Of a stretch of DNA of 64,000 bases, positions 1 through 64,000 are shown piece by piece. Every line of letters starts with the position of its first letter. Positions within the stretch are counted from its first letter, which is position 1. Origin of the DNA: Pseudomonadota bacterium (GTDB lineage: Bacteria; Pseudomonadota; Alphaproteobacteria; Rickettsiales; UBA3002); the NCBI GenBank assembly GCA_040384265.1, contig JAZKJM010000005.1, positions 301,166-365,165 of the forward strand, written 5' to 3'. The position numbers and the translations under genes were made by a program. The notes under the pieces are model-generated. The model made no database searches, was not told where the DNA came from, and saw nothing but the letters and a program-made list of their open reading frames with translations.

Positions 1-590
1 GTCGAAGCCATCACCACATACAGATCATGGCTGACCATCAGCACGGCGAAGCCCAGTTCCTCGCTCAGCCGCTTCAGCAGGCGGTAAAGCTCGCCTTGCC
101 CGGCGACATCGACCCCTTGTGTCGGCTCATCCAGCACCAGCAGCTGCGGGCCTTTGAGCAGCGCGCGCAGCAGCAGCACCCGCCGCAGCTCACCGCCCGA
201 GAGCGTATGCAGCGCGTGATCCATCAGCGATTGCACCTGTAATTTTTCAACCAGCTCCGGCTGGATCGGCGCATAGAGTTTCAGGAAGCTTTTCACATCC
301 AGCGGCATGCTTGGCTGCGGGCGGAAATGCTGCGGCACATAGCCAATGCGTGCGCCGGGGGCGAGCGTGACCTGCCCGTAATCGGGCTGGTCGAGCCCGA
401 GCAGGCATTTCAGCAGCGTGGTTTTTCCTGCGCCATTGGGGCCCACAATCGTCACGATCTCGCGCGGATAGATGGCGAGCGTCACCTCGTGCAGCACCTC
501 GCGCGCGCCGTAAAACTTGCACAAACCCCGCGCCTCAAGTAGTGGCGTGGCAGTTGACCCGGGAGATTCCGATGCGTGCGCATGTTTCAT
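1..590 (-). CDS. znuC: Zinc ABC transporter ATP-binding protein, partial (3' end beyond the window)
   Basis: This is the cytoplasmic ATPase of a ZnuABC-type metal importer. It reads from an ATG at 590 with no stop before base 1, so about 196 residues are visible. Walker A GPNGAGKTT lies near residue 54, followed by the ABC signature LSGGE and the Walker B/D-loop VLDEPTQGVD; the H-loop His follows in VSHDL. The N-terminus is about 15 residues longer than in many ZnuC proteins, and no later in-frame start precedes the conserved LLEARGLCKFYG. The gene is divergent from znuA and their 5' ends overlap by 19 bases. The family assignment rests on the motifs and on znuA next door; the neighbouring manganese/zinc ATPases cannot be fully excluded. 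Confidence 0.88.
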   Translation of the reverse strand, partial: MKHAHASESPGSTATPLLEARGLCKFYGAREVLHEVTLAIYPREIVTIVGPNGAGKTTLLKCLLGLDQPDYGQVTLAPGARIGYVPQHFRPQPSMPLDVKSFLKLYAPIQPELVEKLQVQSLMDHALHTLSGGELRRVLLLRALLKGPQLLVLDEPTQGVDVAGQGELYRLLKRLSEELGFAVLMVSHDLYVVMAS

Positions 591-1588
591 TCACTGGTGT
601 GATAGCCGCAATCCTCATGGTTTCGCAAGCGGCCATTGCAGGCCCGCTGTTCCCAAAGGTCGTCGTCACCATCCCCCCGCTTGTGCCATATACGGACGCT
701 ATTCTCGGCAGTGCCGGCGATGCCGAGAGCCTGCTGCGCCCGGGTCAGGACCCGCACAGCTTCGCCCTTGCCCCCTCGCAGGCGCGCATGCTGGATGCGG
801 CGGATATCGTGATTATCCCGGATCTGGATATGAGCCCGTTCCTCAAGCGCGTGCTTGCCAGCAAGCCGAAGCTTCAGGTGATCGAGCTGAGCAAGCTCCC
901 TGGCGCCGAGCCGCTGCCGTATGCGAAGGACAACCCATGGATTGCCGCCGTCAAGAAGGCCGGGGGCGATAAACCCGAGGCCGCACCAACCGCAAGCAAG
1001 CCGGTGGCGGTTGAAAAAGCGCCCGCCATACCCGTCAACGACCCCCATCTCTGGCTCGACCCCGAGCGCATGGCCGCCATCGCTGCCCCGCTGGCGGCGG
1101 CCATCGCCGACCATGCGCCGGAAATGCGGCCGACCCTCAGCGCCAATGCAGCCACCCTCAGCGCCCACTTGCGCGGCGAGGTTATTCCCGCCTTGCGCGA
1201 GATCCTGCAACCGCGCGAGCGCAACATCGGCGTTTACAGCAAACCGGAAATCGCCTTCATCACCTACCATGCGGCGTATCAGTATTTCCTGACCCGTTTT
1301 GGCATTGCCCATCAGGGCGAAATCATGAGCCGCCCGGAGGATTACATCGGCGCGAAGACGCTCGACACGCTGCTCACCACCGCCAAATCCATCCGCCTGC
1401 GTTGCATCATTGGCGAGCAATCGACCCCGCTGGTCGAGCGCATCGCCACCTATAGCGGTGCGAAAATCATCCTGCTCAGCCCGGAACAAAATGTCACCCG
1501 CGCGCAGGTGGATGCGCTGGATTGGATCCACAATGATTACGACCGGCTGCTCTATAAAACGGCGAAATCCTTTGGGGAATGCCTATAA
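572..1588 (+). CDS. znuA: Zinc ABC transporter periplasmic binding protein
   Basis: This is the periplasmic metal-binding receptor (cluster A-1 solute-binding protein) of the importer whose ATPase is divergent. It has 338 residues from the ATG at 572; a start at 542 would spoil the signal peptide, which is clear in the chosen form (hydrophobic core ending QAAIAG). Metal-ligand histidines appear in DPHSF, DPHLWLDP and TYHAAYQYF, matching the three conserved His of ZnuA. The usual His/Asp-rich loop is replaced by an Ala/Pro/Lys-rich stretch near residues 118-145. It converges on the HupE-like gene with a 6-base overlap. I saw no clear Zur palindrome in the short shared 5' region. Confidence 0.9.
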   Translation: MRAHVSFTGVIAAILMVSQAAIAGPLFPKVVVTIPPLVPYTDAILGSAGDAESLLRPGQDPHSFALAPSQARMLDAADIVIIPDLDMSPFLKRVLASKPKLQVIELSKLPGAEPLPYAKDNPWIAAVKKAGGDKPEAAPTASKPVAVEKAPAIPVNDPHLWLDPERMAAIAAPLAAAIADHAPEMRPTLSANAATLSAHLRGEVIPALREILQPRERNIGVYSKPEIAFITYHAAYQYFLTRFGIAHQGEIMSRPEDYIGAKTLDTLLTTAKSIRLRCIIGEQSTPLVERIATYSGAKIILLSPEQNVTRAQVDALDWIHNDYDRLLYKTAKSFGECL

Positions 1589-2167
1589 AAACACGCCGCG
1601 AATAAACGCCACGCGCGGGGATTGCTTGATGCGTTCCCATGTCGCCTCGTTATCGCCAAACAGCGTCACGCCGAACGCCACCGAAATGGCGAGCACCATG
1701 CCCAGCGACAGTAACACGCCCAGCAGGTAATACATCGGCGTCGCAATCGCCGGCACGGATTGCATATAAAACCCGCCAAGATGGAAGCCAAGCGAGCCAA
1801 GGATCAGCAGCGTCAGCACCGTCAGTTTTTCACGCGCCATGCCGACCAGCAGGCCCATGCATAAAATTGCACCGAGGATGAAATAGCGCAGGCCGGGATA
1901 ATGCGCGACATCCAGCGCCAGCGAGCCGCCAACCATAATCATCAGCGTGAAGGCGATTGGCATCAGCAGCAGCCCGTCGCGCGGCAGCAGCGCCGCACAA
2001 ATGCCCACCAGCGTCAGCAGTGCCAGCACCGCCGCATGTTCCAGCGGCGCGCTGAAACCAAGGTTGAGCCCGGCGCTGGCCGCCGCCGTGGGTTGAATAA
2101 TGATAAACGGCAGCGTGCCGAGAATAAACAGCACCATCGTCACGAGGATAAATCGCCGACTCGACAT
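1583..2167 (-). CDS. HupE/UreJ-like integral membrane protein
   Basis: A 194-residue hydrophobic protein with about six membrane segments. The segment pattern, a His in the second segment (LEHAAVL) and the closing helix with VAFGVTLFG resemble the HupE/UreJ family, whose members are linked to nickel or other metal uptake. The ATG at 2167 is preferred over 2182 because GGAG lies about 9 bases upstream of it. The gene is convergent with znuA and overlaps its end by 6 bases. A role in metal transport is inferred from family and neighbour only. Confidence 0.6.
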   Translation of the reverse strand: MSSRRFILVTMVLFILGTLPFIIIQPTAAASAGLNLGFSAPLEHAAVLALLTLVGICAALLPRDGLLLMPIAFTLMIMVGGSLALDVAHYPGLRYFILGAILCMGLLVGMAREKLTVLTLLILGSLGFHLGGFYMQSVPAIATPMYYLLGVLLSLGMVLAISVAFGVTLFGDNEATWERIKQSPRVAFIRGVFL

Positions 2168-2192
2168 CGCCTGAGGCTCCATCCGTTTTTAT

Positions 2193-2209
2193 GCCCTGAA
2201 GGGCTTTTT
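2193..2209 (+). terminator. Small hairpin plus T-run upstream of the HupE-like gene
   Basis: GCCC-TGAA-GGGC is followed by five T on the plus strand. It could stop transcripts running from znuA through the antisense of the HupE-like gene before the ModA-like gene. The stem is only 4 bp, so it is weak. Confidence 0.35.
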
Positions 2210-2353
2210 CTGATGCGCAGCCTAATCCTCATCGCAGCTATGCGCCACAAAAAACATATCTCTTCCACCCCCGGAGATGGGAACTGCTCCGTCATTGCGA
2301 GCGCGGATAGAGATTCATTTGTCCCTCGCGCGCGAATCGTTTACAGATACCCC

Positions 2354-3130
2354 ATGCGCCACCTCATCCTCAGCTTTGCCCTGCTGCTTGCCACCGCCGC
2401 CTCGGCCGCTGAGCCGCCGCACCTCGCGCAAAAGCCCAACCTCACCATCCTTGCCGATGAGAGCCTGATGCTGCCGCTCGCCCACATCGCGCGCGCCTAT
2501 GCGGATAACGACAAAACGCCGCTGACCATCATCCTCAAAAACGCCACCGAGGCCGAAAACCAGATCGAGCAAGGGCTCGAAGCCCATGTCATGCTCACCG
2601 AAAACCACCCGCTGGTGGAGCGCCTCGCCGCACAGGGCCTCACGGATGTGTCGAGCACCCGCGCCTTCGCCCGCACCCAGCTCGCGCTTGTCACCACGAA
2701 TGAGATGAGCAAGCAGTTCGTCGCCAAACGCATCTCGTTTGCGGCCACCATTTACACCACGCCCGGCCTGCCCGTCTTCATCAACGCGCCCGGCACGGCA
2801 GAAGGCGCGCGCGCCAAGCTGCTGCTCAAAGGTTACGAATTTTCCGAAGCGCTCAGCAGCCGCGCCCAAGTCGAAACCAGCCACGAGGAAATCCTCGAAG
2901 CCGTTCGCGATGGGCAAGGCCTCGGCCTCATCCTCGCTGCCGATGCGGTCGCTCAGCCCGACATCGCCGTGCTAAGCCTGTTGCCCGCCGAAGTCAGCGC
3001 GCCCGTGACTTATGAAGCCGTGGTCCTCGCCAGCGAATCCATGGGCGATGCCAAAGGCTTCACCACCTTCCTCGCCTCCCGCCAGGCGCAGGATATCCTC
3101 GCCCATTACGGCTTCCAGCCACCGAATTAA
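2354..3130 (+). CDS. ModA-like periplasmic substrate-binding protein
   Basis: A 258-residue exported protein. The ATG at 2354 begins a clean signal peptide ending TAASAAE; the reading frame is open far upstream, but no signal sequence would result there. The mature part follows the molybdate/oxyanion-binding (ModA, PBP type 2) pattern: LTILADESLMLPLAHIARAY at the start, FARTQLALVT in the middle and a C-terminal FTTFLASRQAQDILAHYGF. No ModB or ModC permease gene is adjacent, so the ligand and transporter partner are unknown. Its stop codon overlaps that of tsaD on the other strand. Confidence 0.7.
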   Translation: MRHLILSFALLLATAASAAEPPHLAQKPNLTILADESLMLPLAHIARAYADNDKTPLTIILKNATEAENQIEQGLEAHVMLTENHPLVERLAAQGLTDVSSTRAFARTQLALVTTNEMSKQFVAKRISFAATIYTTPGLPVFINAPGTAEGARAKLLLKGYEFSEALSSRAQVETSHEEILEAVRDGQGLGLILAADAVAQPDIAVLSLLPAEVSAPVTYEAVVLASESMGDAKGFTTFLASRQAQDILAHYGFQPPN

Positions 3131-4167
3131 ACCGCCGCCAGCTCAGTCAGCGGCCAGCGGGCGCGTGGCTCGATGTCGAGGCTGTCCGTCACCCCGGCCA
3201 TCAACCGCTCCATGCCTGCCCAGGCAATCATCACGCCGTTATCCGTGCATAGCGCGGGCGGCGCCACCACCAGCGGCAAGCCGTGCGCCGCCGCCAGTTG
3301 CCGCAAGCCGTCGCCGATCGCCTGATTGGCCGCCACACCGCCTGCCACCGCAAGCGCGCGCACGCCGTGCGTATCCGTAACCATCGCCAGCGCATTGCCG
3401 ACGCGATCATCCAGCACCTCCAGCACCGCCGCCTGAAAACTCGCCGCCACATCATGGATGATCTGCGGCGTCAGCGATCCCACGCGCGCCACCTCTTTCT
3501 CGATCACCAGCCGCACCGCCGTTTTCAGGCCCGAGAACGAGAAATCACACCCCGCCACCCCGCGCAGCGGTCGCGGAAATGCATAGGCCTTGGGGTTACC
3601 AAGCCGGGCCGCGTTTTCCAGCTCCGGCCCGCCGGGATAGGGCAGCCCCAGCATCTTCGCGCATTTGTCGAAGGCTTCGCCGAGCGCATCATCCAGCGTT
3701 CCGCCGAGGCGCACATAATCCCCCACCCCGCGCACCACCAGCTGCTGGCAATGCCCGCCGGAAATCAGCAGCAGGAAATAGGGAAACGGCACTTTATCCG
3801 TCAGCCGCACCGTCAGCGCATGGCCTTCGAGATGGTTGATCGAAATAAGCGGTTTGTCCGCCGCCGCCGCAATCGCCTTGGCCAGCATCACCCCCACCAT
3901 CACCCCGCCGATGAGGCCGGGGCCAGAGGTCACCGCCACCGCATCCACCTGCGCGATGGTCATACCCGCTTCCGCCATCGTCGCGCGGTACAGCCGGTCG
4001 ATCTGCGCCAGATGCGCGCGCGCTGCAATCTCGGGCACCACGCCGCCATACGGCGCGTGGTCGTCGCGTTGGGTGGCGAGCGCATGCGCCAGCACCGTGC
4101 CATCCTCGCGCACCAGCGCCATCGCGGTTTCGTCGCAGCTTGATTCGATTCCGAGTACTATTCGCAT
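3127..4167 (-). CDS. tsaD: tRNA N6-adenosine threonylcarbamoyltransferase
   Basis: TsaD transfers the threonylcarbamoyl group to A37 of ANN-decoding tRNAs, with TsaB and TsaE. It has 346 residues from the ATG at 4167, preceded by GAGAGAA; a start at 4188 is possible but lacks a ribosome site. It begins MRIVLGIESSCDETA, and the iron-binding motif NHLEGHAL near residue 112 is intact, as are the nucleotide-binding glycines (LISGGHCQ, VAGGVAAN). It is divergent from hemC, a common alphaproteobacterial arrangement. Confidence 0.96.
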   Translation of the reverse strand: MRIVLGIESSCDETAMALVREDGTVLAHALATQRDDHAPYGGVVPEIAARAHLAQIDRLYRATMAEAGMTIAQVDAVAVTSGPGLIGGVMVGVMLAKAIAAAADKPLISINHLEGHALTVRLTDKVPFPYFLLLISGGHCQQLVVRGVGDYVRLGGTLDDALGEAFDKCAKMLGLPYPGGPELENAARLGNPKAYAFPRPLRGVAGCDFSFSGLKTAVRLVIEKEVARVGSLTPQIIHDVAASFQAAVLEVLDDRVGNALAMVTDTHGVRALAVAGGVAANQAIGDGLRQLAAAHGLPLVVAPPALCTDNGVMIAWAGMERLMAGVTDSLDIEPRARWPLTELAAV

Positions 4168-4207
4168 TTCTCTCGCCTCATCGCGCACAATCGGCTAATT
4201 CACTGCC

Positions 4208-5125
4208 ATGTCGCGTCCTATTCGTATCGGCACCCGTGCCAGCAAACTCGCCCGCACGCAAGCGCAAATGCTCTGCGAAGCCTTGCTCGCCGCCGATCCG
4301 TCGCTCACCCTCGAAACCCACGCGATGACCACCGCCGGTGACCGCGAGCTGCACAAACAGCTCACCGATTGGGGCTATAAAGGCCTCTTCACCAAAGAAC
4401 TCGAAGACGCGCTGCTGAACGACGAGATCGACCTCGCCGTCCATTCGATGAAAGATATGCCCAGCATCCTGCCCGAAGGCCTCATCCTCGCCGGCATGCT
4501 CGAACGCGCCGATGTGCGCGATGCCTGGGTCAGCCCCCACCACCCCTCGCTTGATGCGTTGCCCCATGGCGCTGTCGTTGGCACCTCTTCCGCCCGCCGC
4601 GCCGCGCAGCTGCTGCATATTCGCCCGGATGTGCAGATTGTCCCCTTACGCGGCAATGTGGAAACCCGCTTGCGCAAGCTGGATGAAGGTGTCGCCAGCG
4701 CCACTTTCCTCGCCAGCGCCGGGTTGCAGCGGCTTGGCCTGAGTGCCCATATCCGCGACGCCATTGCGCCGGAACGCATGCTGCCCGCCGTCGCGCAAGG
4801 TGCCATCGGCATTGAATGCCGCGCCGACCGGGCGGATATTATCGCCCGCATCGCCGCGATCAGCCATGCCGATACCACGACCGCCCTCACCGCCGAGCGC
4901 GCCATGCTGCTGCTGCTCGATGGCTCCTGCCGCACCCCCATCGCGGGCCTTGCAGTGCTGCACGGCGATCAGCTCACCCTGCGCGGCGAAGTGCTTTCGC
5001 TGGATGGAAAAATCCGCCACCATCACCAGCTGACAGGCAGCGCGCGGGATGCGCAAACCATTGGCATCACGCTTGGCACGCAGCTGCGCGCCATGGCCGG
5101 CGACGCGTTGTTGCAACATGCCTAA
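4208..5125 (+). CDS. hemC: Hydroxymethylbilane synthase (porphobilinogen deaminase)
   Basis: It polymerises four porphobilinogens into hydroxymethylbilane in haem synthesis. It has 305 residues, the usual length. It opens IRIGTRASKLA, carries the catalytic region AVHSMKDMP (residues 78-85), and has the dipyrromethane cofactor cysteine C241 in GSCRTPIAG. It is followed by hemD with an 8-base overlap, so the two are probably co-transcribed with the two downstream genes. Confidence 0.97.
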   Translation: MSRPIRIGTRASKLARTQAQMLCEALLAADPSLTLETHAMTTAGDRELHKQLTDWGYKGLFTKELEDALLNDEIDLAVHSMKDMPSILPEGLILAGMLERADVRDAWVSPHHPSLDALPHGAVVGTSSARRAAQLLHIRPDVQIVPLRGNVETRLRKLDEGVASATFLASAGLQRLGLSAHIRDAIAPERMLPAVAQGAIGIECRADRADIIARIAAISHADTTTALTAERAMLLLLDGSCRTPIAGLAVLHGDQLTLRGEVLSLDGKIRHHHQLTGSARDAQTIGITLGTQLRAMAGDALLQHA

Positions 5126-5858
5126 CCGTCCGCGCATCTGGCTCACCCGCCCGCTGGCCGATAGCGAACATTTCGCCGGGCAGCTCGCGGCCCATCACAT
5201 TCAATCCATCATCGCGCCGGTCATGCATATCGAGCATGTGCCACTCGCGGTGGAGGATTTTGGCCCCAAACCGACCGCCCTGCTGCTCACCAGCCGCCAC
5301 GCCGCGCAGGCGCTGGGCGTCATGCCGCCCGCATGGCGCAACCTGCCTGCCTATTGCGTCGGCCACGCCACCGCGCAGGCCGCGCACGCCATGGGCTTCA
5401 CCCACACGATCGAAGGCGAGAGCGACGTGCTCGCCCTGCTGCCACGCATCGCGCAGGAAACCAATATCAGCAGCCGCATCCTCTACCTCGCCGGGGAGGA
5501 AACCCGCGCCGATATCCCGACCCTGCTCGGCGCGCAGGGCATCCATGTCACCAACCTTATTGCTTATCGCGCCAGCGCCGCCAGTGCCCTCAGCAACGAC
5601 CTCATCGACGCGCTGCGCCATGGCCGCGTGCAGGGCATCATGCTGTTTTCGCCGCGCAGCGCCACGCTTGCGGTGCAGCTGCTCGCCCACCACCATCTCA
5701 GCGATACGATGAAAACCGTAGAGGCCTATTGCCTCAGCCTGAATGTGGCCGCCACCGCAGCGGCGCTGGGCTGCAAGCGCCTGCACACCTGCCACAGCCC
5801 GACCGCCGATGCGATGCGTGATTTGATTGTTTCACTCGCCCCCCAAACGATGGTATAA
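5118..5858 (+). CDS. hemD: Uroporphyrinogen-III synthase
   Basis: It cyclises hydroxymethylbilane to uroporphyrinogen III. It has 246 residues from the ATG at 5118, which overlaps the hemC end by 8 bases. The protein is weakly conserved, as is normal for HemD, but shows WLTRPLADSEHFAGQL at the N-terminus, LLLTSRHAAQAL, a central VTNLIAYRA strand and a C-terminal CHSPTADAMRDLI. Position directly after hemC supports the call. Confidence 0.9.
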   Translation: MPNRPRIWLTRPLADSEHFAGQLAAHHIQSIIAPVMHIEHVPLAVEDFGPKPTALLLTSRHAAQALGVMPPAWRNLPAYCVGHATAQAAHAMGFTHTIEGESDVLALLPRIAQETNISSRILYLAGEETRADIPTLLGAQGIHVTNLIAYRASAASALSNDLIDALRHGRVQGIMLFSPRSATLAVQLLAHHHLSDTMKTVEAYCLSLNVAATAAALGCKRLHTCHSPTADAMRDLIVSLAPQTMV

Positions 5859-5865
5859 ACCGCGC

Positions 5866-6699
5866 ATGGATGACAAACAGACCTCGAAATGGATCGTCGC
5901 CGCCACCTGCAGCTCGCTGGTGCTGCTGATGGCCGTCGGCGGTATTTTCGCCCTTCGCGACCAGCTCTTCGCGCAAGCCCGCGCGGATAGTGCCAAGCAA
6001 ACCGCCGAGCGCGAAAAGCTCGCCACCCGCCTCAGCGCGCTGGATAGTGAACTGGAGGCGCTCGCCCAATCCACCAAGCCTGATAGCGCGCCCATCGACG
6101 CACTCAGCACCAAAATCGATGAGCTGAACCACCGCATCGACCTGATCGAAAAAGCCGCTGCCGAGAAAAAACCGGAGCCCGCGCCCGTCGCGCCTGCCCC
6201 CATCGTGGTCGCGCCACCCGTTGCCGCGCCGCTTGCGGCCACCGAGACCAGCCCGCCGCTCACCACCCTTGTGCTCAGCGGCAAGCCCTTCACCGCCGAG
6301 CTGGATGCCTGGCAAAAAGCCCACCCAAACACGACCGACGGCCTCAGCGCCCTCGCCCCCTTCGCCGAAAAAGGCCTGCCAACCGAAGCCCAGCTGATCG
6401 ATAAACTGCGCGACGTGCTGGATGCGATTCCCACCACCGCCAGCGGCGATGTCGGGCCGCTTGCCAACAAAATCAACACCCAGCTGAGCGGCCTCATCAC
6501 CATCAAAAAAACCGCCCCGGCGGATCCCTATGCCGCCCTGCGCACCAACGCCCTGCGTGACGATTACACCAGCCTGCTGCGTGAGGTCGAGCAACTGCCG
6601 CTCACCACCCGCGCACCGTTTACCGCATGGCTGCAAGCCGCCCACGCCCGCGCTGCAGCGGTGTCCGCACTTGCCACCCTCGCCGGGCGCGCCGCATGA
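5866..6699 (+). CDS. Mitofilin/HemX-like inner-membrane protein
   Basis: A 277-residue protein with one N-terminal membrane segment (residues 9-27), then a coiled coil (roughly 35-90), an Ala/Pro-rich linker (about 100-130) and a C-terminal helical domain. This layout and its place between hemD and hemY fit the alphaproteobacterial mitofilin-like family (COG4223 type), proposed to shape the inner membrane. The ATG at 5866 is 7 bases after the hemD stop. The stop overlaps the hemY start as ATGA. Function in haem synthesis itself is not shown. Confidence 0.8.
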   Translation: MDDKQTSKWIVAATCSSLVLLMAVGGIFALRDQLFAQARADSAKQTAEREKLATRLSALDSELEALAQSTKPDSAPIDALSTKIDELNHRIDLIEKAAAEKKPEPAPVAPAPIVVAPPVAAPLAATETSPPLTTLVLSGKPFTAELDAWQKAHPNTTDGLSALAPFAEKGLPTEAQLIDKLRDVLDAIPTTASGDVGPLANKINTQLSGLITIKKTAPADPYAALRTNALRDDYTSLLREVEQLPLTTRAPFTAWLQAAHARAAAVSALATLAGRAA

Positions 6700-8003
6700 T
6701 CCGCTTTTTCGCCTTCCTGATTGTCCTTGGCCTCGCCGTCCTCGCCGGCCAGTGGCTGCTCGCCCATCCGGGGGAAGTTTCCGTCAGCTGGTTTGGTTAT
6801 GACATCATCCTGCACACCGCGGTCGTCGTCGCGTTGCTGGCCACTCTCACCGTCGTGGTCGCGCTGCTGGCCGTCACCGTCTGGCAGCTGCTGAACTGGC
6901 CCACCCGCCGCCGCGCCCGCAAGCAATACCTCACCTTGTCGAGCGGTCTCAAGCAGCTCACCCTCGGCGTCACCGCCCTTGCCATGGGCGACGAAGACGC
7001 CGCGCACGACGCCCTCAAAAAAGCCACCCTCGCCTTGCCGAACGACCCGCTGCCGCAATTGCTCACCGCGCAGCTGCTCCAGCGTCAGGGCAAGCACGAG
7101 GACGCCCGCGCCCAGTTCCGCGCGCTGATGCAGCACGAAGTCACCGCGCCGCTGGCCACCCGTCGCCTCATCGAGCAGCATGTCGCCAGCCGTGAATGGC
7201 TACAAGCCACCAAGCTGGCCGAAGAGGCCCGCGCCCATGCGCGCAAAGACCGCTGGCTCATCCTCACCCTCATCGGGCTCTATGCGCGCGAGAAAAACAC
7301 GATCGACATGCTCGCGCTCACCGAAGGCTGGCAATGGCAATCGCCTCTGAGCAAGGAAGAGCGCCACCGTTACGCCGCCCTCGCCCATTATCTCGCGGCG
7401 GATGCGCAAAAAAACCCGCATCTGCGCGCCCAGCACCTGCGCCACGCCGTGGGTTACGCGCCGGAATTCCTGCCCGCTATCATCGCCTATGCCACCGCCC
7501 TGCAGGCCGAAGGCGAGCTGCGCCGCGCCCGCAAGCACCTGCGCGCCGCGTGGGAAAAGGCACCGAGCATCCCGCTCATCGCCCCCATTCTGCACACGCT
7601 GGCGGAGGAATCCCCGCGCGCGCAACTGCGCCTGCTCAAGCCGTTCCTGAAAGGCCCGCAAAGCGTTGCCCACCACCTGCTTGCCGCCCAGCAAGCCTTC
7701 GATGTGGATGAGCTGCCGCGCGCCAAAATCGCGCTCGAACAGTCGCTCGCGATCGAGGAAACCAAAGCTGCCTGCACGCTTATGGCCGCCATTGAAAAGG
7801 ATTTGCGCGGCGTCGATGCCGCCAATGGCTGGCTCGCCCGCGCGGTCGATGCGCCCGCCGCCGAAAGCTGGATCTGCCTTTCCTGCGGCGCCAGCCACAG
7901 CGCCTGGCAGACCCACTGCAGCAGCTGCCAGTCCTTCGACACACTCCGCTACGAGCGCCCCGAACAGCGCATCACCAGCGTCGAGCTTCCGGCAACCCTG
8001 TGA
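6696..8003 (+). CDS. hemY: HemY-type TPR membrane protein with C-terminal zinc ribbon
   Basis: The alphaproteobacterial HemY homologue, 435 residues, overlapping the previous stop by 4 bases. Two membrane segments occupy residues 4-21 and 38-62, followed by TPR-like helical pairs to about 390. The C-terminus holds a rubredoxin-like ribbon, CLSCG and CSSCQ about 13 residues apart, typical of alphaproteobacterial HemY and absent from the enterobacterial protein. It is not the HemY protoporphyrinogen oxidase of Gram-positives. Its exact role in late haem synthesis is unsettled. Confidence 0.85.
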   Translation: MIRFFAFLIVLGLAVLAGQWLLAHPGEVSVSWFGYDIILHTAVVVALLATLTVVVALLAVTVWQLLNWPTRRRARKQYLTLSSGLKQLTLGVTALAMGDEDAAHDALKKATLALPNDPLPQLLTAQLLQRQGKHEDARAQFRALMQHEVTAPLATRRLIEQHVASREWLQATKLAEEARAHARKDRWLILTLIGLYAREKNTIDMLALTEGWQWQSPLSKEERHRYAALAHYLAADAQKNPHLRAQHLRHAVGYAPEFLPAIIAYATALQAEGELRRARKHLRAAWEKAPSIPLIAPILHTLAEESPRAQLRLLKPFLKGPQSVAHHLLAAQQAFDVDELPRAKIALEQSLAIEETKAACTLMAAIEKDLRGVDAANGWLARAVDAPAAESWICLSCGASHSAWQTHCSSCQSFDTLRYERPEQRITSVELPATL

Positions 8004-8083
8004 TGTAACGCGGCGCACGCCCATTTCTCGTTATTTGCCTCTATCCTCATACCGTCATTGCGATAATCGGCTGCAAAAAACCT

Positions 8084-8170
8084 GTCATCCCGGCCCTGTG
8101 CCGGGATCCGGCCGCTCAACACACTCGGTGCCTGTGGCGAGGCCGGATCCCGGGATAAACCCGGGATGAC
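8084..8170. repeat. Palindromic intergenic repeat, GTCATCCC family, copy 1
   Basis: An 87-bp element that starts GTCATCCCGG and ends CCCGGGATGAC, with inner inverted arms GGGATCCGGCC and GGCCGGATCCC. The same layout (GTCAYCCC ends, 73-90 bp) recurs at 37200, 40410 and 47778. It fills the gap between convergent hemY and the lipoprotein gene. Confidence 0.8.
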
Positions 8171-8194
8171 AGCTGCTCGTTTGTGATTCTATTC

Positions 8195-8668
8195 CTATTT
8201 CACCGGCGGTAAATTATTCACGCCAATCTGGCCGGTTGGGTTGGGGATCGTCATGCTTGTCCCACCAAAACTATTCTGCACCACCATCGAGGATGGCTGC
8301 ACCGGCTTCACCAGCGGTGGGCGATACGCAATCGCCTGCCCGCCACTTGCCCCCAGCGACCCGCCGCCGGGCTGCACCCACGAAATCGCCGTTCCATCCT
8401 GATAGCCGATCAGCTTTGCCGTTTGCCCCGGCTGCTCACTATCGAAGCACACCACATCGCTCTGCATCTGGTAGCAATAGCGCGTCTGCGGCATCGGGTC
8501 GGGCTGTTTTGGGTGATAGGTCAGAAAGTCCATCCACGCGCCCTTGGTGTCGTTGAACATGTTCCTGCTCACTTCCACCACCGCGTTCGAGCCATCGACC
8601 ACCTTATTGCACGCACCAAGCCCCAGCAGCAGCGCGCATAGCACCAGCGGTATTGTCTTGCTCATCAT
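8195..8668 (-). CDS. Putative lipoprotein of unknown function
   Basis: A 157-residue protein from ATG 8668 (GGAG lies 7 bases upstream). It has a lipoprotein signal with lipobox LGAC near residue 19. The mature part contains a Cys pair (RYCYQMQSDVVCFD) and a Gly/Ser/Pro-rich C-terminal third. I do not recognise the family. It stands alone between the hemY end and an intergenic stretch with a repeat. Confidence 0.65.
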   Translation of the reverse strand: MMSKTIPLVLCALLLGLGACNKVVDGSNAVVEVSRNMFNDTKGAWMDFLTYHPKQPDPMPQTRYCYQMQSDVVCFDSEQPGQTAKLIGYQDGTAISWVQPGGGSLGASGGQAIAYRPPLVKPVQPSSMVVQNSFGGTSMTIPNPTGQIGVNNLPPVK

Positions 8669-9006
8669 GCGTCTGCTCCGTCTCACGTTGGCTGCACCGG
8701 CTGACGGGATTTCACCCGCCGCCGCCAGCGATTTCACCTACTAATGCAAGTTATCTGCCAATTGGTGTTTTATAGAATATTAACCATACATTTCAGACGC
8801 AATTAATGAATCACTCCGCAAACCGCTCGGTCAAGTCCCTCCCCCTGTAAGGGGGAGGTTAGGAGGGGGACATTCGTTACTCCGAGTAAAATAATGGCCC
8901 CACCCCAGCCCTCCCCCTACAGGGGAGGGAGAAAAAACCCATCGACTATCAAGGCCCGCAACCATATAAAAACCCGCACCAACTGCTTTCCCACGGGGTA
9001 TTTTTC
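8669..9006. other. 338-bp intergenic region with repeat and possible CtrA half-site
   Basis: This gap separates two genes pointing away from each other. Bases 8740-8815 are AT-rich and include TTAACCAT at 8780-8787, which matches a CtrA half-site; with a single half-site this is weak. Bases 8834-8931 are the left copy of a 98-bp inverted repeat. No further gene was seen. Confidence 0.5.
8834..8931 (+). repeat. 98-bp inverted repeat, left copy
   Basis: The element has a hairpin at each end (CTCCCCCTGTAAGGGGGAG at the left, CCCTCCCCCTACAGGGGAGGG-like at the right) around a core CATTCGTTACTCCGAGTAAA. The reverse complement recurs at 9682-9779 with two differences that I can see, placing the TPR gene between the two arms. 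Confidence 0.9.
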
Positions 9007-9681
9007 ATGAAACGCATCCTCGCTGCCGCCATCGTCGCCGCCGCCTGCCCGGCCGTGGCGCAAACCGCCATCCTGCAGTCCCCCGCCTACAAGGAATGCA
9101 GCACGCTTGCCGCCAGCAACCCCACCAAAGCCCTCGTCAAAGCAGATGAGTGGATCAACATCGATAACGGCCTCGCCGCCCAGCATTGCCGGGCCATGGC
9201 CCTGTTCGGCCTGCACCGCTTCGACGAAGCCGCCACCGCCTTAAGCGACCTGCATGACAGCGTCGCGCCCGAGAACATCACCTTGCGCAGCTATCTGACC
9301 CGCCAGGCCGCGCTCGCCTCGATCAACGCCACCCGCACTGCGGAAGCGCTCGCCCTCATCACCACCCAGATCGGCGAATTCAGCACCATCAAAACCGATA
9401 ACGCCACCATCGCCAAGCTCACTGCCGAGCTGCTGCTGGATCGCGCCCGCATCCACATCACCTACGGCAAACTCGGCGACGCCATGGCCGACCTCGACCA
9501 CGCCGTCAGCCTCAGCCCCATCCATGAAGAAGTGCTGCTCGAACGCGCCGCTGTGTTCGAAAAACTCGGCGACCCCGCCCTCGCCCGCAGCGATGCCGAG
9601 ATCGTCCTCAAACTCAACCCGAGAAGCACCGCCGCCAAAGCCCTCATCGCGCGCTTGAGCGGGCCAGCTAAAGCAAAATAG
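9007..9681 (+). CDS. Exported TPR-repeat protein
   Basis: A 224-residue protein with a signal peptide (first 18 residues, ending AVAQ) and helical pairs typical of tetratricopeptide repeats; the clearest are residues 140-173 (ARIHITYGKLGDAMADLDHA) and 174-205. TPR proteins mediate protein contacts; no partner is evident. The gene is free-standing and lies exactly between two copies of a 98-bp inverted repeat, which is unusual for a chromosomal housekeeping gene. Confidence 0.75.
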   Translation: MKRILAAAIVAAACPAVAQTAILQSPAYKECSTLAASNPTKALVKADEWINIDNGLAAQHCRAMALFGLHRFDEAATALSDLHDSVAPENITLRSYLTRQAALASINATRTAEALALITTQIGEFSTIKTDNATIAKLTAELLLDRARIHITYGKLGDAMADLDHAVSLSPIHEEVLLERAAVFEKLGDPALARSDAEIVLKLNPRSTAAKALIARLSGPAKAK

Positions 9682-9779
9682 CTCCCTCCCCCGTAGGGGG
9701 AGGGCTGGGGTGGGGCCATTATTTTACTCGGAGTAACGAATGTCCCCCTCCTAACCTCCCCCTTACAGGGGGAGGAACT
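9682..9779 (-). repeat. 98-bp inverted repeat, right copy
   Basis: The reverse complement of bases 8834-8931 with two visible mismatches. It begins one base after the TPR stop codon. The pair could fold, recombine or mark the ends of a mobile unit. Confidence 0.9.
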
Positions 9780-9794
9780 CACGGAGGCTACCCT

Positions 9795-11894
9795 CTACTT
9801 CCCAAGCGTGTTGAGCAACCCGCCGATGCCTTGCTCCAGCTTCTGCTGTTTGGTCGGCTTGGCGGGTTCGGCCGCCGGTGCCGTGGTGGTGGCCGGCGTC
9901 GTAGGCGTGGCGGCAGGTGCCGTTTCCGTCTTGCCGCCCAGCAATGCCCGGCCAATATCTTTCGGGCTGTTATAATCGCGTAAGCTCGAGCCGATGGCGT
10001 TGATGTTGTCCTTCAGCTTCGCCGGATCCTTCAGCATCCCCGCAATGTCGGGCGTGATGGATGGCTTGCTCCACGGCCCGGTAATCAGCAGCGGCACATC
10101 GATGCCCGACAACCCATCCTTGCCACCCTGGCCTTGCAGCGAGCCAACCAGCGTGGGCACCAACCGGTAATTAATCGTCTTCGGTGGCAGGCTCACCGTG
10201 CCTGTGCCCGACAAGCGCAGCACCGGCGATTTCATCGCCAGGTCGTTGCTGGTCAGCACGCCTTGCGCCATCGTGAAGCTCGCTGACAGCTCCGTGAAAT
10301 CCGTCGTCTCACTGGTATGTTCGCCAAACACGAACCCCTGTTTTGCGCTGCGCAGGAATTGCGCAATGTTGATGCCCTTGATCGCCCCGTCGCGCACTTT
10401 CATGCCGCCATTGCCGCCAAGCGTGCCCACCAGCGCGCGCTGGCTTGCGCCGCGGCCGGTGATCGCAAGGTTCACCTCCGCCTTACCGGCCAGGCGCGAG
10501 GCGCCGCTCATCGCGGTCATCAGCGGCTCAATCTCAATGCCCGCGAGGTTCAGGTTGGTCGCCAGGCCCATGCCCGCGCCGCTGCCATCCACCGTCACCA
10601 CCCCTTTGGCCGTGCCGCTATACAGCGCCGCGTTGCCGAGTGTCAGCTTCATCACCCCGCCACTCAGGGCAACATTTGCCGTAATATCGCTCACCGTCAT
10701 TTTACCCGAAGTCAGCGTGCCAATCGTCACATCAAGGTTCGCATTCACTGCCCGCAAGCCCGCCATATTCAGCGGTGCTTCCGACCAGCCCGTAGACGCC
10801 GCTGCAGCCGGTTGATCCGCTTTTGCCGATGCTGCCGCCGGTGCCGCTTTTGCACCGCCCGTCAGCGCATCAAGGTCAAGCGCACCCATCGCCAGCGCAC
10901 CGCGGATGGATGGCACTGCGCCTTCCAGATTCACCGCCAGCTTGCCCTTCGCCGCGAGCGTATCCGCCGAGAAGGCAAGATCGTTCAGCGCCAGTGATTT
11001 CGGGTTCTGCACCTGCAGCGCCGTTTTCAGCGTCACTTTTTTCGGTAATCCGGCCGCCGCCGGTTTGGCCGTTGCCCATGCCAGCAACGCGGGCAGGTCA
11101 TCCACCGCCACATCGAGCGCACCATCCGCGCCCAGCGCCTCGCCCATATGGGCGTTGCCCTTAAAGCCAATGCTGCCCGCCGGTAGCGCCACCGAAAGCT
11201 CCAGCGGCGATGGCTTGCCGCCCAAAAACGCCTGCATTTTTTCGAGCACAACGCTCAATTTCACCGTCTCGTTTTGATATTCCGCGCTGCCATCGACCTT
11301 CAGCGCCTTGCTGCCATCCGCCCCGCTGATGCTGAGGTTGATCGCGCGCACCGCCATCGCTTTCGCGCCCGGCTTCACCATGCTGATGGCGCTGTCTTTC
11401 AGCGTCACATCGCCCAGCGAAAACCCGTTGAGCGGCGAGGCTTTTTTTGCGGCCGTATCATTCGCCGGTTTCGCCGCGTCATCCTTCGCCGCTGGCTTGG
11501 CATTGGCAAAATCCCAGTTCTTGGCGCCGTTTGCATTTTCTTCCAGTTTCAGGTCCATGCCCTCCACCGTAATGCCCGTGATGCTCAGCCGTTTGCTCAG
11601 CAGCGGCTTCAGCGCCGCGCCCGTTTTCAGCGTGTCGATATGCACAAAATACGCGCCCGAAAATCCTTGCGGATTGCCCAGCGTCACATCCTGCACGCTC
11701 ACCGCGATGGTCGGGAAAATTTTCAGCGACGCATCGCCCTTGATGATCAGCTCGCGCCCGGTCGCATTCTTCACCTGCGCCACCAGCTGCGCCTTCAGAT
11801 ATTCCGCCGAAACAAACATCGGGATCGCCAACAACACGACGATGACAAGGGCCAGCAGCCCACCCAGAATTTTAGCAATTTTGCGCAGTTTCAT
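9795..11894 (-). CDS. asmA: AsmA family protein
   Basis: A large envelope protein, 699 residues, with one N-terminal membrane segment (about 8-28) and a long periplasmic region of beta-rich AsmA repeats. The N-terminal AsmA domain (to about 200) includes ITGITVEGMDLKLEEN, and the C-terminal AsmA domain (about 400-640) includes the conserved DGAIKGINIAQFLR region and ends in SIDVPLLITGPWSKP-like sequence. A Pro/Ala/Thr-rich tail follows. AsmA-like proteins are implicated in outer-membrane lipid homeostasis. It lies 54 bases after gatB on the same strand and may be read with it. Confidence 0.88.
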   Translation of the reverse strand: MKLRKIAKILGGLLALVIVVLLAIPMFVSAEYLKAQLVAQVKNATGRELIIKGDASLKIFPTIAVSVQDVTLGNPQGFSGAYFVHIDTLKTGAALKPLLSKRLSITGITVEGMDLKLEENANGAKNWDFANAKPAAKDDAAKPANDTAAKKASPLNGFSLGDVTLKDSAISMVKPGAKAMAVRAINLSISGADGSKALKVDGSAEYQNETVKLSVVLEKMQAFLGGKPSPLELSVALPAGSIGFKGNAHMGEALGADGALDVAVDDLPALLAWATAKPAAAGLPKKVTLKTALQVQNPKSLALNDLAFSADTLAAKGKLAVNLEGAVPSIRGALAMGALDLDALTGGAKAAPAAASAKADQPAAAASTGWSEAPLNMAGLRAVNANLDVTIGTLTSGKMTVSDITANVALSGGVMKLTLGNAALYSGTAKGVVTVDGSGAGMGLATNLNLAGIEIEPLMTAMSGASRLAGKAEVNLAITGRGASQRALVGTLGGNGGMKVRDGAIKGINIAQFLRSAKQGFVFGEHTSETTDFTELSASFTMAQGVLTSNDLAMKSPVLRLSGTGTVSLPPKTINYRLVPTLVGSLQGQGGKDGLSGIDVPLLITGPWSKPSITPDIAGMLKDPAKLKDNINAIGSSLRDYNSPKDIGRALLGGKTETAPAATPTTPATTTAPAAEPAKPTKQQKLEQGIGGLLNTLGK

Positions 11895-11948
11895 GGTGCT
11901 CTCCCTATGTCATTTGCATGCGCGGCGCGACAGCGCCGCAATAACGAA

Positions 11949-13406
11949 CTAGCTCAGCTTCTTCTTCAGCAAATCGTTCAACATCGCCGGGTTGGCTTTG
12001 CCGCCGGTGGCTTTCATCACCTGGCCGACAAAGAAGCCAAACAGCTTATCCTTGCCCGAACGATATTCCGCCAGCTTGTCGGCGTTCTCCGCCATCACCG
12101 CGTCAATCGCCGCGTCAATCGCGCCAGTATCCGTCACCTGCACGAGGCCTTCATCCGCGACGATTTGCTTCGCCGGTTTGCCGGTTTCGCACATCTGCTC
12201 GAACACGGTCTTGGCGATTTTGCCGCTGATGGTGTTGTCCTCGATCAGCGCCAGCAAGCCGCCCAGCTGCTCGGAAGAAATTGGCGATTGCTCGATGTCC
12301 ACACCCAGCTTGTTCAGCCGCCCGAACAGCTCGCCCGTCATCCAGTTGCTCACCAGTTTGGGATCATGCGTCGCGCTCAGCCGCTCGAAATATTCCGTCG
12401 TCGCTTTTTCCGCCACCAGCACGCCCGCATCATACGGCGAGAGGCCAAGATCCGCGACGTAGCGCGCGCGTTTCTGGTCAGGCAGCTCTGGCAACGTCGC
12501 GCGGATCGCATCCACATATTCCTGCGTGAAAATCAGCGGCAGCAAATCCGGGTCCGGGAAATAGCGATAATCATGCGCGTTTTCCTTGCTGCGCATGGTG
12601 CGCGTCTCGCCGGTCGTGGCATCGAACAGCCGCGTTTCCTGCTCGATTACGCCGCCCGCCTCGATGATTTCCACCTGACGCTGCGCCTCGAACTCGATCG
12701 CTTTCATGACGAATTTCACCGAGTTCACGTTCTTGATTTCGCAGCGTGTGCCAAGCTCTGCCCCCGGTTTGCGCACGGAAATATTCGCATCGCAGCGCAA
12801 ATTGCCCTTATCCATATCGCCATCGCACGTGCCCAGATACTGCACAATCGTGCGCAATTTCTTGAGGTACGCCCCCGCCTCTTCCGGCGAGCGCATATCC
12901 GGCTCCGAGACAATCTCCATCAGCGCCACGCCCGAGCGGTTGAGATCGATGAACGTAAATTTCGGGCTATGCTCATGCAACGATTTACCCGCATCCTGCT
13001 CCAGATGCAGCCGCGTCACGCCAATCGTTCGTTGCTCGCCACCCGCCAGATCGATAATGAGTTCGCCCTTGCCGACAATCGGGTCGAGGAACTGCGAAAT
13101 CTGGTAGCCCTGCGGCAAATCCGCGTAGAAATAATTCTTGCGATCGAACACCGAGGTCAGGTTGATCTGCGCGCCAAGGCCAAGCCCCGTGCGCACCGCC
13201 TGCTCGATGCATTTTTCGTTGATCACCGGCAGCATTCCGGGCATGCCCGCATCCACGAAGCTCACATTCTGGTTGGTCTCCGCGCCAAAGCCCACGGCTG
13301 CGCCGGAAAATAATTTCGACTCCGAGGTAATCTGCGCATGCACCTCAAGCCCGATGACCACTTCCCAGTCGCCGGTGTTACCCTTCACGCGGTATGGCGT
13401 ACCCAT
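11949..13406 (-). CDS. gatB: Asp/Glu-tRNA amidotransferase subunit B
   Basis: GatB binds the misacylated tRNA and, with GatA and GatC, converts Glu-tRNA(Gln) and Asp-tRNA(Asn) to the amidated forms. It has 485 residues from the ATG at 13406, which sits behind GGAGGGG inside the end of gatA. Hallmarks are [12 protein letters not shown] at residues 14-25, [14 protein letters not shown], the [21 protein letters not shown] block, [12 protein letters not shown] and the C-terminal YqeY-like tail ending [10 protein letters not shown]. Only one base separates it from the gatA stop. Confidence 0.97.
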
Positions 13407-13407
13407 A

Positions 13408-14895
13408 TTAATACCCCTCCGGCGCGGCGTTAAAGCCCGCGCCACGCTCAATCGCTTCCGCCGCGCGGAACACGGTTTCCTCATCGAACGCACGGCCGAT
13501 CAGCTGCAGCCCAAGCGGCAAGCCCGCCTTGCTCAGCCCAATCGGCAACGCCAACCCCGGCAAGCCCGCAAGCGATGCCGGAATGGTGAACACATCGTTC
13601 ATATACATCGCCACCGGATCGTCCTGATTTTCGCCGATCACGAACGCATCGCTCGGCGCGGTTGGTGTCAAAATCACATCGCACTGCGTAAACGCCTGCG
13701 TGAAATCCTGCGCGATCAGCGCCCGCACCCGCTGCGCTTTTTTGTAATACGCATCGTAATAGCCCGCGCTCAGCACATAGGTGCCGATCAGAATCCGCCG
13801 CTTCACTTCCGCGCCGAAACCCGCCGCGCGCGTCTTCTCATACATATCGTTGAGCGAATCGCCATCCTCGCTCACGCGCAGGCCGAAGCGCACGCCATCA
13901 TAGCGCGCAAGGTTGCTCGACGCTTCCGCCGGGGCGATGATGTAATAGGTCGGCAGCGCATAGGCCGTGTGCGGCAGCGACACCGGCACAATCTCCGCCC
14001 CCGCCGCTTTCAGGATCGCCGCACCCTTATCCCAGGCTGCGGCGATTTCCGCGCTCATGCCGTCGATGCGGTATTCCTTGGGAATCCCAATTTTTAGGCC
14101 CTTCACGCCGTTCGCCAGCACCGCTTCAAAATCCGGCACGCTCTGGATCGCGGAGGTGGAATCTTTCGGGTCATGGCCCGCCATGGCCTGCAAGCTAATC
14201 GCCGCATCGCGCACGGTGCGCGTCATCGGCCCGGCCTGATCGAGCGAGGATGCAAACGCCACCACGCCCCAGCGCGAGCAGCGCCCATAGGTCGGTTTAA
14301 TGCCAACAATGCCCGTAAACGCCGCCGGCTGGCGGATCGACCCGCCAGTGTCCGTCCCCGTCGCCATAAAGCCCAGCCGCGCCGCCACCGCAGCGGATGA
14401 CCCGCCCGACGACCCGCCCGGCACCAGTTTCACCTCCGGCTCGCCACTGCGCCGCCACGGGTTGACACACGGACCGTAAACGCTCGTGATATTCGCCGAA
14501 CCCATGGCAAATTCATCCATATTCGTTTTGCCCAGCATCACCGCGCCGTGCGCGAACAGGTTGCTCGTCACCGTCGATTCATATTCCGGCTTAAACCCGG
14601 TGAGGATTTTCGATGCCGCCTGCGAGTTCACGCCCTTGGTACAGAACAAATCCTTCACGCCGATGGGAATGCCTTCCAGCAGCCCAACCGCCTCACCGCG
14701 CGCGCGTTTTTCATCCGATGCTTTCGCCTGCGCCAGCGCAATCTCGGGCGTATGGTGCACATACGCGTTCAGCGCCGGGTTATGCCGGGCAATCGCATCC
14801 AGATGCGATTGCGTCAGCTCAACACTGGAAATCTTCTTCCCCGCCAGCGCATCACGCGCCTCGGCAAGGGTCATATGGGTTGGGTTTGCGCTCAT
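13408..14895 (-). CDS. gatA: Asp/Glu-tRNA amidotransferase subunit A
   Basis: The amidase subunit that releases ammonia from glutamine. It has 495 residues from the ATG at 14895; the longer upstream frame has no similarity and would run into gatC. The catalytic amidase signature is complete: Lys81 in IGVKD, the cis-Ser motif GGSSGGS at 160-166, and the nucleophile region [11 protein letters not shown]. It follows gatC by two bases. Confidence 0.97.
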
Positions 14896-14897
14896 AT

Positions 14898-15185
14898 CTA
14901 TTCCAACACTTTCGGCACCGCGAAGCAGCCGTAATTCTGCACGGGCGCGTTCTTCAGCACGGCTTCTTGCTGGTTGCCGTCGTTCACCACATCGGCGCGC
15001 CATGGCAGCAGCTGGTCGGACACGCTCGAAAGCGGTGCAATGCCGGTCGTATCGACCTGACCAAGCTGGTCGATCCATTTCAGCAATCCGTTGATTTCCT
15101 TTGCATAATGCGACAACTCCGCGCCATCCAACCGGATCCGCGCGAGCTTGGCGATATGCTGAACTTCCTTGTCGGTCAGGGCCAT
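14898..15185 (-). CDS. gatC: Asp/Glu-tRNA amidotransferase subunit C
   Basis: The small subunit that wraps around GatA and stabilises the GatAB contact; 95 residues, the normal size. It shows [10 protein letters not shown] at 10-19, a central ILQ-like segment [16 protein letters not shown] and the C-terminal AVPKVLE. It is the first gene of the gatC-gatA-gatB operon and is divergent from ruvX. Confidence 0.95.
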
Positions 15186-15311
15186 AGATCATCCATGCAA
15201 TGAGGCTGGCGTTGTAACGCCGTGGGCAGAAAATGCAAGCAGCCCTTTTGCTTGCCCCTCGCGCCGCGGATGCGCATTGACCTCGCCCGGAGGAGCGATT
15301 AAGCGGGCAGT

Positions 15312-15803
15312 ATGGAACCGACCCGCGCCATCCACACCATCGCCGAATTCAAGGCCCAGCTGCCGCCAAGCGGCCGCCTTATCGGGCTGGACCTCGGCAC
15401 CGACACGATCGGCGTCGCCGTCAGCGATGCCACGCGCATGATCGCAAGCCCGGACCTTACCCTCTACCGCCGCAAATGGAGCGAAGACGCCGCCGCCCTC
15501 GCCGCGATGATCGAGAACAACCAGGTCGTCGGCATCGTCATCGGCTACCCGCTGAACATGGATGGCAGCTCCGGCCCGCGCGCGCAGGCCACCCGCGCCT
15601 TCGCCCGCAATTTCCAGATGAAATTCCCGCTGCCGCTGCTGCTATGGGATGAGCGCCTCTCCACCGCCGCCGTCACCCGCATGATGATCGACGAGATGGA
15701 CATCAACCGCAAACGCCGCGACGAGCTGGTCGACAAACTCGCCGCCAGCTACATCCTCCAAGGCGTGCTCGATGCGCTAACGATTGAACGCGGGCTGCAT
15801 TAG
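15312..15803 (+). CDS. ruvX: YqgF/RuvX family nuclease
   Basis: A 163-residue RNase H-fold protein. [15 protein letters not shown] (residues 24-38) carries the first catalytic Asp, and [14 protein letters not shown] with a later [14 protein letters not shown] gives the second and third acidic positions. The family matures the 16S rRNA 5' end or acts on Holliday junctions, depending on the organism. It starts 126 bases from the divergent gatC. Confidence 0.93.
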
Positions 15804-15847
15804 CCATCACCAGACCGCATGTGCCCTCTTCCCATAAGCGCTTTCTT

Positions 15848-16003
15848 CCCCTCTCCCGCGAGCGGGAGAGGGCAGCGAGGCTTAGCGAACGCAAGTGAGC
15901 TTAGCCGCAGCGGGTGAGGGGCAACGTGCAACGGGGGAGTTTTTGCTTTGCGCTGCGCGCGTCCCCTCATCCTATACCTTCTCCCGCAAGCGGGAGAAGG
16001 TAT
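15848..16003. repeat. Palindromic CTCTCCCG-type repeats between ruvX and a hypothetical gene
   Basis: Two related hairpins: CTCTCCCGCGAGCGGGAGAG near 15850-15869, closing with GGGTGAGGGG near 15921, and TTCTCCCGCAAGCGGGAGAA near 15979-15999. Similar units occur at 24844 and 40317. They lie between convergent genes and could double as terminators. Confidence 0.75.
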
Positions 16004-16039
16004 CACGCGCCGATGAGCATTCACATTAGGGGGAGCCTA

Positions 16040-16639
16040 CTAGCGGTTCTGCGCACTCGACGCGTTGCGCCAACGCGAGCCATGGAAATTGGTCCATTGT
16101 TTTTTCGCGTCAAACTTCGGTGGTGCCTCGCGCGGCCCCTCTTCCATCAGGGGCGCTGCTTCCACTGCGGGCTTTTTCTCCGCCAAGGCCTCTGCCAGCA
16201 ACTCCAGCTCAGTCCCCCCTGCCCCATCCATCACCACCGCATGGAGGATAGACCTTTCATGCTTGGGGTCGCTCGCAGCCTCAATGGCCTGTTTCACCTG
16301 CGGCACGTGCTTCACCTCCAGCTGCAAGCCCGTATAGGCGACCGTCTCATCGCGCTCAGCATGCCAAACCCATTCGATGCGGCTCGGGATACATGTAAGA
16401 TCCCTCAATTTTTCCTCACGATTCGCATGCTCGAAATGCTCGATGAGCGCTTTGCGCGCCGTCTCTCCCTGCGCAACCGGCACATAAACCGTGCTGTGGT
16501 GATGCGGCCCTTTATCAATCAGCACTGCGCCGTCGAGCGCATCGCAACAGGCGCGCGATAATTCTTTCACGGCACGCGATCGCAGCGGTGCGACCTTCTC
16601 GACTACCGTCGTCGGCGTTTTTTCAGGATGCTGCGTCAT
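16040..16639 (-). CDS. Hypothetical protein behind a candidate PHO box
   Basis: A soluble protein of 199 residues from the ATG at 16639; longer forms starting at 16723 (TTG) are possible but would place the candidate regulatory site inside the gene. It is His-rich near residue 45 (GPHHHSTVYVP), has a central stretch of charged helices, and an Ala/Pro/Glu-rich segment at about 150-180. I do not recognise any family. It is divergent from plsY, and the sequence upstream carries a candidate PhoB box at 16694-16711. Confidence 0.6.
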   Translation of the reverse strand: MTQHPEKTPTTVVEKVAPLRSRAVKELSRACCDALDGAVLIDKGPHHHSTVYVPVAQGETARKALIEHFEHANREEKLRDLTCIPSRIEWVWHAERDETVAYTGLQLEVKHVPQVKQAIEAASDPKHERSILHAVVMDGAGGTELELLAEALAEKKPAVEAAPLMEEGPREAPPKFDAKKQWTNFHGSRWRNASSAQNR

Positions 16640-16693
16640 CGGCCTACCCCACACATGGAGCCGCCACGCTAGCCCATCACGCATTCTGCAAGT

Positions 16694-16711
16694 GTGAAAG
16701 TTCTGTGACAA
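16694..16711 (-). promoter_or_regulatory. Candidate PHO box upstream of the hypothetical gene at 16639
   Basis: Read on the minus strand the site is TTGTCACAGAACTTTCAC: two 7-base units separated by 4 bases, matching about 14 of 18 positions of the PhoB consensus. A -10-like CAGAAT follows at 16683-16688. It is moderate on its own and gains weight from similar sites in this window. Confidence 0.45.
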
Positions 16712-16770
16712 TGCATGCCACAAAAATAAACCCTTGCCTAAAATTCCCTCCCCCCTCTACGCTCGTACGC

Positions 16771-17436
16771 ATGTACGTGAGCGACTGCATTCAGATCATG
16801 ATTCTCGGCTACGCGCTTGGCAGCGTGCCTTTTGGTGTGCTGCTGGCGAAGCTGTTCGGCCTGCCGGACCCGCGCTATATCGGCTCGGGCAACATTGGCG
16901 CGACCAACATGCTGCGCACCGGCAACAAAAAAGTCGCCCTGCTGACATTGCTGCTGGATGCGGGCAAAGGTGCTGCCGCCGTCATCCTCGCCGTCTATCT
17001 TTTTACTCCGGAGGATAGCATTATCGATGGCCTGCCATGTATGGATTGGGATTGCTCGACTACCGCCGCACATGCCAAAAACGCCCTTGCCGTGCTGCTC
17101 GCCGCCATCGGCCATATGTATTCACCGTGGCTTAAATTCAAAGGCGGCAAAGGGGTTGCCACCCTCCTTGGCGGCGCGCTCGCCTTCGCCTGGCCGGTCG
17201 GCATGGGTGCCATCGTCATCTGGATTCTCGTCTGCTATACCACGCGTTATGTGTCGCTGGCCTCCATCGCCGCGCTCACCGTTGCGCCGCTGATCGCCTG
17301 GCTGCGGGTGGATGGCACCAGCGCCATCATCCTCGCCATCGCCTGCGCCGTTGCCATCTGGAAGCATCGCAGCAACATCAAGCGCCTGCGCGACGGGTTC
17401 GAGCCGCGCATCAGCTTTGCACGGAGCAACCCATGA
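16771..17436 (+). CDS. plsY: Glycerol-3-phosphate acyltransferase PlsY
   Basis: The membrane enzyme that acylates glycerol-3-phosphate from acyl-phosphate, the first step of phospholipid synthesis. It has 221 residues from the ATG at 16771, slightly longer than usual because of an insert near residues 77-93 (around DWDCSTTAAHAKN). Conserved motifs are ALGSVPFGVLLA, GSGNIGATNMLR (about residues 31-42) and KFKGGKGVAT. Five or six membrane segments are visible. Its stop overlaps the dprA start as ATGA. Confidence 0.95.
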   Translation: MYVSDCIQIMILGYALGSVPFGVLLAKLFGLPDPRYIGSGNIGATNMLRTGNKKVALLTLLLDAGKGAAAVILAVYLFTPEDSIIDGLPCMDWDCSTTAAHAKNALAVLLAAIGHMYSPWLKFKGGKGVATLLGGALAFAWPVGMGAIVIWILVCYTTRYVSLASIAALTVAPLIAWLRVDGTSAIILAIACAVAIWKHRSNIKRLRDGFEPRISFARSNP

Positions 17437-18581
17437 CCCATGCCTTCATCCCCAACCCCTCCTTGCGCGGCACCGATCCCATCGCCGCCTTGCGCCTGAT
17501 CCGCAGCGAGCAGGTTGGGCCGATGACGTTTTTCCGCCTTGTGAAATTCTGCGGCTCGGTCGAAAAAGCGTTGGAGATGGCGCCCGATATCAGCCGCCGC
17601 GGTGGCCGCAAAAAACCGATCCTGATCGCCACCCGCGCCAGCGCCGAGCGCGAATATGACGCCCTCACCAAATTCGGCGCGCGTATTATCATGTATGGCG
17701 AGGAAGCCTACCCGCGCCTGCTGCAATATATCGCGGATGCGCCGCCCATCCTCACCGTGCGCGGCCACACCCATCTGTTTGCGCACACCAAAACCTTCGG
17801 CATGGTGGGCGCGCGCAACGCCTCCACCAACGGCTGCCTGTTCGCCAAAAAAATCGCGGCGGATATTGGCGCGGCCGGTTACTCCATCGTCTCGGGCCTG
17901 GCGCGCGGCATCGATGCGGCGGTGCATCGCGGCTCGCTTGCCACCGGCACTATCGCCGTCATCGGCGGTGGCATCGACAATATTTACCCGCCGGAAAACG
18001 CCGCGCTGTTCGATGAAATCGCCGCCAGCGGGGCGATTCTCTCCGAGCTGCCGTTCGGTGCCGAGCCGCACGCGCGCTCCTTCCCGGGCCGCAATCGCAT
18101 CATCGCCGGCATGTCGCGCGGTGTGCTGGTGGTCGAGGCGTCGCTCAAATCCGGCTCCCTCATCACCGCCGATTTCGCACAGGATTATGGCCGCGATGTT
18201 TTCGCCATCCCCGGCTCGCCGATGGACCCGCGCTGCCACGGCACCAATCGCCTGCTGAAAGATGGCGCGACGATGGTCGAGACCGTCGGCGACATCCTCA
18301 GCAACCTCTCGCCGATTGGTGAATTGCCGCTCGCGGAGGAAAGCCCGCGCCTGTTCGCCGAGCCGCAACCGAGCTTCCCGGATGAAAAAACACTCGACGA
18401 TGCACGTGCCAAAATCCTCGAAGCACTCAGCGCCAGCCCAACCTTGCTGGATGATGTGCTCGCCGCCACCGACCTCACGCCACATGTGCTGATGGCGGTT
18501 TTACTTGAACTTGAGCTCGCCGGTAGGCTAGAACGCCACGCCGGATCGAAAGTGGCTTTACGCATGGGAGAAGTAGTTTGA
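17433..18581 (+). CDS. dprA: DNA-processing protein DprA
   Basis: DprA binds incoming single-stranded DNA and loads RecA during transformation. It has 382 residues: an N-terminal SAM/HhH-like part (10-60), the Rossmann domain (about 105-300) with GMVGARNAS, SGLARGIDAAVHRGSL and FPGRNRIIAGMSRGVLVVEA, and a C-terminal winged-helix (DML1-like) domain (about 315-380). It lies in an overlapping chain plsY-dprA-topA. Confidence 0.95.
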   Translation: MTHAFIPNPSLRGTDPIAALRLIRSEQVGPMTFFRLVKFCGSVEKALEMAPDISRRGGRKKPILIATRASAEREYDALTKFGARIIMYGEEAYPRLLQYIADAPPILTVRGHTHLFAHTKTFGMVGARNASTNGCLFAKKIAADIGAAGYSIVSGLARGIDAAVHRGSLATGTIAVIGGGIDNIYPPENAALFDEIAASGAILSELPFGAEPHARSFPGRNRIIAGMSRGVLVVEASLKSGSLITADFAQDYGRDVFAIPGSPMDPRCHGTNRLLKDGATMVETVGDILSNLSPIGELPLAEESPRLFAEPQPSFPDEKTLDDARAKILEALSASPTLLDDVLAATDLTPHVLMAVLLELELAGRLERHAGSKVALRMGEVV

Positions 18582-21235
18582 CGAAAAATGTAGTAGTGGT
18601 CGAATCCCCTTCAAAAGCGAAAACGATCAATAAATACCTCGGCAGCGATTACACCGTGCTCGCCTCCTACGGCCATGTACGCGACTTGCCTAGCAAAGAT
18701 GGTTCCGTCGAGCCCGACGCCGATTTCGCCATGCATTACGAAGTCGATATCGACTCCAAAAAACAAATGACTGCCATCGCCGCCGCTCTCAAAGGCGCCG
18801 ACATGCTCTACCTCGCAACCGATCCGGACCGCGAAGGTGAAGCGATTTCCTGGCACGTGCTCGAAGCGCTGAAGGAAAGCAAAAAACTGCCCAAGGATAT
18901 CGGCGTCAAGCGCATCGCCTTCCACGAGATCACCAAAAAAGCGATCACCCATGCGATCGAAAACCCGCGTGATATCGATATGGATCTGGTCAACGCGCAG
19001 CAAGCCCGCCGCGCGCTGGATTACCTGGTGGGCTTCAACCTCTCGCCGGTGCTGTGGCGCAAACTGCCGGGCTCGCGCTCGGCGGGCCGTGTGCAATCGG
19101 TGGCGCTGCGCCTCATCTGCGAGCGCGAATCCGAGATCGAAGTCTTCCGCCCGCGTGAATATTGGGATATCGGCCTGACCATGCAAACCGGCACCGGCGC
19201 CACCTTCGCCGCCCGCCTGACCGAATATAACGGCGCTAAACTCGACAAATTTTCCTTCGTTACCGACACCGTCGCCCACGAGGTCGAAGCCACGCTGAAA
19301 AAATCCGATTTCCGCGTCACCACCATCACGCCGCGCACCGTGCGCCGTGCGCCATACCCGCCCTTCTCCACCTCCACCTTGCAGATGGAGGCCAGCCGCA
19401 AGCTGGGTTACGGCGCCAAGCGCACCATGCAAATCGCGCAGAAGCTGTATGAGGAAGGCCTCATCACCTACATGCGTACCGACGGCATCACCGTCAGCGT
19501 CGATGCGATTGCCGAAGCGCGCACGCAGATCGGTAAAGAATACGGGCCGAAATACGTGCCCGATGCACCGCGCATCTACAAAACCAAAGTCAAAAATGCG
19601 CAGGAAGCGCACGAAGCCATCCGCCCGACCGACCTGAGCAAACGCCCCGACCAGATGCAGCTCGATAGCGAGCAAGGCCGCCTCTACGACCTCATCTGGA
19701 AACGCATGATGGCCAGCCAAATGGAAGTCGCGCTCTACGACCAGGTCGGTGTCGATATGCACGACGCCACCAAGCGCCACGCCCTGCGCGCCACCGGCTC
19801 GGTGCTGAAATTCGACGGCTTCCTCTGCCTCTATCAGGAGACGCTGGAAGAAGACGAGAAAAAGCCCGACACCGGCGAAGAAGCCGCCGAGGACGACAGC
19901 CAGAAACTGCCCGTCATGGAAGTGGGCGAGCCGCTGCGCACCAACAAGATCGAAGCCGCGCAGCACTTCACCCAGCCGCCGCCGCGCTACTCGGAAGCAA
20001 GCCTCGTCAAACGCCTCGAAGAACTCGGCATCGGCCGCCCATCGACCTATGCGAGCATCATCTCCGTGCTCACCGACCGTGGCTATGTCACGCTCGATAA
20101 GCGCCGCTTCACCGCCGCCTCGCTTGGCCGCATCGTCACCGCGTTTTTGATGTCGTATTTCGACCGCTACGTCGAATATAACTTCACCGCGAACCTCGAA
20201 GAAAACCTCGATAAAATCGCCGATGGCCAGCGCGACTGGAAAGAGGAGCTGCGCCTCTTCTGGAAAGATTTCCACGCCAAGGTCGAAGACAGCAAAAAAC
20301 TCACCATCACCGATGTGCTGACCAAGGTCGAAGAGCTGCTTGAACCCTATATTTTCGGCGTGGGCGATGCCGCTGCCGCCGCCAAAGTCTGCCCAACCTG
20401 CAAAACCGGTTCCCTGCACCTGAAGACCGGCAAATTCGGCTCGTTCCTTGGTTGCTCCAACTATCCGGAATGCAATTTCACCCGCCAGATCACCGCCAAT
20501 AACAGCGACGTCAACGGCGAAGCCGGCAGCGAAGAAGGCGAATACCCGCGCACGCTCGGCACCGACCCGGCAAGCGGCGAAACCATCACCATCCGCAAAG
20601 GCCCGTATGGCGTGTATGTGCAGCTGGGCGATGGCAAAAAGCCCAAGCGCAGCTCCCTGCAAAAAGGCACCGCACCCTCCAGCGTCGATCTCGAAAAAGC
20701 GCTGTCGCTGCTTGCCCTGCCGCGCGATATCGGCCTGCATCCGGAGACGGGCGAAACCATCATTGCCAATCTGGGCCGCTTCGGCCCCTACCTGCTGCAT
20801 GCCGGCAAATACGCCAACCTCACGCCCGATGACGACGTCCTTACCATCGGCATGAACCGCGCGGTGACGCTCATCGCCGAAGCTGCCGAGAAAAAGAAAA
20901 ACGGTGGTGGCCGCGGCGGCGCACCCGAGCCGCTGAAGGACCTCGGCGCGCATCCGGAATCCGGCGAGAAAGTCGTCATCCTCAAAGGCCGTTATGGCCC
21001 GTACATCAAGTACGCAGGCAAAAACATCACCCTGCCGAAAGAGCACACGCCGGAAGATTTCACGATGGAAATGGCCCTGCCCCTTCTGCCCGCTGCAGGC
21101 AGCAAAAAAGGCGGCAAAAAAGCCCCTGCCAAAAAGAAAGCACCTGCGAAAAAAGCCGCAGCCGCCAAACCCGCGGCAAAGCCTGCGGCCAAAAAACCCG
21201 CTGCAAAAAAACCATCCACCAAGAAAACCGCTTAG
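18578..21235 (+). CDS. topA: DNA topoisomerase I with lysine/alanine-rich tail
   Basis: Type IA topoisomerase, relaxing negative supercoils; 885 residues. The start is TTG at 18578, overlapping the dprA stop, with GGGAGAA five bases upstream. The Toprim domain has E9 in VVVESPSKA and TDPDREGE at 81-88; the active Tyr is Y298 in ITYMRTDG. One four-Cys zinc motif is near 607-635 (CPTC and later CSNYPEC), followed by Topo_C repeats. The last 45 residues are almost only Lys, Ala and Pro, similar to the tail of the carD product in this window; such tails bind DNA in other alphaproteobacterial topoisomerases. Confidence 0.97.
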   Translation: MTKNVVVVESPSKAKTINKYLGSDYTVLASYGHVRDLPSKDGSVEPDADFAMHYEVDIDSKKQMTAIAAALKGADMLYLATDPDREGEAISWHVLEALKESKKLPKDIGVKRIAFHEITKKAITHAIENPRDIDMDLVNAQQARRALDYLVGFNLSPVLWRKLPGSRSAGRVQSVALRLICERESEIEVFRPREYWDIGLTMQTGTGATFAARLTEYNGAKLDKFSFVTDTVAHEVEATLKKSDFRVTTITPRTVRRAPYPPFSTSTLQMEASRKLGYGAKRTMQIAQKLYEEGLITYMRTDGITVSVDAIAEARTQIGKEYGPKYVPDAPRIYKTKVKNAQEAHEAIRPTDLSKRPDQMQLDSEQGRLYDLIWKRMMASQMEVALYDQVGVDMHDATKRHALRATGSVLKFDGFLCLYQETLEEDEKKPDTGEEAAEDDSQKLPVMEVGEPLRTNKIEAAQHFTQPPPRYSEASLVKRLEELGIGRPSTYASIISVLTDRGYVTLDKRRFTAASLGRIVTAFLMSYFDRYVEYNFTANLEENLDKIADGQRDWKEELRLFWKDFHAKVEDSKKLTITDVLTKVEELLEPYIFGVGDAAAAAKVCPTCKTGSLHLKTGKFGSFLGCSNYPECNFTRQITANNSDVNGEAGSEEGEYPRTLGTDPASGETITIRKGPYGVYVQLGDGKKPKRSSLQKGTAPSSVDLEKALSLLALPRDIGLHPETGETIIANLGRFGPYLLHAGKYANLTPDDDVLTIGMNRAVTLIAEAAEKKKNGGGRGGAPEPLKDLGAHPESGEKVVILKGRYGPYIKYAGKNITLPKEHTPEDFTMEMALPLLPAAGSKKGGKKAPAKKKAPAKKAAAAKPAAKPAAKKPAAKKPSTKKTA

Positions 21236-21283
21236 CCGATGGCAGCACTTGACCAACCCACGAAAAACGATAGATTACCGCCC

Positions 21284-21604
21284 ATGAGCACTGCCACCGC
21301 CAAAATCTACCAGCCTGCCAAAACTGCGATGCAATCGGGCCGCGCCAAAACGCACCAGTGGATTCTGGAATACGAAAAACCCGCCCCCGGCACGCCGGAT
21401 GCGCTGATGGGCTGGAACACCATGCCCGACACCATCGCCCAGGTGAAACTCACCTTCGCGACCAAGGAAGAAGCAGTCGCCTACGCCACTGCCAAAGCCA
21501 TCCCCTTCCGCCTGTCGGAGCCGCATAAACCGGCCATTGGCCCCAAGGCCTATGCCGAAAATTTTAGCAACGGCAAGCGCACCGCATTCGACGCAAACAG
21601 CTAA
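21284..21604 (+). CDS. NDUFS4-like complex I accessory subunit
   Basis: A 106-residue protein of the ETC complex I conserved-region family, the bacterial counterpart of mitochondrial NDUFS4. It contains the family pattern AKIYQPAKTAMQSGRAKT, WILEYE, LMGWNTMPDT and FATKEEAVAYA. It associates with NADH dehydrogenase in alphaproteobacteria. The ATG at 21284 is chosen; the upstream start at 21239 lies almost on the topA stop and lacks similarity. It stands apart from the nuo genes, as usual. Confidence 0.92.
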   Translation: MSTATAKIYQPAKTAMQSGRAKTHQWILEYEKPAPGTPDALMGWNTMPDTIAQVKLTFATKEEAVAYATAKAIPFRLSEPHKPAIGPKAYAENFSNGKRTAFDANS

Positions 21605-21671
21605 GCTGCTGATTTATATCGATGCCGTTTCACCACGCCCACCCATAAAAATTGCCCACAGGGCGGTGTGA

Positions 21672-21689
21672 CTGTCATAAAACTGTCAT
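21672..21689 (+). promoter_or_regulatory. Perfect PHO box with spaced -10 upstream of the DUF2610 gene
   Basis: CTGTCATAAAACTGTCAT matches all 18 positions of the classical PhoB-binding consensus (two CTGTCAY units, 11-bp repeat). A -10-like TATACT lies at 21700-21705, 10 bases downstream, the spacing seen in PhoB-activated promoters where the box replaces the -35. Confidence 0.8.
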
Positions 21690-21753
21690 CATTTAGGCGT
21701 ATACTCTAAACTATAAGGGTATCCACCGCGTAGACCGGCCCCAAGGAGAGAGT

Positions 21754-22026
21754 ATGAAACGCTTCACCGTCCCGTGCGATTTCAACGGCGTCAAACACCC
21801 GTTCCACGTCTATATCGGCGACCCCAACCCCAAAAAGCACCCCCTGCAATTTCAGGGCTGGTGGCTATCGTCCGAGCGCGGCGGCAACATCCCGCAGGAC
21901 GTGATGGACAGCTTCGAGAAGCTCTTCAAAATTTCGCAGGAAAATAACGTCTCCTTCGAGGACCTCTGCGTCTACGCCCTTGGCGCTGCCCAGCAGGAAA
22001 ATGAAGGCGCCGCCGTCACCAGCTAA
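21754..22026 (+). CDS. DUF2610 family protein
   Basis: A 90-residue protein preceded by AGGAGAGAG. It follows the DUF2610 pattern known mainly from Rickettsiales: MKRFTVPCDFNG, FHVYIGDPNPKKHPLQFQG, SSERGGNIPQDVMDSF and NNVSFEDLCVYALG. The biochemical function is unknown; I recall members being found near type IV secretion genes, and here it lies 3 kb from a virB cluster. It is probably co-transcribed with the large gene 20 bases downstream from the PHO-box promoter. Confidence 0.88.
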   Translation: MKRFTVPCDFNGVKHPFHVYIGDPNPKKHPLQFQGWWLSSERGGNIPQDVMDSFEKLFKISQENNVSFEDLCVYALGAAQQENEGAAVTS

Positions 22027-22046
22027 CAGAAACGTGAATCCCGCGC

Positions 22047-24212
22047 ATGGCCACCGACATCACCCACGAGGACTTCATCGCCCGCTCCAGTGATGGGCTA
22101 TCGGCCGAGGATACCGCGCTTGATGCCGCTCGTGCGCAAGCCATCGCCGAAATCGCCATCAGCCGCGCCGCCGTTTCTTCAAAAGCCGTGACCGATGAAA
22201 ACACCGCCGACTATTCGTCGCACGATGTCACCGGTGTCGGCCGCTACGTCATCCCGCGCTATCAGGGCTGGAAGCCGCTGCTCAAGATCATCCACGACCC
22301 CGTCCCCAATATCGATTTCTCCGCCAATATCTATGATGCGTTCGATGGCATCATCGCCAACCATTTCGACAGCCCCTACCTGCTCAACCCGCTGGATGAC
22401 AAATACGAATCCTACACCTCCTTACGCGACAACCTCGCCGCCGTGCGCAACTTCCTGATGCAGAACTATTACGCAGCCACCCCCGAGGGCATGACCCCGG
22501 CCAAAGCCAAAGCCGCCCTTGGCGAAATCGCCGCCTTCGTAGGCGATGGGCTCTACAACAACTTCCATTACCTGCACATCATCCCCAATCACAACCCCAC
22601 CAAGCCCTATATCGACCTCGCAGAAGCCCGCCGCCCGGATGGTGAAGGCGCGCAATATATCTACGATAAAATCCTCGAAATGCAGCGCCACTCGAACTGG
22701 ATGAAACCATTCGCGCCCATCGCTGCACTGTTCGGCGGCAAGCCCGCGCCGGAATGGATGTTGCCTGACGCCAAGCACACCCATTTCACCGATTTCTTCG
22801 AAAACGACATTATCGGCGGCAAAGTCACCGGCAGCGAACCCGTTGCCACGACCGCCGCACTCGAGGCCGCCACCGCCCGCCTCGCCGCGATTGATGCGCG
22901 GCGCGCCGAGCTTGCCGACCAGAAGCAACTAACCACCGTCGCCATCGATCTGGATGCCATCGGTAACCACCTGCTCTTCACCGCCGAAAACATGGCCGGC
23001 GTTGCCCATATCAGCGAACCCGTGCGCCGCAGCGCGGTCGATATCGCCAAGGATATTCTTCGTAAACTCAAAGTCTCCATCGGCGATCTTAATGTGATGG
23101 GTGGGCTGAACATGAAGCCATCCGACGACATGGCCGCCCTTGGTGGCGTCAAAGGCGTCGCCATGGTCTATGAGCGCCTGCTCGCCTGGGCGCGCGGCAA
23201 TAACGATGCGGAACTCCTTCAGGATCCCTCCATCATCGCCGCGACGCAGGCCATCGGCCAGTTGGGTTACCTCGCCAAACTCGAAGCCCGCCGCATGGCA
23301 ACGGTCGCCGGCAACACGGTCATGGCCAACAACATTACTGCCCAGCTCGCACGCATTCCGGCCGCCTATGCGGCCGCGACCGAACCCACCTTCGGCGGCC
23401 TGATCGATAAGGTCGCGCGCGGGATCGACGCCGTGCTCAACCGCGTGCAGCAGGTCAGCGTATCCGGCGCTAAAGTCGGCCTCTCGGTCGATAATCGCGG
23501 CACCACCATGGATGCACCGCCCACCGCCGGCATGGCCCGCCAGGTGGGTGCCGACCAGACCGCCGCCCTTGCCGCCATCCGCGCGGCGCAGCTTTCCAGC
23601 CTCGCCCACACCCAGCATGCCGCCGCCCAGCAAAACGCTGCCACCCGGCCGCAGCAGGGGCAAGGCCAAACCGCCCAGCAGCCCACGCAGCAGCGCCAGC
23701 CCGCTGTCGGCGCAGGCACCCGCCCCACGGTGCAAGCTGGCCGCAACCAGCCGCGCAGCAGCTCAACCAGCAGCCTCACCACCCCGCCAAACGGTGTGAT
23801 GACCCCGGCCCAGCTTACCGCCATGCGCAGCAACGCTGCCGCCAATGCCGCCCATCATGCGCATGAACGCGAAGAAGCCCACCAGCACGAGCAGCAAATG
23901 CTGCAGCAACAGCGCGACGCCCAGCAGCGTGCCAACAAAGCCGCCACCAAAGCGGCGATGGCAAAAATTGATCCCTCACTGATCCGTGGCTTCAAGAACG
24001 CGACCAACCTTGCGGGCGTCACCGGCAATGGCGATATCCTCAAGCCCGGTCGCCGCATTGATCCCGCGCAGGTCATGCAGGCCTCCAACAAAGCGCAGGC
24101 CCTCGCCCAAACGCAGGCAGCCACAGCCGTCAAACCCGGCATGCCAAACGACCCGCTACGCGACCCCAACGCCATCCAGCCCCCCACCCGCGGCGGCGGA
24201 CGCGGCTTCTAG
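22047..24212 (+). CDS. Large Gln/Ala-rich protein of unknown function beside the secretion genes
   Basis: A 721-residue protein with no signal peptide or membrane segment. Residues 1-350 look globular and include aromatic blocks (RYVIPRYQGWKPLLKIIHD, FHYLHIIPNHNPTKPYIDL) and a coiled-coil-like stretch near 275-300. Residues 350-500 are Ala-rich helices. Residues 510-600 are low-complexity Gln/Ala/Pro, followed by a His/Gln/Glu helix near 600-640 and a C-terminus ending in Arg/Gly (RGGGRGF). No family recognised. It forms a pair with DUF2610, and it converges on the virB operon; a role as secretion substrate or accessory protein is inference from position. Confidence 0.75.
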   Translation: MATDITHEDFIARSSDGLSAEDTALDAARAQAIAEIAISRAAVSSKAVTDENTADYSSHDVTGVGRYVIPRYQGWKPLLKIIHDPVPNIDFSANIYDAFDGIIANHFDSPYLLNPLDDKYESYTSLRDNLAAVRNFLMQNYYAATPEGMTPAKAKAALGEIAAFVGDGLYNNFHYLHIIPNHNPTKPYIDLAEARRPDGEGAQYIYDKILEMQRHSNWMKPFAPIAALFGGKPAPEWMLPDAKHTHFTDFFENDIIGGKVTGSEPVATTAALEAATARLAAIDARRAELADQKQLTTVAIDLDAIGNHLLFTAENMAGVAHISEPVRRSAVDIAKDILRKLKVSIGDLNVMGGLNMKPSDDMAALGGVKGVAMVYERLLAWARGNNDAELLQDPSIIAATQAIGQLGYLAKLEARRMATVAGNTVMANNITAQLARIPAAYAAATEPTFGGLIDKVARGIDAVLNRVQQVSVSGAKVGLSVDNRGTTMDAPPTAGMARQVGADQTAALAAIRAAQLSSLAHTQHAAAQQNAATRPQQGQGQTAQQPTQQRQPAVGAGTRPTVQAGRNQPRSSSTSSLTTPPNGVMTPAQLTAMRSNAAANAAHHAHEREEAHQHEQQMLQQQRDAQQRANKAATKAAMAKIDPSLIRGFKNATNLAGVTGNGDILKPGRRIDPAQVMQASNKAQALAQTQAATAVKPGMPNDPLRDPNAIQPPTRGGGRGF

Positions 24213-24454
24213 GCGTTTGGCCATATCCGTCATCTTCTCCCCCTGTCACCCCGTCGAACGACGGGGTCCACCTTCCCCCACCCTTGTCATGCCTGCGAAA
24301 GCGGGCATCCAGACGCGCGTGAGCGCAGGCCATACTGCCGGTGGCGTAGCGGGAGTGGGGCACAGATGGCCCCCGTCGTTCGACGGGGTGACAACGGGTG
24401 GGGTTTGGTGGCCGGGGAGCTTTAGGTCGGTTTTCAGCCGCTACCGTGATCTTT
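24213..24454. repeat. Intergenic repeats after the 721-residue gene
   Basis: No gene is seen here. GTCACCCCGTCGAACGACGG begins at 24245 and its inverse (CCGTCGTTCGACGGGGTGAC) ends at 24392, the same element type as at 37200, 40410 and 62426. Between them lies TGTCATGCCTGCGAAAGCGG (about 24285-24304), another hairpin of a type common in alphaproteobacterial intergenic DNA. Confidence 0.7.
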
Positions 24455-24790
24455 AGACGCCGCGCCGTATCCAGTGTGGTTTGCCAACCGTGGATACGAA
24501 CGCGGGGATGTCCTGAACATGCATCACGGCCTCCCCGGCCATAGTAAAAAAACCACCAGCATCGCTGCTGGTGGCCGGGTGTTCAAATCCGTTGTTAAGG
24601 AAACGGCGCAGGTAGCCTTTACCCTTACGGGTTGGACATACGCCACCGCCACCCGGCCATAATGGCAGGGAAAGCGGCATCCACCGACACCTATCCTGAA
24701 ATGGGGAGAGGCATCAGATGACGGCTGATGCCAGCCGCCTTAACAACGGGATTTGAGGCCCGGCCCTGCACAGGAAACCCGTGCAACGCA
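24455..24790 (-). ncRNA. Candidate structured RNA, possibly isolated C4/CI-like antisense RNA
   Basis: The region holds many strong stems: GTATCCA/TGGATAC (24467-24497) around GGTT/AACC, CCACCAGC/GCTGGTGG (24553-24574), GGCCGGGTG/CACCCGGCC (24573/24650), and GGCATCAG/CTGATGCC (about 24709-24731). Two 28-base stretches at 24573-24600 and 24738-24765 are imperfect inverted copies. On the minus strand the second stem is followed by seven T, a terminator. This combination (structured leader, long complementary segments, internal terminator) recalls the C4/CI immunity RNAs of P1/P4-type phages; identity is from memory and unproven. Short reading frames on both strands here look incidental. Confidence 0.45.
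24546..24574 (-). terminator. Strong intrinsic terminator on the minus strand
   Basis: An 8-bp GC-rich stem (CCACCAGC/GCTGGTGG, 6-base loop) is followed on the minus strand by seven T. It would end transcripts of the virB operon, whose last gene stops at 24931, or of a short minus-strand RNA starting near 24790. Confidence 0.8.
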
Positions 24791-24843
24791 AGGCTGAGGA
24801 TGGGGTGTTTTGTGGGCAGAGTCAAGTGGGAAATGGGAGTCAA

Positions 24844-24882
24844 TCCCCTCTCCCGCCTGCGGGAGAGGGCTAGGGTGAGGGG
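24844..24882. repeat. CTCTCCCG-type palindromic repeat
   Basis: CCCCTCTCCCGCCTGCGGGA and the following GAGGGC...GTGAGGGG make a nested hairpin of the same type as at 15848. Confidence 0.65.
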
Positions 24883-24930
24883 CGCGCGAAGCGCAAGCAA
24901 TCACTCGCAGCGAAGCAACGCGCACGCTGA

Positions 24931-25092
24931 CTAAGACTGCGTATTATAATTCCCGTTCATGGGCCGTTTTGGGCCGCAGGGGCTGCCTTCCAGCCCGACG
25001 CACGGGCTTTTCAGCACTTCGATCTTTTCGGAGCTGCATGCCGAAACCAGCAAAACCGCTCCCATCAACGCCGCAACAATCACCGGTTTCAT
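24931..25092 (-). CDS. Small lipoprotein, candidate VirB7
   Basis: A 53-residue lipoprotein from ATG 25092 (AGGG eight bases upstream; an ATG at 25098 is too close to it). The signal peptide ends in the lipobox VSAC (Cys near residue 17). The mature part is short and contains SPCVGLEGSPCGPKRPMNG, resembling the short Cys/Pro motif of rickettsial VirB7-like lipoproteins. VirB7 anchors the outer-membrane core of type IV secretion systems through VirB9. It is the last gene of the operon, 100 bases after the third virB6 homologue. Confidence 0.55.
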   Translation of the reverse strand: MKPVIVAALMGAVLLVSACSSEKIEVLKSPCVGLEGSPCGPKRPMNGNYNTQS

Positions 25093-25192
25093 ACGCATTT
25101 CCCTACGATGGGTGAATCCCACCCACATACGACTATGAAATCCTCCGCCCGTCAAGCAGCTCTTCTAAGCCAGACGCGTCACGCTGTGGAGA

Positions 25193-26446
25193 TCACTTCC
25201 CCTTCTTCGTGGCGTTGGCATCATTCACATTCAAGGCAGCTTGCCGTGATTCCATCGCGTGGTATTCCATCTTGCCACCCTTATCGAGGTTGACGAAGAC
25301 GTTGGAAATTTCACCCGAGATGTTCTCCACCACCTTGCCGAATTTCTGCGCAATATAGACAAGAATCAGGAAGCTGAGCATATCGACAATGTTGATCGGG
25401 AAGGATTTACAATTATCCGGCGTCGGCCCGAGCTTGCAGCTCAGCGGCCCCTGCCAGGTAAAATCATCCGTAATCGTCTGGTGGGTAACGGGATCGACAA
25501 AGCGCCAGAAGGAGATTTTGTTATCCGTCCCCGAAGCGGCTTTGTATTCCGTCCAGCACAGCTCACCGCCCAGCATATCCGTCGAGGCGCTCGTAATCAT
25601 GACGATGAAGAACGACAGGAACGTGAAATACAGGATCGGCTGTAATGAAAGATTGATGAGCGAGTTCAACCACCCCGTAAAGAGCGGTTTGGTACGCTCG
25701 AACAGCAGGAACACAATGAAAATCGGCGCAACCCCCAGCAGCAGCGAGCGCACCACAAAGCTCACCGCATAGGTCTGGAGCGCATCGAGCAGCATCTTCA
25801 GCAACCCAAACACCGCGATGCCGAGCAACCCGCCCATCGCAAATCCATACGGCCCGGCGGCAAACACAGAGCCCAGGATTGCAATCATCGTATCGGGCTG
25901 AAGCACAAAGCGCGCAAGGCTGTCGAGCGCCTTGAACGGCGACTGCCCGGCGACAAACGAGTCCCCCGTCCCGATCGACATCACCATGCCGATCAGCTCA
26001 TCCGTCCCGTCGTTGAAGAAGGTCACCACATAGGCGTTGAAATAATGCCAGCCCATCATCGGTGAAATCAGCGTGAAAATAATCCCAAGCTTCACCAGCC
26101 GTTTCAACGTCTCGCCAAAAGTCGCCTGCACCACGCCGATCATGAACCCGACACCATACACAATCACCATCAGCGTCACCGCCGCATTGACCGCATTCTG
26201 GTACGCCGAGCTATCCGTAAACGCGCTATACAGGTTGTAGGTCGCCGTGTGGATCGTCGTCTTGATGTAATTCGTGATATTGGTCAGCAAGCCCGGCGTT
26301 GTATCCGTCACCGAGGTGACTTTCAGCGTCGCAAAATTGGTGCAGACATCGGATCCCGTCGCGGCCTGCGCCATCATCGGCGCACTCACCAGCGCTACCA
26401 TCGCCAGGACAAGCCCCAGCCGGATCATGTGTTTCATGTTGCCCAT
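25193..26446 (-). CDS. virB6: VirB6/TrbL-family inner-membrane protein, third copy
   Basis: A 417-residue polytopic protein from ATG 26446. It has a signal-like N-terminus ending AQAATG, then about six membrane segments between residues 75 and 330, including the family core AAVTLMVIVYGVGFMIGVVQ and VVRSLLLGVAPIFIVFLLFERTK. A loop with CWTEYK and SCKLG holds several Cys. VirB6 forms part of the inner-membrane channel of type IV secretion. The start lies 19 bases after the previous stop. Confidence 0.85.
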   Translation of the reverse strand: MGNMKHMIRLGLVLAMVALVSAPMMAQAATGSDVCTNFATLKVTSVTDTTPGLLTNITNYIKTTIHTATYNLYSAFTDSSAYQNAVNAAVTLMVIVYGVGFMIGVVQATFGETLKRLVKLGIIFTLISPMMGWHYFNAYVVTFFNDGTDELIGMVMSIGTGDSFVAGQSPFKALDSLARFVLQPDTMIAILGSVFAAGPYGFAMGGLLGIAVFGLLKMLLDALQTYAVSFVVRSLLLGVAPIFIVFLLFERTKPLFTGWLNSLINLSLQPILYFTFLSFFIVMITSASTDMLGGELCWTEYKAASGTDNKISFWRFVDPVTHQTITDDFTWQGPLSCKLGPTPDNCKSFPINIVDMLSFLILVYIAQKFGKVVENISGEISNVFVNLDKGGKMEYHAMESRQAALNVNDANATKKGK

Positions 26447-26465
26447 CGTCACCCTCATTCCATCA

Positions 26466-28091
26466 CTAGCGTTTTATGCCGCTGAAGAAGCCCTTTGCCC
26501 CGGCCTGTATGACGCCGGGATTTTCCCGATTACCCACCACACGTTTCAGGAATTCAGCACCATATGTCTCATGGCCGGGAATCTCGTTGCCGGCCTTATC
26601 CTTAGTCGATGCACTATAGGTCGCCTTGCGTGCCTCACGCTGCATCTCGCTCGCCCCCACCTGCAGTTTCTGCTCGAAGCCACCGCTTTGTGGGCCCATC
26701 AGCGCTGCAACCGTACTACCGCCGCCCGAGAGCCTGCTGACGAGTGACATAATCGTGCGCAGCCCCTCATTGATAAGGAAGCCAAGGAGCAACAACGTAA
26801 CCAATTGCTGGAACAGTATCGTATAGGCCTCTTTTGCATTCGCGAAATCCGCTGATTTCACTTTATTTATTTTAAACACCGGCACTTTCGCCATCCGGCA
26901 CGGGTTCTCTGCCGCCGCCAGACTCGGATTGACGAAGTTTTGCAGGGTTGGCTTCATGATCTGGTTTCCAGCCCCGTCCTGCGCTGCCAGCGAGTTGCGT
27001 AGCCCGGTCGGGTCGCCGGTGATCGGGCAATCGCCAATCGCGCGTGGATCCTGCATTGCCTCATCGATTTTTGAATAGCTGAACAGCTCGCTGATAAGGG
27101 ATTTTGGCTTGCCGTTCGTACCGTCTGAAAACAGCATCGCATCATACAGCGTGAGCGCCAGCATCGCATAGGCCGTAATCATCGTCGGCATGATGAACGA
27201 GGCGACGATATTTTTCCACACCCCTTCAAAATAGCCCGCCGTCACCTTCATGAACACCAGCGGCATAAATAATGGCAGCATGATAAGCATCAGGCAGATC
27301 ACCAGATAGCCATTCAGGAACGCCAGCACCACGCGCAGCACCAGCACGAACACCGAAACCAGCACCCCAACGAGCGCAAAAAACACCGTTACCCCGAACG
27401 CCCCACCGAACAGGAACCCGCTCGCCAGTCCGAACAGACTTGCCCCCAGCAACATGCTTGGCTGTTTGGGCGTTGCCGTTCCGGCGGTGAAGCCCCACAT
27501 CTTGCCCATCACGCAATCCATGATCGCCCAGACACGTGGCGTGTTGTCGCCGGTATAGGTTGCCACATCGCAGGTCAGGCTGTTGGTATCGATCGCATGC
27601 GTCAATATATCCTGCGTCTCCGCCATAATGCCATACACTGCCGGCACCACCGTTGTCGGCAATATATTCAGCGTGGTCGTGACCAGTGCGATTTTAAGCA
27701 GTAGCAGGAAGCCCTGCTTATGCACCTGTGCATCACCCTCCAGCACCTTCACACCGAACATGACGATCACAAAGGTCAGGTACGCATAAAAGAGCGGCTG
27801 CAGCAGCGTGATCATCTGCGTCACGAACACAACCGTCGATGTCTGGATGGTGTTAACGATACACGGCACAATCCGACCCAGCAGGATGCCGCCCTTGGCC
27901 TTATCGTAATCGGCGCACCGCACCACATGACCGTCTTTATCGAGCGTCTTCAGGTCAGCCGTCGAGGGCGAGCCGGTCGGATCAGCACCCACCGCCGCAA
28001 AAGCCTCCGACGCGTGATAGGCCTGCGGCGCGAGCGCGAAGAACACGATCGCCGCCGCCAGTATCGGCAGAATATGTTTGCGTCGGATCAT
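26466..28091 (-). CDS. virB6: VirB6/TrbL-family inner-membrane protein, second copy
   Basis: A 541-residue protein with a signal-like N-terminus, a periplasmic segment (about 30-85), and membrane segments between about 95 and 320 and again near 425-450. Core features are TFVIVMFGVKVLEGD and VFFALVGVLVSVFVLVLRVV. A long soluble stretch (about 325-420) precedes the last membrane segment, and the C-terminus is Lys/Gly-rich and probably cytoplasmic. It overlaps the upstream copy by 4 bases. The low similarity among the three copies suggests distinct positions in the channel rather than recent duplication. Confidence 0.85.
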   Translation of the reverse strand: MIRRKHILPILAAAIVFFALAPQAYHASEAFAAVGADPTGSPSTADLKTLDKDGHVVRCADYDKAKGGILLGRIVPCIVNTIQTSTVVFVTQMITLLQPLFYAYLTFVIVMFGVKVLEGDAQVHKQGFLLLLKIALVTTTLNILPTTVVPAVYGIMAETQDILTHAIDTNSLTCDVATYTGDNTPRVWAIMDCVMGKMWGFTAGTATPKQPSMLLGASLFGLASGFLFGGAFGVTVFFALVGVLVSVFVLVLRVVLAFLNGYLVICLMLIMLPLFMPLVFMKVTAGYFEGVWKNIVASFIMPTMITAYAMLALTLYDAMLFSDGTNGKPKSLISELFSYSKIDEAMQDPRAIGDCPITGDPTGLRNSLAAQDGAGNQIMKPTLQNFVNPSLAAAENPCRMAKVPVFKINKVKSADFANAKEAYTILFQQLVTLLLLGFLINEGLRTIMSLVSRLSGGGSTVAALMGPQSGGFEQKLQVGASEMQREARKATYSASTKDKAGNEIPGHETYGAEFLKRVVGNRENPGVIQAGAKGFFSGIKR

Positions 28092-29794
28092 CGTCTTGTC
28101 CCCGCTAATCCCTTCGCTGTCTCCTTAAAGCTGGAGGCGATACTGCCCATCACACTGCCGACCCCACCTTTACCCGTCGGCAACTGGCCTGCCACCCCGC
28201 CCATATTCGCCGTCAGACCGAAGTCGCCCAGCAGATCGGTCGCCACGGCCGGAATCACCGCCAACAGCCCGTTCAGGATGAATACCACTATCCCACAAAA
28301 CAGGGTTGAGGCCAACACTTCGCGCATCACCTGCTGGCCCAGTTCCTTGGCGGTCGGGGTGGTTGTCGCGCCCGGAATCGTCACCGGCGGTGTGCGCGCA
28401 GCGGCCAGCAGGTCCCAGTTGACCTGCTCCTTCCAGACCTGGATCGGGTAGCTCGCATCGCATGCTTCTTTTAACGTGGCGTCCGCGGCCATTTCCTTGG
28501 GCGTACATTTACTGTTGATCATGTTGTTGACCACACTGCCAAGGTTGCTCGTCGTCGGCAGGGTCGGAATCGGGGTGGGCGGCTTGCCCTTAATCAGCAC
28601 CACGTCCTTGGGTGCTTTGGCGATGATGGGCTTGCTGGTCGCCAGTGGTGGGTTACCGGTATCGATCGTCGGCGGGCTTACCACCATACGCGGCTTGGTC
28701 AGGTAGGCATTCAAATCAAAATTATTGGCCCGCGACTCCTCGCCCGCCAACCGGTACATAATCGAATATTGCCCCGAGAATACCGCCAGGTCGATCGCCG
28801 CCAGCGAGAAAATAATAAACACCAGCATGATCACCGGCTGCAGCGTGAAGGAGATTAGCAGCTTTACCCATTTATCGAAATAGCTCTTGGTCGTGGTGAA
28901 AAGTACCAGCGGAATAATGATCGGCGAAACGATAACAAGGAACGCCACCCCCATATACCCGGCAAGGTACGTAAACAGCGCCTTGATCACCAGCATGATA
29001 AAGCCGTAAACAAAGATAAACCCGATCACTGCCAGCACCAGCCCGACAATCGAGCTTTGCATGTTGCTGAACAGGAAAAACAGCAATGCCCGCGCCGGGC
29101 CATCATTGGTTTTCGCCGGGTTCGCATTATCCAGCTTGCTGTTATATGCAACCAAACTCGACAGTGCCGCATTCGGGTCGCCGCTGGCCAGCTTGATCCC
29201 AACCACGGTATCGATCAGGCAATCCATCGCCAGCCATGGCCCGGTGACCTTTGTGCTATTGGGCGTCTGTGCCTGCATCTCAATCATGTTCTGCAGGCAC
29301 TGGCTCTGGCCGAAATCGGTGCCCGCCGCGTCGGCAGTTCCACTTGGCGGGGTATAGGTCACCACCGCAATCGCCGCCGAATCCATCATGCCCGTCACGG
29401 TGCTATAGATCAGCGGGCTGCTCGCGCAGAACCAGGAGACTGCGCCGAGTTTGATCACCAGCATGAACGTGTCGCGACCGATTTTTTCGACCATTCCCAT
29501 CGCCATCAGCACGCCATAGAGCGTCACCGCCAGCGTCATCACGATCATAATGGTATTTCTGATCAGCGGGTACAGCCCCGTGAAAAACAGCGCCGCCCCG
29601 GCGTCTACCGTTGCACGGATGCAGCCGGCAATTTTGTTCGTCAGCCCCACATAATTCGCGCTGCAATTTACGGTCTGTGCGGCCTGCGTCACCGTTCCCG
29701 TAGCCGTCTGCGCTGTCGCAGACGCCGCAAAGCCCATCACCAGCACGCCGAACATCAGCAGGATGAAACAATGCATCGCGCGGGTGCTGCTCAT
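28088..29794 (-). CDS. virB6: VirB6/TrbL-family inner-membrane protein, first copy
   Basis: A 568-residue protein with a signal peptide (ending ASATAQ), about six membrane segments between residues 70 and 340, a Pro/Thr-rich soluble loop (about 370-480) and a last membrane pair near 490-515. Core pieces include MTLAVTLYGVLMAMGMVEKIGR and FLVIVSPIIIPLVLFTTTKSYFDKWV, the latter close to the TrbL/VirB6 hallmark. The start overlaps virB4 by 4 bases (ATGA). Confidence 0.85.
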   Translation of the reverse strand: MSSTRAMHCFILLMFGVLVMGFAASATAQTATGTVTQAAQTVNCSANYVGLTNKIAGCIRATVDAGAALFFTGLYPLIRNTIMIVMTLAVTLYGVLMAMGMVEKIGRDTFMLVIKLGAVSWFCASSPLIYSTVTGMMDSAAIAVVTYTPPSGTADAAGTDFGQSQCLQNMIEMQAQTPNSTKVTGPWLAMDCLIDTVVGIKLASGDPNAALSSLVAYNSKLDNANPAKTNDGPARALLFFLFSNMQSSIVGLVLAVIGFIFVYGFIMLVIKALFTYLAGYMGVAFLVIVSPIIIPLVLFTTTKSYFDKWVKLLISFTLQPVIMLVFIIFSLAAIDLAVFSGQYSIMYRLAGEESRANNFDLNAYLTKPRMVVSPPTIDTGNPPLATSKPIIAKAPKDVVLIKGKPPTPIPTLPTTSNLGSVVNNMINSKCTPKEMAADATLKEACDASYPIQVWKEQVNWDLLAAARTPPVTIPGATTTPTAKELGQQVMREVLASTLFCGIVVFILNGLLAVIPAVATDLLGDFGLTANMGGVAGQLPTGKGGVGSVMGSIASSFKETAKGLAGTRR

Positions 29795-32187
29795 AGGGCC
29801 TTGATCCGTTCATTGAACACTGGCAGCCAGTCTTTCACATCGTCGCCCACTTCGGCGCGGATCTGGTCGAGCATACCCACTGTCTCCGCGCGGCCCGAAA
29901 GCACGCTGATAATATCTTCCATCCCCGAAAGATCGATCCGCGCCACCACCACATCCTTGCCCTGCTTCACGAGGAAATAACGCGTCGCGGTATCAGTGTT
30001 CTTGAGCAGGTTGAACTCCCGCTCCGACAGCATAAATGCCTTGCGATACGGCTCCGTCGCTTTCGGGTTGGGCAGGAAAATCTGCGTCGCCGTCTGCTGG
30101 ATCAGCGTATCCGAAATCGAGCTGTTCACCGCATCCTCCACCGACTGCGTGGCGAACACCACCATGCCGTTGAGTTTCCGCAGCGTCTTCAGCCAATCCT
30201 TGATCTTGCCCGCAAAAATACGGTTATCGACCAGCGCCCATGCCTCGTCGAGAATGATGATCGTCGGCGTCCCATCAAGCGACATCTGGATCCGGTGGAA
30301 CAGGTACAGAAGCACCGGCACCAGGCAGGCCTTGTTGTTGAGCACATCGCCCATCTCGAAGCCAAACACCGTGTCGCTGAAGAAGTCCACCCGGTCTTCC
30401 GCATTGTCGAAAATCTCGCTGAAGCGGCCGCCTGAATGCCACTGCTTGAGCCGCGACGCAACCGTCCCGGGCCCTTCCATGCCAAAGAACGAGGCAACCG
30501 TGTGCAGCACCCGGTCTTCCTTGCGCAGCTTGTAGGAGCCCTCGATAGCGCGCTGGACAACGCCCATATCGTCCGCCGAGATTGGCTCGTCATTCACCGC
30601 GATCAGCGCCGACAGCCACTCGGCGATGAAGGAGCGGTTCTCCATCGTGTCATCCAACTGCAACGGGTTGAAATAGCATTTCTTCGCCGGGTCGATATGG
30701 GTATATTGCCCATCCAGCGCCCGCACAAAAATCTCCGCGCCGCGATCCTTGTCGAACATGAACAGGCGGCAATTGAACTTCAGCGCCTGCGCGCACAGAA
30801 AGTTCATCAACACCGTCTTACCCGCACCGGTCGGGCCGATGATCGTCGTATGACCCACATCGCGCGCGTGGAAATTGAAGAAGAACGGCGTGCCCGATGT
30901 CGTGTCAAACACCGTCACCGCATCGCCCCAATGGTTGTCGGAAATTTTGCCGACCGGATAGTTATGCATCGCCGCGAAGCCCGCGATATTGAGCGTGTTG
31001 ATCTGCGACGCGCGGCCGATATATTCGCCGTTACCCGGCAACTGCGCCCAATAGCACTGCTCCAGAATCAACTTCTCGCGCACCGGGTTGATGCCGACAT
31101 TCACCAGCTCGGCGATCACCATCGAAATCGCCGCTTCCAGCGCGCCGAGATTATCCTCGATGCACATCACCGTCAGGTGGTGCTTGCCAAACGCAATATG
31201 CCCCGACATCGCCATATCCAGCGCGTCGGAAATTTCGCGTACCTGGCTTGTCGCCAGATCGTTCGAGTTGGCCATGCGCCGCTGCTGCAGCTGCATCGAG
31301 CCGATATTGGTCTGCCGGTTTTCGAACTGATAGCTCTGCGCCACCGTCAGCTCGAACGGCATCTGCAAAAACGCATCCATGATGCCTGCTGCCGTGTGCG
31401 GCGCATATTCCTTGATGCTGACAATCCCCGCGAACCGCGTGCCGGAAGCCGAACGAATCTCAATCGCCCGGTTGCCAAAATACAGGCGGCTGGTCGGCAG
31501 GTAATGGGCGATGTCGATCGTCGGCACCATCACCGGCTGGCCGCCCCCGGCATTGACAAGCCGCCCGAGGAACTCCAGCGGCTCCGAGATCGGGCCAAAC
31601 TCGCCCATCGTCGTCGTCAGCACCCGCGCGCCGTAATCGCGGAACGTCGCCAGCACCCGATAGACGGATTCCTTCAGCTCCTTATGCATTTCCTGCAGCT
31701 GGTTGGCATCCGCGCCTTTGTTGGTTTTCTGCTCGAATTTGTTGATCAGGCTCTGCAGCCGCGCAGCGCCCTTGGTGTCGTCCTTGCGAATCACGCTGAT
31801 ATATAGCTCATTCACAAATGAGGAATGCGAATGGTGTTTCTTGCGCCATTTATCATCGACATAGGACGCAAATCCCGGCGGCATCTTGCCTTCCGGGTAG
31901 GCGCTCTGGCGGCGGCGCACCATGTGGAACCACATGCTGAACGTGCCTTCCGCCATCGATTTATACAGCGAATTGCGGACCATTTTTTTCATGTCCACCA
32001 CATCGTCATCCGCCGTCTCGAACGAGAAACCCTCGATCTTGATGATCTGGATCAGCTCACGATTTTTGGTGATGATGGTGTCCTTGTCCCAGTGGTGGTC
32101 ATACGGAATAAACTCCGCCGCCGAGACTTCGCGCTTGGCGACCTCGCTTTTCGACACTTTCCGCCGGGTGAGTGGACGCAGGATCAT
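29791..32187 (-). CDS. virB4: Type IV secretion ATPase VirB4
   Basis: The large ATPase that powers assembly and transport at the inner-membrane face; 798 residues. The N-terminal CagE/TrbE/VirB domain spans about 180-390, Walker A is GPTGAGKT at 451-458, and Walker B is IIILDE at 643-648 followed by AWALVD. The C-terminal motif ATQSVEDAVNS precedes the last 100 residues. It lies 3 bases after virB3 and overlaps the first virB6 gene, so the genes are surely co-transcribed. Confidence 0.96.
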   Translation of the reverse strand: MILRPLTRRKVSKSEVAKREVSAAEFIPYDHHWDKDTIITKNRELIQIIKIEGFSFETADDDVVDMKKMVRNSLYKSMAEGTFSMWFHMVRRRQSAYPEGKMPPGFASYVDDKWRKKHHSHSSFVNELYISVIRKDDTKGAARLQSLINKFEQKTNKGADANQLQEMHKELKESVYRVLATFRDYGARVLTTTMGEFGPISEPLEFLGRLVNAGGGQPVMVPTIDIAHYLPTSRLYFGNRAIEIRSASGTRFAGIVSIKEYAPHTAAGIMDAFLQMPFELTVAQSYQFENRQTNIGSMQLQQRRMANSNDLATSQVREISDALDMAMSGHIAFGKHHLTVMCIEDNLGALEAAISMVIAELVNVGINPVREKLILEQCYWAQLPGNGEYIGRASQINTLNIAGFAAMHNYPVGKISDNHWGDAVTVFDTTSGTPFFFNFHARDVGHTTIIGPTGAGKTVLMNFLCAQALKFNCRLFMFDKDRGAEIFVRALDGQYTHIDPAKKCYFNPLQLDDTMENRSFIAEWLSALIAVNDEPISADDMGVVQRAIEGSYKLRKEDRVLHTVASFFGMEGPGTVASRLKQWHSGGRFSEIFDNAEDRVDFFSDTVFGFEMGDVLNNKACLVPVLLYLFHRIQMSLDGTPTIIILDEAWALVDNRIFAGKIKDWLKTLRKLNGMVVFATQSVEDAVNSSISDTLIQQTATQIFLPNPKATEPYRKAFMLSEREFNLLKNTDTATRYFLVKQGKDVVVARIDLSGMEDIISVLSGRAETVGMLDQIRAEVGDDVKDWLPVFNERIKAL

Positions 32188-32190
32188 GCC

Positions 32191-32487
32191 CTAGAACACA
32201 TCGTAAGAGTTGGTGAACGAGTGATACGCCCGGTTCCACGAGCGGAAGCCATATTTCATCCGCAGCATCCACAGCTCGATGGCGCGCGGCTCCTTCATGC
32301 ATAGCAGGTAGCCAAATCCATGGATCACCCCAGCCAGCGGCAGCACCGCGAACGAGTGGGTATTGATGAACATAATCATACAAATCATCGCGTTGATGAC
32401 GAAATACATGTAGCTCACCCCGGCAATCATCGGCGGCCGTGCAAGCCCTTGAAACAGCGGATCAGCAGCTAAACGACCACCCGACAT
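32191..32487 (-). CDS. virB3: Type IV secretion protein VirB3
   Basis: A 98-residue protein with the VirB3 pattern: DPLFQGLARPPMIAGVSYMYF, two adjacent membrane segments (about 20-60) and a C-terminal tail with EPRAIELW. The ATG at 32487 is preferred to a GTG at 32493 because GGGG lies 5 bases upstream. VirB3 partners VirB4. It is the first gene of the operon; promoter candidates are upstream at 32554-32582. Confidence 0.9.
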   Translation of the reverse strand: MSGGRLAADPLFQGLARPPMIAGVSYMYFVINAMICMIMFINTHSFAVLPLAGVIHGFGYLLCMKEPRAIELWMLRMKYGFRSWNRAYHSFTNSYDVF

Positions 32488-32501
32488 ATGCACCCCATCC
32501 C

Positions 32502-32513
32502 GTTACATGTAAC
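32502..32513. promoter_or_regulatory. Perfect 12-bp palindrome just before virB3
   Basis: GTTACATGTAAC lies 14 bases upstream of the virB3 start codon, inside the predicted leader. It could be an operator for a dimeric regulator. No regulator is named. Confidence 0.4.
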
Positions 32514-32553
32514 CACTTGGCGTCTGCAAGAAACCCGCGCTACGCACGTAGTA

Positions 32554-32582
32554 AATATACCCGCAGCTTCTCAGTTTACCAA
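32554..32582 (-). promoter_or_regulatory. Sigma-70-like promoter for the virB operon
   Basis: On the minus strand TTGGTA (32577-32582) and TATATT (32554-32559) are 17 bases apart. Just upstream, TTTAC and GTAAA form an inverted pair nine bases apart near 32587-32605. The transcript would begin near 32547. Confidence 0.5.
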
Positions 32583-32667
32583 GAATTTACTAAAATTGTG
32601 TAAAGATTCCGCGCTTCCGTGCGGCAAGCATGCAAAAATGATATACTGCGACGGGATCGGCCCGAGA

Positions 32668-33564
32668 CTAAAGCCCCACCAGCGCCCGCGCGAAATCCTC
32701 GGCCACGAAGGGCTGCAGGTCCTCCGCCCCCTCACCCACACCGATGGCGTGGATGGGCAGCTTGAATTGCTCCGCCAGCGCCAACACAATCCCGGCCTTC
32801 GCCGTGCCGTCGAGCTTGGTAATCACCAGCCCCGTCACCCCCGCCACTTCGCGGAAGGCCTTGACCTGCGCGAGGGCATTCTGCCCGGTCGTCGCGTCCA
32901 GCACCTGCAGCACCGCGTGCGGGCCGTCCGGCACCAGCTTGCGGATGACTTTGGTGATTTTGCTCAGCTCCGCCATTAAATTTTCCTTGGTGTGCAAACG
33001 CCCAGCCGTGTCGATAAATACCATCTGCGCGCCGCTGGCGATGGCTTTTTCCACGCCCGCATAAGCAACCGAAGCCGGGTCGGCATTCTCCGCCCCGCGC
33101 ACAAACTCGCAGCCCGCGCGCTCCGCCCAGCGTTGCAATTGCTCCACCGCCGCGGCGCGGAACGTATCGGCCGCCACCACCATCACTCGCTGGCCCTGCG
33201 CGGTCAGCCCGTGCGCCATTTTGCCGATCGTCGTCGTTTTGCCATTGCCGTTAACACCGACCACCAGCACAATGCGCGGCCCTTCGCCCGCCAGCGCAAA
33301 CGGCACCGCATAGGGCGCCAGCCGCTTGCCGACCGCCGCGGCCAGCAACTGCTTGATTTCATCCTCGCCAATATCCTTATCGACCCGGCCCGAGGCGATC
33401 TCCGCGACGATGGACGCCGCCGTCGCCACCCCCATATCCGCCATGATAAGCTGTTCTTCCAGCTCCTCCAGCGTCGCCGCATCCAGCTTGCGCTTGGTGA
33501 ACACCGCGCCAATCGCATCGGATGTTTTCTTCAAGCCGCCAGAAAGTCGGGAGAACCAGTTCAT
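32668..33564 (-). CDS. ftsY: Signal recognition particle receptor FtsY
   Basis: The membrane GTPase that docks ribosome-SRP complexes at the Sec translocon. It has 298 residues, NG domains only, without the acidic A domain of enterobacteria. G1 is GVNGNGKTTTIGKMA (about 103-117), followed by DTFRAAAVEQL, DTAGRLH and TKLDGTAKAG; the end FVAEDFARALVG is typical. It sits 2 bases after dapF. The mtaB-type gene often found between the two in alphaproteobacteria is absent. Confidence 0.97.
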   Translation of the reverse strand: MNWFSRLSGGLKKTSDAIGAVFTKRKLDAATLEELEEQLIMADMGVATAASIVAEIASGRVDKDIGEDEIKQLLAAAVGKRLAPYAVPFALAGEGPRIVLVVGVNGNGKTTTIGKMAHGLTAQGQRVMVVAADTFRAAAVEQLQRWAERAGCEFVRGAENADPASVAYAGVEKAIASGAQMVFIDTAGRLHTKENLMAELSKITKVIRKLVPDGPHAVLQVLDATTGQNALAQVKAFREVAGVTGLVITKLDGTAKAGIVLALAEQFKLPIHAIGVGEGAEDLQPFVAEDFARALVGL

Positions 33565-33566
33565 GG

Positions 33567-34394
33567 TTAAATCTCGATAGCACCATCAAACACATAGGCA
33601 ACCGGGCCGCTCATCAGCACTTCGCCGTTGCCGGTGGCGGTTTTTTTCCACTCCACATCGAGCGTGCCGCCGGGCAGTTCCACCGTGCAGCGGCGCTGCA
33701 GAATGTCGCGCCGCGCACCGGCTACCACCGCCGCGCAAGCCGCCGAGCCGCAGGCGAGCGTGATGCCCGTGCCGCGTTCCCACACCGCCATTTTGATGTG
33801 GCTTTCATTCACCACCTGGACCGCGCTGATATTCGCCCGTTCAGGGAAAAGCGGGTGGTGCTCCAGCGTTGCGCCCCATTCCGACAGCTTGATATGGTTC
33901 AGGTCGCGCACAAAGAAAATCGCATGCGGGTTGCCGATATTGATCGCCACCGGGTCGCTCAGCAGCCCGACCTCAAGGCCCAGATGCAGCGTGTTGCGCG
34001 ATTCGCTGAGCGGAATTTGCTGCCACTCCCATTTCGGCTCACCCATATTCACCGTGATCCCGCCATCTGCGCTTTTCGCACCGTGGCGCACACCGGCATT
34101 GGTCTCGATGCTGGCCGTGGTCTTGCCCGATTCGCGCATCAGGAAATCCGCGACACAGCGCGTCGCGTTGCCGCAGGTGCTGATTTCCGAGCCATCGGCA
34201 TTGAAAATACGCATAAACGTATCCGCCACCGTCGAGGGTTTGAGCACCAGCAGCTGGTCGCAGCCGATGCCAAAATGGCGGTCACTCAACCGGATCGCCG
34301 CCTCGCGGTCGATCGTCACTTCACGCGCACGGCCATCCAGCACCACAAAATCGTTGCCGGTGCCATGCATTTTCAAAAATGGGGTCTTGGACAA
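33567..34394 (-). CDS. dapF: Diaminopimelate epimerase
   Basis: It converts LL- to meso-diaminopimelate for peptidoglycan and lysine. It has 275 residues. Both catalytic cysteines are present: C73 in STCGNATRC and the second in LACGSAACA (about 218). The N-terminal KMHGTGNDFVVLD is intact. The CGNATRC form replaces the more usual CGNGxRC. It is read with ftsY and is divergent from the repeated-domain gene at 34486. Confidence 0.96.
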   Translation of the reverse strand: MSKTPFLKMHGTGNDFVVLDGRAREVTIDREAAIRLSDRHFGIGCDQLLVLKPSTVADTFMRIFNADGSEISTCGNATRCVADFLMRESGKTTASIETNAGVRHGAKSADGGITVNMGEPKWEWQQIPLSESRNTLHLGLEVGLLSDPVAINIGNPHAIFFVRDLNHIKLSEWGATLEHHPLFPERANISAVQVVNESHIKMAVWERGTGITLACGSAACAAVVAGARRDILQRRCTVELPGGTLDVEWKKTATGNGEVLMSGPVAYVFDGAIEI

Positions 34395-34395
34395 A

Positions 34396-34413
34396 ATGTA
34401 ACCAAACTTTCAT
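34396..34413 (+). promoter_or_regulatory. Weak PHO-box-like site upstream of the gene at 34486
   Basis: ATGTAACCAAACTTTCAT has the 7-4-7 layout but matches only about 13 of 18 consensus positions. A -10-like TATAAC follows at 34436. It is reported because the neighbouring paralogue has a better site. Confidence 0.25.
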
Positions 34414-34485
34414 AAATCGTGGGGGTTGCAAGCGCTATAACAAACCCCACCAACGATTACAATCGTAACCGCGAGCAGCGCCCTT

Positions 34486-35784
34486 ATGACGATGCAGAGC
34501 AAGAACAGGAAGCAATATATCGCCGATCTGGCAAGGCTGGGCGAAGCCCCGCCTGTCGCCACGGTTACTCCCAAGGAAGAATTGGCACACTACACGGCCC
34601 TCTTTACCGAAAAACTCACTGCCATCCGCATTCCTGTGCCATCGCGCCTTTTTGCCGAACATGAGCGGCTGGTTGACAGTGAAACGACCTATGCCTCACT
34701 CGGCCTGCCCGATAGCTTCTGGAAAAGCCAGAAAGAGCGCCACGCAATCACCGTTGGGGAAGCTGAAAAAGCCCTCACCCTGCCACTTCCCTATGCACTG
34801 GCAGCCTTTGCCTCGCTGAGCAGCCCCAGCGAGGGCCACCCTGCGGCTGACGATCGCGATCCGCCCAACCGCCCGCCACACCACGTCGCCCTGCGCCGAA
34901 AAATCAACCATCTTGCCACGATTGTCTGGGATGGGTTGGAGGACCCCGAGCATATCTGCAATAAAATAGAACCGCTGCTTTACGATTCCAAGGAGCACAT
35001 CAATCTGGTGACCGACAAACACGCCGCCCACGAGCTTAGCATGCATATGCTAAGCTGCGCACAGGCTGCAAAAGCTGAGCTCCACAGCCTACCACGCGAA
35101 TGGGCCCGCCAACCGCCTCCACAGGGCACTCCCCTGCCCCATCTTCATGAAAAATTGATGATTTTGCCGTATAATAACACTGTAACCGCCATGGATAAGC
35201 ACCCAATGAAGCCCGATGAAGACCGCCGCTTTCAGAGACATCTGGAACGCCTTAAGAAGCTTGGCAGCGAGGCAAAGCTCCACAGCCCGGCAACCATCTA
35301 CGAGGCTTATGAAGAAGACATTGTAGAGCGTATCACCAACATGCGGGTGGCGGTGTCGGAGGATATTTTCCACCAGCATGTCGAGCATATGGACAACCTC
35401 AGCAAAGAACCATCCGATATGACCGCCGAAGATTATGAGGCGCTCAAGCGGCGCCATGAGCGCGACGGACACCCAACCCTGACCCTCGGCCACGCGCTTC
35501 AAGCCTGCGATTGCGGACATGAGCGCGACGCCGCCGAGGTTGAGATGCTCCAACATGACATCAATGTGGCTATCCTGGTCCTATGCAAAAGGCGTTGGGA
35601 TGGCATGGATGTTACGCGCGATACAGCGGCCCTCGCAGGCCTGCTTTTTGATTACGATCCAAACGTCATCAGCATTACCGCCAATGAGAATGCCGCACAG
35701 GAACTCGCCAAGCAAATCGCCAAGGATTCCGAAAAGGTCGCAGGCTTATACAAAAGCCGCCAGCCCGCTCCTCGGCAGCGCTAA
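34486..35784 (+). CDS. Hypothetical protein made of two copies of an unrecognised domain
   Basis: A 432-residue soluble, helical protein. Residues about 30-197 and 272-420 are related to each other: the segment LTAIRIPVPSRLFAEHERLV aligns with ITNMRVAVSEDIFHQHVEHM, and both halves end in a helix block with WDG...LLYD or LLFDYD and a later AAHEL or AAQEL. The same domain occurs once in the next gene. No signal peptide or membrane segment is present. Not recognised as any known family. It is divergent from dapF. Confidence 0.7.
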   Translation: MTMQSKNRKQYIADLARLGEAPPVATVTPKEELAHYTALFTEKLTAIRIPVPSRLFAEHERLVDSETTYASLGLPDSFWKSQKERHAITVGEAEKALTLPLPYALAAFASLSSPSEGHPAADDRDPPNRPPHHVALRRKINHLATIVWDGLEDPEHICNKIEPLLYDSKEHINLVTDKHAAHELSMHMLSCAQAAKAELHSLPREWARQPPPQGTPLPHLHEKLMILPYNNTVTAMDKHPMKPDEDRRFQRHLERLKKLGSEAKLHSPATIYEAYEEDIVERITNMRVAVSEDIFHQHVEHMDNLSKEPSDMTAEDYEALKRRHERDGHPTLTLGHALQACDCGHERDAAEVEMLQHDINVAILVLCKRRWDGMDVTRDTAALAGLLFDYDPNVISITANENAAQELAKQIAKDSEKVAGLYKSRQPAPRQR

Positions 35785-35800
35785 TCCGCTTTTGCGCGAA

Positions 35801-35818
35801 ATGTCATAGAACCGTCAC
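35801..35818 (+). promoter_or_regulatory. Candidate PHO box upstream of the gene at 35893
   Basis: ATGTCATAGAACCGTCAC matches about 15 of 18 PHO-box positions with the 7-4-7 layout. No convincing -10 follows at the expected distance, so activity is uncertain. Confidence 0.45.
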
Positions 35819-35892
35819 AAACAATGGGCACAAAAAGCGCTACCACGCCCAGCGAACAATGACACTTCAACTACAGCAGCACCGATAGACCG

Positions 35893-36627
35893 ATGACCGA
35901 CCACCACAAAAACTCCGCACATTTCCACGCAGACTTTAGAAAATTTCAAGATACGCTCAGAGAGCTTGCCAACAAACCGCGCATGCGTTCGCCGGGCAAC
36001 CGGCAGCAGACCTATATGGATCAAATTGCCCAAAGCCTTGGCAACCGGAGGATTGCTGTATCCGACGACCTGTTCGAGCTGCATCTGCAATCTATCGGCG
36101 CCTTAGCCGATGCACCGGCACACGAAGACGTAACGCCAGGCAACGAGCGTATCGGCCATGCGACATTACTAGTAAAAGACGCACTCAAGGCACACCGTTA
36201 TGCCAGCGCGCAGTATGCTCCCACATCGCCGCAACAAGGCGACACCAGCTGCGCAACCACGGAGGCACTCACCAACGATTTCTGGATAAGCAGACATGCC
36301 GCCACACGGCTCGCCAACCTCTTTAACAACACGTCGCCGGAACAGGCCATGGAGCATGATACAGGCACACCCTACGACAAGACCAAAGCGATTCAAGAAA
36401 CGATCATCACCTTGTGCAATCGATGCTGGAGCGAAATGCCAACCGACCTCTATGCGACGCGATTGGTGCACATGTTGTACGACCCCGCACACAAGCCGAC
36501 CATTGCCGCCAACATGGAGGACGCGCAACAATTTGTCTGGGAGCTGCGCAAAGCAATCTACACTGCTCACGAACAGTTTAAGGAAACGGGCCCGCGCTCA
36601 CGCGCGCAGGGCCGCTTTTATCCCTAG
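35893..36627 (+). CDS. Hypothetical protein with one copy of the repeated domain
   Basis: A 244-residue soluble protein. Its segment [20 protein letters not shown] aligns with the first block of the upstream protein, and its C-terminal block ([19 protein letters not shown]-like [16 protein letters not shown]) aligns with the second. The tandem arrangement suggests duplication. It has its own upstream regulatory-looking site, and its end overlaps the ssb end by 4 bases. Function unknown. Confidence 0.7.
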
Positions 36628-37100
36628 AACGGAATTTCGTCATCCAGCTCGACTTCGGCGACGCGGGCGCGTTGGGGCGCCGGGCTGCTGTTGCCATAGC
36701 TGCGGTCCTGGTTGTAGCCGTCGTTGCCACCGCGGCTTTCACCGCCGGATTTGCTGTCCAGCAGCGTCAGGTTGCCGTTGAAGTTCTGCAGCACCACTTC
36801 CGTGGTGTACACTTCCTGACCTTCTTTGTTGGTCCATTTGCGCGTTTGCAGCTGGCCTTCGATGTAAACTTTCGAGCCCTTGCGCAGATAGTCCTTGGCG
36901 ATGCGCGTCAGGTTGTCGTTGAAAATCACCACGCGGTGCCATTCGGTTTTTTCCTTGCGCTCGCCGCTGGATTTATCTTTCCAGCTTTCGGAGGTCGCGA
37001 TCGTCAGGTTGCAGATTTCGCGCCCATCTTGCGTCGCGCGGGTTTCGGGGTCCTTGCCCAGGTTGCCCACCAGAATTACCTTATTGATCGAACCAGCCAT
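36624..37100 (-). CDS. ssb: Single-stranded DNA-binding protein
   Basis: SSB coats single-stranded DNA and recruits partners through its C-terminal tip. It has 158 residues: OB fold at 5-110 ([36 protein letters not shown]), a Gly/Ser/Asn-rich linker, and the acidic tip DDEIPF. It stands alone, convergent with the repeated-domain gene. Confidence 0.98.
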
Positions 37101-37199
37101 GTCGCGCTCCTTTTTGTTGAGCGGGCATCATACGGGCCGCCTTGCGCGCTTTGCAACTACGAAACGCCAAGGATTCACAGGACACATCACTTTTAAGCC

Positions 37200-37272
37200 G
37201 TCACCCCGTCGAACGACGGGGTCCACCTGTTCTGATGGCCACGATAGAGCCCGTCATGCGACGGGGTGACAA
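37200..37272. repeat. Palindromic intergenic repeat, GTCAYCCC family, copy 2
   Basis: Starts GTCACCCCGTCGAACGACGG and ends CGTCATGCGACGGGGTGAC, 73 bp, between divergent ssb and uvrA. The ends match the elements at 8084, 40410 and 47778. Confidence 0.8.
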
Positions 37273-37356
37273 TCACAGATTCTGCCACTCCCGCCTTGAC
37301 TAGTCACCCCATCCGCCCATATAAGCGTTCTCCCTCAAAAGTTGGAAGCAGGCACC

Positions 37357-40311
37357 ATGACCCAAGACATGATCTCCATCCGCGGCGCGAAACAGCATAA
37401 CCTGAAAAATGTTGATCTCGACCTGCCGAAAAACAAACTTGTCGTCATCACCGGCCTGTCGGGCTCGGGCAAGTCCTCGCTCGCCTTTGACACGCTCTAT
37501 GCCGAGGGCCAGCGCCGTTATGTGGAGTCGCTCAGCGCCTATGCACGCCAGTTCCTCAACATTCACGACAAGCCGGATGTGGAGTCCATCGAGGGCCTGT
37601 CGCCGGCCATCGCTATCGACCAGAAAACCACCTCGCGCAACCCGCGCTCGACGGTCGGCACCGTCACCGAGATTTACGATTACCTGCGCCTGCTCTATGC
37701 CCGCGCCGGGATTCCCTATTCGCCCGCCACTGGCCTGCCGATTGAATCGCAAACCATCACCCAGATGGTGGATGGCATCAAAGCCCTGCCCGAAGGCACC
37801 AAGTTGATGCTGCTCGCGCCCATTTCGCGCGGCCAGAAAGGCGAGCACCGCAAGGAGCTGATCTCGATGAGCAAGCGCGGCTTCACCCGCGTTAAAATCG
37901 ATGGCGAGCTGCATGAAATGGCCGACCTGCCAACGCTCGATAAAAACAAGAAACACGACATTTCCATCGTCGTCGACCGCATCAAAGTGTCGAGCGAACT
38001 GGGCAACCGCTTGGCCGATTCCATCGAAACCGTGCTTGGCATTTCGGACGGGCTACTGCAGGTGGAAATTGTGGAGCTGCCAGAAGCCGCACCCGCCAAA
38101 AAGAAAGCGGATAAAGCCGAGAAACCGGCCTACACCAACGGCCAGATCATCACCTTCAGCAGCAAATTCGCCTGCCCGGTTTCGGGCTTCACGCTGGCGG
38201 AAATCGAGCCGCGGATTTTCTCGTTCAACAGCCCGTTTGGCGCCTGCCCCACCTGCGATGGCCTCGGCACGCAGATGTATTTCGACGAAGCACTCATCGT
38301 GCCGGATGCCAACCTTTCCCTCGCGCAAGGCGCCATCGCGCCATGGGCTTCGGGCCATGCGAAATTCTACCAGCAGGCGCTGGAAGGCATCGCCCGCCAC
38401 TATAAATTCAGCCTCGGCACCCCTTTCCGCGAACTGAGCGAAGATTTCCAAAACAAAGTCCTCCACGGCACCGGCGAGGAAGCGGTCAAAATCGCGTATT
38501 TCGACGGCGTGCGCACCTTCCACAGCAACAAGCCGTTCGAAGGCGTCATCGGCAACCTGCAACGCCGCTACACCGAAACCGAATCCGATTCCGTGCGCGA
38601 CGAGCTGAACAAATTCCAGGCCACCAGCCCGTGCGAAGTCTGCGAAGGCGCGCGCCTGAAGCCCGAGGCACTCTGCGTGCGCATTGGCGATAAAAACATC
38701 GCCCAAGTCACCGCCCTGCCCATCGATCAAGCGGTGGAATGGTTCAAGACCTTGCCAAAACAACTCAGCAACAAGCAAAACCAGATCAGCGAAAAAATCC
38801 TCAAGGAAGTGCGCGCACGCCTTGGCTTCCTGCAGAATGTCGGGCTGGATTACCTGACCCTCAACCGCGAATCCGGCACGCTGTCGGGCGGTGAGTCGCA
38901 GCGCATCCGCCTCGCCTCGCAAATCGGCTCGGGCTTGTCGGGCGTGGTGTATGTGCTCGATGAACCGTCCATCGGCCTGCATCAATGCGATAACGAGCGC
39001 CTGCTTTCCACGCTCGAACATCTGCGTTCGCTGGGCAACACCGTGATCGTGGTGGAGCATGACGAAGACACCATGCGCCACGCCGATTACCTGGTCGATA
39101 TGGGCCCGGGTGCCGGCATTCACGGCGGCCATGTCATCGCCAAAGGCACGCCGGCGGAAGTGATGGCCAACAAAAAATCCATCACCGGCCAGTATCTCTC
39201 CGGTGTGCGGATGATCGAGGTGCCCAAAGTGCGCCGCATCGCCAGCAAAAAGAAAATCACCATCCGCGGCGCCCGCGCCAACAACCTGAAGGATGTGAAC
39301 GTCGAAATTCCGTATGGCTTGTTCACGGCGGTCACCGGCGTTTCCGGCGGCGGCAAATCCAGCCTCGTCATCCAGACGCTCTATAAGGCCGTCACCAAAC
39401 GCCTGCACGGCACCAAAGTGACGCCCGGCGCGCACGATAAAATCGAAGGCCTCGAACATATCGACAAGATCATCGAGATCGATCAATCGCCCATCGGCCG
39501 CACGCCGCGCAGCAATCCCGTCACCTATACCGGCGCGTTCCAGCCGATCCGCGACTGGTTCGCGGGCCTGCCGGAATCCAAGCAGCGCGGCTATCAGGCG
39601 GGCCGCTTCAGCTTCAACGTCAAAGGCGGCCGCTGCGAAGCCTGCCAGGGCGATGGCATGCTGAAAATCGAAATGCACTTCCTGCCGGATGTGTACGTGA
39701 CCTGTGACCAGTGCAAAGGCCAGCGCTACAACCGCGAAACCCTCGAAGTGAAATACAAAGACAAATCCATCGCCGATGTGCTCAACATGACGGTCGAGGA
39801 AGCATCGGAATATTTCCTCAACCACACCACCATCCGCGAAAAACTGGTCGCGCTGACGGAGGTGGGCCTGGGTTATATCCATCTGGGTCAATCCGCCACG
39901 ACACTCTCGGGCGGTGAAGCGCAGCGTATCAAGCTGGCGAAAGAGCTCAGCAAACGCGCCACCGGCAAAACGCTGTATATCCTCGATGAGCCGACCACCG
40001 GCCTGCATTCGGAAGATATCAAAAAGCTGCTGCACGTGCTGCATAAGCTGGTGGATTCCGGCAACACGATTGTCGTCATCGAGCATAATCTCGATGTCAT
40101 CAAAACCGCCGATCACATCATCGATATCGGCCCGGGCGGCGGCAACAAAGGCGGCCATCTGGTCGCCATGGGCACGCCGGAGCATGTTGCCAACTCACCG
40201 AAGAGCGTGACCGGCCGCTACCTCAAGCCCCTGCTCGAGAAAAAACGCACCGTGCCCGCCAAAGCCGAAGCCAAAACCAAACCGGCCAAAGCAAAAACCA
40301 AAGCCGCGTAA
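37357..40311 (+). CDS. uvrA: Excinuclease ABC subunit A
   Basis: The damage-recognition ATPase of nucleotide excision repair; 984 residues from ATG 37357 (a TTG at 37342 is possible). It has two ABC modules: Walker [10 protein letters not shown] near residue 34 and GVSGGGKSS near 664, signatures [12 protein letters not shown] and [12 protein letters not shown], and zinc modules with CPVSG/CPTC and CEAC/CDQC. A Lys/Ala-rich tail of about 30 residues ends the protein. It is monocistronic. Confidence 0.98.
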
Positions 40312-40316
40312 TAACC

Positions 40317-40384
40317 TCTCTCACCTTAACCTCTCCCACCGGGAGAGGTCGAAATCATCCTTCATGATTTCGGGTGAGGGCCAC
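40317..40384. repeat. CTCTCCCG-type palindromic repeat after uvrA
   Basis: CCTCTCCCACCGGGAGAGG, then GAAATCATCCTTCATGATTTC, enclosed by CTCAC and GTGAGGG. It is nested hairpins of the family seen at 15848 and 24844, and may act as a terminator. Confidence 0.65.
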
Positions 40385-40409
40385 GGGCTGAGACAAACAC
40401 CCCACCAGT

Positions 40410-40487
40410 GTCACCCCGTCGCATGACGGGGTCCATCTTCCTTACGAGAACAGTGCAGGTGGATGCCGTCATGCGACGGCATGACAA
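40410..40487. repeat. Palindromic intergenic repeat, GTCAYCCC family, copy 3
   Basis: Starts GTCACCCCGTCGCATGACGG and ends GCCGTCATGCGACGGCATGA, about 78 bp, between convergent uvrA and the membrane protein gene. Confidence 0.75.
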
Positions 40488-40505
40488 GCTTGGGAAGCGT
40501 ACCAC

Positions 40506-40907
40506 TTACCGCCAATACGGCACCGTGCGCCATGCGATTTCGGCGGCAATAATCGCCGCCGCCGCCACGCGTGGGCGGATGCTGAAGAAGCCCGCCGCGA
40601 CAATGATAATCGCCCCGACCGGCGTTGGGCTCAGCACCAGCAACCATGGCAGCCAGCTGCCCGCCGCCGCACGCATCGCCTCGATCCGCGCGCGTTGCTC
40701 GTCGGTGCTCACCCGCTCCGGCCAGCGCCGCAACCAGCGTCCGAGCAGGTACAGCAGCAGCGATGCACTCAGCGCACCCACCGCCCCAACCATTGCCGGC
40801 AACGGATAATGCACCAGATCGAAATTACGCAGCGCAGTGAGCGTCACCTCATGAAAAATCGGCACCAGCCGGGTGAGAAAAGCTTCGAGAAAAACATCGA
40901 GCAGCAT
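40506..40907 (-). CDS. Small membrane protein, possibly YqaA/DedA-related
   Basis: A 133-residue protein with three or four membrane segments. LSASLLLYLLGRWLRRWPE and the later SPTPVGAIIIVAAGFFSIRP resemble the core of YqaA-type (VTT/DedA-like) membrane proteins, but it is short. The start overlaps the tlyA stop, so it is probably read last in the xseB-ispA-tlyA run. Function unknown. Confidence 0.55.
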   Translation of the reverse strand: MLLDVFLEAFLTRLVPIFHEVTLTALRNFDLVHYPLPAMVGAVGALSASLLLYLLGRWLRRWPERVSTDEQRARIEAMRAAAGSWLPWLLVLSPTPVGAIIIVAAGFFSIRPRVAAAAIIAAEIAWRTVPYWR

Positions 40908-41650
40908 CAGGCGTGACCTTTCGTCGCATAGAGTAAAAATTCAACATTGCCTTTCGGCCCCGTGATCGGGCTGGTGGCGATGCCTTCGACCTTCCAGCCG
41001 AGCCCGCCCACCCAGTCAGTGATATCCGCACAGACCTGCGCATGCAACGCCGCATCGCGGATGACGCCCTTGCCACGGCTGACCTCGATTTTACCAACCT
41101 CGAACTGCGGTTTGATCAACGTCACCAACCGCGCCGTGGGCGCAGTGAGCGCCAGCGCTGCGGGCAACACTTTTTTCAAACTGATAAAACTCGCATCGCA
41201 GACAATCAGGTCGAGCGGTTCGCTGACGGACGCTGCCGTCACATCGCGCGCATTGGTTTTTTCCATCACCACCACGCGCGGATCGTTGCGCAATTTCACA
41301 TCCAGCTGGCCGTGGCCGACATCCACCGCATAGACCTTCGCCGCGCCGTGGGTGAGCAGCACATCGGTGAACCCACCGGTCGAAGCGCCCACATCCATCG
41401 CCACCACACCGGTTACATCCATCGCAAAATGGGTGAGCGCATGCGCCAGCTTCACCCCGCCGCGCGACACCCACGGATGCTCGCGCCCACGCACGGTCAG
41501 CTCTATCTCCTCAGGAAAAACGGCACCGGCCTTATCGAGCTTCTGCTCGCCGTGAAACACCAGCCCCGCCATAATCAACGCCTGCGCCTTGGTGCGGCTT
41601 TCCACGAGGCCCTGGGCGACAAGCAACTGGTCGAGGCGGATTTTTGCCAC
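40907..41650 (-). CDS. tlyA: TlyA-family rRNA 2'-O-methyltransferase
   Basis: A 247-residue protein with an N-terminal S4 RNA-binding domain (residues 4-60, IRLDQLLVAQGLVESRTKAQ) and an FtsJ-like methyltransferase domain: AMDVGASTGGFTDVLL binds S-adenosylmethionine and IVCDASFISL follows. Family members methylate 16S and 23S rRNA and were first annotated as haemolysins. The start is a GTG overlapping the ispA stop (TAGTG). The dxs gene often placed between ispA and tlyA is absent. Confidence 0.93.
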   Translation of the reverse strand: MAKIRLDQLLVAQGLVESRTKAQALIMAGLVFHGEQKLDKAGAVFPEEIELTVRGREHPWVSRGGVKLAHALTHFAMDVTGVVAMDVGASTGGFTDVLLTHGAAKVYAVDVGHGQLDVKLRNDPRVVVMEKTNARDVTAASVSEPLDLIVCDASFISLKKVLPAALALTAPTARLVTLIKPQFEVGKIEVSRGKGVIRDAALHAQVCADITDWVGGLGWKVEGIATSPITGPKGNVEFLLYATKGHA

Positions 41651-42606
41651 TAGTTTTTGCGCGTCACCACAAACGTCGCCAGGGCGCGCAGCTGGTCGGC
41701 GCGGTTGTCGAAGGCGCTGAGATGGTCGATCGCCTGATTGGCAAGCGTGGTCGCCTGCTCGCGCGCGCGGTCGACGCCCAGCACGGAGATCAGGGTCGCC
41801 TTGCCTTTGGCTTTGTCCTTGCGCACGCCTTTGCCGGTTTCGGTGCGGGTGCCTTCTTCGTCGAGCAAATCGTCGGTGATTTGGAAAGCGAGGCCCATAT
41901 CATGCGCATAGCGCTGCAGGCGCGCGCGCAGCGGCTCGGCGGCTTTGCCGAGGATTGCCCCGGCCTCGCAGCTCACCGCGAACAGCTCACCGGTTTTGAG
42001 GCGTTGCAGGCGGATCACTTCATCCGCGCTCAGTTTCTGGTGTTCGGCATCCAGATCCATCATCTGGCCGCCGACCATGCCGCGCACGCCGGATGCGCGC
42101 GCCACCGAGCGGATCAGCTCGCAGCGCACATTGGCATCCGCATGCACACGCGGATTGGCGAGCACTTCAAACGCATAGGTGAGCAGCGCATCCCCGGCGA
42201 GAATCGCCGCCGCTTCACCAAACTGCTTGTGGCAGCTGGGTTTGCCACGGCGGAAATCATCGTTATCCATCGCCGGTAAATCATCGTGGACGAGCGAATA
42301 GGTGTGCACAAATTCAATCGCCGCCGCGGTCATGATCGCCGCATCCGGGTTGACGCCAAACAGCTTGGCGGATTCCACGGTCAGGAAGGGCCGCAGGCGC
42401 TTACCGCCCGCCAGCGCCGAATAGCGCATCGCCTCGATCACCTTGGCCTCGCCCTCGGGCGCGATGCCCACATCGCTCTCCGTCTCGCGGCTATGCAGCG
42501 AAATGACGCGGGTGTTGACCTGCAGGTTGCTTGGCAGCAGCTCGCCCATCACCCGGTCGAGGTTGGCGGAGGTTTCGGACAGGGAATTTTGCAGCGTGGA
42601 TGACAT
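41650..42606 (-). CDS. ispA: Polyprenyl (farnesyl-type) diphosphate synthase
   Basis: It condenses isopentenyl diphosphate units into farnesyl or geranylgeranyl diphosphate. It has 318 residues with both Asp-rich motifs: DDLPAMDNDDFRRG (about 112-125) and DDLLDEEG (about 251-258). GGKRLRPFL near residue 70 binds substrate. Adjacent xseB and tlyA match the usual alphaproteobacterial neighbourhood and favour IspA over longer-chain synthases. Confidence 0.93.
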   Translation of the reverse strand: MSSTLQNSLSETSANLDRVMGELLPSNLQVNTRVISLHSRETESDVGIAPEGEAKVIEAMRYSALAGGKRLRPFLTVESAKLFGVNPDAAIMTAAAIEFVHTYSLVHDDLPAMDNDDFRRGKPSCHKQFGEAAAILAGDALLTYAFEVLANPRVHADANVRCELIRSVARASGVRGMVGGQMMDLDAEHQKLSADEVIRLQRLKTGELFAVSCEAGAILGKAAEPLRARLQRYAHDMGLAFQITDDLLDEEGTRTETGKGVRKDKAKGKATLISVLGVDRAREQATTLANQAIDHLSAFDNRADQLRALATFVVTRKN

Positions 42607-42630
42607 GGATTTTCTCGTCGGTGCGGGTGA

Positions 42631-42897
42631 TTATTCGGTGGCAAACGGCGTCGTGGTCATCGACCCGTCGGCGCGCATCTGGATTTGCTCGACCTTGAGC
42701 TTGGCCTCGTTCAGCTTAGCGAGGCAGTGGATTTTGAGCGCGTTGCCGCGCTGGTAATCGGCGATGGCCTTATCGAGATCCGCGCTGCCCGATTCGAGCG
42801 CGCGGACGATGGTTTCCAGCTCCTTCATCGCCGCTTCGAAGCTGAGCGCGCCGATGTCGGCATCCGTTGGGCTGGGGGATGGGGCGGGTTTGGTCAT
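42631..42897 (-). CDS. xseB: Exodeoxyribonuclease VII small subunit
   Basis: An 88-residue partner of XseA. The helical hairpin core LSFEAAMKELETIVRALESG, LDKAIADYQRGNAL and KLNEAKLKVEQI is typical. It precedes ispA by 24 bases. Confidence 0.93.
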   Translation of the reverse strand: MTKPAPSPSPTDADIGALSFEAAMKELETIVRALESGSADLDKAIADYQRGNALKIHCLAKLNEAKLKVEQIQMRADGSMTTTPFATE

Positions 42898-42977
42898 GGT
42901 TGCCTTACGCGTGATGGAGCGCGGAACATACGCAAATCACGCCCCGCTGGCAACAGGTTTGAACGCGGTGTTTGCGC

Positions 42978-43676
42978 CTAGCGCCCTATCCCATGGAAGT
43001 GGGATGATTGGTAGCCAATGTGCGCAAGGCTTTCTTTGGTAGTGGCAGCATATGCGAACACATCTGCCAGCGCCAAGCGATACTCGCCAAGCTGTGTGCG
43101 AATGATCGCTTGCTTGTCGGCATCGACCACATCGCTATTGGCGCCGAGCCACTGCTCGACATCATTTGCAAGGCGCGGATAAGCTTCACCAAATGTTTCT
43201 GCACATGGGTTTTTAGGCGTGCCGGTCATTTGACTTCGCTTGCTTGGTTGATCAAAATTATGGACAAACAGATAAGGGATTTCAAGGGGGTGCTTTCTTC
43301 CCACAAGTTTTTGTCTTAGGCCATATTGGATATAAAATCCCGGCCCATTGCTCAACTCCTCAAGCAGGCCATAATCACCCGCCAGCCGGTCTTGCATTTC
43401 CCGTGATTCCATCCCATCCCGCCAGGGACGGGTTTCGCAAACAAGCCCCGCATCTCTTTCTGCAGGGTGCGCCTCATCCGGCGGAATCTTAGCATCATAT
43501 TCACGAGGATACAGGAATGGAGTGATCTGCTTGGCGATCTCCTTCCCGGCCTTCTCCAAACGCGTCCATGCCCCCTCTGGCGAGATGAGGCCTTGGGTGC
43601 GCTCCACAATATCCTCTTGAGAAAGCGTGCCCCCTGCAACCAGTAATTCTGAATTTTCGAAGTCGCCAACGTACAT
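42978..43676 (-). CDS. Hypothetical protein controlled by a four-unit PHO-like site
   Basis: A 232-residue soluble protein with no signal peptide. AAGGAA precedes the start. Notable pieces are TPFLYPREYDAKIPPDEAHP (about 52-71), GPGFYIQYGLRQKLVGRKHP, a motif TGTPKNPCAETFGEAYPRLA and an acidic C-terminal helix. I do not recognise the family. Upstream lie a good -10 and four 11-bp-spaced TGTCA units. It could be read into xseB, 80 bases downstream. Confidence 0.65.
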   Translation of the reverse strand: MYVGDFENSELLVAGGTLSQEDIVERTQGLISPEGAWTRLEKAGKEIAKQITPFLYPREYDAKIPPDEAHPAERDAGLVCETRPWRDGMESREMQDRLAGDYGLLEELSNGPGFYIQYGLRQKLVGRKHPLEIPYLFVHNFDQPSKRSQMTGTPKNPCAETFGEAYPRLANDVEQWLGANSDVVDADKQAIIRTQLGEYRLALADVFAYAATTKESLAHIGYQSSHFHGIGR

Positions 43677-43705
43677 GCTTATTCCTTGTTCCTGAAAAGA
43701 ATCAG

Positions 43706-43759
43706 TCTATAACCCCCACGTGACAGTTTGATGACAACCCGATGACAAGTGTGTGACAT
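43706..43759 (-). promoter_or_regulatory. Promoter with four tandem PhoB-type half-sites
   Basis: On the minus strand the units ATGTCAC, TTGTCAT, TTGTCAT and CTGTCAC begin at 43759, 43748, 43737 and 43726, exactly 11 bases apart. TATAGA at 43706-43711 follows 8 bases after the last unit as the -10. The first unit overlaps the ffh start codon on the other strand. Direct repeats on one helical face are typical of OmpR/PhoB-family regulators. Confidence 0.75.
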
Positions 43760-45125
43760 GTTCGAGAACCTAAGCAAACGCCTGACCGATTCGCTGGATA
43801 AACTGCGCCGCAAGGGCCGGCTGAGCGAGGCCGATGTGCAGGACGCGCTGCGCGATGTGCGCATGGCGCTGCTGGAGGCGGATGTGGCCCTGCCCGTGGC
43901 GCGGGATTTCATCGCCAGCCTGAAGGAAAAAATCGTCGGCGCGGATATTGTCGCCAGCGTTTCCCCGGCGCAGATGGTGATTAAACTGGTGTATGATGCG
44001 CTTGTCGAGCTGCTGGGCGGCGCGGAAACCGCCGAGCTCAACCTCGCCAGCGCACCACCGGCCGTGATCCTGATGTGCGGGCTGCAAGGCTCCGGCAAAA
44101 CCACCACCACCGGCAAACTGGCCCTGCGCCTGCGCGAGAAGCTGAAGAAGCGCGTGCTGGTCGCCAGCCTCGATATTTACCGCCCCGCCGCGCAGGAGCA
44201 GCTCGCTAGCGTCGCCCTCACCGCGCAGGTGGATGCGCTGCCCATCGTCGCCGGGGAGCTGCCTGCCGCCATCACCCGCCGCGCGCTCGATGCCGCGCGC
44301 AAAGGCGGCTACGATGTGCTGCTGCTCGACACCGCCGGTCGCCTGCATGTGGATGACGCGCTGATGGCCGAGCTGCAGGAGGTCAAACAGCTCGCGCAGC
44401 CGGTTGAAACCTTGCTGGTCGCCGATTCGTTGACCGGGCAGGACGCCGTCACCATCGCTAAAGCCTTTCACGACGCGATCGGCGTCACCGGCATCGTGCT
44501 GACGCGCCTGGATGGCGACGGACGCGGCGGTGCGGCGCTTTCCATGCGCAGCATCACCGGCCAGCCGATCAAATTTATGGGTCTGGGCGAGCGGCTCACC
44601 GAGTTCGAGCCATTCCACGCCGAGCGCATCGCCGGGCGCATCCTCGATAAGGGCGACGTGGTCTCCCTCGTCGAAAAAGCCGCCGAGGTGATGAACACCG
44701 CCGAGGCCGAAACCGCCGCCAAGCGCATGATGCAAGGCAAGTTCGACCTCAACGACATGCTCGGCCAGATGCGCCAGATCGGCAAAATGGGCGGGCTTGG
44801 CGGGGTGATGAGCCTGATGCCAGGCATCGGCAAGCTCAAGGACGCCATGGCCAACACGCCCATGCCCGATGATAAAGCGATCAAGCGGCAGGAGGCGATC
44901 ATCCTCGCCATGACCCCCGCCGAACGTGCCAAGCCCGACCTGCTCAACGCCTCCCGCCGCCGCCGCATCGCCATTGGTTCAGGCGTGCAGGTCAGCGATG
45001 TGAACCGCCTCATCAAACAGTACCAGCAGATGGAAACGATGATGAAGCAGATGAAGAAAATGGGCACCAAGGGCATGATGAACCCGCTGAAACTCAAGCA
45101 GATGCTTGGGCAAATGGGCGGCTAA
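43758..45125 (+). CDS. ffh: Signal recognition particle protein Ffh
   Basis: The SRP54 GTPase, 455 residues from ATG 43758 (a GTG at 43749 is less likely). It has an N domain (1-85), a G domain with GLQGSGKTTTTGKLA (about 107-121), DTAGRLH and TRLDGDGRGGAALS, and a methionine-rich M domain (about 325-455) ending in MLGQMGG. It heads the ffh-rpsP-rimM-trmD-rplS block. The start codon lies within a PHO-like site that serves the divergent gene. Confidence 0.98.
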   Translation: MFENLSKRLTDSLDKLRRKGRLSEADVQDALRDVRMALLEADVALPVARDFIASLKEKIVGADIVASVSPAQMVIKLVYDALVELLGGAETAELNLASAPPAVILMCGLQGSGKTTTTGKLALRLREKLKKRVLVASLDIYRPAAQEQLASVALTAQVDALPIVAGELPAAITRRALDAARKGGYDVLLLDTAGRLHVDDALMAELQEVKQLAQPVETLLVADSLTGQDAVTIAKAFHDAIGVTGIVLTRLDGDGRGGAALSMRSITGQPIKFMGLGERLTEFEPFHAERIAGRILDKGDVVSLVEKAAEVMNTAEAETAAKRMMQGKFDLNDMLGQMRQIGKMGGLGGVMSLMPGIGKLKDAMANTPMPDDKAIKRQEAIILAMTPAERAKPDLLNASRRRRIAIGSGVQVSDVNRLIKQYQQMETMMKQMKKMGTKGMMNPLKLKQMLGQMGG

Positions 45126-45261
45126 GCACGGCCCGCTTGCGCAAAAACCGCTTGCGCGCAGCCGCAAGCTGTGGTTAAAGCCGCCCCCTCAACTAAACTT
45201 GGGTATATGATCCATCGCGCCGCATCGGGCGGAATGCGTGGTTCAACCGAAAGGAAATGAC

Positions 45262-45717
45262 ATGTCTGCAGTGATTCGTCTGGCTCGCGCCGGTGCTAAA
45301 AAGAAACCGTTCTACCGTATTGTGGTCGCTGACCGCCGCGCCCCGCGCAACGGTGATTTCATTGAAAAACTGGGTACCTTCAACCCGCTGCTGTCCAAAG
45401 ACAGCGAGCTGCGCATGTCGCTCAACACCGAGCGCGCGAAATACTGGCTCTCGGTTGGCGCGCAGCCGTCGGACCGCGTGAACAGCATGTTCTCCGCCGC
45501 TGGCCTGACCAAAGCGAACGATGTCGCGCACAAGCCGCAAAAAACCCGTAAAAAAGCCGATAAGCTGACCCGCGCCGAAAAACGCGCCGTCGCTGAAGCG
45601 GAAGCCAAAGAAACCGCGAAAGCAGAAGCCGAAGCAGCAAAAGCAGCACCAGCAGTGGTTGAAGCGCCTGCTGAAGCTCCGGCCGAAGCTGCTGCTGAAG
45701 AAGCGCCACAAGCGTAA
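45262..45717 (+). CDS. rpsP: 30S ribosomal protein S16
   Basis: A 151-residue S16 with AGGAAA before the ATG at 45262. The core occupies residues 1-80 ([37 protein letters not shown]). A long Ala/Glu/Lys tail (about 90-151) follows, as in many alphaproteobacteria. A terminator follows at 45742. Confidence 0.98.
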
Positions 45718-45741
45718 GCGTCGCATTACTGAATACGACAA

Positions 45742-45771
45742 GGGCGGCATCCCAGCGGTGCCGCCCTTTTT
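45742..45771 (+). terminator. Intrinsic terminator after rpsP
   Basis: GGGCGGCA pairs with TGCCGCCC around a 9-base loop, then five T. It separates ffh-rpsP from the rimM-trmD transcript. Confidence 0.85.
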
Positions 45772-45781
45772 CGTGGGCGGA

Positions 45782-45797
45782 TGTTTCACGTGAAACA
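45782..45797. promoter_or_regulatory. parS: ParB binding site parS
   Basis: TGTTTCACGTGAAACA is a perfect 16-bp palindrome identical to the conserved bacterial parS consensus. ParB nucleates here to load SMC and guide origin segregation. Such sites cluster near oriC, so this window is probably origin-proximal. It lies in the gap between the rpsP terminator and the small ORF before rimM. Confidence 0.9.
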
Positions 45798-45877
45798 ATC
45801 TGGGGTTGCAACTCCACTTCCGCCATTGCAAGCTTGGCCCGTTCTGCTAAACATTCTGGCCATTAGAGGAGTAACCC

Positions 45878-45943
45878 ATGGCTATCGCTGTTGCCGTTGC
45901 GGGCTTGATTCTGGCCGCTGTCGGGCTGATCGAACATTATTAA
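45878..45943 (+). CDS. Small hydrophobic ORF coupled to rimM
   Basis: A 21-codon frame (MAIAVAVAGLILAAVGLIEH then Tyr, stop) with a strong ribosome site AGAGGAG 6 bases before the ATG. The peptide would be a single short membrane helix. Its stop lies two bases before the rimM ATG, which lacks its own clear ribosome site, so it may couple rimM translation or be a genuine small membrane protein. Confidence 0.55.
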   Translation: MAIAVAVAGLILAAVGLIEHY

Positions 45944-45945
45944 GC

Positions 45946-46509
45946 ATGACCGCTGTGACCCCCGCCACCCGCGCTGACGAGGCCCCATCCGCATGGGTGA
46001 TGCTCGCCGTTTTCACCCAACCCCACGGCGTCAGTGGCCGCATCAAGGTGAAGTCCTTCACCGACCCGGCGGATGATTTTGCCACCCACCCTGCGCTGAC
46101 CGATGAAGCCGGGAACCCAATCACACTGCGCATTACCGGCCACACGCAGGGCCTGCCCGTTGTCGCCATCGACGGCGTCACCCGGCGCGAACAGGCTGAG
46201 CTGCTGCGCGGCAAAAAAATCGGCGTGCTGCGCGCGCAGCTGCCCGTGCTCGACACGCCCAACCGCTTCTACACCGCCGATCTGATCGGCTTGCCCGTGA
46301 TCGATGCCAGCGGTGCGCCGTTTGGCGAGGTGTTCACCGTCGCCAATTATGGCGCGGGCGATATTCTCGACATCACCCGCCCGAACGGCAAGCGCGAGAT
46401 GTATGCATTCAACCACGCTACCTTCCCTGAGGTTGACGTGGCCACGCGGCGCCTTGTGATCCACCCGCCGGAAATCCTTGGTTCTGCGACCGATACGGAC
46501 GCAGACTAA
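45946..46509 (+). CDS. rimM: 16S rRNA processing protein RimM
   Basis: It assists 30S head maturation and binds S19. It has 187 residues from ATG 45946. The N-terminal RimM domain is about 20-100 (AVFTQPHGVSGRIKVKSFTD) and a PRC-barrel is about 110-180 (FYTADLIGLPVIDASGAPFG). It lies between rpsP and trmD as usual and ends 4 bases before trmD. Confidence 0.95.
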   Translation: MTAVTPATRADEAPSAWVMLAVFTQPHGVSGRIKVKSFTDPADDFATHPALTDEAGNPITLRITGHTQGLPVVAIDGVTRREQAELLRGKKIGVLRAQLPVLDTPNRFYTADLIGLPVIDASGAPFGEVFTVANYGAGDILDITRPNGKREMYAFNHATFPEVDVATRRLVIHPPEILGSATDTDAD

Positions 46510-46513
46510 GCCC

Positions 46514-47212
46514 ATGCAGCCCGCCCCCTGGAAAATCAGCGTCATCACCGTGATGCCGGAAATGTATCCGGGCCCGCTCGGCCATTCGCTGATTGGCGAT
46601 GCGCTCAGCCGCGGCCTGTGGGATTTATCGGTGTTCCCGCTGCGCGATTTCGGCACCGGCCCGCACCAGAAAATCGATGATTCCCCCGCCGGTGGCGGCG
46701 CCGGCATGGTGCTCAAACCCGATGTGGTGGATGCCGCGATCCTCGCCGCCAAGGCCGCCAACCCCGGCGCGACGCTGGTGCATTTCACCCCGCGCGGTGC
46801 CCCCCTCACCCAGCCCATGCTGCGCGAACTGATCGCCACCCCGCTCATCCTGCTCTGCGGCCGCTACGAAGCGATTGATGAGCGCGTGCTCGAAAAACAT
46901 GCCCCGCGCGAAGTGTCGCTGGGCGATTTTGTGCTCACCGGCGGCGATATTCCCGCCATGGCGCTGGTCGATGGCTGCGTGCGCCTGCTGCCGGGCGTCA
47001 TCGGCAAGGAAGCCAGCCTCGGCGAAGAAAGCTTCGGCGATGGCGATTACGCCCAGCTGCTCGAATACCCCCACTACACCAAACCCGCCGAATGGGATGG
47101 CCGCGCGATTCCCGAGGTTTTGCTCAGCGGCCACCATGCAAATATCGAGAAATGGCGCCGCGCACAGGCGCAAACCATCACCCAGGCACGGCGGCCGGAT
47201 TTGCTTAAGTAA
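46514..47212 (+). CDS. trmD: tRNA (guanine-N1)-methyltransferase
   Basis: It methylates G37 of tRNAs to prevent frameshifting. It has 232 residues from ATG 46514. The SPOUT knot is clear: LCGRYEAIDERV and EVSLGDFVLTGGDIPAM (about 136-152); GGGAGMVLKPDV and the DDSPAGGG region are intact, as is the C-terminal LLSGHHANIEKWR. Confidence 0.97.
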   Translation: MQPAPWKISVITVMPEMYPGPLGHSLIGDALSRGLWDLSVFPLRDFGTGPHQKIDDSPAGGGAGMVLKPDVVDAAILAAKAANPGATLVHFTPRGAPLTQPMLRELIATPLILLCGRYEAIDERVLEKHAPREVSLGDFVLTGGDIPAMALVDGCVRLLPGVIGKEASLGEESFGDGDYAQLLEYPHYTKPAEWDGRAIPEVLLSGHHANIEKWRRAQAQTITQARRPDLLK

Positions 47213-47351
47213 GCGAAATGGTGGGGCAGGTTTTGGGATTGTGCACTCCCCTCGCCCCCAGCCCCTCAATTAACCCTTGCCAAGCCTTGCGCTCCCGTGT
47301 AGATAGCCCTCCCGATGTCACTACGCGCTTGCCGCGGCTATGAGGTAACCT

Positions 47352-47771
47352 ATGAATATCCTGCAACAAATCGAAGCTGAACAGGTCGTCCGTCTCAGCG
47401 CTGGCAAAAAAATTGACGCCTTCGCCCCAGGCGATGTGGTGCGCGTCGATGTGAAAATCATCGAAGGCAACAACGAGCGTATCCAGGCCTTTGAAGGCCT
47501 CGTGATCGCCAAGAAAAACGCCGGGATCAACTCCGCGTTCACCGTGCGCAAACTCAGCCACGGCGAAGGTGTCGAGCGTATCTTCCCGCTCTATTCCGCC
47601 CGCATCGACGGTGTGACCCGCATCCGCCAGGGTGAAGTGCGCCGCGCCAAACTCTACTACCTGCGTGGCCGTACCGGTAAATCGGCACGTATCCGCGAGA
47701 AGGTGGATCTGGCCGGCATGACCGCAGCGAAAAACGCGAAAGCGGAAGCCGCTGGCAAAGCAAAAGCATAA
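47352..47771 (+). CDS. rplS: 50S ribosomal protein L19
   Basis: A 139-residue L19, lengthened at the C-terminus by an Ala/Lys tail. Core motifs are [21 protein letters not shown], the R-rich [15 protein letters not shown] and the N-terminal IEAEQV helix. Last gene of the ribosomal block before the leu genes. Confidence 0.98.
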
Positions 47772-47777
47772 AAGGTC

Positions 47778-47858
47778 GTCATCCCGGCGCAAGCTGGGGT
47801 CCACCTTTTTGATCCTGTAACTTGAATCAAGATGGATTCCGGCGTTCGCTGGAATGAC
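47778..47858. repeat. Palindromic intergenic repeat, GTCAYCCC family, copy 4, abutting leuC
   Basis: 81 bp, starting GTCATCCCGGCGCAAGCTGG and ending GTTCGCTGGAATGAC, with inner arms around GATCCTGTAACTTGAATC. It ends 6 bases before the leuC start codon, so it provides the leuC translation start region. Confidence 0.8.
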
Positions 47859-47864
47859 GAGCAT

Positions 47865-49274
47865 ATGACACAAAAACCACGCACGCTTTTCGACAAAATC
47901 TTCGACGCCCATCTCGTCCACGCGGCGGATGATGGCACGTGCCTGCTTTATATCGACCGCCATCTGGTGCATGAAGTGACCAGCCCGCAAGCCTTCGAGG
48001 GCCTGCGCACCAGCGGCCGCACCGTGCGCCACCCGGAAGCAACGCTTGCGGTCGCCGACCACAACGTGCCCACCACCAAAGACCGCCTGCAAGGCATCAA
48101 GGACGAAACCTCGCGTATTCAGGTGCAGACGCTGGAAGATAACTGCGCCGAATTCGGCATCACCTATTACAAAATGGATGATAAGCGCCAGGGCATCGTG
48201 CATATCGTCGGCCCCGAAGAAGGCTTCACCCTGCCCGGCACCACCATTGTCTGCGGCGATTCGCACACCAGCACCCACGGCGCGTTTGGCGCGCTGGCCT
48301 TCGGCATCGGCACCAGCGAGGTCGAGCATGTGCTCGCCACCCAAACGCTGATTCAAGGCCGCGCCAAAAACATGCGTATTACGGTCGATGGCGATCTGGG
48401 CCCGGGCGTCACCGCGAAGGATATTGTGCTGGCGATCATCGGCAAAATCGGCACCGCGGGCGGCACCGGTTATGTGATGGAATATGCCGGTTCCGCCATC
48501 CGCAATCTCAGCATGGAAGGCCGCATGACGGTCTGCAACATGAGCATCGAAGCCGGTGCGCGCGCGGGCCTCATCGCGCCGGACGAAAAAACCTTCGCCT
48601 ATGTCAACGGTCGCCCGCTCGCCCCGCAAGGCGCGGCGTTCGATGCCGCCGTCGCGTACTGGAAAACTCTGCCGACCGATGACGGCGCACATTTCGATGT
48701 GGAAATTACCCTCAACGCCGCCGACATCGCGCCGCAAGTCACCTGGGGCACCAGCCCGCAGGACGTGCTGCCCATCACCGGCAGCGTGCCATTGCTCACC
48801 GATTTCCCGGAAGAGCAGCGCGACACCATCGCCCGCAGCCTCGATTATATGGGCCTGACGCCCGGCACCAAACTCACCGATATTCCGGTCGATAAGGTGT
48901 TCATCGGCTCCTGCACCAACGGCCGCATCGAGGACTTACGCGAAGTGGCCAAGCTCGTCGCCGGTCACCACGTCTCGCCGACCATCAAACTCGCCATGGT
49001 GGTGCCGGGCTCCGGCCTCGTCAAGGAACAGGCCGAACGTGAAGGGCTGCACACGATTTTCACCGATGCCGGTTTTGAATGGCGCGAAGCAGGCTGCTCC
49101 ATGTGCCTTGCCATGAACAACGACCGCCTCTCGCCCGGCGAACGCTGCGCCAGCACCTCCAATCGCAATTTCGAAGGCCGTCAGGGACGCGGCGGCCGAA
49201 CCCACCTGATGTCCCCCGCCATGGCCGCTGCGGCCGCCATTACCGGCACCTTAACCGACGTCAGAAAGTTTTAA
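47865..49274 (+). CDS. leuC: 3-isopropylmalate dehydratase large subunit
   Basis: With LeuD it isomerises 2- to 3-isopropylmalate in leucine synthesis. It has 469 residues from ATG 47865; a start at 47832 would add residues encoded by a repeat. It has [20 protein letters not shown], the iron-sulfur cysteines in GSCTNGR (about 348) and CSMCLAMN (about 408-411), and the closing [18 protein letters not shown]. It is followed after one base by a four-helix-bundle gene instead of leuD. Confidence 0.97.
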
Positions 49275-49275
49275 T

Positions 49276-50097
49276 ATGAGCCAGAACCAAACCCTCCGCA
49301 CCGGTGGCATTGCCGCCAGCCGCGACTATCAGGACCTGCCCGCATGGAGCAAAGCCCTCACCCTCGCCGAAACGATTTACGGCCTGAGCGAAGACTTCCC
49401 CGAGCGTGAACATGCCGGCCTCTCGGCCCAAATGCGCGCCAGCAGCATCGCGGTTGCTTCGGCCATCGCTACCGCCAGTGCAAAGCAGAACGAGCACGGC
49501 ATCGCCGAGAGCTACAGCGAGTCGCAAGCAGCGGCTGCCGCCCTCACCACCCAGCTCACCCTGGCTGCGCGCCTGGGTTATGTTAGCAAGGATTCCGCCG
49601 AGGAACTGACGCTGGCGCTTGATGAAGTCAGCCGTTTGCTGATCGCGATGAAGCACGGCCTCAAAGTTGCTGCGAAAGATGCCGAGAACGCCGTGAAAGA
49701 CGCTGCCCGCTCCGAGCGTGAAGAGCGTCCGCGCCGCGAGTTCAAGCCACGCGACGGCGATGACCGTCCACGCCGTGAATACAAGCCGCGCGATGGGGGT
49801 GAAGACCGCCCACGCCGCGAATATAAGCCCCGCGATGGCGGCGATGCACCGCGTCGTGAATATAAACCCCGCGACAGCGCCGGTGGCGATGCGCCACGCC
49901 GCGAATACAAACCACGTGGCGATAGCGACCGCAAACCGTATGGCGATAAGAAGCCTTACGGTGAGAAAAAAGCCTATGGCGATAAGAAACCGTACGGCGA
50001 CAAAAAGCCTTACGGTGACAAGAAACCCTATGGCGATAAAAAGCCCTATGGCAGCAAACCAGCGGGTGACCGCCCCTACCGCAAGCCGCGCGATTAA
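49276..50097 (+). CDS. S23-type four-helix-bundle protein with repetitive basic tail
   Basis: Residues 15-130 follow the four-helix-bundle (23S rRNA intervening-sequence, S23) family: DLPAWSKALTLAETIYGLSE, FPEREHAGLSAQMRASSIAVASAIA and a long last helix. Residues 152-214 are five copies of PRREYKPRD-like units and 219-260 seven copies of KKPYGD; the tail is strongly basic and Tyr-rich, resembling RNA-binding disordered tails. It shares the fold with the gene at 51522. Its start is one base after the leuC stop, so it is probably translated with the leu genes. Function unknown; RNA or ribosome binding is inference. Confidence 0.8.
   Translation: MSQNQTLRTGGIAASRDYQDLPAWSKALTLAETIYGLSEDFPEREHAGLSAQMRASSIAVASAIATASAKQNEHGIAESYSESQAAAAALTTQLTLAARLGYVSKDSAEELTLALDEVSRLLIAMKHGLKVAAKDAENAVKDAARSEREERPRREFKPRDGDDRPRREYKPRDGGEDRPRREYKPRDGGDAPRREYKPRDSAGGDAPRREYKPRGDSDRKPYGDKKPYGEKKAYGDKKPYGDKKPYGDKKPYGDKKPYGSKPAGDRPYRKPRD
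49729..50055 (+). repeat. Two coding minisatellites in the four-helix-bundle tail
   Basis: Bases 49729-49917 encode five PRRE(F/Y)KPRD units spaced 33-42 bases apart; 49930-50055 encode seven 18-base units of the type AAGCCGTACGGCGATAAG. Unit number may vary between strains. Confidence 0.85.
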
Positions 50098-50180
50098 TTT
50101 CGCGCCTGCGACCTGATCTTCATGCACGCGCATCACTGTAATGGTGGTGCGCGTGTTTCGTTTGTGGTAATGGATGCGCT

Positions 50181-50717
50181 ATGCATGACCCTGCCCTCGC
50201 ACCCGTCTTCGCCCCGTTTCGTAAGCGCTTTTATGCCTATGGCTATGACTCGCTGATCGTCACGGTGCTTGCCATTTTTGTGGGCTACTTGCTGGGCGGC
50301 ATCGCCCATGCGCAAACGGCGGAGGACATCAACACGCTGGTCGAGGCCGGGTTGCTGCCGCCGGGGACGGATATTAATACTCTGACAAGTCTCACCAGCC
50401 TCAGCGGCATGCTTGGCCAGTTGATTGACTGGCGGGTGCTCGTGGTGCCGTTTTTCACCTCGGCGATCTATAATATTTTCTTCCTCACCGGAAGCTGGCA
50501 GGCCACTCCCGGCAAGCGCTTCTGCGGGATATATGTGACCACGGCGGCAGGCGGCAGGCTCACCTTGCCCCAATCCACCGCCCGCCATGTGGCTAGCGGC
50601 CTGTCGATGCTGTTGAGCGGGCTGGGCTTTTTGACTATTTTTTTCACCCGTGAGAAACTGGCGCTGCACGATATGATTTGCCATACGCGGGTGGTGATCG
50701 GCAAAACCAACCTTTAG
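50181..50717 (+). CDS. RDD-family membrane protein
   Basis: A 178-residue protein with three or four membrane segments in the RDD pattern: FRKRFYAYGYDSLIVTVLAIFV at the start, ATPGKRFCGIYV in the middle and LALHDMICHTRVV at the end. RDD proteins are poorly defined; some act in ion exchange. Its TAG stop overlaps the ribosome site of the next small gene. Confidence 0.8.
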   Translation: MHDPALAPVFAPFRKRFYAYGYDSLIVTVLAIFVGYLLGGIAHAQTAEDINTLVEAGLLPPGTDINTLTSLTSLSGMLGQLIDWRVLVVPFFTSAIYNIFFLTGSWQATPGKRFCGIYVTTAAGGRLTLPQSTARHVASGLSMLLSGLGFLTIFFTREKLALHDMICHTRVVIGKTNL

Positions 50718-50723
50718 GAGGAA

Positions 50724-50873
50724 ATGATGTTTTCATGGCTAAAACGCTTGCTTTCTGACGCACGTTCGCGCAAAAAGCTCAACGAAGAACTGGCGAACCT
50801 GCCGACCCAGCATGCCGATACTTCGGGCAACCTTCCCCTCGACCCGAAAAACGATCCCTGGGGCCGGCGCTAA
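50724..50873 (+). CDS. Small protein of 49 residues between the RDD gene and leuD
   Basis: An ideal AGGAGG, partly inside the stop of the RDD gene, precedes ATG ATG at 50724. The product starts MMFSWLKRLLSDARSRKKLN, has an amphipathic basic helix, and ends LPLDPKNDPWGRR. No family recognised. It lies 12 bases before leuD in the same transcript. Confidence 0.65.
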   Translation: MMFSWLKRLLSDARSRKKLNEELANLPTQHADTSGNLPLDPKNDPWGRR

Positions 50874-50885
50874 ACGAAAGACCTG

Positions 50886-51506
50886 ATGCCCATGAAAAAA
50901 TTCACCGCCCTCTCGGCCATTGCCGCGCCGCTGCCGATCCAGAACATCGACACGGATATGATTATCCCGAAGCAGTTCCTCAAAACCATCAAGCGCACCG
51001 GCTTGAAGGAAGGGCTGTTTTTCGAGATGCGCTTCCGGGTGGATGGCAGCAAGGTCGAGGATTTTGTGCTGCACCGCGAGCCGTATACGCGGGCGGAAAT
51101 TCTGGTGGCGCTGGAGAATTTCGGCTGCGGTTCCAGCCGCGAGCACGCGCCGTGGGCGCTGGCGGATTTTGGCATTGGCAGTGTGATCGCGCCGAGCTTT
51201 GCAGATATTTTCTATAACAACTGTTTCAAAAACGGCATCCTGCCGGTGGTGCTGCCGCGCGAGCAGATTGATATCCTGATGCAGCACGCGCAATCGACCA
51301 GCAACACGATCACGGTTGATCTGCCAAGCCAGACCGTGCGCGCGGGCAATCACGCCTTCAACTTCACGGTCGATCCGTTCCGCAAACATTGCCTGATGAA
51401 CGGCCTCGACGATATTGGCCTGACACTGGAGAAGAACGCCTCGATCGAAGCGTTTGAAGCCACGCGCGCCGCTACCATGCCGTGGCTTATGGGTGCTGGG
51501 TCCTAG
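50886..51506 (+). CDS. leuD: 3-isopropylmalate dehydratase small subunit
   Basis: Partner of LeuC; 206 residues. The signature is complete: [15 protein letters not shown] (about 20-34), [14 protein letters not shown] and [17 protein letters not shown]. The protein should end at about PWL; the last residues MGAGS and the TAG stop are encoded by a GGGTGCT heptamer array that forms the left end of an inserted element. Confidence 0.97.
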
Positions 51507-51521
51507 GTGCTGGGTGCTGGG
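51491..51521 (+). repeat. Left heptamer array
   Basis: GGGTGCT, GGGTCCT, AGGTGCT, GGGTGCT, then GGG. It contains the leuD stop codon and a GTG that could serve as an alternative start for the next gene. Confidence 0.9.
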
Positions 51522-51923
51522 ATGACAACCATCGCGCAAGAAACGCGGGAAATACGCAGCTTTACGGATCTAAGAGTGTGGCAAGAAGCCCGGATTCTGG
51601 TTAAGCAGGTATACGAAATCTGCGCGCATTTCCCAAGCGGTGAACGGTATGGGCTGAGCACGCAATTGCAGCGCGCCGCTGTCTCAGCAGTCGCCAATAT
51701 CGCCGAGGGCAGTGACCGTTATTCCATCCGCGAATATATCCATCATTTATCCATCGCCCAAGGCTCGCTGAGCGAAGTGCATGCATTACTTATCCTTGCT
51801 TCGGACTTGAATTTTGCGCCCAATGAGGCCATAGATGAGCGCATCGAACAATCCCTAAAAACCGGCAGGATGCTGCGCAAGCTTCAACAATCGTTACGAA
51901 ACAGAATAGAACACAGGATATAG
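51522..51923 (+). CDS. S23-type four-helix-bundle protein
   Basis: A 133-residue protein of the four-helix-bundle family related to proteins encoded in 23S rRNA intervening sequences. Family motifs are SFTDLRVWQEARILVKQVYE (about 15-34), FPSGERYGLSTQLQRAAVS and SVPANIAEG-like AVANIAEGSDR, then LSIAQGSLSEVHALL. The ATG at 51522 directly follows the left heptamer array; a GTG at 51507 is possible. It lies inside the insert and shares the fold, not close identity, with the protein at 49276. Its cellular role is unknown. Confidence 0.9.
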   Translation: MTTIAQETREIRSFTDLRVWQEARILVKQVYEICAHFPSGERYGLSTQLQRAAVSAVANIAEGSDRYSIREYIHHLSIAQGSLSEVHALLILASDLNFAPNEAIDERIEQSLKTGRMLRKLQQSLRNRIEHRI

Positions 51924-51926
51924 TCC

Positions 51927-53078
51927 ATGCACTCCCCAGCACCCAGCACCCAGCACCCAGCACCCTCTAAAAACATCCTCCTGCTCCCCGGTGACGGCAT
52001 TGGCCCGGAAGTGGTCGCGCAAGCGCAGCGCGTGCTGGCATGGGCGGGCGATTATGCGAAGGTGAATTTCACCTTCGACAGCGCCCTCATTGGCGGCAGT
52101 GCATATGACGCGGTGGGCACGCCCTTCCCGGCGGAAACCCTCGCCAAAGCCAAAGCGGCGGATGCGATTCTGCTTGGCGCCGTCGGCGGCCCGCAATGGG
52201 AGTCGCTGGAATATGCCGTGCGGCCGGAGCGCGGCTTGCTCGGCATCCGCAAGGAGCTGGATTTGTTTGCCAACCTGCGTCCGGCGATGTGCTTTGCAGC
52301 GCTGGCCGATGCGTCGAGCCTGAAGCCGGAGATTATTTCGGGCCTCGATATTCTCATCGTGCGCGAATTGACGGGGGATATTTACTTCGGCGAACCGCGC
52401 GGCGTGACGGTGGAAAACGGCCACCGTGTGGGCCGCAACACGATGATTTACGCCGATTGGGAAGTGACCCGCATTGGCCGGGTGGCGCTGGACCTGGCGC
52501 GCGCGCGTGGCAAAAAACTCTGCTCGGTGGATAAGGCGAACGTGCTTGAAACCACCGAAATGTGGCGCGAAGAAATGCAGAAACTGCGCGACGCAGAATA
52601 TAGCGACGTGGCGCTGTCGCATATGTATGTCGATAACGCGGCGATGCAGCTGGTGCGCACGCCTAAGCAGTTTGACGTGATGGTAACCGGCAATATTTTC
52701 GGCGATATTCTCTCCGATTGCGCGGCGATGCTGACGGGGTCGCTCGGCATGTTGCCAAGCGCGTCGCTCGGGGCAGAAATTAACGGCAAGCGCGCGGCGC
52801 TGTATGAGCCGGTGCATGGCTCGGCGCCTGACATTGCCGGCAAAGGCGTTGCCAACCCGATTGCGACGATTCTTTCCGTCAGCATGATGCTGCGCTATTC
52901 CTTCGCGCTCAACACGGCGGCGGATCTGGTGGATGCGGCAGTAGCACAGGTGCTGGAAGCGGGCCTGCGCACGGGCGATATTATGCAGCCGGGCATGCAA
53001 CAGGTTGGCACGCAGGCGATGGGTGATGCGATCCTCGCGGCGCTTGCCACTCTCTCCGCCCAACAGAAAGTTGCGTAA
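51927..53078 (+). CDS. leuB: 3-isopropylmalate dehydrogenase
   Basis: It oxidises and decarboxylates 3-isopropylmalate to the leucine precursor. It has 383 residues. [14 protein letters not shown] begins at about residue 16; the preceding residues ([12 protein letters not shown]) are encoded by the right heptamer array. The substrate motif [35 protein letters not shown] and [15 protein letters not shown] are intact. The start is 3 bases after the four-helix-bundle stop. Confidence 0.97.
51935..51965 (-). repeat. Right heptamer array
   Basis: Four perfect CCCAGCA units plus CCC, the inverse of the left array. It is in frame with leuB and gives its extra Pro/Ser-rich N-terminus. Confidence 0.9.
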
Positions 53079-53079
53079 C

Positions 53080-53628
53080 ATGCGCCATCTTCTCACCATG
53101 ATCTTGATGCTGAGCGTGGCGACAAGCGCCCTCGCCCAGAGCCAGAATGCGGCGATGGAAGACATGCTGCGCCAGCAGATGCAAAAGCTGAGCAGCGGCA
53201 AAAATGGCCAAAAGATGGGCATGCTGCTGGTGGTGGGCCAGCTGATGGGTTGCACCCAGAAGCAAGTGGGCAAACCGGCGACGGATGCGTTTTACAAAGA
53301 GATGGAAACGGTCGGCAAAACGGTGGAATCCTACTGCAAAGCTAACCGCGCGGATGATGCGCGTTTGCTGGTGCTGAACACACTTGCCGCAAAACAGAAC
53401 GATCCCGTGATGACCAGCGCGCTGGGCTGTTACACCGATGCGCAGGCGGCCAATGTCGCCGCCATCGGCGGCCAGAAAATGGCGGATGATGCGGGACGTT
53501 ACGCCCGCTGGGGCCGCGACCCGGCCCTCGCCCAAACCGAAATGACGAACGCGGATATTTGCCGCAACACACCCAAACCGGCGGCGCCTGTTGCCGCACC
53601 GGTCACACCAGTAGGAGTAAGCCAATGA
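53080..53628 (+). CDS. Exported protein of unknown function
   Basis: A 182-residue protein starting one base after the leuB stop, with a signal peptide ending SALAQ. The mature part is helical, with Cys residues at MGCTQKQ, SYCKA, LGCYTD and ICRNT that could form two disulfides, and a Pro/Ala/Val C-terminus. It overlaps asd by 4 bases (ATGA), so it is part of the leuB-asd transcript. Family not recognised. Confidence 0.75.
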   Translation: MRHLLTMILMLSVATSALAQSQNAAMEDMLRQQMQKLSSGKNGQKMGMLLVVGQLMGCTQKQVGKPATDAFYKEMETVGKTVESYCKANRADDARLLVLNTLAAKQNDPVMTSALGCYTDAQAANVAAIGGQKMADDAGRYARWGRDPALAQTEMTNADICRNTPKPAAPVAAPVTPVGVSQ

Positions 53629-54662
53629 GCTATAAAATCGCAGTGGTCGGCGCGACGGGAAATGTCGGCCGGGAAATTCTGGCAACGCTGGCGCAGCGCA
53701 ACTTTCCGGTAGGGGAAGTGGTGGCGCTGGCCTCGCGCAATTCCGCGGGCAAGCAGGTGAGCTTTGGCGAAAACAAAATCCTCGATGTGCAGGTGCTGGA
53801 TGATTACGATTTCCGCGGCACGGATATTGCGCTTTTCTCGCCGGGTTCGGCGGTCAGCAAAATCCACGCGCCGCGCGCGGCCGCTGCCGGTTGCGTGGTG
53901 ATCGACAACACCTCGCATTTCCGGATGGACCCGAATGTGCCGCTGGTGGTGCCGGAAGTGAACGCCCATGCGCTCAAGAATTTCCGCGAATCCAACATCA
54001 TCGCCAACCCCAATTGCAGCACCATCCAGATGGTGGTGGCGCTGAAGCCGCTGCATGCGGTGAACCCGATCAAACGCGTGGTGGTGAGCACCTATCAGTC
54101 CGTCTCGGGCGCCGGGAAAGACGCGATGGACGAGCTGTATGAGCAGACCAAAGGCCTGTTCGTGCACAGCACGATTGAACCGAAAAAATTCAGCAAGCGC
54201 ATTGCCTTCAACGTCATCCCGCAGATCGACGTGTTCATGGAAAACGGCATGACCAAAGAAGAATGGAAAATGGTCGAGGAGACCAAGAAAATCCTCGATG
54301 CGAGCATCAAGGTTTCCGCGACCTGCGTGCGCGTGCCGGTGTTTGTCGGCCATTCGGAATCGGTCAATATCGAGTTCACCAACCCGATGACTATCGAGCA
54401 GGTGTATGACCTGCTGGAAGACGCCGAGGGCGTGCTCGTGATCGATCGTCGCGAAGCGGGTGGGTATATCACCCCGGTGGAAGCGGTTGGCGAGGATGCG
54501 GTGTATGTGAGCCGCGTGCGCAAGGATGAGACGCTCGAAAACGGGATCAACATGTGGGTCGTTTCCGACAATCTGCGCAAAGGGGCCGCGCTCAACGCCG
54601 TGCAAATCGCCGAAGCGCTGATCGAGCAATTCGGCCTGCTGCCTGCGGGTGAAATGGCCTAA
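53625..54662 (+). CDS. asd: Aspartate-semialdehyde dehydrogenase
   Basis: It makes aspartate semialdehyde for lysine, diaminopimelate, threonine and methionine. It has 345 residues from ATG 53625. It opens IAVVGATGNVGREIL; the nucleophile Cys is in NPNCSTIQ (about residue 130); ISVYQSVSGAG-like TYQSVSGAGK and the RVPVFVGHSESV segment with its His follow. Confidence 0.97.
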   Translation: MSYKIAVVGATGNVGREILATLAQRNFPVGEVVALASRNSAGKQVSFGENKILDVQVLDDYDFRGTDIALFSPGSAVSKIHAPRAAAAGCVVIDNTSHFRMDPNVPLVVPEVNAHALKNFRESNIIANPNCSTIQMVVALKPLHAVNPIKRVVVSTYQSVSGAGKDAMDELYEQTKGLFVHSTIEPKKFSKRIAFNVIPQIDVFMENGMTKEEWKMVEETKKILDASIKVSATCVRVPVFVGHSESVNIEFTNPMTIEQVYDLLEDAEGVLVIDRREAGGYITPVEAVGEDAVYVSRVRKDETLENGINMWVVSDNLRKGAALNAVQIAEALIEQFGLLPAGEMA

Positions 54663-54739
54663 GCGTCGCCGCGCTCGTGACAAATGCGCGACAGGAACGC
54701 ACCGCTTACCGGGCGTTGTGGATCGCGCTATCGCACGGT

Positions 54740-54769
54740 TTGACAAAGCGTTTTTGGCGGATCATAGAT
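54740..54769 (+). promoter_or_regulatory. Candidate promoter for the sdh genes
   Basis: A perfect -35 TTGACA at 54740-54745 and a weak -10 around CATAGAT at 54763-54769. The distance to the sdhC start at 54804 is suitable. Confidence 0.45.
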
Positions 54770-54803
54770 GGCGCACGCATCATACGCAGCCCAAGGGAAA
54801 CCC

Positions 54804-55202
54804 ATGAGCCAACTTCAGGACAACCGCCCGCTTTCGCCGCATCTTGGCATTTATCGCTGGCAGATCAGTAACACGCTGTCGATCCTCCACCGCCTGACGG
54901 GGGTGGGCCTCACGCTCGGCCTCGTGCCGTTTGCGTTGTGGCTGTGGGCCGCGGCCTATGACCCGGCGCTGTTTGACTGCCTGAGCACGGCTGCCGCAAG
55001 CATTATCGGCAAACTGTTTTTGTTTGGGTGGACGGTGGCGTTTTACTACCATCTGGGCAATGGCATCCGCCATTTGAACTGGGATCTCGGCCGCGGGTTC
55101 AAGCTCGATGAAATGGCCGCTTCCGGCTGGGTGGTGGTGTCGTTCGCGGTGTTCATCAGCATCTTTACCTGGGTGCTTATCTACCAGAAAGTGGGGCTCT
55201 AA
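54804..55202 (+). CDS. sdhC: Succinate dehydrogenase cytochrome b556 subunit
   Basis: A membrane anchor of complex II; 132 residues from ATG 54804 behind AAGGGAA. Three membrane segments are visible, with SILHRLTGVGL (Ser/Arg near quinone) and HLGNGIRHLNWD, whose His is the likely haem ligand. Overlaps sdhD by one base (TAATG). Confidence 0.95.
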   Translation: MSQLQDNRPLSPHLGIYRWQISNTLSILHRLTGVGLTLGLVPFALWLWAAAYDPALFDCLSTAAASIIGKLFLFGWTVAFYYHLGNGIRHLNWDLGRGFKLDEMAASGWVVVSFAVFISIFTWVLIYQKVGL

Positions 55203-55603
55203 TGCACGACGCACACGCATCCTTGCGCACGCCGATCAAGCGCGCGCGCGGCCTTGGCTCCGCGAAGGACGGCACCGGCCATTTCTGGCTGCAACGGGTG
55301 AGCGCGGTGGCGCTGATTCCGCTGACGGTGTGGTTCATGGTGTCGCTGATTACGCACCTCATTGGCGCAGATCGCGCGGGCGTGGCGCAGTGGCTTTCGC
55401 ACCCGCTGGTGGCGCTGGCGATGGCGGCGCTAATTGCGGCGATGTTTATCCATGCGCGGCTTGGGATTCAGGTCATCGTCGAGGATTATGTCCATCACGA
55501 GGGCAAGAAAATCGTCGCGCTGCTGCTCAATAATGCACTCATTCTCGGCTTTGGTGGGGCGTCGCTTTTCGCCATCGCCCGGCTTCACTTCATCGGGATA
55601 TAA
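55202..55603 (+). CDS. sdhD: Succinate dehydrogenase membrane anchor subunit
   Basis: The second membrane anchor; 133 residues, three membrane segments. GLGSAKDGTGHFWLQRVSAV is the typical N-terminal region, and FIHARLGIQVIVEDYVH carries the haem-side His. Four bases before sdhA. Confidence 0.95.
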   Translation: MHDAHASLRTPIKRARGLGSAKDGTGHFWLQRVSAVALIPLTVWFMVSLITHLIGADRAGVAQWLSHPLVALAMAALIAAMFIHARLGIQVIVEDYVHHEGKKIVALLLNNALILGFGGASLFAIARLHFIGI

Positions 55604-55606
55604 CAC

Positions 55607-57442
55607 ATGGCCGACGCTCCAAAACTCGACTTTTCCGCACCCAGCATCAACGGGCGCGCCTACCCCATCACGGATCACTATTACGATGTGATCGTCGTCG
55701 GCGCCGGTGGCGCGGGCTTGCGCGCCACGTTTGGCATGGCGGCCGAAGGCTTAAGCACCGCCTGCCTGACCAAAGTGTTCCCCACGCGCTCGCACACAGT
55801 GGCGGCGCAAGGCGGCATTTCGGCGGCCCTTGGCAACATGGGGCCCGATGACTGGCGCTGGCATTTTTACGATACGATCAAGGGCGCCGATTGGCTGGGC
55901 GACCAGGACGCGATCGAATATATGTGCAAAAATGCGCCCGCGGCGATTATCGAGCTGGAGCATTACGGCGTGCCGTTTTCGCGCACCAAGGAAGGCAAAA
56001 TTTATCAACGCCCGTTCGGCGGCATGACGACCGATTACGGCAACGGCCCGGCGGCACAGCGCACCTGCGCGGCGGCGGATCGTACCGGCCACGCGATTTT
56101 GCACACGCTGTATACGCAGGCGCTGCGCCATAAGGCGAAGTTCTTCGTTGAATATTTCGCGCTCGATATGCTGATGACGGATGATGGCGAATGCCGCGGC
56201 GTGCTCGCCTGGAACCTGGATGACGGCACGCTGCACCGCTTCTGGGGCCAGCAGACGCTGCTCGCCACCGGCGGTTATGGTCGGGCATATTTCTCGGCAA
56301 CCTCCGCCCACACCTGCACCGGCGACGGCGGCGGCATGGCGATCCGCGCCGGCGTGCCGATGCAGGATATGGAGTTTGTGCAGTTCCACCCCACCGGCGT
56401 CTATGGCGCGGGCTGCCTCATCACCGAAGGTGCGCGCGGTGAAGGCGGGTATCTCGTCAACAGTGAGGGTGAGCGCTTCATGGAGCGCTATGCACCGTCT
56501 GCCAAGGATCTCGCCAGCCGCGATGTGGTGAGCCGCGCGATGACGATGGAAATCCGCGAAGGCCGCGGCGTTGGGCCGGAGAAGGATCATATTTTCCTGC
56601 ATCTGGATCATCTGGATGCTTCCGTGCTGCATGCCCGCCTGCCGGGCATTTCGGAAACGGCGAAAGTGTTTGCGAACGTGGATGTGACCAAGCAGCCGAT
56701 TCCGGTGCAGCCGACGGTGCATTACAACATGGGCGGTGTGCCGACCAATTACCACGGCGAAGTGGTGACGCTGAAAAACGGCAACCCGGATACGGTGGTG
56801 CCCGGCCTGATGGCGATTGGTGAAGCGGGCTGCGTGTCCGTCCACGGCGCGAACCGCCTTGGCTCCAACTCGTTGCTCGATCTGGTGGTGTTTGGCCGCG
56901 CTGCGGCGCACCGCGCACGCGACACGGTAAAAAAGGGCCTGAAAGTGGCCCCCGCTCCCGCTTCCGCGACCGAGAAGGCACTCGCCCGCTTCGATAAAAT
57001 TCGTTATGCGGACGGCTCACAAACCACTGCAACGATCCGCCGTAACATGCAGAAAGTGATGCAGAATGATGCCGCCGTGTTCCGCACGCAGGAAACGCTG
57101 GCGGAAGGCTGCAAGAAAATCAAGGGCGTCTATGATTCCTACAGCGAACTCAAGGTTTCCGATCGCGGGCTGGTGTTCAACACCGACCTGGTCGAGGCGT
57201 GCGAGCTGGATAACCTGCGCGCACAAGCGCTGGTGACGCTGGTCAGCGCCGAGAACCGCAAGGAATCGCGCGGCGCCCACGCCCGCGAGGATTTCTCCGA
57301 GCGCGACGACGTGAACTGGATGAAACACACCATCTGCTGGCTGGACGATAAGGGGAATCACAAAATCGATTACCGCCCCGTCCACACCAAAACCCTCACC
57401 GATGAGGTGAGCTACATTCCTCCGAAAAAGCGGGTCTATTAA
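55607..57442 (+). CDS. sdhA: Succinate dehydrogenase flavoprotein subunit
   Basis: The catalytic subunit with covalent FAD; 611 residues. [18 protein letters not shown] binds FAD and the FAD-linked His is in [17 protein letters not shown] (about residues 64-80). [21 protein letters not shown] and the catalytic Arg region follow. The end YIPPKKRVY is typical. Its stop overlaps the start of a small exported protein gene rather than leading to sdhB. Confidence 0.98.
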
Positions 57443-58014
57443 TGCGCTACGCACTGGCATTGTTGGTGACTTTGCTGATCGCGCCCACCAGTTGGGCCGC
57501 GACGGCAGATGTCGTCAATCAATGCACAGAGCTACACAAGATAGAGCCAAACCGATTTTTATGTTTTGAAGGCTCAAGTGGCTGGGTTTACGAGAAGGTA
57601 AGCATTTATGAAAGCGACAGCTTGAAGCCCGCGCCAGATGGGCTGTATGGCACCATGGGCAGCAGTGCCCTTCTTCTCGTTTCCCACGGAAAGGCAATGC
57701 CGTTTGGCAGTTCCTCCTACCTGAAAGAGGAACGCGTTGTTAGCTTCTTTAACGATCAGCACGACGCGCATAAGGCATATTTCTGCAAGTATCCCTCATA
57801 CATCACGCAAAAGGACTCGGAGCGTTCGTATGTGGTGGGCTATAAGCCGGGCAGCTGCGCACCCGTGCCGGATGGGAATTACCAAGCCAAAGGTGGGCTG
57901 GAATATTCGGTGCATAGCGGCACTCTGTTTGAAAAAGGCGCGCCCAACGGTATGACCTGCTTTCACAATTGGGCCCATGGTAAGGAAGTACTGGAATGCG
58001 AGGATCGAAATTAA
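57442..58014 (+). CDS. Exported Cys-rich protein of unknown function
   Basis: A 190-residue protein overlapping sdhA by one base (TAATG), with a signal peptide ending SWAA. It has Cys at QCTEL, FLCFEG, FCKYP, SCAPVPDG, TCFHN and LECED. The last 50 residues resemble the next gene product: CxxxPDxxY, GL, V, G, then two Cys around a HGKE/NGKE motif. The N-terminal half may be a diverged second copy (PAPDGLYG). Not recognised. Its place inside sdh suggests co-expression with complex II. Confidence 0.7.
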   Translation: MRYALALLVTLLIAPTSWAATADVVNQCTELHKIEPNRFLCFEGSSGWVYEKVSIYESDSLKPAPDGLYGTMGSSALLLVSHGKAMPFGSSSYLKEERVVSFFNDQHDAHKAYFCKYPSYITQKDSERSYVVGYKPGSCAPVPDGNYQAKGGLEYSVHSGTLFEKGAPNGMTCFHNWAHGKEVLECEDRN

Positions 58015-58325
58015 TGCGCTCCTTGCTTCGCATATTGCCGTTGATTGCCCTTGCCGCCTGCGGCGCGGCGAGTGATTCGGCGCCGTTGCCGGGTAACCAG
58101 GGGACGCTGAAATTCGCCACCGGCAAAAGCGGGCGGCTCGACCGGGTGCTGCTGTGCCGCCACGATGCCTGCGTCACCGCGCCGGACAATGAATACAAGA
58201 CCGCCTGGGGCCTGACGGTGCCGGTCATCAACGGCCATATCCGCTATGCGGAACAGCCAAACCTTCCCTGCCGCTACCAGCCCATCAACGGCAAGGAACA
58301 CATCACCTGCGCAGGCCACCCATGA
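58014..58325 (+). CDS. Small lipoprotein related to the preceding protein
   Basis: A 103-residue lipoprotein from ATG 58014 (TAATG overlap) with lipobox LAAC near residue 16. The mature part shares the pattern CVTAPDNEY, GLTVPVINGHI, LPCRYQ and NGKEHITC with the C-terminal part of the upstream protein. It overlaps the protease gene by 4 bases. Function unknown. Confidence 0.7.
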   Translation: MRSLLRILPLIALAACGAASDSAPLPGNQGTLKFATGKSGRLDRVLLCRHDACVTAPDNEYKTAWGLTVPVINGHIRYAEQPNLPCRYQPINGKEHITCAGHP

Positions 58326-59146
58326 TGCGCCACGCCCTCATCCCACTGCTACTGCTGACGCTCGCTGCCTGCGCGACGCCGACGACGCGCCCGCCCGGCT
58401 TCGCGGATGCGGAGTGGAAGGCGGAGCAAGCGGCCCAAGCGGCGGCGGCAAGCAAAGCCCCCATCGCCTTCAACGCGAAGAAGAATTATGGCCATAAGCA
58501 GGTGGCTGCGCTTTCCGGGCGGCTGAACCCGATTGCCCGACGCATCGAAAAAGCATCGGCCAGCCTGTGCCGCGACGTGACGGTGGCGGGCACGAACTGC
58601 GCATTCGAGGTGCTGCTTGACCCCACGAAGCATGATTTGAACGCCCATGCGGATGGGCAGAATGTGATTATCTATCCAGCGATGGTGGATTTTGTGCGCA
58701 ACGACAGCCAGCTTGGGTTTGTGATCGCCCATGAATTTGCGCATAACATGATGGAACATATCGATGCGCAGAAACAGAATACGACGATTGGCCTGTTGCT
58801 TGGCGCGGTGGCTGATGTGGCGGCGGGAGCCGGCGGTATCAACACACAAGGCGCGTTTGGTGAGCTGGGCAGCAGCCAGGGCACGTTGAGCTATTCCTCG
58901 GATTTCGAGGCGGAAGCGGATTATGTCGGGCTGTATATCCTTGCGCGGGCTGGGTTTCGCATCGAGGAAGCGCCTGACTTGTGGCGCATGATGTCGCAGG
59001 CGGAGCCGGACGCGATCTATATCGCGCGCAGCCACCCGACCAACCCGGCGCGCACGCTGGCGATGACCAAAACTGTTGCTGAAATCCGCGCGAAGCAACG
59101 CGCGCGGCAGCCGCTTATTCCCAACATTCGCATGCCTGACGCTTAA
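58322..59146 (+). CDS. M48-family metalloprotease lipoprotein
   Basis: A 274-residue periplasmic lipoprotein (lipobox LAAC near residue 17). The zinc site is HEFAHNMMEH (about 139-148) with the third ligand Glu in FEAEADYVGLYIL; SHPTNPART is the usual C-terminal motif. Related proteases (BepA/LoiP-like) maintain outer-membrane proteins. It is placed between sdhA and sdhB, 9 bases before sdhB. Confidence 0.9.
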   Translation: MMRHALIPLLLLTLAACATPTTRPPGFADAEWKAEQAAQAAAASKAPIAFNAKKNYGHKQVAALSGRLNPIARRIEKASASLCRDVTVAGTNCAFEVLLDPTKHDLNAHADGQNVIIYPAMVDFVRNDSQLGFVIAHEFAHNMMEHIDAQKQNTTIGLLLGAVADVAAGAGGINTQGAFGELGSSQGTLSYSSDFEAEADYVGLYILARAGFRIEEAPDLWRMMSQAEPDAIYIARSHPTNPARTLAMTKTVAEIRAKQRARQPLIPNIRMPDA

Positions 59147-59155
59147 GGAGCATTT

Positions 59156-59959
59156 ATGGCCGAGTTTTCACTGCCGACCAATTCCAAGATTTCCAAAGAG
59201 AGCCATCACTTCGATGCGCCTGCGGGGGCGACGAAGGTGAAGGTGTTCAACGTCTATCGTTGGGACCCGGAAGATATGGGGCCGGATGGCAAACCGCGCA
59301 ACCCGCGGGTGGATCGCTTCGAGATCGACCTCGATGCCTGCGCGCCGATGGTGCTGGATGCGCTGATTAAAATGAAGGACGAGATGGACCCGTCCCTCAC
59401 CTTCCGCCGCTCCTGCCGCGAGGGTATCTGCGGCTCCTGCGCGATGAACATCGATGGCAGCAACACGCTGGCTTGCACCAAATCGATCCACGACATCAAG
59501 GGCGAGGTGAATATTTACCCGCTGCCGCATATGAAAGTGGTGAAGGATCTGGTGCCGGATATGAACCATTTCTACGCGCAGTATGAATCGATCGAGCCGT
59601 GGCTGAAGACGGATTCGCCTGCCGCCAACAACGCCGAACGCCTGCAATCGCCCGAAGACCGCGAAAAGCTGGATGGGTTGTATGAATGCATCCTGTGCGC
59701 CTGCTGCTCGACCTCGTGCCCGAGCTACTGGTGGAACCCCGACCGCTATCTGGGCCCGGCCATCCTGCTGCATGCATATCGCTGGATCATCGATAGCCGC
59801 GACGAAAAAACCGGCGACCGGCTGGATGACATCGAAGATCCGTTCAAGCTCTATCGCTGCCACACGATCATGAACTGCGCCAAGGCCTGCCCCAAAGGGC
59901 TGAACCCGGCCAAGGCCATCGCCGAGATCAAGAAGCTGATGGTGGCGCGCAAGGTCTAG
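59156..59959 (+). CDS. sdhB: Succinate dehydrogenase iron-sulfur subunit
   Basis: Carries electrons from FAD to quinone; 267 residues. The [2Fe-2S] ligands are in [16 protein letters not shown] (about 84-99) with a later LACTKSI; the [4Fe-4S] in [16 protein letters not shown] and the [3Fe-4S] in [23 protein letters not shown] precedes the start. It is separated from sdhA by three genes. Confidence 0.98.
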
Positions 59960-60101
59960 CGGATTGTGGCATAAATACAGTCACTTGGAATTTTAGATGG
60001 GAATTAGCGATAATCCCATGCGAAATTAAGGATGTCTTTAGCATTGCCTGTTATGGTTGTTTGTGAAGCCTCACTACTCATCTTTTGCGAAAGAGCACCC
60101 T

Positions 60102-60896
60102 ATGAATCGCCAGCAGCATAAAGCAACCCAGGCATTTTCGCTGGTTGAACTTTCCATTGTTCTTGTGATCCTCGGCCTGCTGGTCGGGGGGATTCTCTCC
60201 GGTCAGTCGCTCATCCGCGCCGCGGAATTGCGCTCCGTCAGCACGGAATTCGGGCGTTATAGCACTGCCATCGGCACCTTCCGCGACAAATATTTCGCGC
60301 TGCCGGGGGATATGAGCAATGCGACCAGCTTCTGGACAACGAACGGTAACGGCGATGGCGACGGCACCGTTGAACTAACCACGACTGCGGGCGCTGCAGC
60401 TGCCGCGACCAACGAAGTCTCGACATTCTGGATCGACTTAGCCAGCGCAGGCCTTGTCGAGGGTTCCTACACCTACACTGCCGCTACTTCGACCAGCGTC
60501 TGCGGTACGATGACCGCTGGGACGAACAACCCGAAAGCCAAAATGGGGAATGCTGGCTGGAACGCGCTGTATCTTGGCACGGTCGCCGCGGCTGGCGTGA
60601 TCTATTTTGACGGCACCTATGGCAACGTGTTCCTGTTCAATGCCGGCACGGCCTGCGGTACGGCGACCGCAACCACGGGTGTGCTCAAACCAGAGGAAGC
60701 ATGGAACATCGACACCAAACTGGATGATGGTAAGCCCGCTACCGGTGGCGTTCTCTCGCTGGAAAGCCAGGGTTTGACGGCGGGCACGGGTTGCTCCAGC
60801 ATCGATGCTGGCGCGGGCTCACTTGTCGCCTCGGTCTACAGCCTTGCCAACACCTCCAGCACCGCGTGTTCGCTGGTGTTCAAGAGCGGCTACTAG
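60102..60896 (+). CDS. Type IV pilin/pseudopilin-like protein
   Basis: A 264-residue protein with a prepilin N-terminus: after a short basic leader, AFSLVELSIVLVILGLLVGG carries the methylated Phe and Glu5 of class III signal sequences. The remaining part is Gly/Thr/Ala-rich with GNGDGDG and several Cys, as in minor pilins or type II secretion pseudopilins. No peptidase or assembly gene is adjacent. A strong terminator follows. Confidence 0.8.
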   Translation: MNRQQHKATQAFSLVELSIVLVILGLLVGGILSGQSLIRAAELRSVSTEFGRYSTAIGTFRDKYFALPGDMSNATSFWTTNGNGDGDGTVELTTTAGAAAAATNEVSTFWIDLASAGLVEGSYTYTAATSTSVCGTMTAGTNNPKAKMGNAGWNALYLGTVAAAGVIYFDGTYGNVFLFNAGTACGTATATTGVLKPEEAWNIDTKLDDGKPATGGVLSLESQGLTAGTGCSSIDAGAGSLVASVYSLANTSSTACSLVFKSGY

Positions 60897-60926
60897 TTAG
60901 GGTTTCACCCACGCTACGACACACCA

Positions 60927-60956
60927 AGCCCCGCCAGTGATGGCGGGGCTTTTTTG
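60927..60956 (+). terminator. Intrinsic terminator after the pilin-like gene
   Basis: AGCCCCGCCA and TGGCGGGGCT form a perfect 10-bp stem with loop GTGA, followed by T residues. Confidence 0.9.
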
Positions 60957-61010
60957 TTGGTTGAATGTATTGCCACCCATCAGCACCACGCCAGGGCCAT
61001 CCGCCGAAAA

Positions 61011-61101
61011 CCCCTCCCCCAGAGGGGGAGGATGGGTGGGGGCGTTCGATACTCCGAGTGCTGAATGCCCCCACCCCAACCCTCCCCCTCTGGGGGAGGG
61101 A
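61011..61101. repeat. CTCCCCC-type palindromic repeat, related to the TPR-flanking repeat
   Basis: Terminal hairpins CCCTCCCCCAGAGGGGGAGG and CCTCCCCCTCTGGGGGAGG frame a core CGTTCGATACTCCGAGTGCT that shares TACTCCGAGT with the 98-bp repeats at 8834 and 9682. It is the third family member in the window, diverged in sequence. Confidence 0.8.
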
Positions 61102-61122
61102 GTTTATCTCGTACCCACAACG

Positions 61123-61152
61123 AAAAAGGCCCCGCCGTTGCTGGCGGGGCCT
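61123..61152 (-). terminator. Intrinsic terminator of carD
   Basis: AGGCCCCGCC and GGCGGGGCCT form a 10-bp stem; on the minus strand it is followed by five T, 30 bases after the carD stop. Confidence 0.85.
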
Positions 61153-61181
61153 TTAGTATTGCTAGTAGATGATGCTGCGAA

Positions 61182-62117
61182 CTATGCAGCCATCGCTGCT
61201 TGTTTGCGCAGCACTTTCAGCAGGCGATCCTGGGCGTCTTTGATGTCCACCCGTTCCGATGCCGCAACTTCGCCGCACAGGCGGTGCATTGCGGTTTCGT
61301 AGATCATGCGCTCGCTGTAGGAACGCTCCGACTGATCGACGTTTTTATGCAGGTCACGCACCACTTCGGCGATGGCAACGAGATTGCCGGAATTGATTTT
61401 CGCCTCGTATTCCTGGGCGCGACGGCTCCACATGCCACGCGCGATTTTGGCGCGGCCTTTGAGGGTCGACAGCGCGCGGGTGATCTGGTCGTTGCTCGAA
61501 ATCGAGCGCAGGCCGGCGGCTTCCGCACGGCCAACCGGCACGCGCAGCGTCATTTTGTCTTTCTCGAAGGAAATCACGAACACCTTCAGCTCGTACTCGC
61601 CGATGGTCTCGGATTCATGGCCAAGGATTTTGCCGACGCCGTGGGTTGGGTAAACCACGTATTCACCGACGGCGAAGTTGTTCTTCTTGCCGTTGCTCGG
61701 TTGCGGCGGCACGACGAACATGGTGCGGCCACCGTTAGGGCGGGCGACCATGCCAAGCGGCGCTTTTTGTGCCGGAGCCGGTGCGCGATCCAGCGTCTTG
61801 CGCGTATCCACCATCGGCGCGGCGACGGGCTTTTGAACGGCCTTCACCACTGGTTTTGCAGCGACTTTGACGGCTGGCTTAACAGCGGCTTTTTTCGCGA
61901 CGACTTGTTTTGCAGGCGCTTTCACGCTTACTTTTTTAGCGGCGGTTTTTGCCACCGGCTTTTTGCTCACCGCTTTTTTAGCAGCGGCTTTCACGGGAGC
62001 GGATTTCTTGGCGATGGGTTTTTTGACGGCGGTTTTTGCGGTCGGTTTTTTGCTGGTTTTTGCTGGTACTTTCGATTTTGCGGTCACTTTGGATTTCGCG
62101 TTCGACTTGGTTGCCAT
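61182..62117 (-). CDS. carD: CarD-family transcription regulator with histone-H1-like N-terminal tail
   Basis: CarD/CdnL binds the RNA polymerase beta subunit and stabilises open promoters. Residues 147-311 are the CarD module (FAVGEYVVYPTHGVGKIL, then YELKVFVISFEKDKMTLRVPV and a helical C-terminal domain with GMWSRRAQEYEAKINSG). Residues 1-100 are almost only Lys, Ala, Pro and Val with AKK/PAK repeats, like histone H1 tails. Ordinary CarD proteins have about 160-170 residues. ATG 62117 is chosen; starts at 62135 or 62180 cannot be excluded. Confidence 0.92.
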   Translation of the reverse strand: MATKSNAKSKVTAKSKVPAKTSKKPTAKTAVKKPIAKKSAPVKAAAKKAVSKKPVAKTAAKKVSVKAPAKQVVAKKAAVKPAVKVAAKPVVKAVQKPVAAPMVDTRKTLDRAPAPAQKAPLGMVARPNGGRTMFVVPPQPSNGKKNNFAVGEYVVYPTHGVGKILGHESETIGEYELKVFVISFEKDKMTLRVPVGRAEAAGLRSISSNDQITRALSTLKGRAKIARGMWSRRAQEYEAKINSGNLVAIAEVVRDLHKNVDQSERSYSERMIYETAMHRLCGEVAASERVDIKDAQDRLLKVLRKQAAMAA

Positions 62118-62467
62118 ATTCGGTACACCTAACATTGAGACAGTGGGCGCGGACGCCGCGTTGCCTTTATCGTTAAACAAAAGCCCCTGCCCGTTGCATG
62201 GCGGGAGCCAGACCAGAGTACACTTGGATGCCGCAAGGATTCCTGTTCTGCCGAGGAATTCACTTGCGATTCATGTGTTATAGCACAAAATTCGGGCCAT
62301 TAAAATGGTAAAAATTTAGTTAATTTGCATTTATTGCAGTTGCGAAATAAAATTCACATGCAGATCAATGACTTGGACGGATCGCCCGGTTTATGATGCC
62401 ATCCATGAGTGGCATTTGGCGAGCGGGATCCCGTCGTTCGACGGGGTGACAGACGGAAAAGCGCGGG
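62118..62467. other. 350-bp intergenic region upstream of carD
   Basis: Bases 62283-62360 are AT-rich; on the minus strand TATAAC (62277-62282) could be a -10 for carD, giving a long leader. At 62426-62450 lies CCCGTCGTTCGACGGGGTGAC, one arm of the GTCACCCC-type repeat, just after the fdxA end. No gene seen. Confidence 0.5.
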
Positions 62468-62803
62468 CTAGTCCCCTGCCCCGGGGTTGGGGCTGAAGAG
62501 GGTTTCGTATTTGTTTTCGACGGTTTTGAAATCGTCCGCATCCGCCGGCGCTGGTTTCTTTTTGGTGATGACGGGCCATTGCATCGCGTAATCGCGGTTG
62601 ATTTCGACCCAGTTGAGCAGCTCCGGCGTTTCGGGCTTGATGGCTTCGACCGGGCATTCGGGCTCGCAGACGCCGCAATCGATGCATTCATCCGGATTGA
62701 TGGCGAGCATGTTCTCGCCCTCGTAGAAACAATCGACGGGGCAAACTTCCACGCAATCCGTGTATTTGCAACGGATGCAGCTATCGGTGACGACGAAGGT
62801 CAT
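62468..62803 (-). CDS. fdxA: Seven-iron ferredoxin FdxA
   Basis: A 111-residue electron carrier with one [3Fe-4S] and one [4Fe-4S] cluster. The ligands are in [18 protein letters not shown] (about 9-24) and [16 protein letters not shown] (about 40-55). A start at 62803 (MTFVVTDSC) fits the family and has AGGAAC-like sequence upstream. It lies 28 bases after ccmC on the same strand. Confidence 0.95.
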
Positions 62804-62831
62804 GGGCAGTTCCTTTTGGTCATGACAAGCG

Positions 62832-63572
62832 TTAGTTGGGTTCAATCGCCGCGTTTTTACGCGCGATGCGCTGAATCTGCAAGCGGCGAAGTTTGACGGT
62901 TTTCAGCGCCGTATCCGCACGCACCAGCACGAGGGCGACAAACAGGAAGCTGAAGGCCGCAATCATCAGCAACAGCGGGGTAAGCATGGAACCATCGATG
63001 CTGGGGCCGCCGCTGCGCAGGATGCTGGGGCCCTGATGTAGGCTGTTCCACCACTCCACGGAATATTTGATGATCGGCAGGTTGATGGCGCCGATGAGGG
63101 CGATCCACGCGGCGGCGATCTTGACGCGTTCGGTATGGTCGCCACTGGCGGCAACGGCAAGATAGCCCAGATAGAGCAGCTGGAGGACGAGCATGCTGGT
63201 CAGCCGCGCATCCCACACCCAGTAGGCGCCCCAGGTTGGCTTGCCCCACAGCATGCCGGTGATGAGGGTGATGAGGGTGAACACCGCGCCGATGGGGGCG
63301 GATTCGCGCGCCAGCACATCCGCCACCGGATGCCGCCAGATGAGGAAACTGGCCGACATGAGGGCCATGAAGCCATAAACCGCGCTGGCCATCCAGGCGG
63401 CGGGGACGTGGATATACATGATGCGCACCATCGCGCCTTGCTGGTAATCGGCGGGGGCGAGATACGCCAAGTAAAGCCCAAGCGTGCCGCATAGCAGCGT
63501 GAGCGCCACCGCGATGGGCTGCACGACCGCGCTGATGCGTTGGAATTGGGCAGGGCTGGCGAAACGGTGCAT
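62832..63572 (-). CDS. ccmC: Haem exporter membrane protein CcmC
   Basis: It delivers haem to CcmE in cytochrome c maturation. It has 246 residues and six membrane segments. The haem-handling motif [13 protein letters not shown] (about 123-135) and conserved periplasmic His residues (IHVPAAWM and SLHQGPS) are present. Other ccm genes are not in view. Confidence 0.95.
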
Positions 63573-63679
63573 GGGATCCTAAACTTAAACACTCGGCTGG
63601 GTGTACGTTATCATTTATCATTCCCGCTCACGCGGGATTGGGTTAAGCCTTCTCTATACTTTTTGAGGGAAACTGCAAT

Positions 63680-64000
63680 ATGAGCCAGCATAAAATCGAC
63701 CAGCTCCTGACCATCATGGCCCGCTTGCGTGACCCGCAGGGCGGCTGCCCGTGGGATTTGGAGCAGGATTTCAGCACCATTGCGCCCTATACGATCGAGG
63801 AGGCCTATGAAGTGGCGGATGCGATTGCCCGCGGCAATATGGTGGAGGTGAAGGAGGAGCTGGGTGATTTACTGCTGCAGGTGGTGTTCCACGCGCAGAT
63901 GGCGGCGGAGGCTGGGCTGTTCACCTTCGACGATGTGGCGGGTAGCATTGCAGAGAAGATGATCCGCCGTCACCCACATGTGTTTTCGGATGCGGAAATC
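63680..64000 (+). CDS. mazG: Nucleoside triphosphate pyrophosphohydrolase MazG, partial (C-terminus beyond the window)
   Basis: 107 codons are visible from ATG 63680, preceded by GAGGGA. The start LLTIMARLRDPQGGCPWDLEQ and the metal-binding helices EEAYEVADAI and VKEELGDLLLQVVFHAQMA are diagnostic. MazG hydrolyses (d)NTPs and ppGpp-type nucleotides. It is divergent from ccmC. Confidence 0.95.
   Translation, partial: MSQHKIDQLLTIMARLRDPQGGCPWDLEQDFSTIAPYTIEEAYEVADAIARGNMVEVKEELGDLLLQVVFHAQMAAEAGLFTFDDVAGSIAEKMIRRHPHVFSDAEI

What the first reader, a model, noticed from the sequence alone, without database searches (positions are those of the whole stretch)
43706..43760. Four tandem PhoB-type half-sites overlapping the ffh start codon
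Four TGTCA-type units are exactly 11 bases apart on the minus strand and end 8 bases before a TATAGA box of an unknown 232-residue gene. The outermost unit covers the ffh ATG. Occupancy could therefore activate the unknown gene while affecting ffh, linking a stress response to protein targeting.
Basis: partly seen in the sequence, partly recalled or inferred. Interest (0 to 1): 0.6.

Follow-up and report, generated by a model that had tools for sequence, protein, structure and literature searches.

The report
PhoB promoter array for secretion-linked regulon
Four evenly spaced binding sites for a phosphate-sensing regulator sit in front of an unknown gene, and the same kind of site recurs before dozens of other unknown genes and, in several related genomes, before genes of a protein-injection machine, which points to a hidden gene set that could be tested as secreted proteins.

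Summary
In detail: four TGTCA units on the minus strand at exact 11-bp steps (43721-43758); the outermost shares one base with the ffh ATG.

It is one of many. In this genome YTGTCAY-N4-YTGTCAY (up to 1 mismatch) has 53 matches against 3 for the reversed control; exact matches over 37 genomes, own included, are 242 against 2. A -10-like TAnnnT recurs 16 bases from the last unit in 33 of 71 sites. Sites track PhoB (23/2 against 2/10).

Of 39 downstream proteins scanned, at most 8 have any Pfam match, among them an M23 peptidase and a peptidoglycan-binding protein. VirB2 pilin genes follow exact sites in three relatives; pst does not.

Best reading: a PhoB-activated promoter of the 232-residue gene, inside a PhoB regulon redirected to type IV secretion and candidate effectors in a probable basal Rickettsiales lineage. 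ffh is probably only a packed neighbour. Against it: this genome's own virB2 promoter has only a degenerate array, G002 keeps the gene with a degenerate array, and binding, induction and secretion are untested.

The parts
43721..43758 (-). array of four TGTCA half-sites at 11-bp steps (43754, 43743, 43732, 43721), a double Pho box
   Evidence: 24 of 24 core positions kept in G013
43704..43709 (-). predicted -10 (TAGACT), offset 16 from the last unit
   Evidence: class-wide offset in 33 of 71 sites
42978..43676 (-). 232-residue ORF, predicted target gene
   Evidence: homologues in 5 of 216 genomes, own included
43758..45125 (+). ffh (SRP54), divergent neighbour whose ATG shares one base with the array
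43708..43713 (+). TATAAC, a candidate -10 of ffh that overlaps the predicted promoter core
   Evidence: read by eye; no consensus promoter; speculative
21672..21689 (+). exact Pho box (CTGTCATAAAACTGTCAT), the same 18 letters as the E. coli pstS box in the table of PMC3465305
21754..22026 (+). DUF2610 gene behind that box
16694..16711 (-). one-mismatch site in front of an ORF of about 214 residues (16040-16684)
25193..32493 (-). T4SS locus: virB3, virB4, two VirB6-family genes and an unassigned ORF between them; no TGTCA array found upstream of virB3

Best explanation
The array is a double Pho box. Phosphorylated PhoB binds it in tandem and recruits RNA polymerase to the -10 at 43704-43709, switching on the 232-residue gene. 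The promoter belongs to a PhoB regulon of about 40 promoters in this genome. In this lineage the regulon has been redirected from phosphate uptake to lineage-specific proteins, most likely substrates of the rvh-type type IV secretion system, together with virB2 genes of that system. ffh is probably a tightly packed neighbour; PhoB on its leader could at most dampen it. Shown by computation: the motif and its enrichment, the -10 spacing, the co-occurrence with PhoB, the PhoB-type recognition helix, the orphan products, exact boxes before VirB2 genes in three relatives, and no boxes near pstB where this could be read. Inferred: binding, response to phosphate, activation, secretion of the products, any effect on ffh.
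For: Own genome: 53 sites against 3. 37 genomes, exact motif: 180 sites in the 14 family genomes and 62 in the other 23, against 1 and 1 in the control. Three-unit motif, 1 mismatch: 45 against 4 in the family, 6 against 3 outside. PhoB over the NCBIfam cut-off against at least one exact site: 23/2 with PhoB, 2/10 without, Fisher p = 1.1e-5; 10/2 against 1/10, p = 6e-4, in the 23 genomes outside the family, each from its own family. TAnnnT at offset 16 in 33 of 71 sites and at 27 in 9 more, against 0.4% in the window. The PhoB DNA-binding domain matches E. coli PhoB first among solved structures and keeps RTVDVHxRRLRKAL. Array in G013: 24 of 24 core against 7 of 15 spacer positions identical, p = 1e-4. 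VirB2 genes behind exact sites in G010 (Pfam TrbC), G023 and G033 (relatives of it by blastp). In G011 exact sites precede virB4-II and a VirB3-like ORF before virB4-I. Of 39 own downstream proteins, 8 Pfam families matched, each in one member. In Legionella, PmrA and CpxR regulate numerous effectors (PMC2701608, passages).
Against: No binding or expression data. In this genome virB2 has only a degenerate array and the virB3-virB4 locus of the window none. G002 keeps the gene but has a degenerate array. G011 and G026 have sites (5 and 1) without a PhoB over the cut-off; G031 and G034 have PhoB but no exact site. pst has no box and phoB only a single TGTCAT half-site upstream, unusual for PhoB as I recall it. 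The strict three-unit search of the own genome with 2 mismatches is only 13 against 7. Nothing tests secretion, and no species tree was built.
Confidence: 0.7

Rival explanations
1. Another OmpR-family regulator, for example a ChvI-like one, binds these TGTCA repeats instead of PhoB.
For: The own genome has 19 matches to the PhoB model. One other regulator (G000:C5:520646) has a partly similar helix, DRTIDSHIRRIRQK, and G011 has it but no PhoB over the cut-off. A cited title says that chvI of Agrobacterium complements an E. coli phoB mutation (reference list). The name ChvI-like is mine, from recall.
Against: That regulator is found in only 4 of 37 genomes at E <= 1e-55, whereas exact sites are in 25. 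The other helices compared are further from PhoB. Not all 19 regulators were compared.
Confidence: 0.1
2. An ordinary phosphate-starvation regulon: the unknown genes save or fetch phosphate and have nothing to do with secretion.
For: PhoB, a PhoR-like kinase (292 bits, below its cut-off of 334) and pst are present. The box of the DUF2610 gene is identical to the E. coli pstS box.
Against: No exact site within 10 kb of pstB in 16 of 16 genomes where site list and pstB could both be read (fragmented contigs limit this). None of the 8 Pfam families behind own sites is a phosphate gene. VirB2 genes lie behind exact sites in three relatives.
Confidence: 0.2
3. The array serves mainly to control ffh, for example by blocking its transcription, so that protein targeting responds to the signal.
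For: It lies on the ffh start codon and just downstream of a candidate ffh -10 (by eye).
Against: Orientation and -10 spacing fit the divergent gene. ffh in G005, G006, G008, G009 and G010 shows no tandem array by eye.
Confidence: 0.08
4. A chance run of repeats.
For: None found.
Against: and positional conservation in G013.
Confidence: 0.001

Closest known systems
Pho boxes and the PhoB regulon of E. coli and Sinorhizobium
   Same: Two or more 11-nt direct repeats with a conserved 7-nt part, CTGTCAT in E. coli (PMC4415409 passages; PMC3465305 passages); PhoB with the same recognition helix. The -10 offset of 16 in E. coli phoA is recalled.
   Different: No exact sites near pst, only a half-site at phoB; targets are orphan genes and, in relatives, VirB2 genes.
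PmrA and CpxR control of Icm/Dot components and effectors in Legionella
   Same: OmpR-family response regulators whose operators mark a type IV secretion system and numerous effectors (PMC2701608 passages and cited titles).
   Different: Other regulator and other secretion system (rvh, not Icm/Dot); secretion untested here.
EcxR-type control of the T4SS in Ehrlichia and Wolbachia
   Same: Transcriptional control of Rickettsiales T4SS operons (PMC7397232 passages).
   Different: XRE-like proteins, not a two-component regulator; PhoB is not mentioned in that text (0 occurrences).
Phosphate-starvation induction of Agrobacterium virG
   Same: Low phosphate feeding into a vir-type T4SS (title of Winans 1990 in a reference list).
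   Different: There it acts through virG; here boxes would sit directly at virB2 and candidate effector genes.

Membership tests
Pho box (PhoB operator) | tandem 11-nt direct repeats with a TGTCA core | tested here: met
Pho box (PhoB operator) | fixed distance to a -10 element | tested here: met
   offset 16 in 33 of 71 sites; the E. coli value is recalled
Pho box (PhoB operator) | PhoB with a conserved recognition helix in the same genome | tested here: met
Pho box (PhoB operator) | binding by phosphorylated PhoB | not testable with these tools
   needs a footprint or DAP-seq
Classical phosphate regulon | pst and phoB among the targets (recalled, E. coli list) | tested here: not met
   no exact site within 10 kb of pstB in 16 of 16 readable genomes; no tandem site at own pst or phoB, a single half-site at phoB
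rvh-type T4SS of Rickettsiales | duplicated virB4 and several VirB6-family genes | tested here: met
   two VirB4 in G000; VirB4 over the NF010473 cut-off; VirB3 and three VirB6-family genes by Pfam over both loci
T4SS effector (232-residue protein) | translocation by the T4SS | not testable with these tools
   no assay
T4SS effector (232-residue protein) | promoter shared with the secretion genes | tested here: inconclusive
   exact boxes at VirB2 genes in G010, G023, G033 and at both virB4 loci in G011; degenerate array at virB2 in this genome
Mitibacteraceae-like basal Rickettsiales | position in a species tree | not tested
   indirect only:

The most novel reading that the evidence does not exclude
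In basal, possibly free-living Rickettsiales PhoB is the master switch of the rvh secretion system. Its promoter signature lists dozens of unrecognised effectors, the 232-residue protein among them, and phosphate limitation, perhaps inside or near prey or host cells, triggers secretion.
Probability: 0.4. Interest if true: 0.82.

Novelty: new variant of a known kind. Interest (0 to 1): 0.66.

Why it matters
PMC9352585 (passages) reports that no verified Rickettsiales effector could be assigned to the rvh T4SS of the ancestor, and very few in Mitibacteraceae, and proposes bacteria killing or defence against protists; PMC10847448 (passages) finds putative effectors in basal families by homology. 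A promoter signature that marks VirB2 genes in relatives and dozens of orphan genes here, an M23 peptidase and a peptidoglycan-binding protein among them, gives a homology-free list to test. It would also be a case of a phosphate regulator that keeps its operator but has changed what it controls.

Tried and rejected
Chance repeats: rejected. A ChvI-like regulator as the general binder: against its distribution, 4 of 37 genomes. Classical phosphate regulon: no pst sites. Function from fold: 0 PDB matches at E <= 0.001 for a model of mean pLDDT 78.3 built on 3 sequences. A TGTCA array at virB3 in the window: none. Of 39 virB4-upstream regions scored, 7 reach 11 or more of 12, all on the side I call virB4-II (the weaker VirB4 match, mostly with a VirB2-like ORF); on the virB4-I side only G011 has an exact site, in another locus.

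Rows dropped: of 49 site clusters in the own genome (53 matches), 1 had no downstream ORF under my rule and 9 were left out of the Pfam scan because the longest ORF was implausible, the site lay inside a coding region or it lay by the virB2 repeat; some of these 9 have a shorter plausible ORF. The 71 contexts are distinct exact sites in loci held then, out of 242 counted, whose list was cut; 18 genomes plus the own one could be read in full. Control scan of 54 window ORFs (56 greedy ORFs less 2 regulon candidates): 100 families, but the number of members with a match is not returned and some ORFs are spurious frames, so I give no fraction. Of the 19 PhoB-model matches of the own genome only 7 were listed and fetched.

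Literature: ten searches in open PubMed Central papers. No listed title or abstract start reports a PhoB regulon with the rvh T4SS. Of the 14 papers listed I opened none. Eight papers were opened, passages only: PMC9352585, PMC11077975, PMC4086400, PMC7397232, PMC2701608, PMC4415409, PMC3465305, PMC10847448.

Full report
WHAT IS THERE. On the minus strand TGTCA occurs four times at exact 11-bp steps between 43758 and 43721. The unit nearest ffh shares one base with its ATG. Downstream in the same direction come TTATAGACT and, at 43676, the ATG of a 232-residue ORF. For the three-unit pattern the window has 3 matches, shuffles 0.06. A Markov estimate for the exact four-unit array is 8e-7 per 2.0 Mb.

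IT IS ONE OF MANY. In the own genome YTGTCAYNNNNYTGTCAY with up to 1 mismatch has 53 matches against 3 for the reversed pattern, in 49 clusters. Over 37 genomes (own included) the exact motif has 180 sites against 1 in the 14 genomes of the family and 62 against 1 in the other 23. The three-unit pattern is less telling: 13 against 7 in the own genome at 2 mismatches; at 1 mismatch 45 against 4 in the family and 6 against 3 outside. Among 71 distinct exact sites in loci held, TAnnnT stands 16 bases from the start of the last unit in 33 and 27 bases from it in 9 more, against 0.4% in the window at large. For the array this puts the -10 at 43704-43709. That E. coli phoA has the same spacing is recalled.

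THE REGULATOR. The genome has a PhoB over the NCBIfam cut-off, 332 against 296 bits. Among solved structures its DNA-binding domain matches E. coli PhoB first and keeps the recognition helix. Presence of PhoB and of at least one exact site agree in 33 of 37 genomes: 23 with both, 10 with neither; G031 and G034 have PhoB only, G011 and G026 sites only (p = 1.1e-5; p = 6e-4 for the 23 genomes outside the family). Of these four, all but G026 are 81% complete or less. Relatedness of the genomes is not corrected for. A regulator with a partly similar helix, which I call ChvI-like from recall, occurs in 4 of 37. Beside pst lies a kinase that is PhoR-like but below that model's cut-off, 292 against 334 bits.

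WHAT THE SITES PRECEDE. Of 39 own downstream proteins scanned, 8 Pfam families matched at E <= 0.01, each in one member: SCO1-SenC, AhpC-TSA and Thioredoxin_8 (probably one protein), DUF2610, Peptidase_M23, PG_binding_1 and two weak ones. So at least 31 of 39 have none. VirB2 genes lie behind exact sites in G010, where the virB4 operon follows, and in G023 and G033, where in the stretch seen no virB4 follows. G011 has exact sites before virB4-II and before a VirB3-like ORF and virB4-I. Near-exact arrays precede VirB2-like genes or virB4-II in G003, G004, G005, G006, G033 and G034. The own virB2 promoter has four 11-bp units of degenerate letters. No exact site lies within 10 kb of pstB in the 16 genomes where both could be read, although fragmented contigs limit this. 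The own pst region has no box in front of pst; phoB has one TGTCAT half-site.

THE ffh NEIGHBOURHOOD. ffh was found in 9 of 14 family genomes. G013, another genus, has a homologous gene (30% identical) and the same four units: 24 of 24 TGTCAY positions kept against 7 of 15 spacer positions. G003 has two exact units and the same GTTATAGACT, but the ORF behind them stops after 55 codons. G002 has the gene and a degenerate array. G005, G006, G008, G009 and G010 show no tandem array by eye. Homologues away from ffh in G009, and in G079, have weak partial units only. ffh is therefore probably not what the array is for. A candidate ffh -10 overlaps the promoter core, so interference is possible; this is speculation.

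THE PROTEIN. No Pfam or NCBIfam match. The model is helical, mean pLDDT 78.3 from three sequences, without a PDB match at E <= 0.001. Homologues: 5 of 216 genomes of the order, own included.

THE ORGANISM. All 37 genomes searched have VirB4. The window holds virB3, virB4 and two VirB6-family genes with an unassigned ORF between. Window GC is 60%; PMC10847448 gives a maximum of 61% for Mitibacteraceae (passages). I take it as a basal, Mitibacteraceae-like Rickettsiales, without a tree.

MECHANISM. PhoB binds the double box and recruits polymerase to TAGACT, so the 232-residue gene is made together with the other regulon genes. Since the regulon includes VirB2 genes in relatives, peptidoglycan-active proteins and many orphans, and no pst, the likeliest role is delivery by the T4SS, in parallel with PmrA and CpxR in Legionella (PMC2701608 passages). 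Binding, induction and secretion are inferences.

NOVELTY. Operator and regulator are of a known kind; the targets are what is new. The ten searches named in Tried and rejected listed no title or abstract start that reports it. The problem it touches, the effectors of basal Rickettsiales, is stated in PMC9352585 and mentioned in PMC11077975; PMC10847448 already lists putative effectors there by homology.

Noticed in passing
window 32575-32590 (- strand), upstream of virB3: TTTAC twice at an 11-bp step (GTAAA on the minus strand), with a similar GGTAA repeat upstream of virB3 in G001 (L279): perhaps a second operator for this T4SS locus.
   Followed up: no
G000:C3:336804-338441 (L244): The virB2 ORF and its upstream region occur twice, 1176 bases apart, the same over the part printed.
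   Followed up: partly
L237:1505-2401 (own genome) and L182 (G005): Products behind sites with zinc-peptidase-like motifs read by eye (HELTH; HEYEH); the first has no Pfam match at E <= 1.
   Followed up: partly
L010 and L019, next to the Pho sites: Shared GAATTCTTAGGG and TTAA-N7-TTAG, reminiscent of CtrA sites (recalled).
   Followed up: no
L063 from 2919 (G003): Pho units upstream of ffh in front of an ORF that stops after 55 codons, perhaps a decayed gene.
   Followed up: partly
window 21754-22026: DUF2610 gene behind an exact Pho box; relatives 93% identical behind exact sites in G002 and G013.
   Followed up: partly
L208 (own genome) and L175 (G006): Products of about 480 and 610 residues in two genera form one family (32% over 461 columns), both behind sites.
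   Followed up: partly
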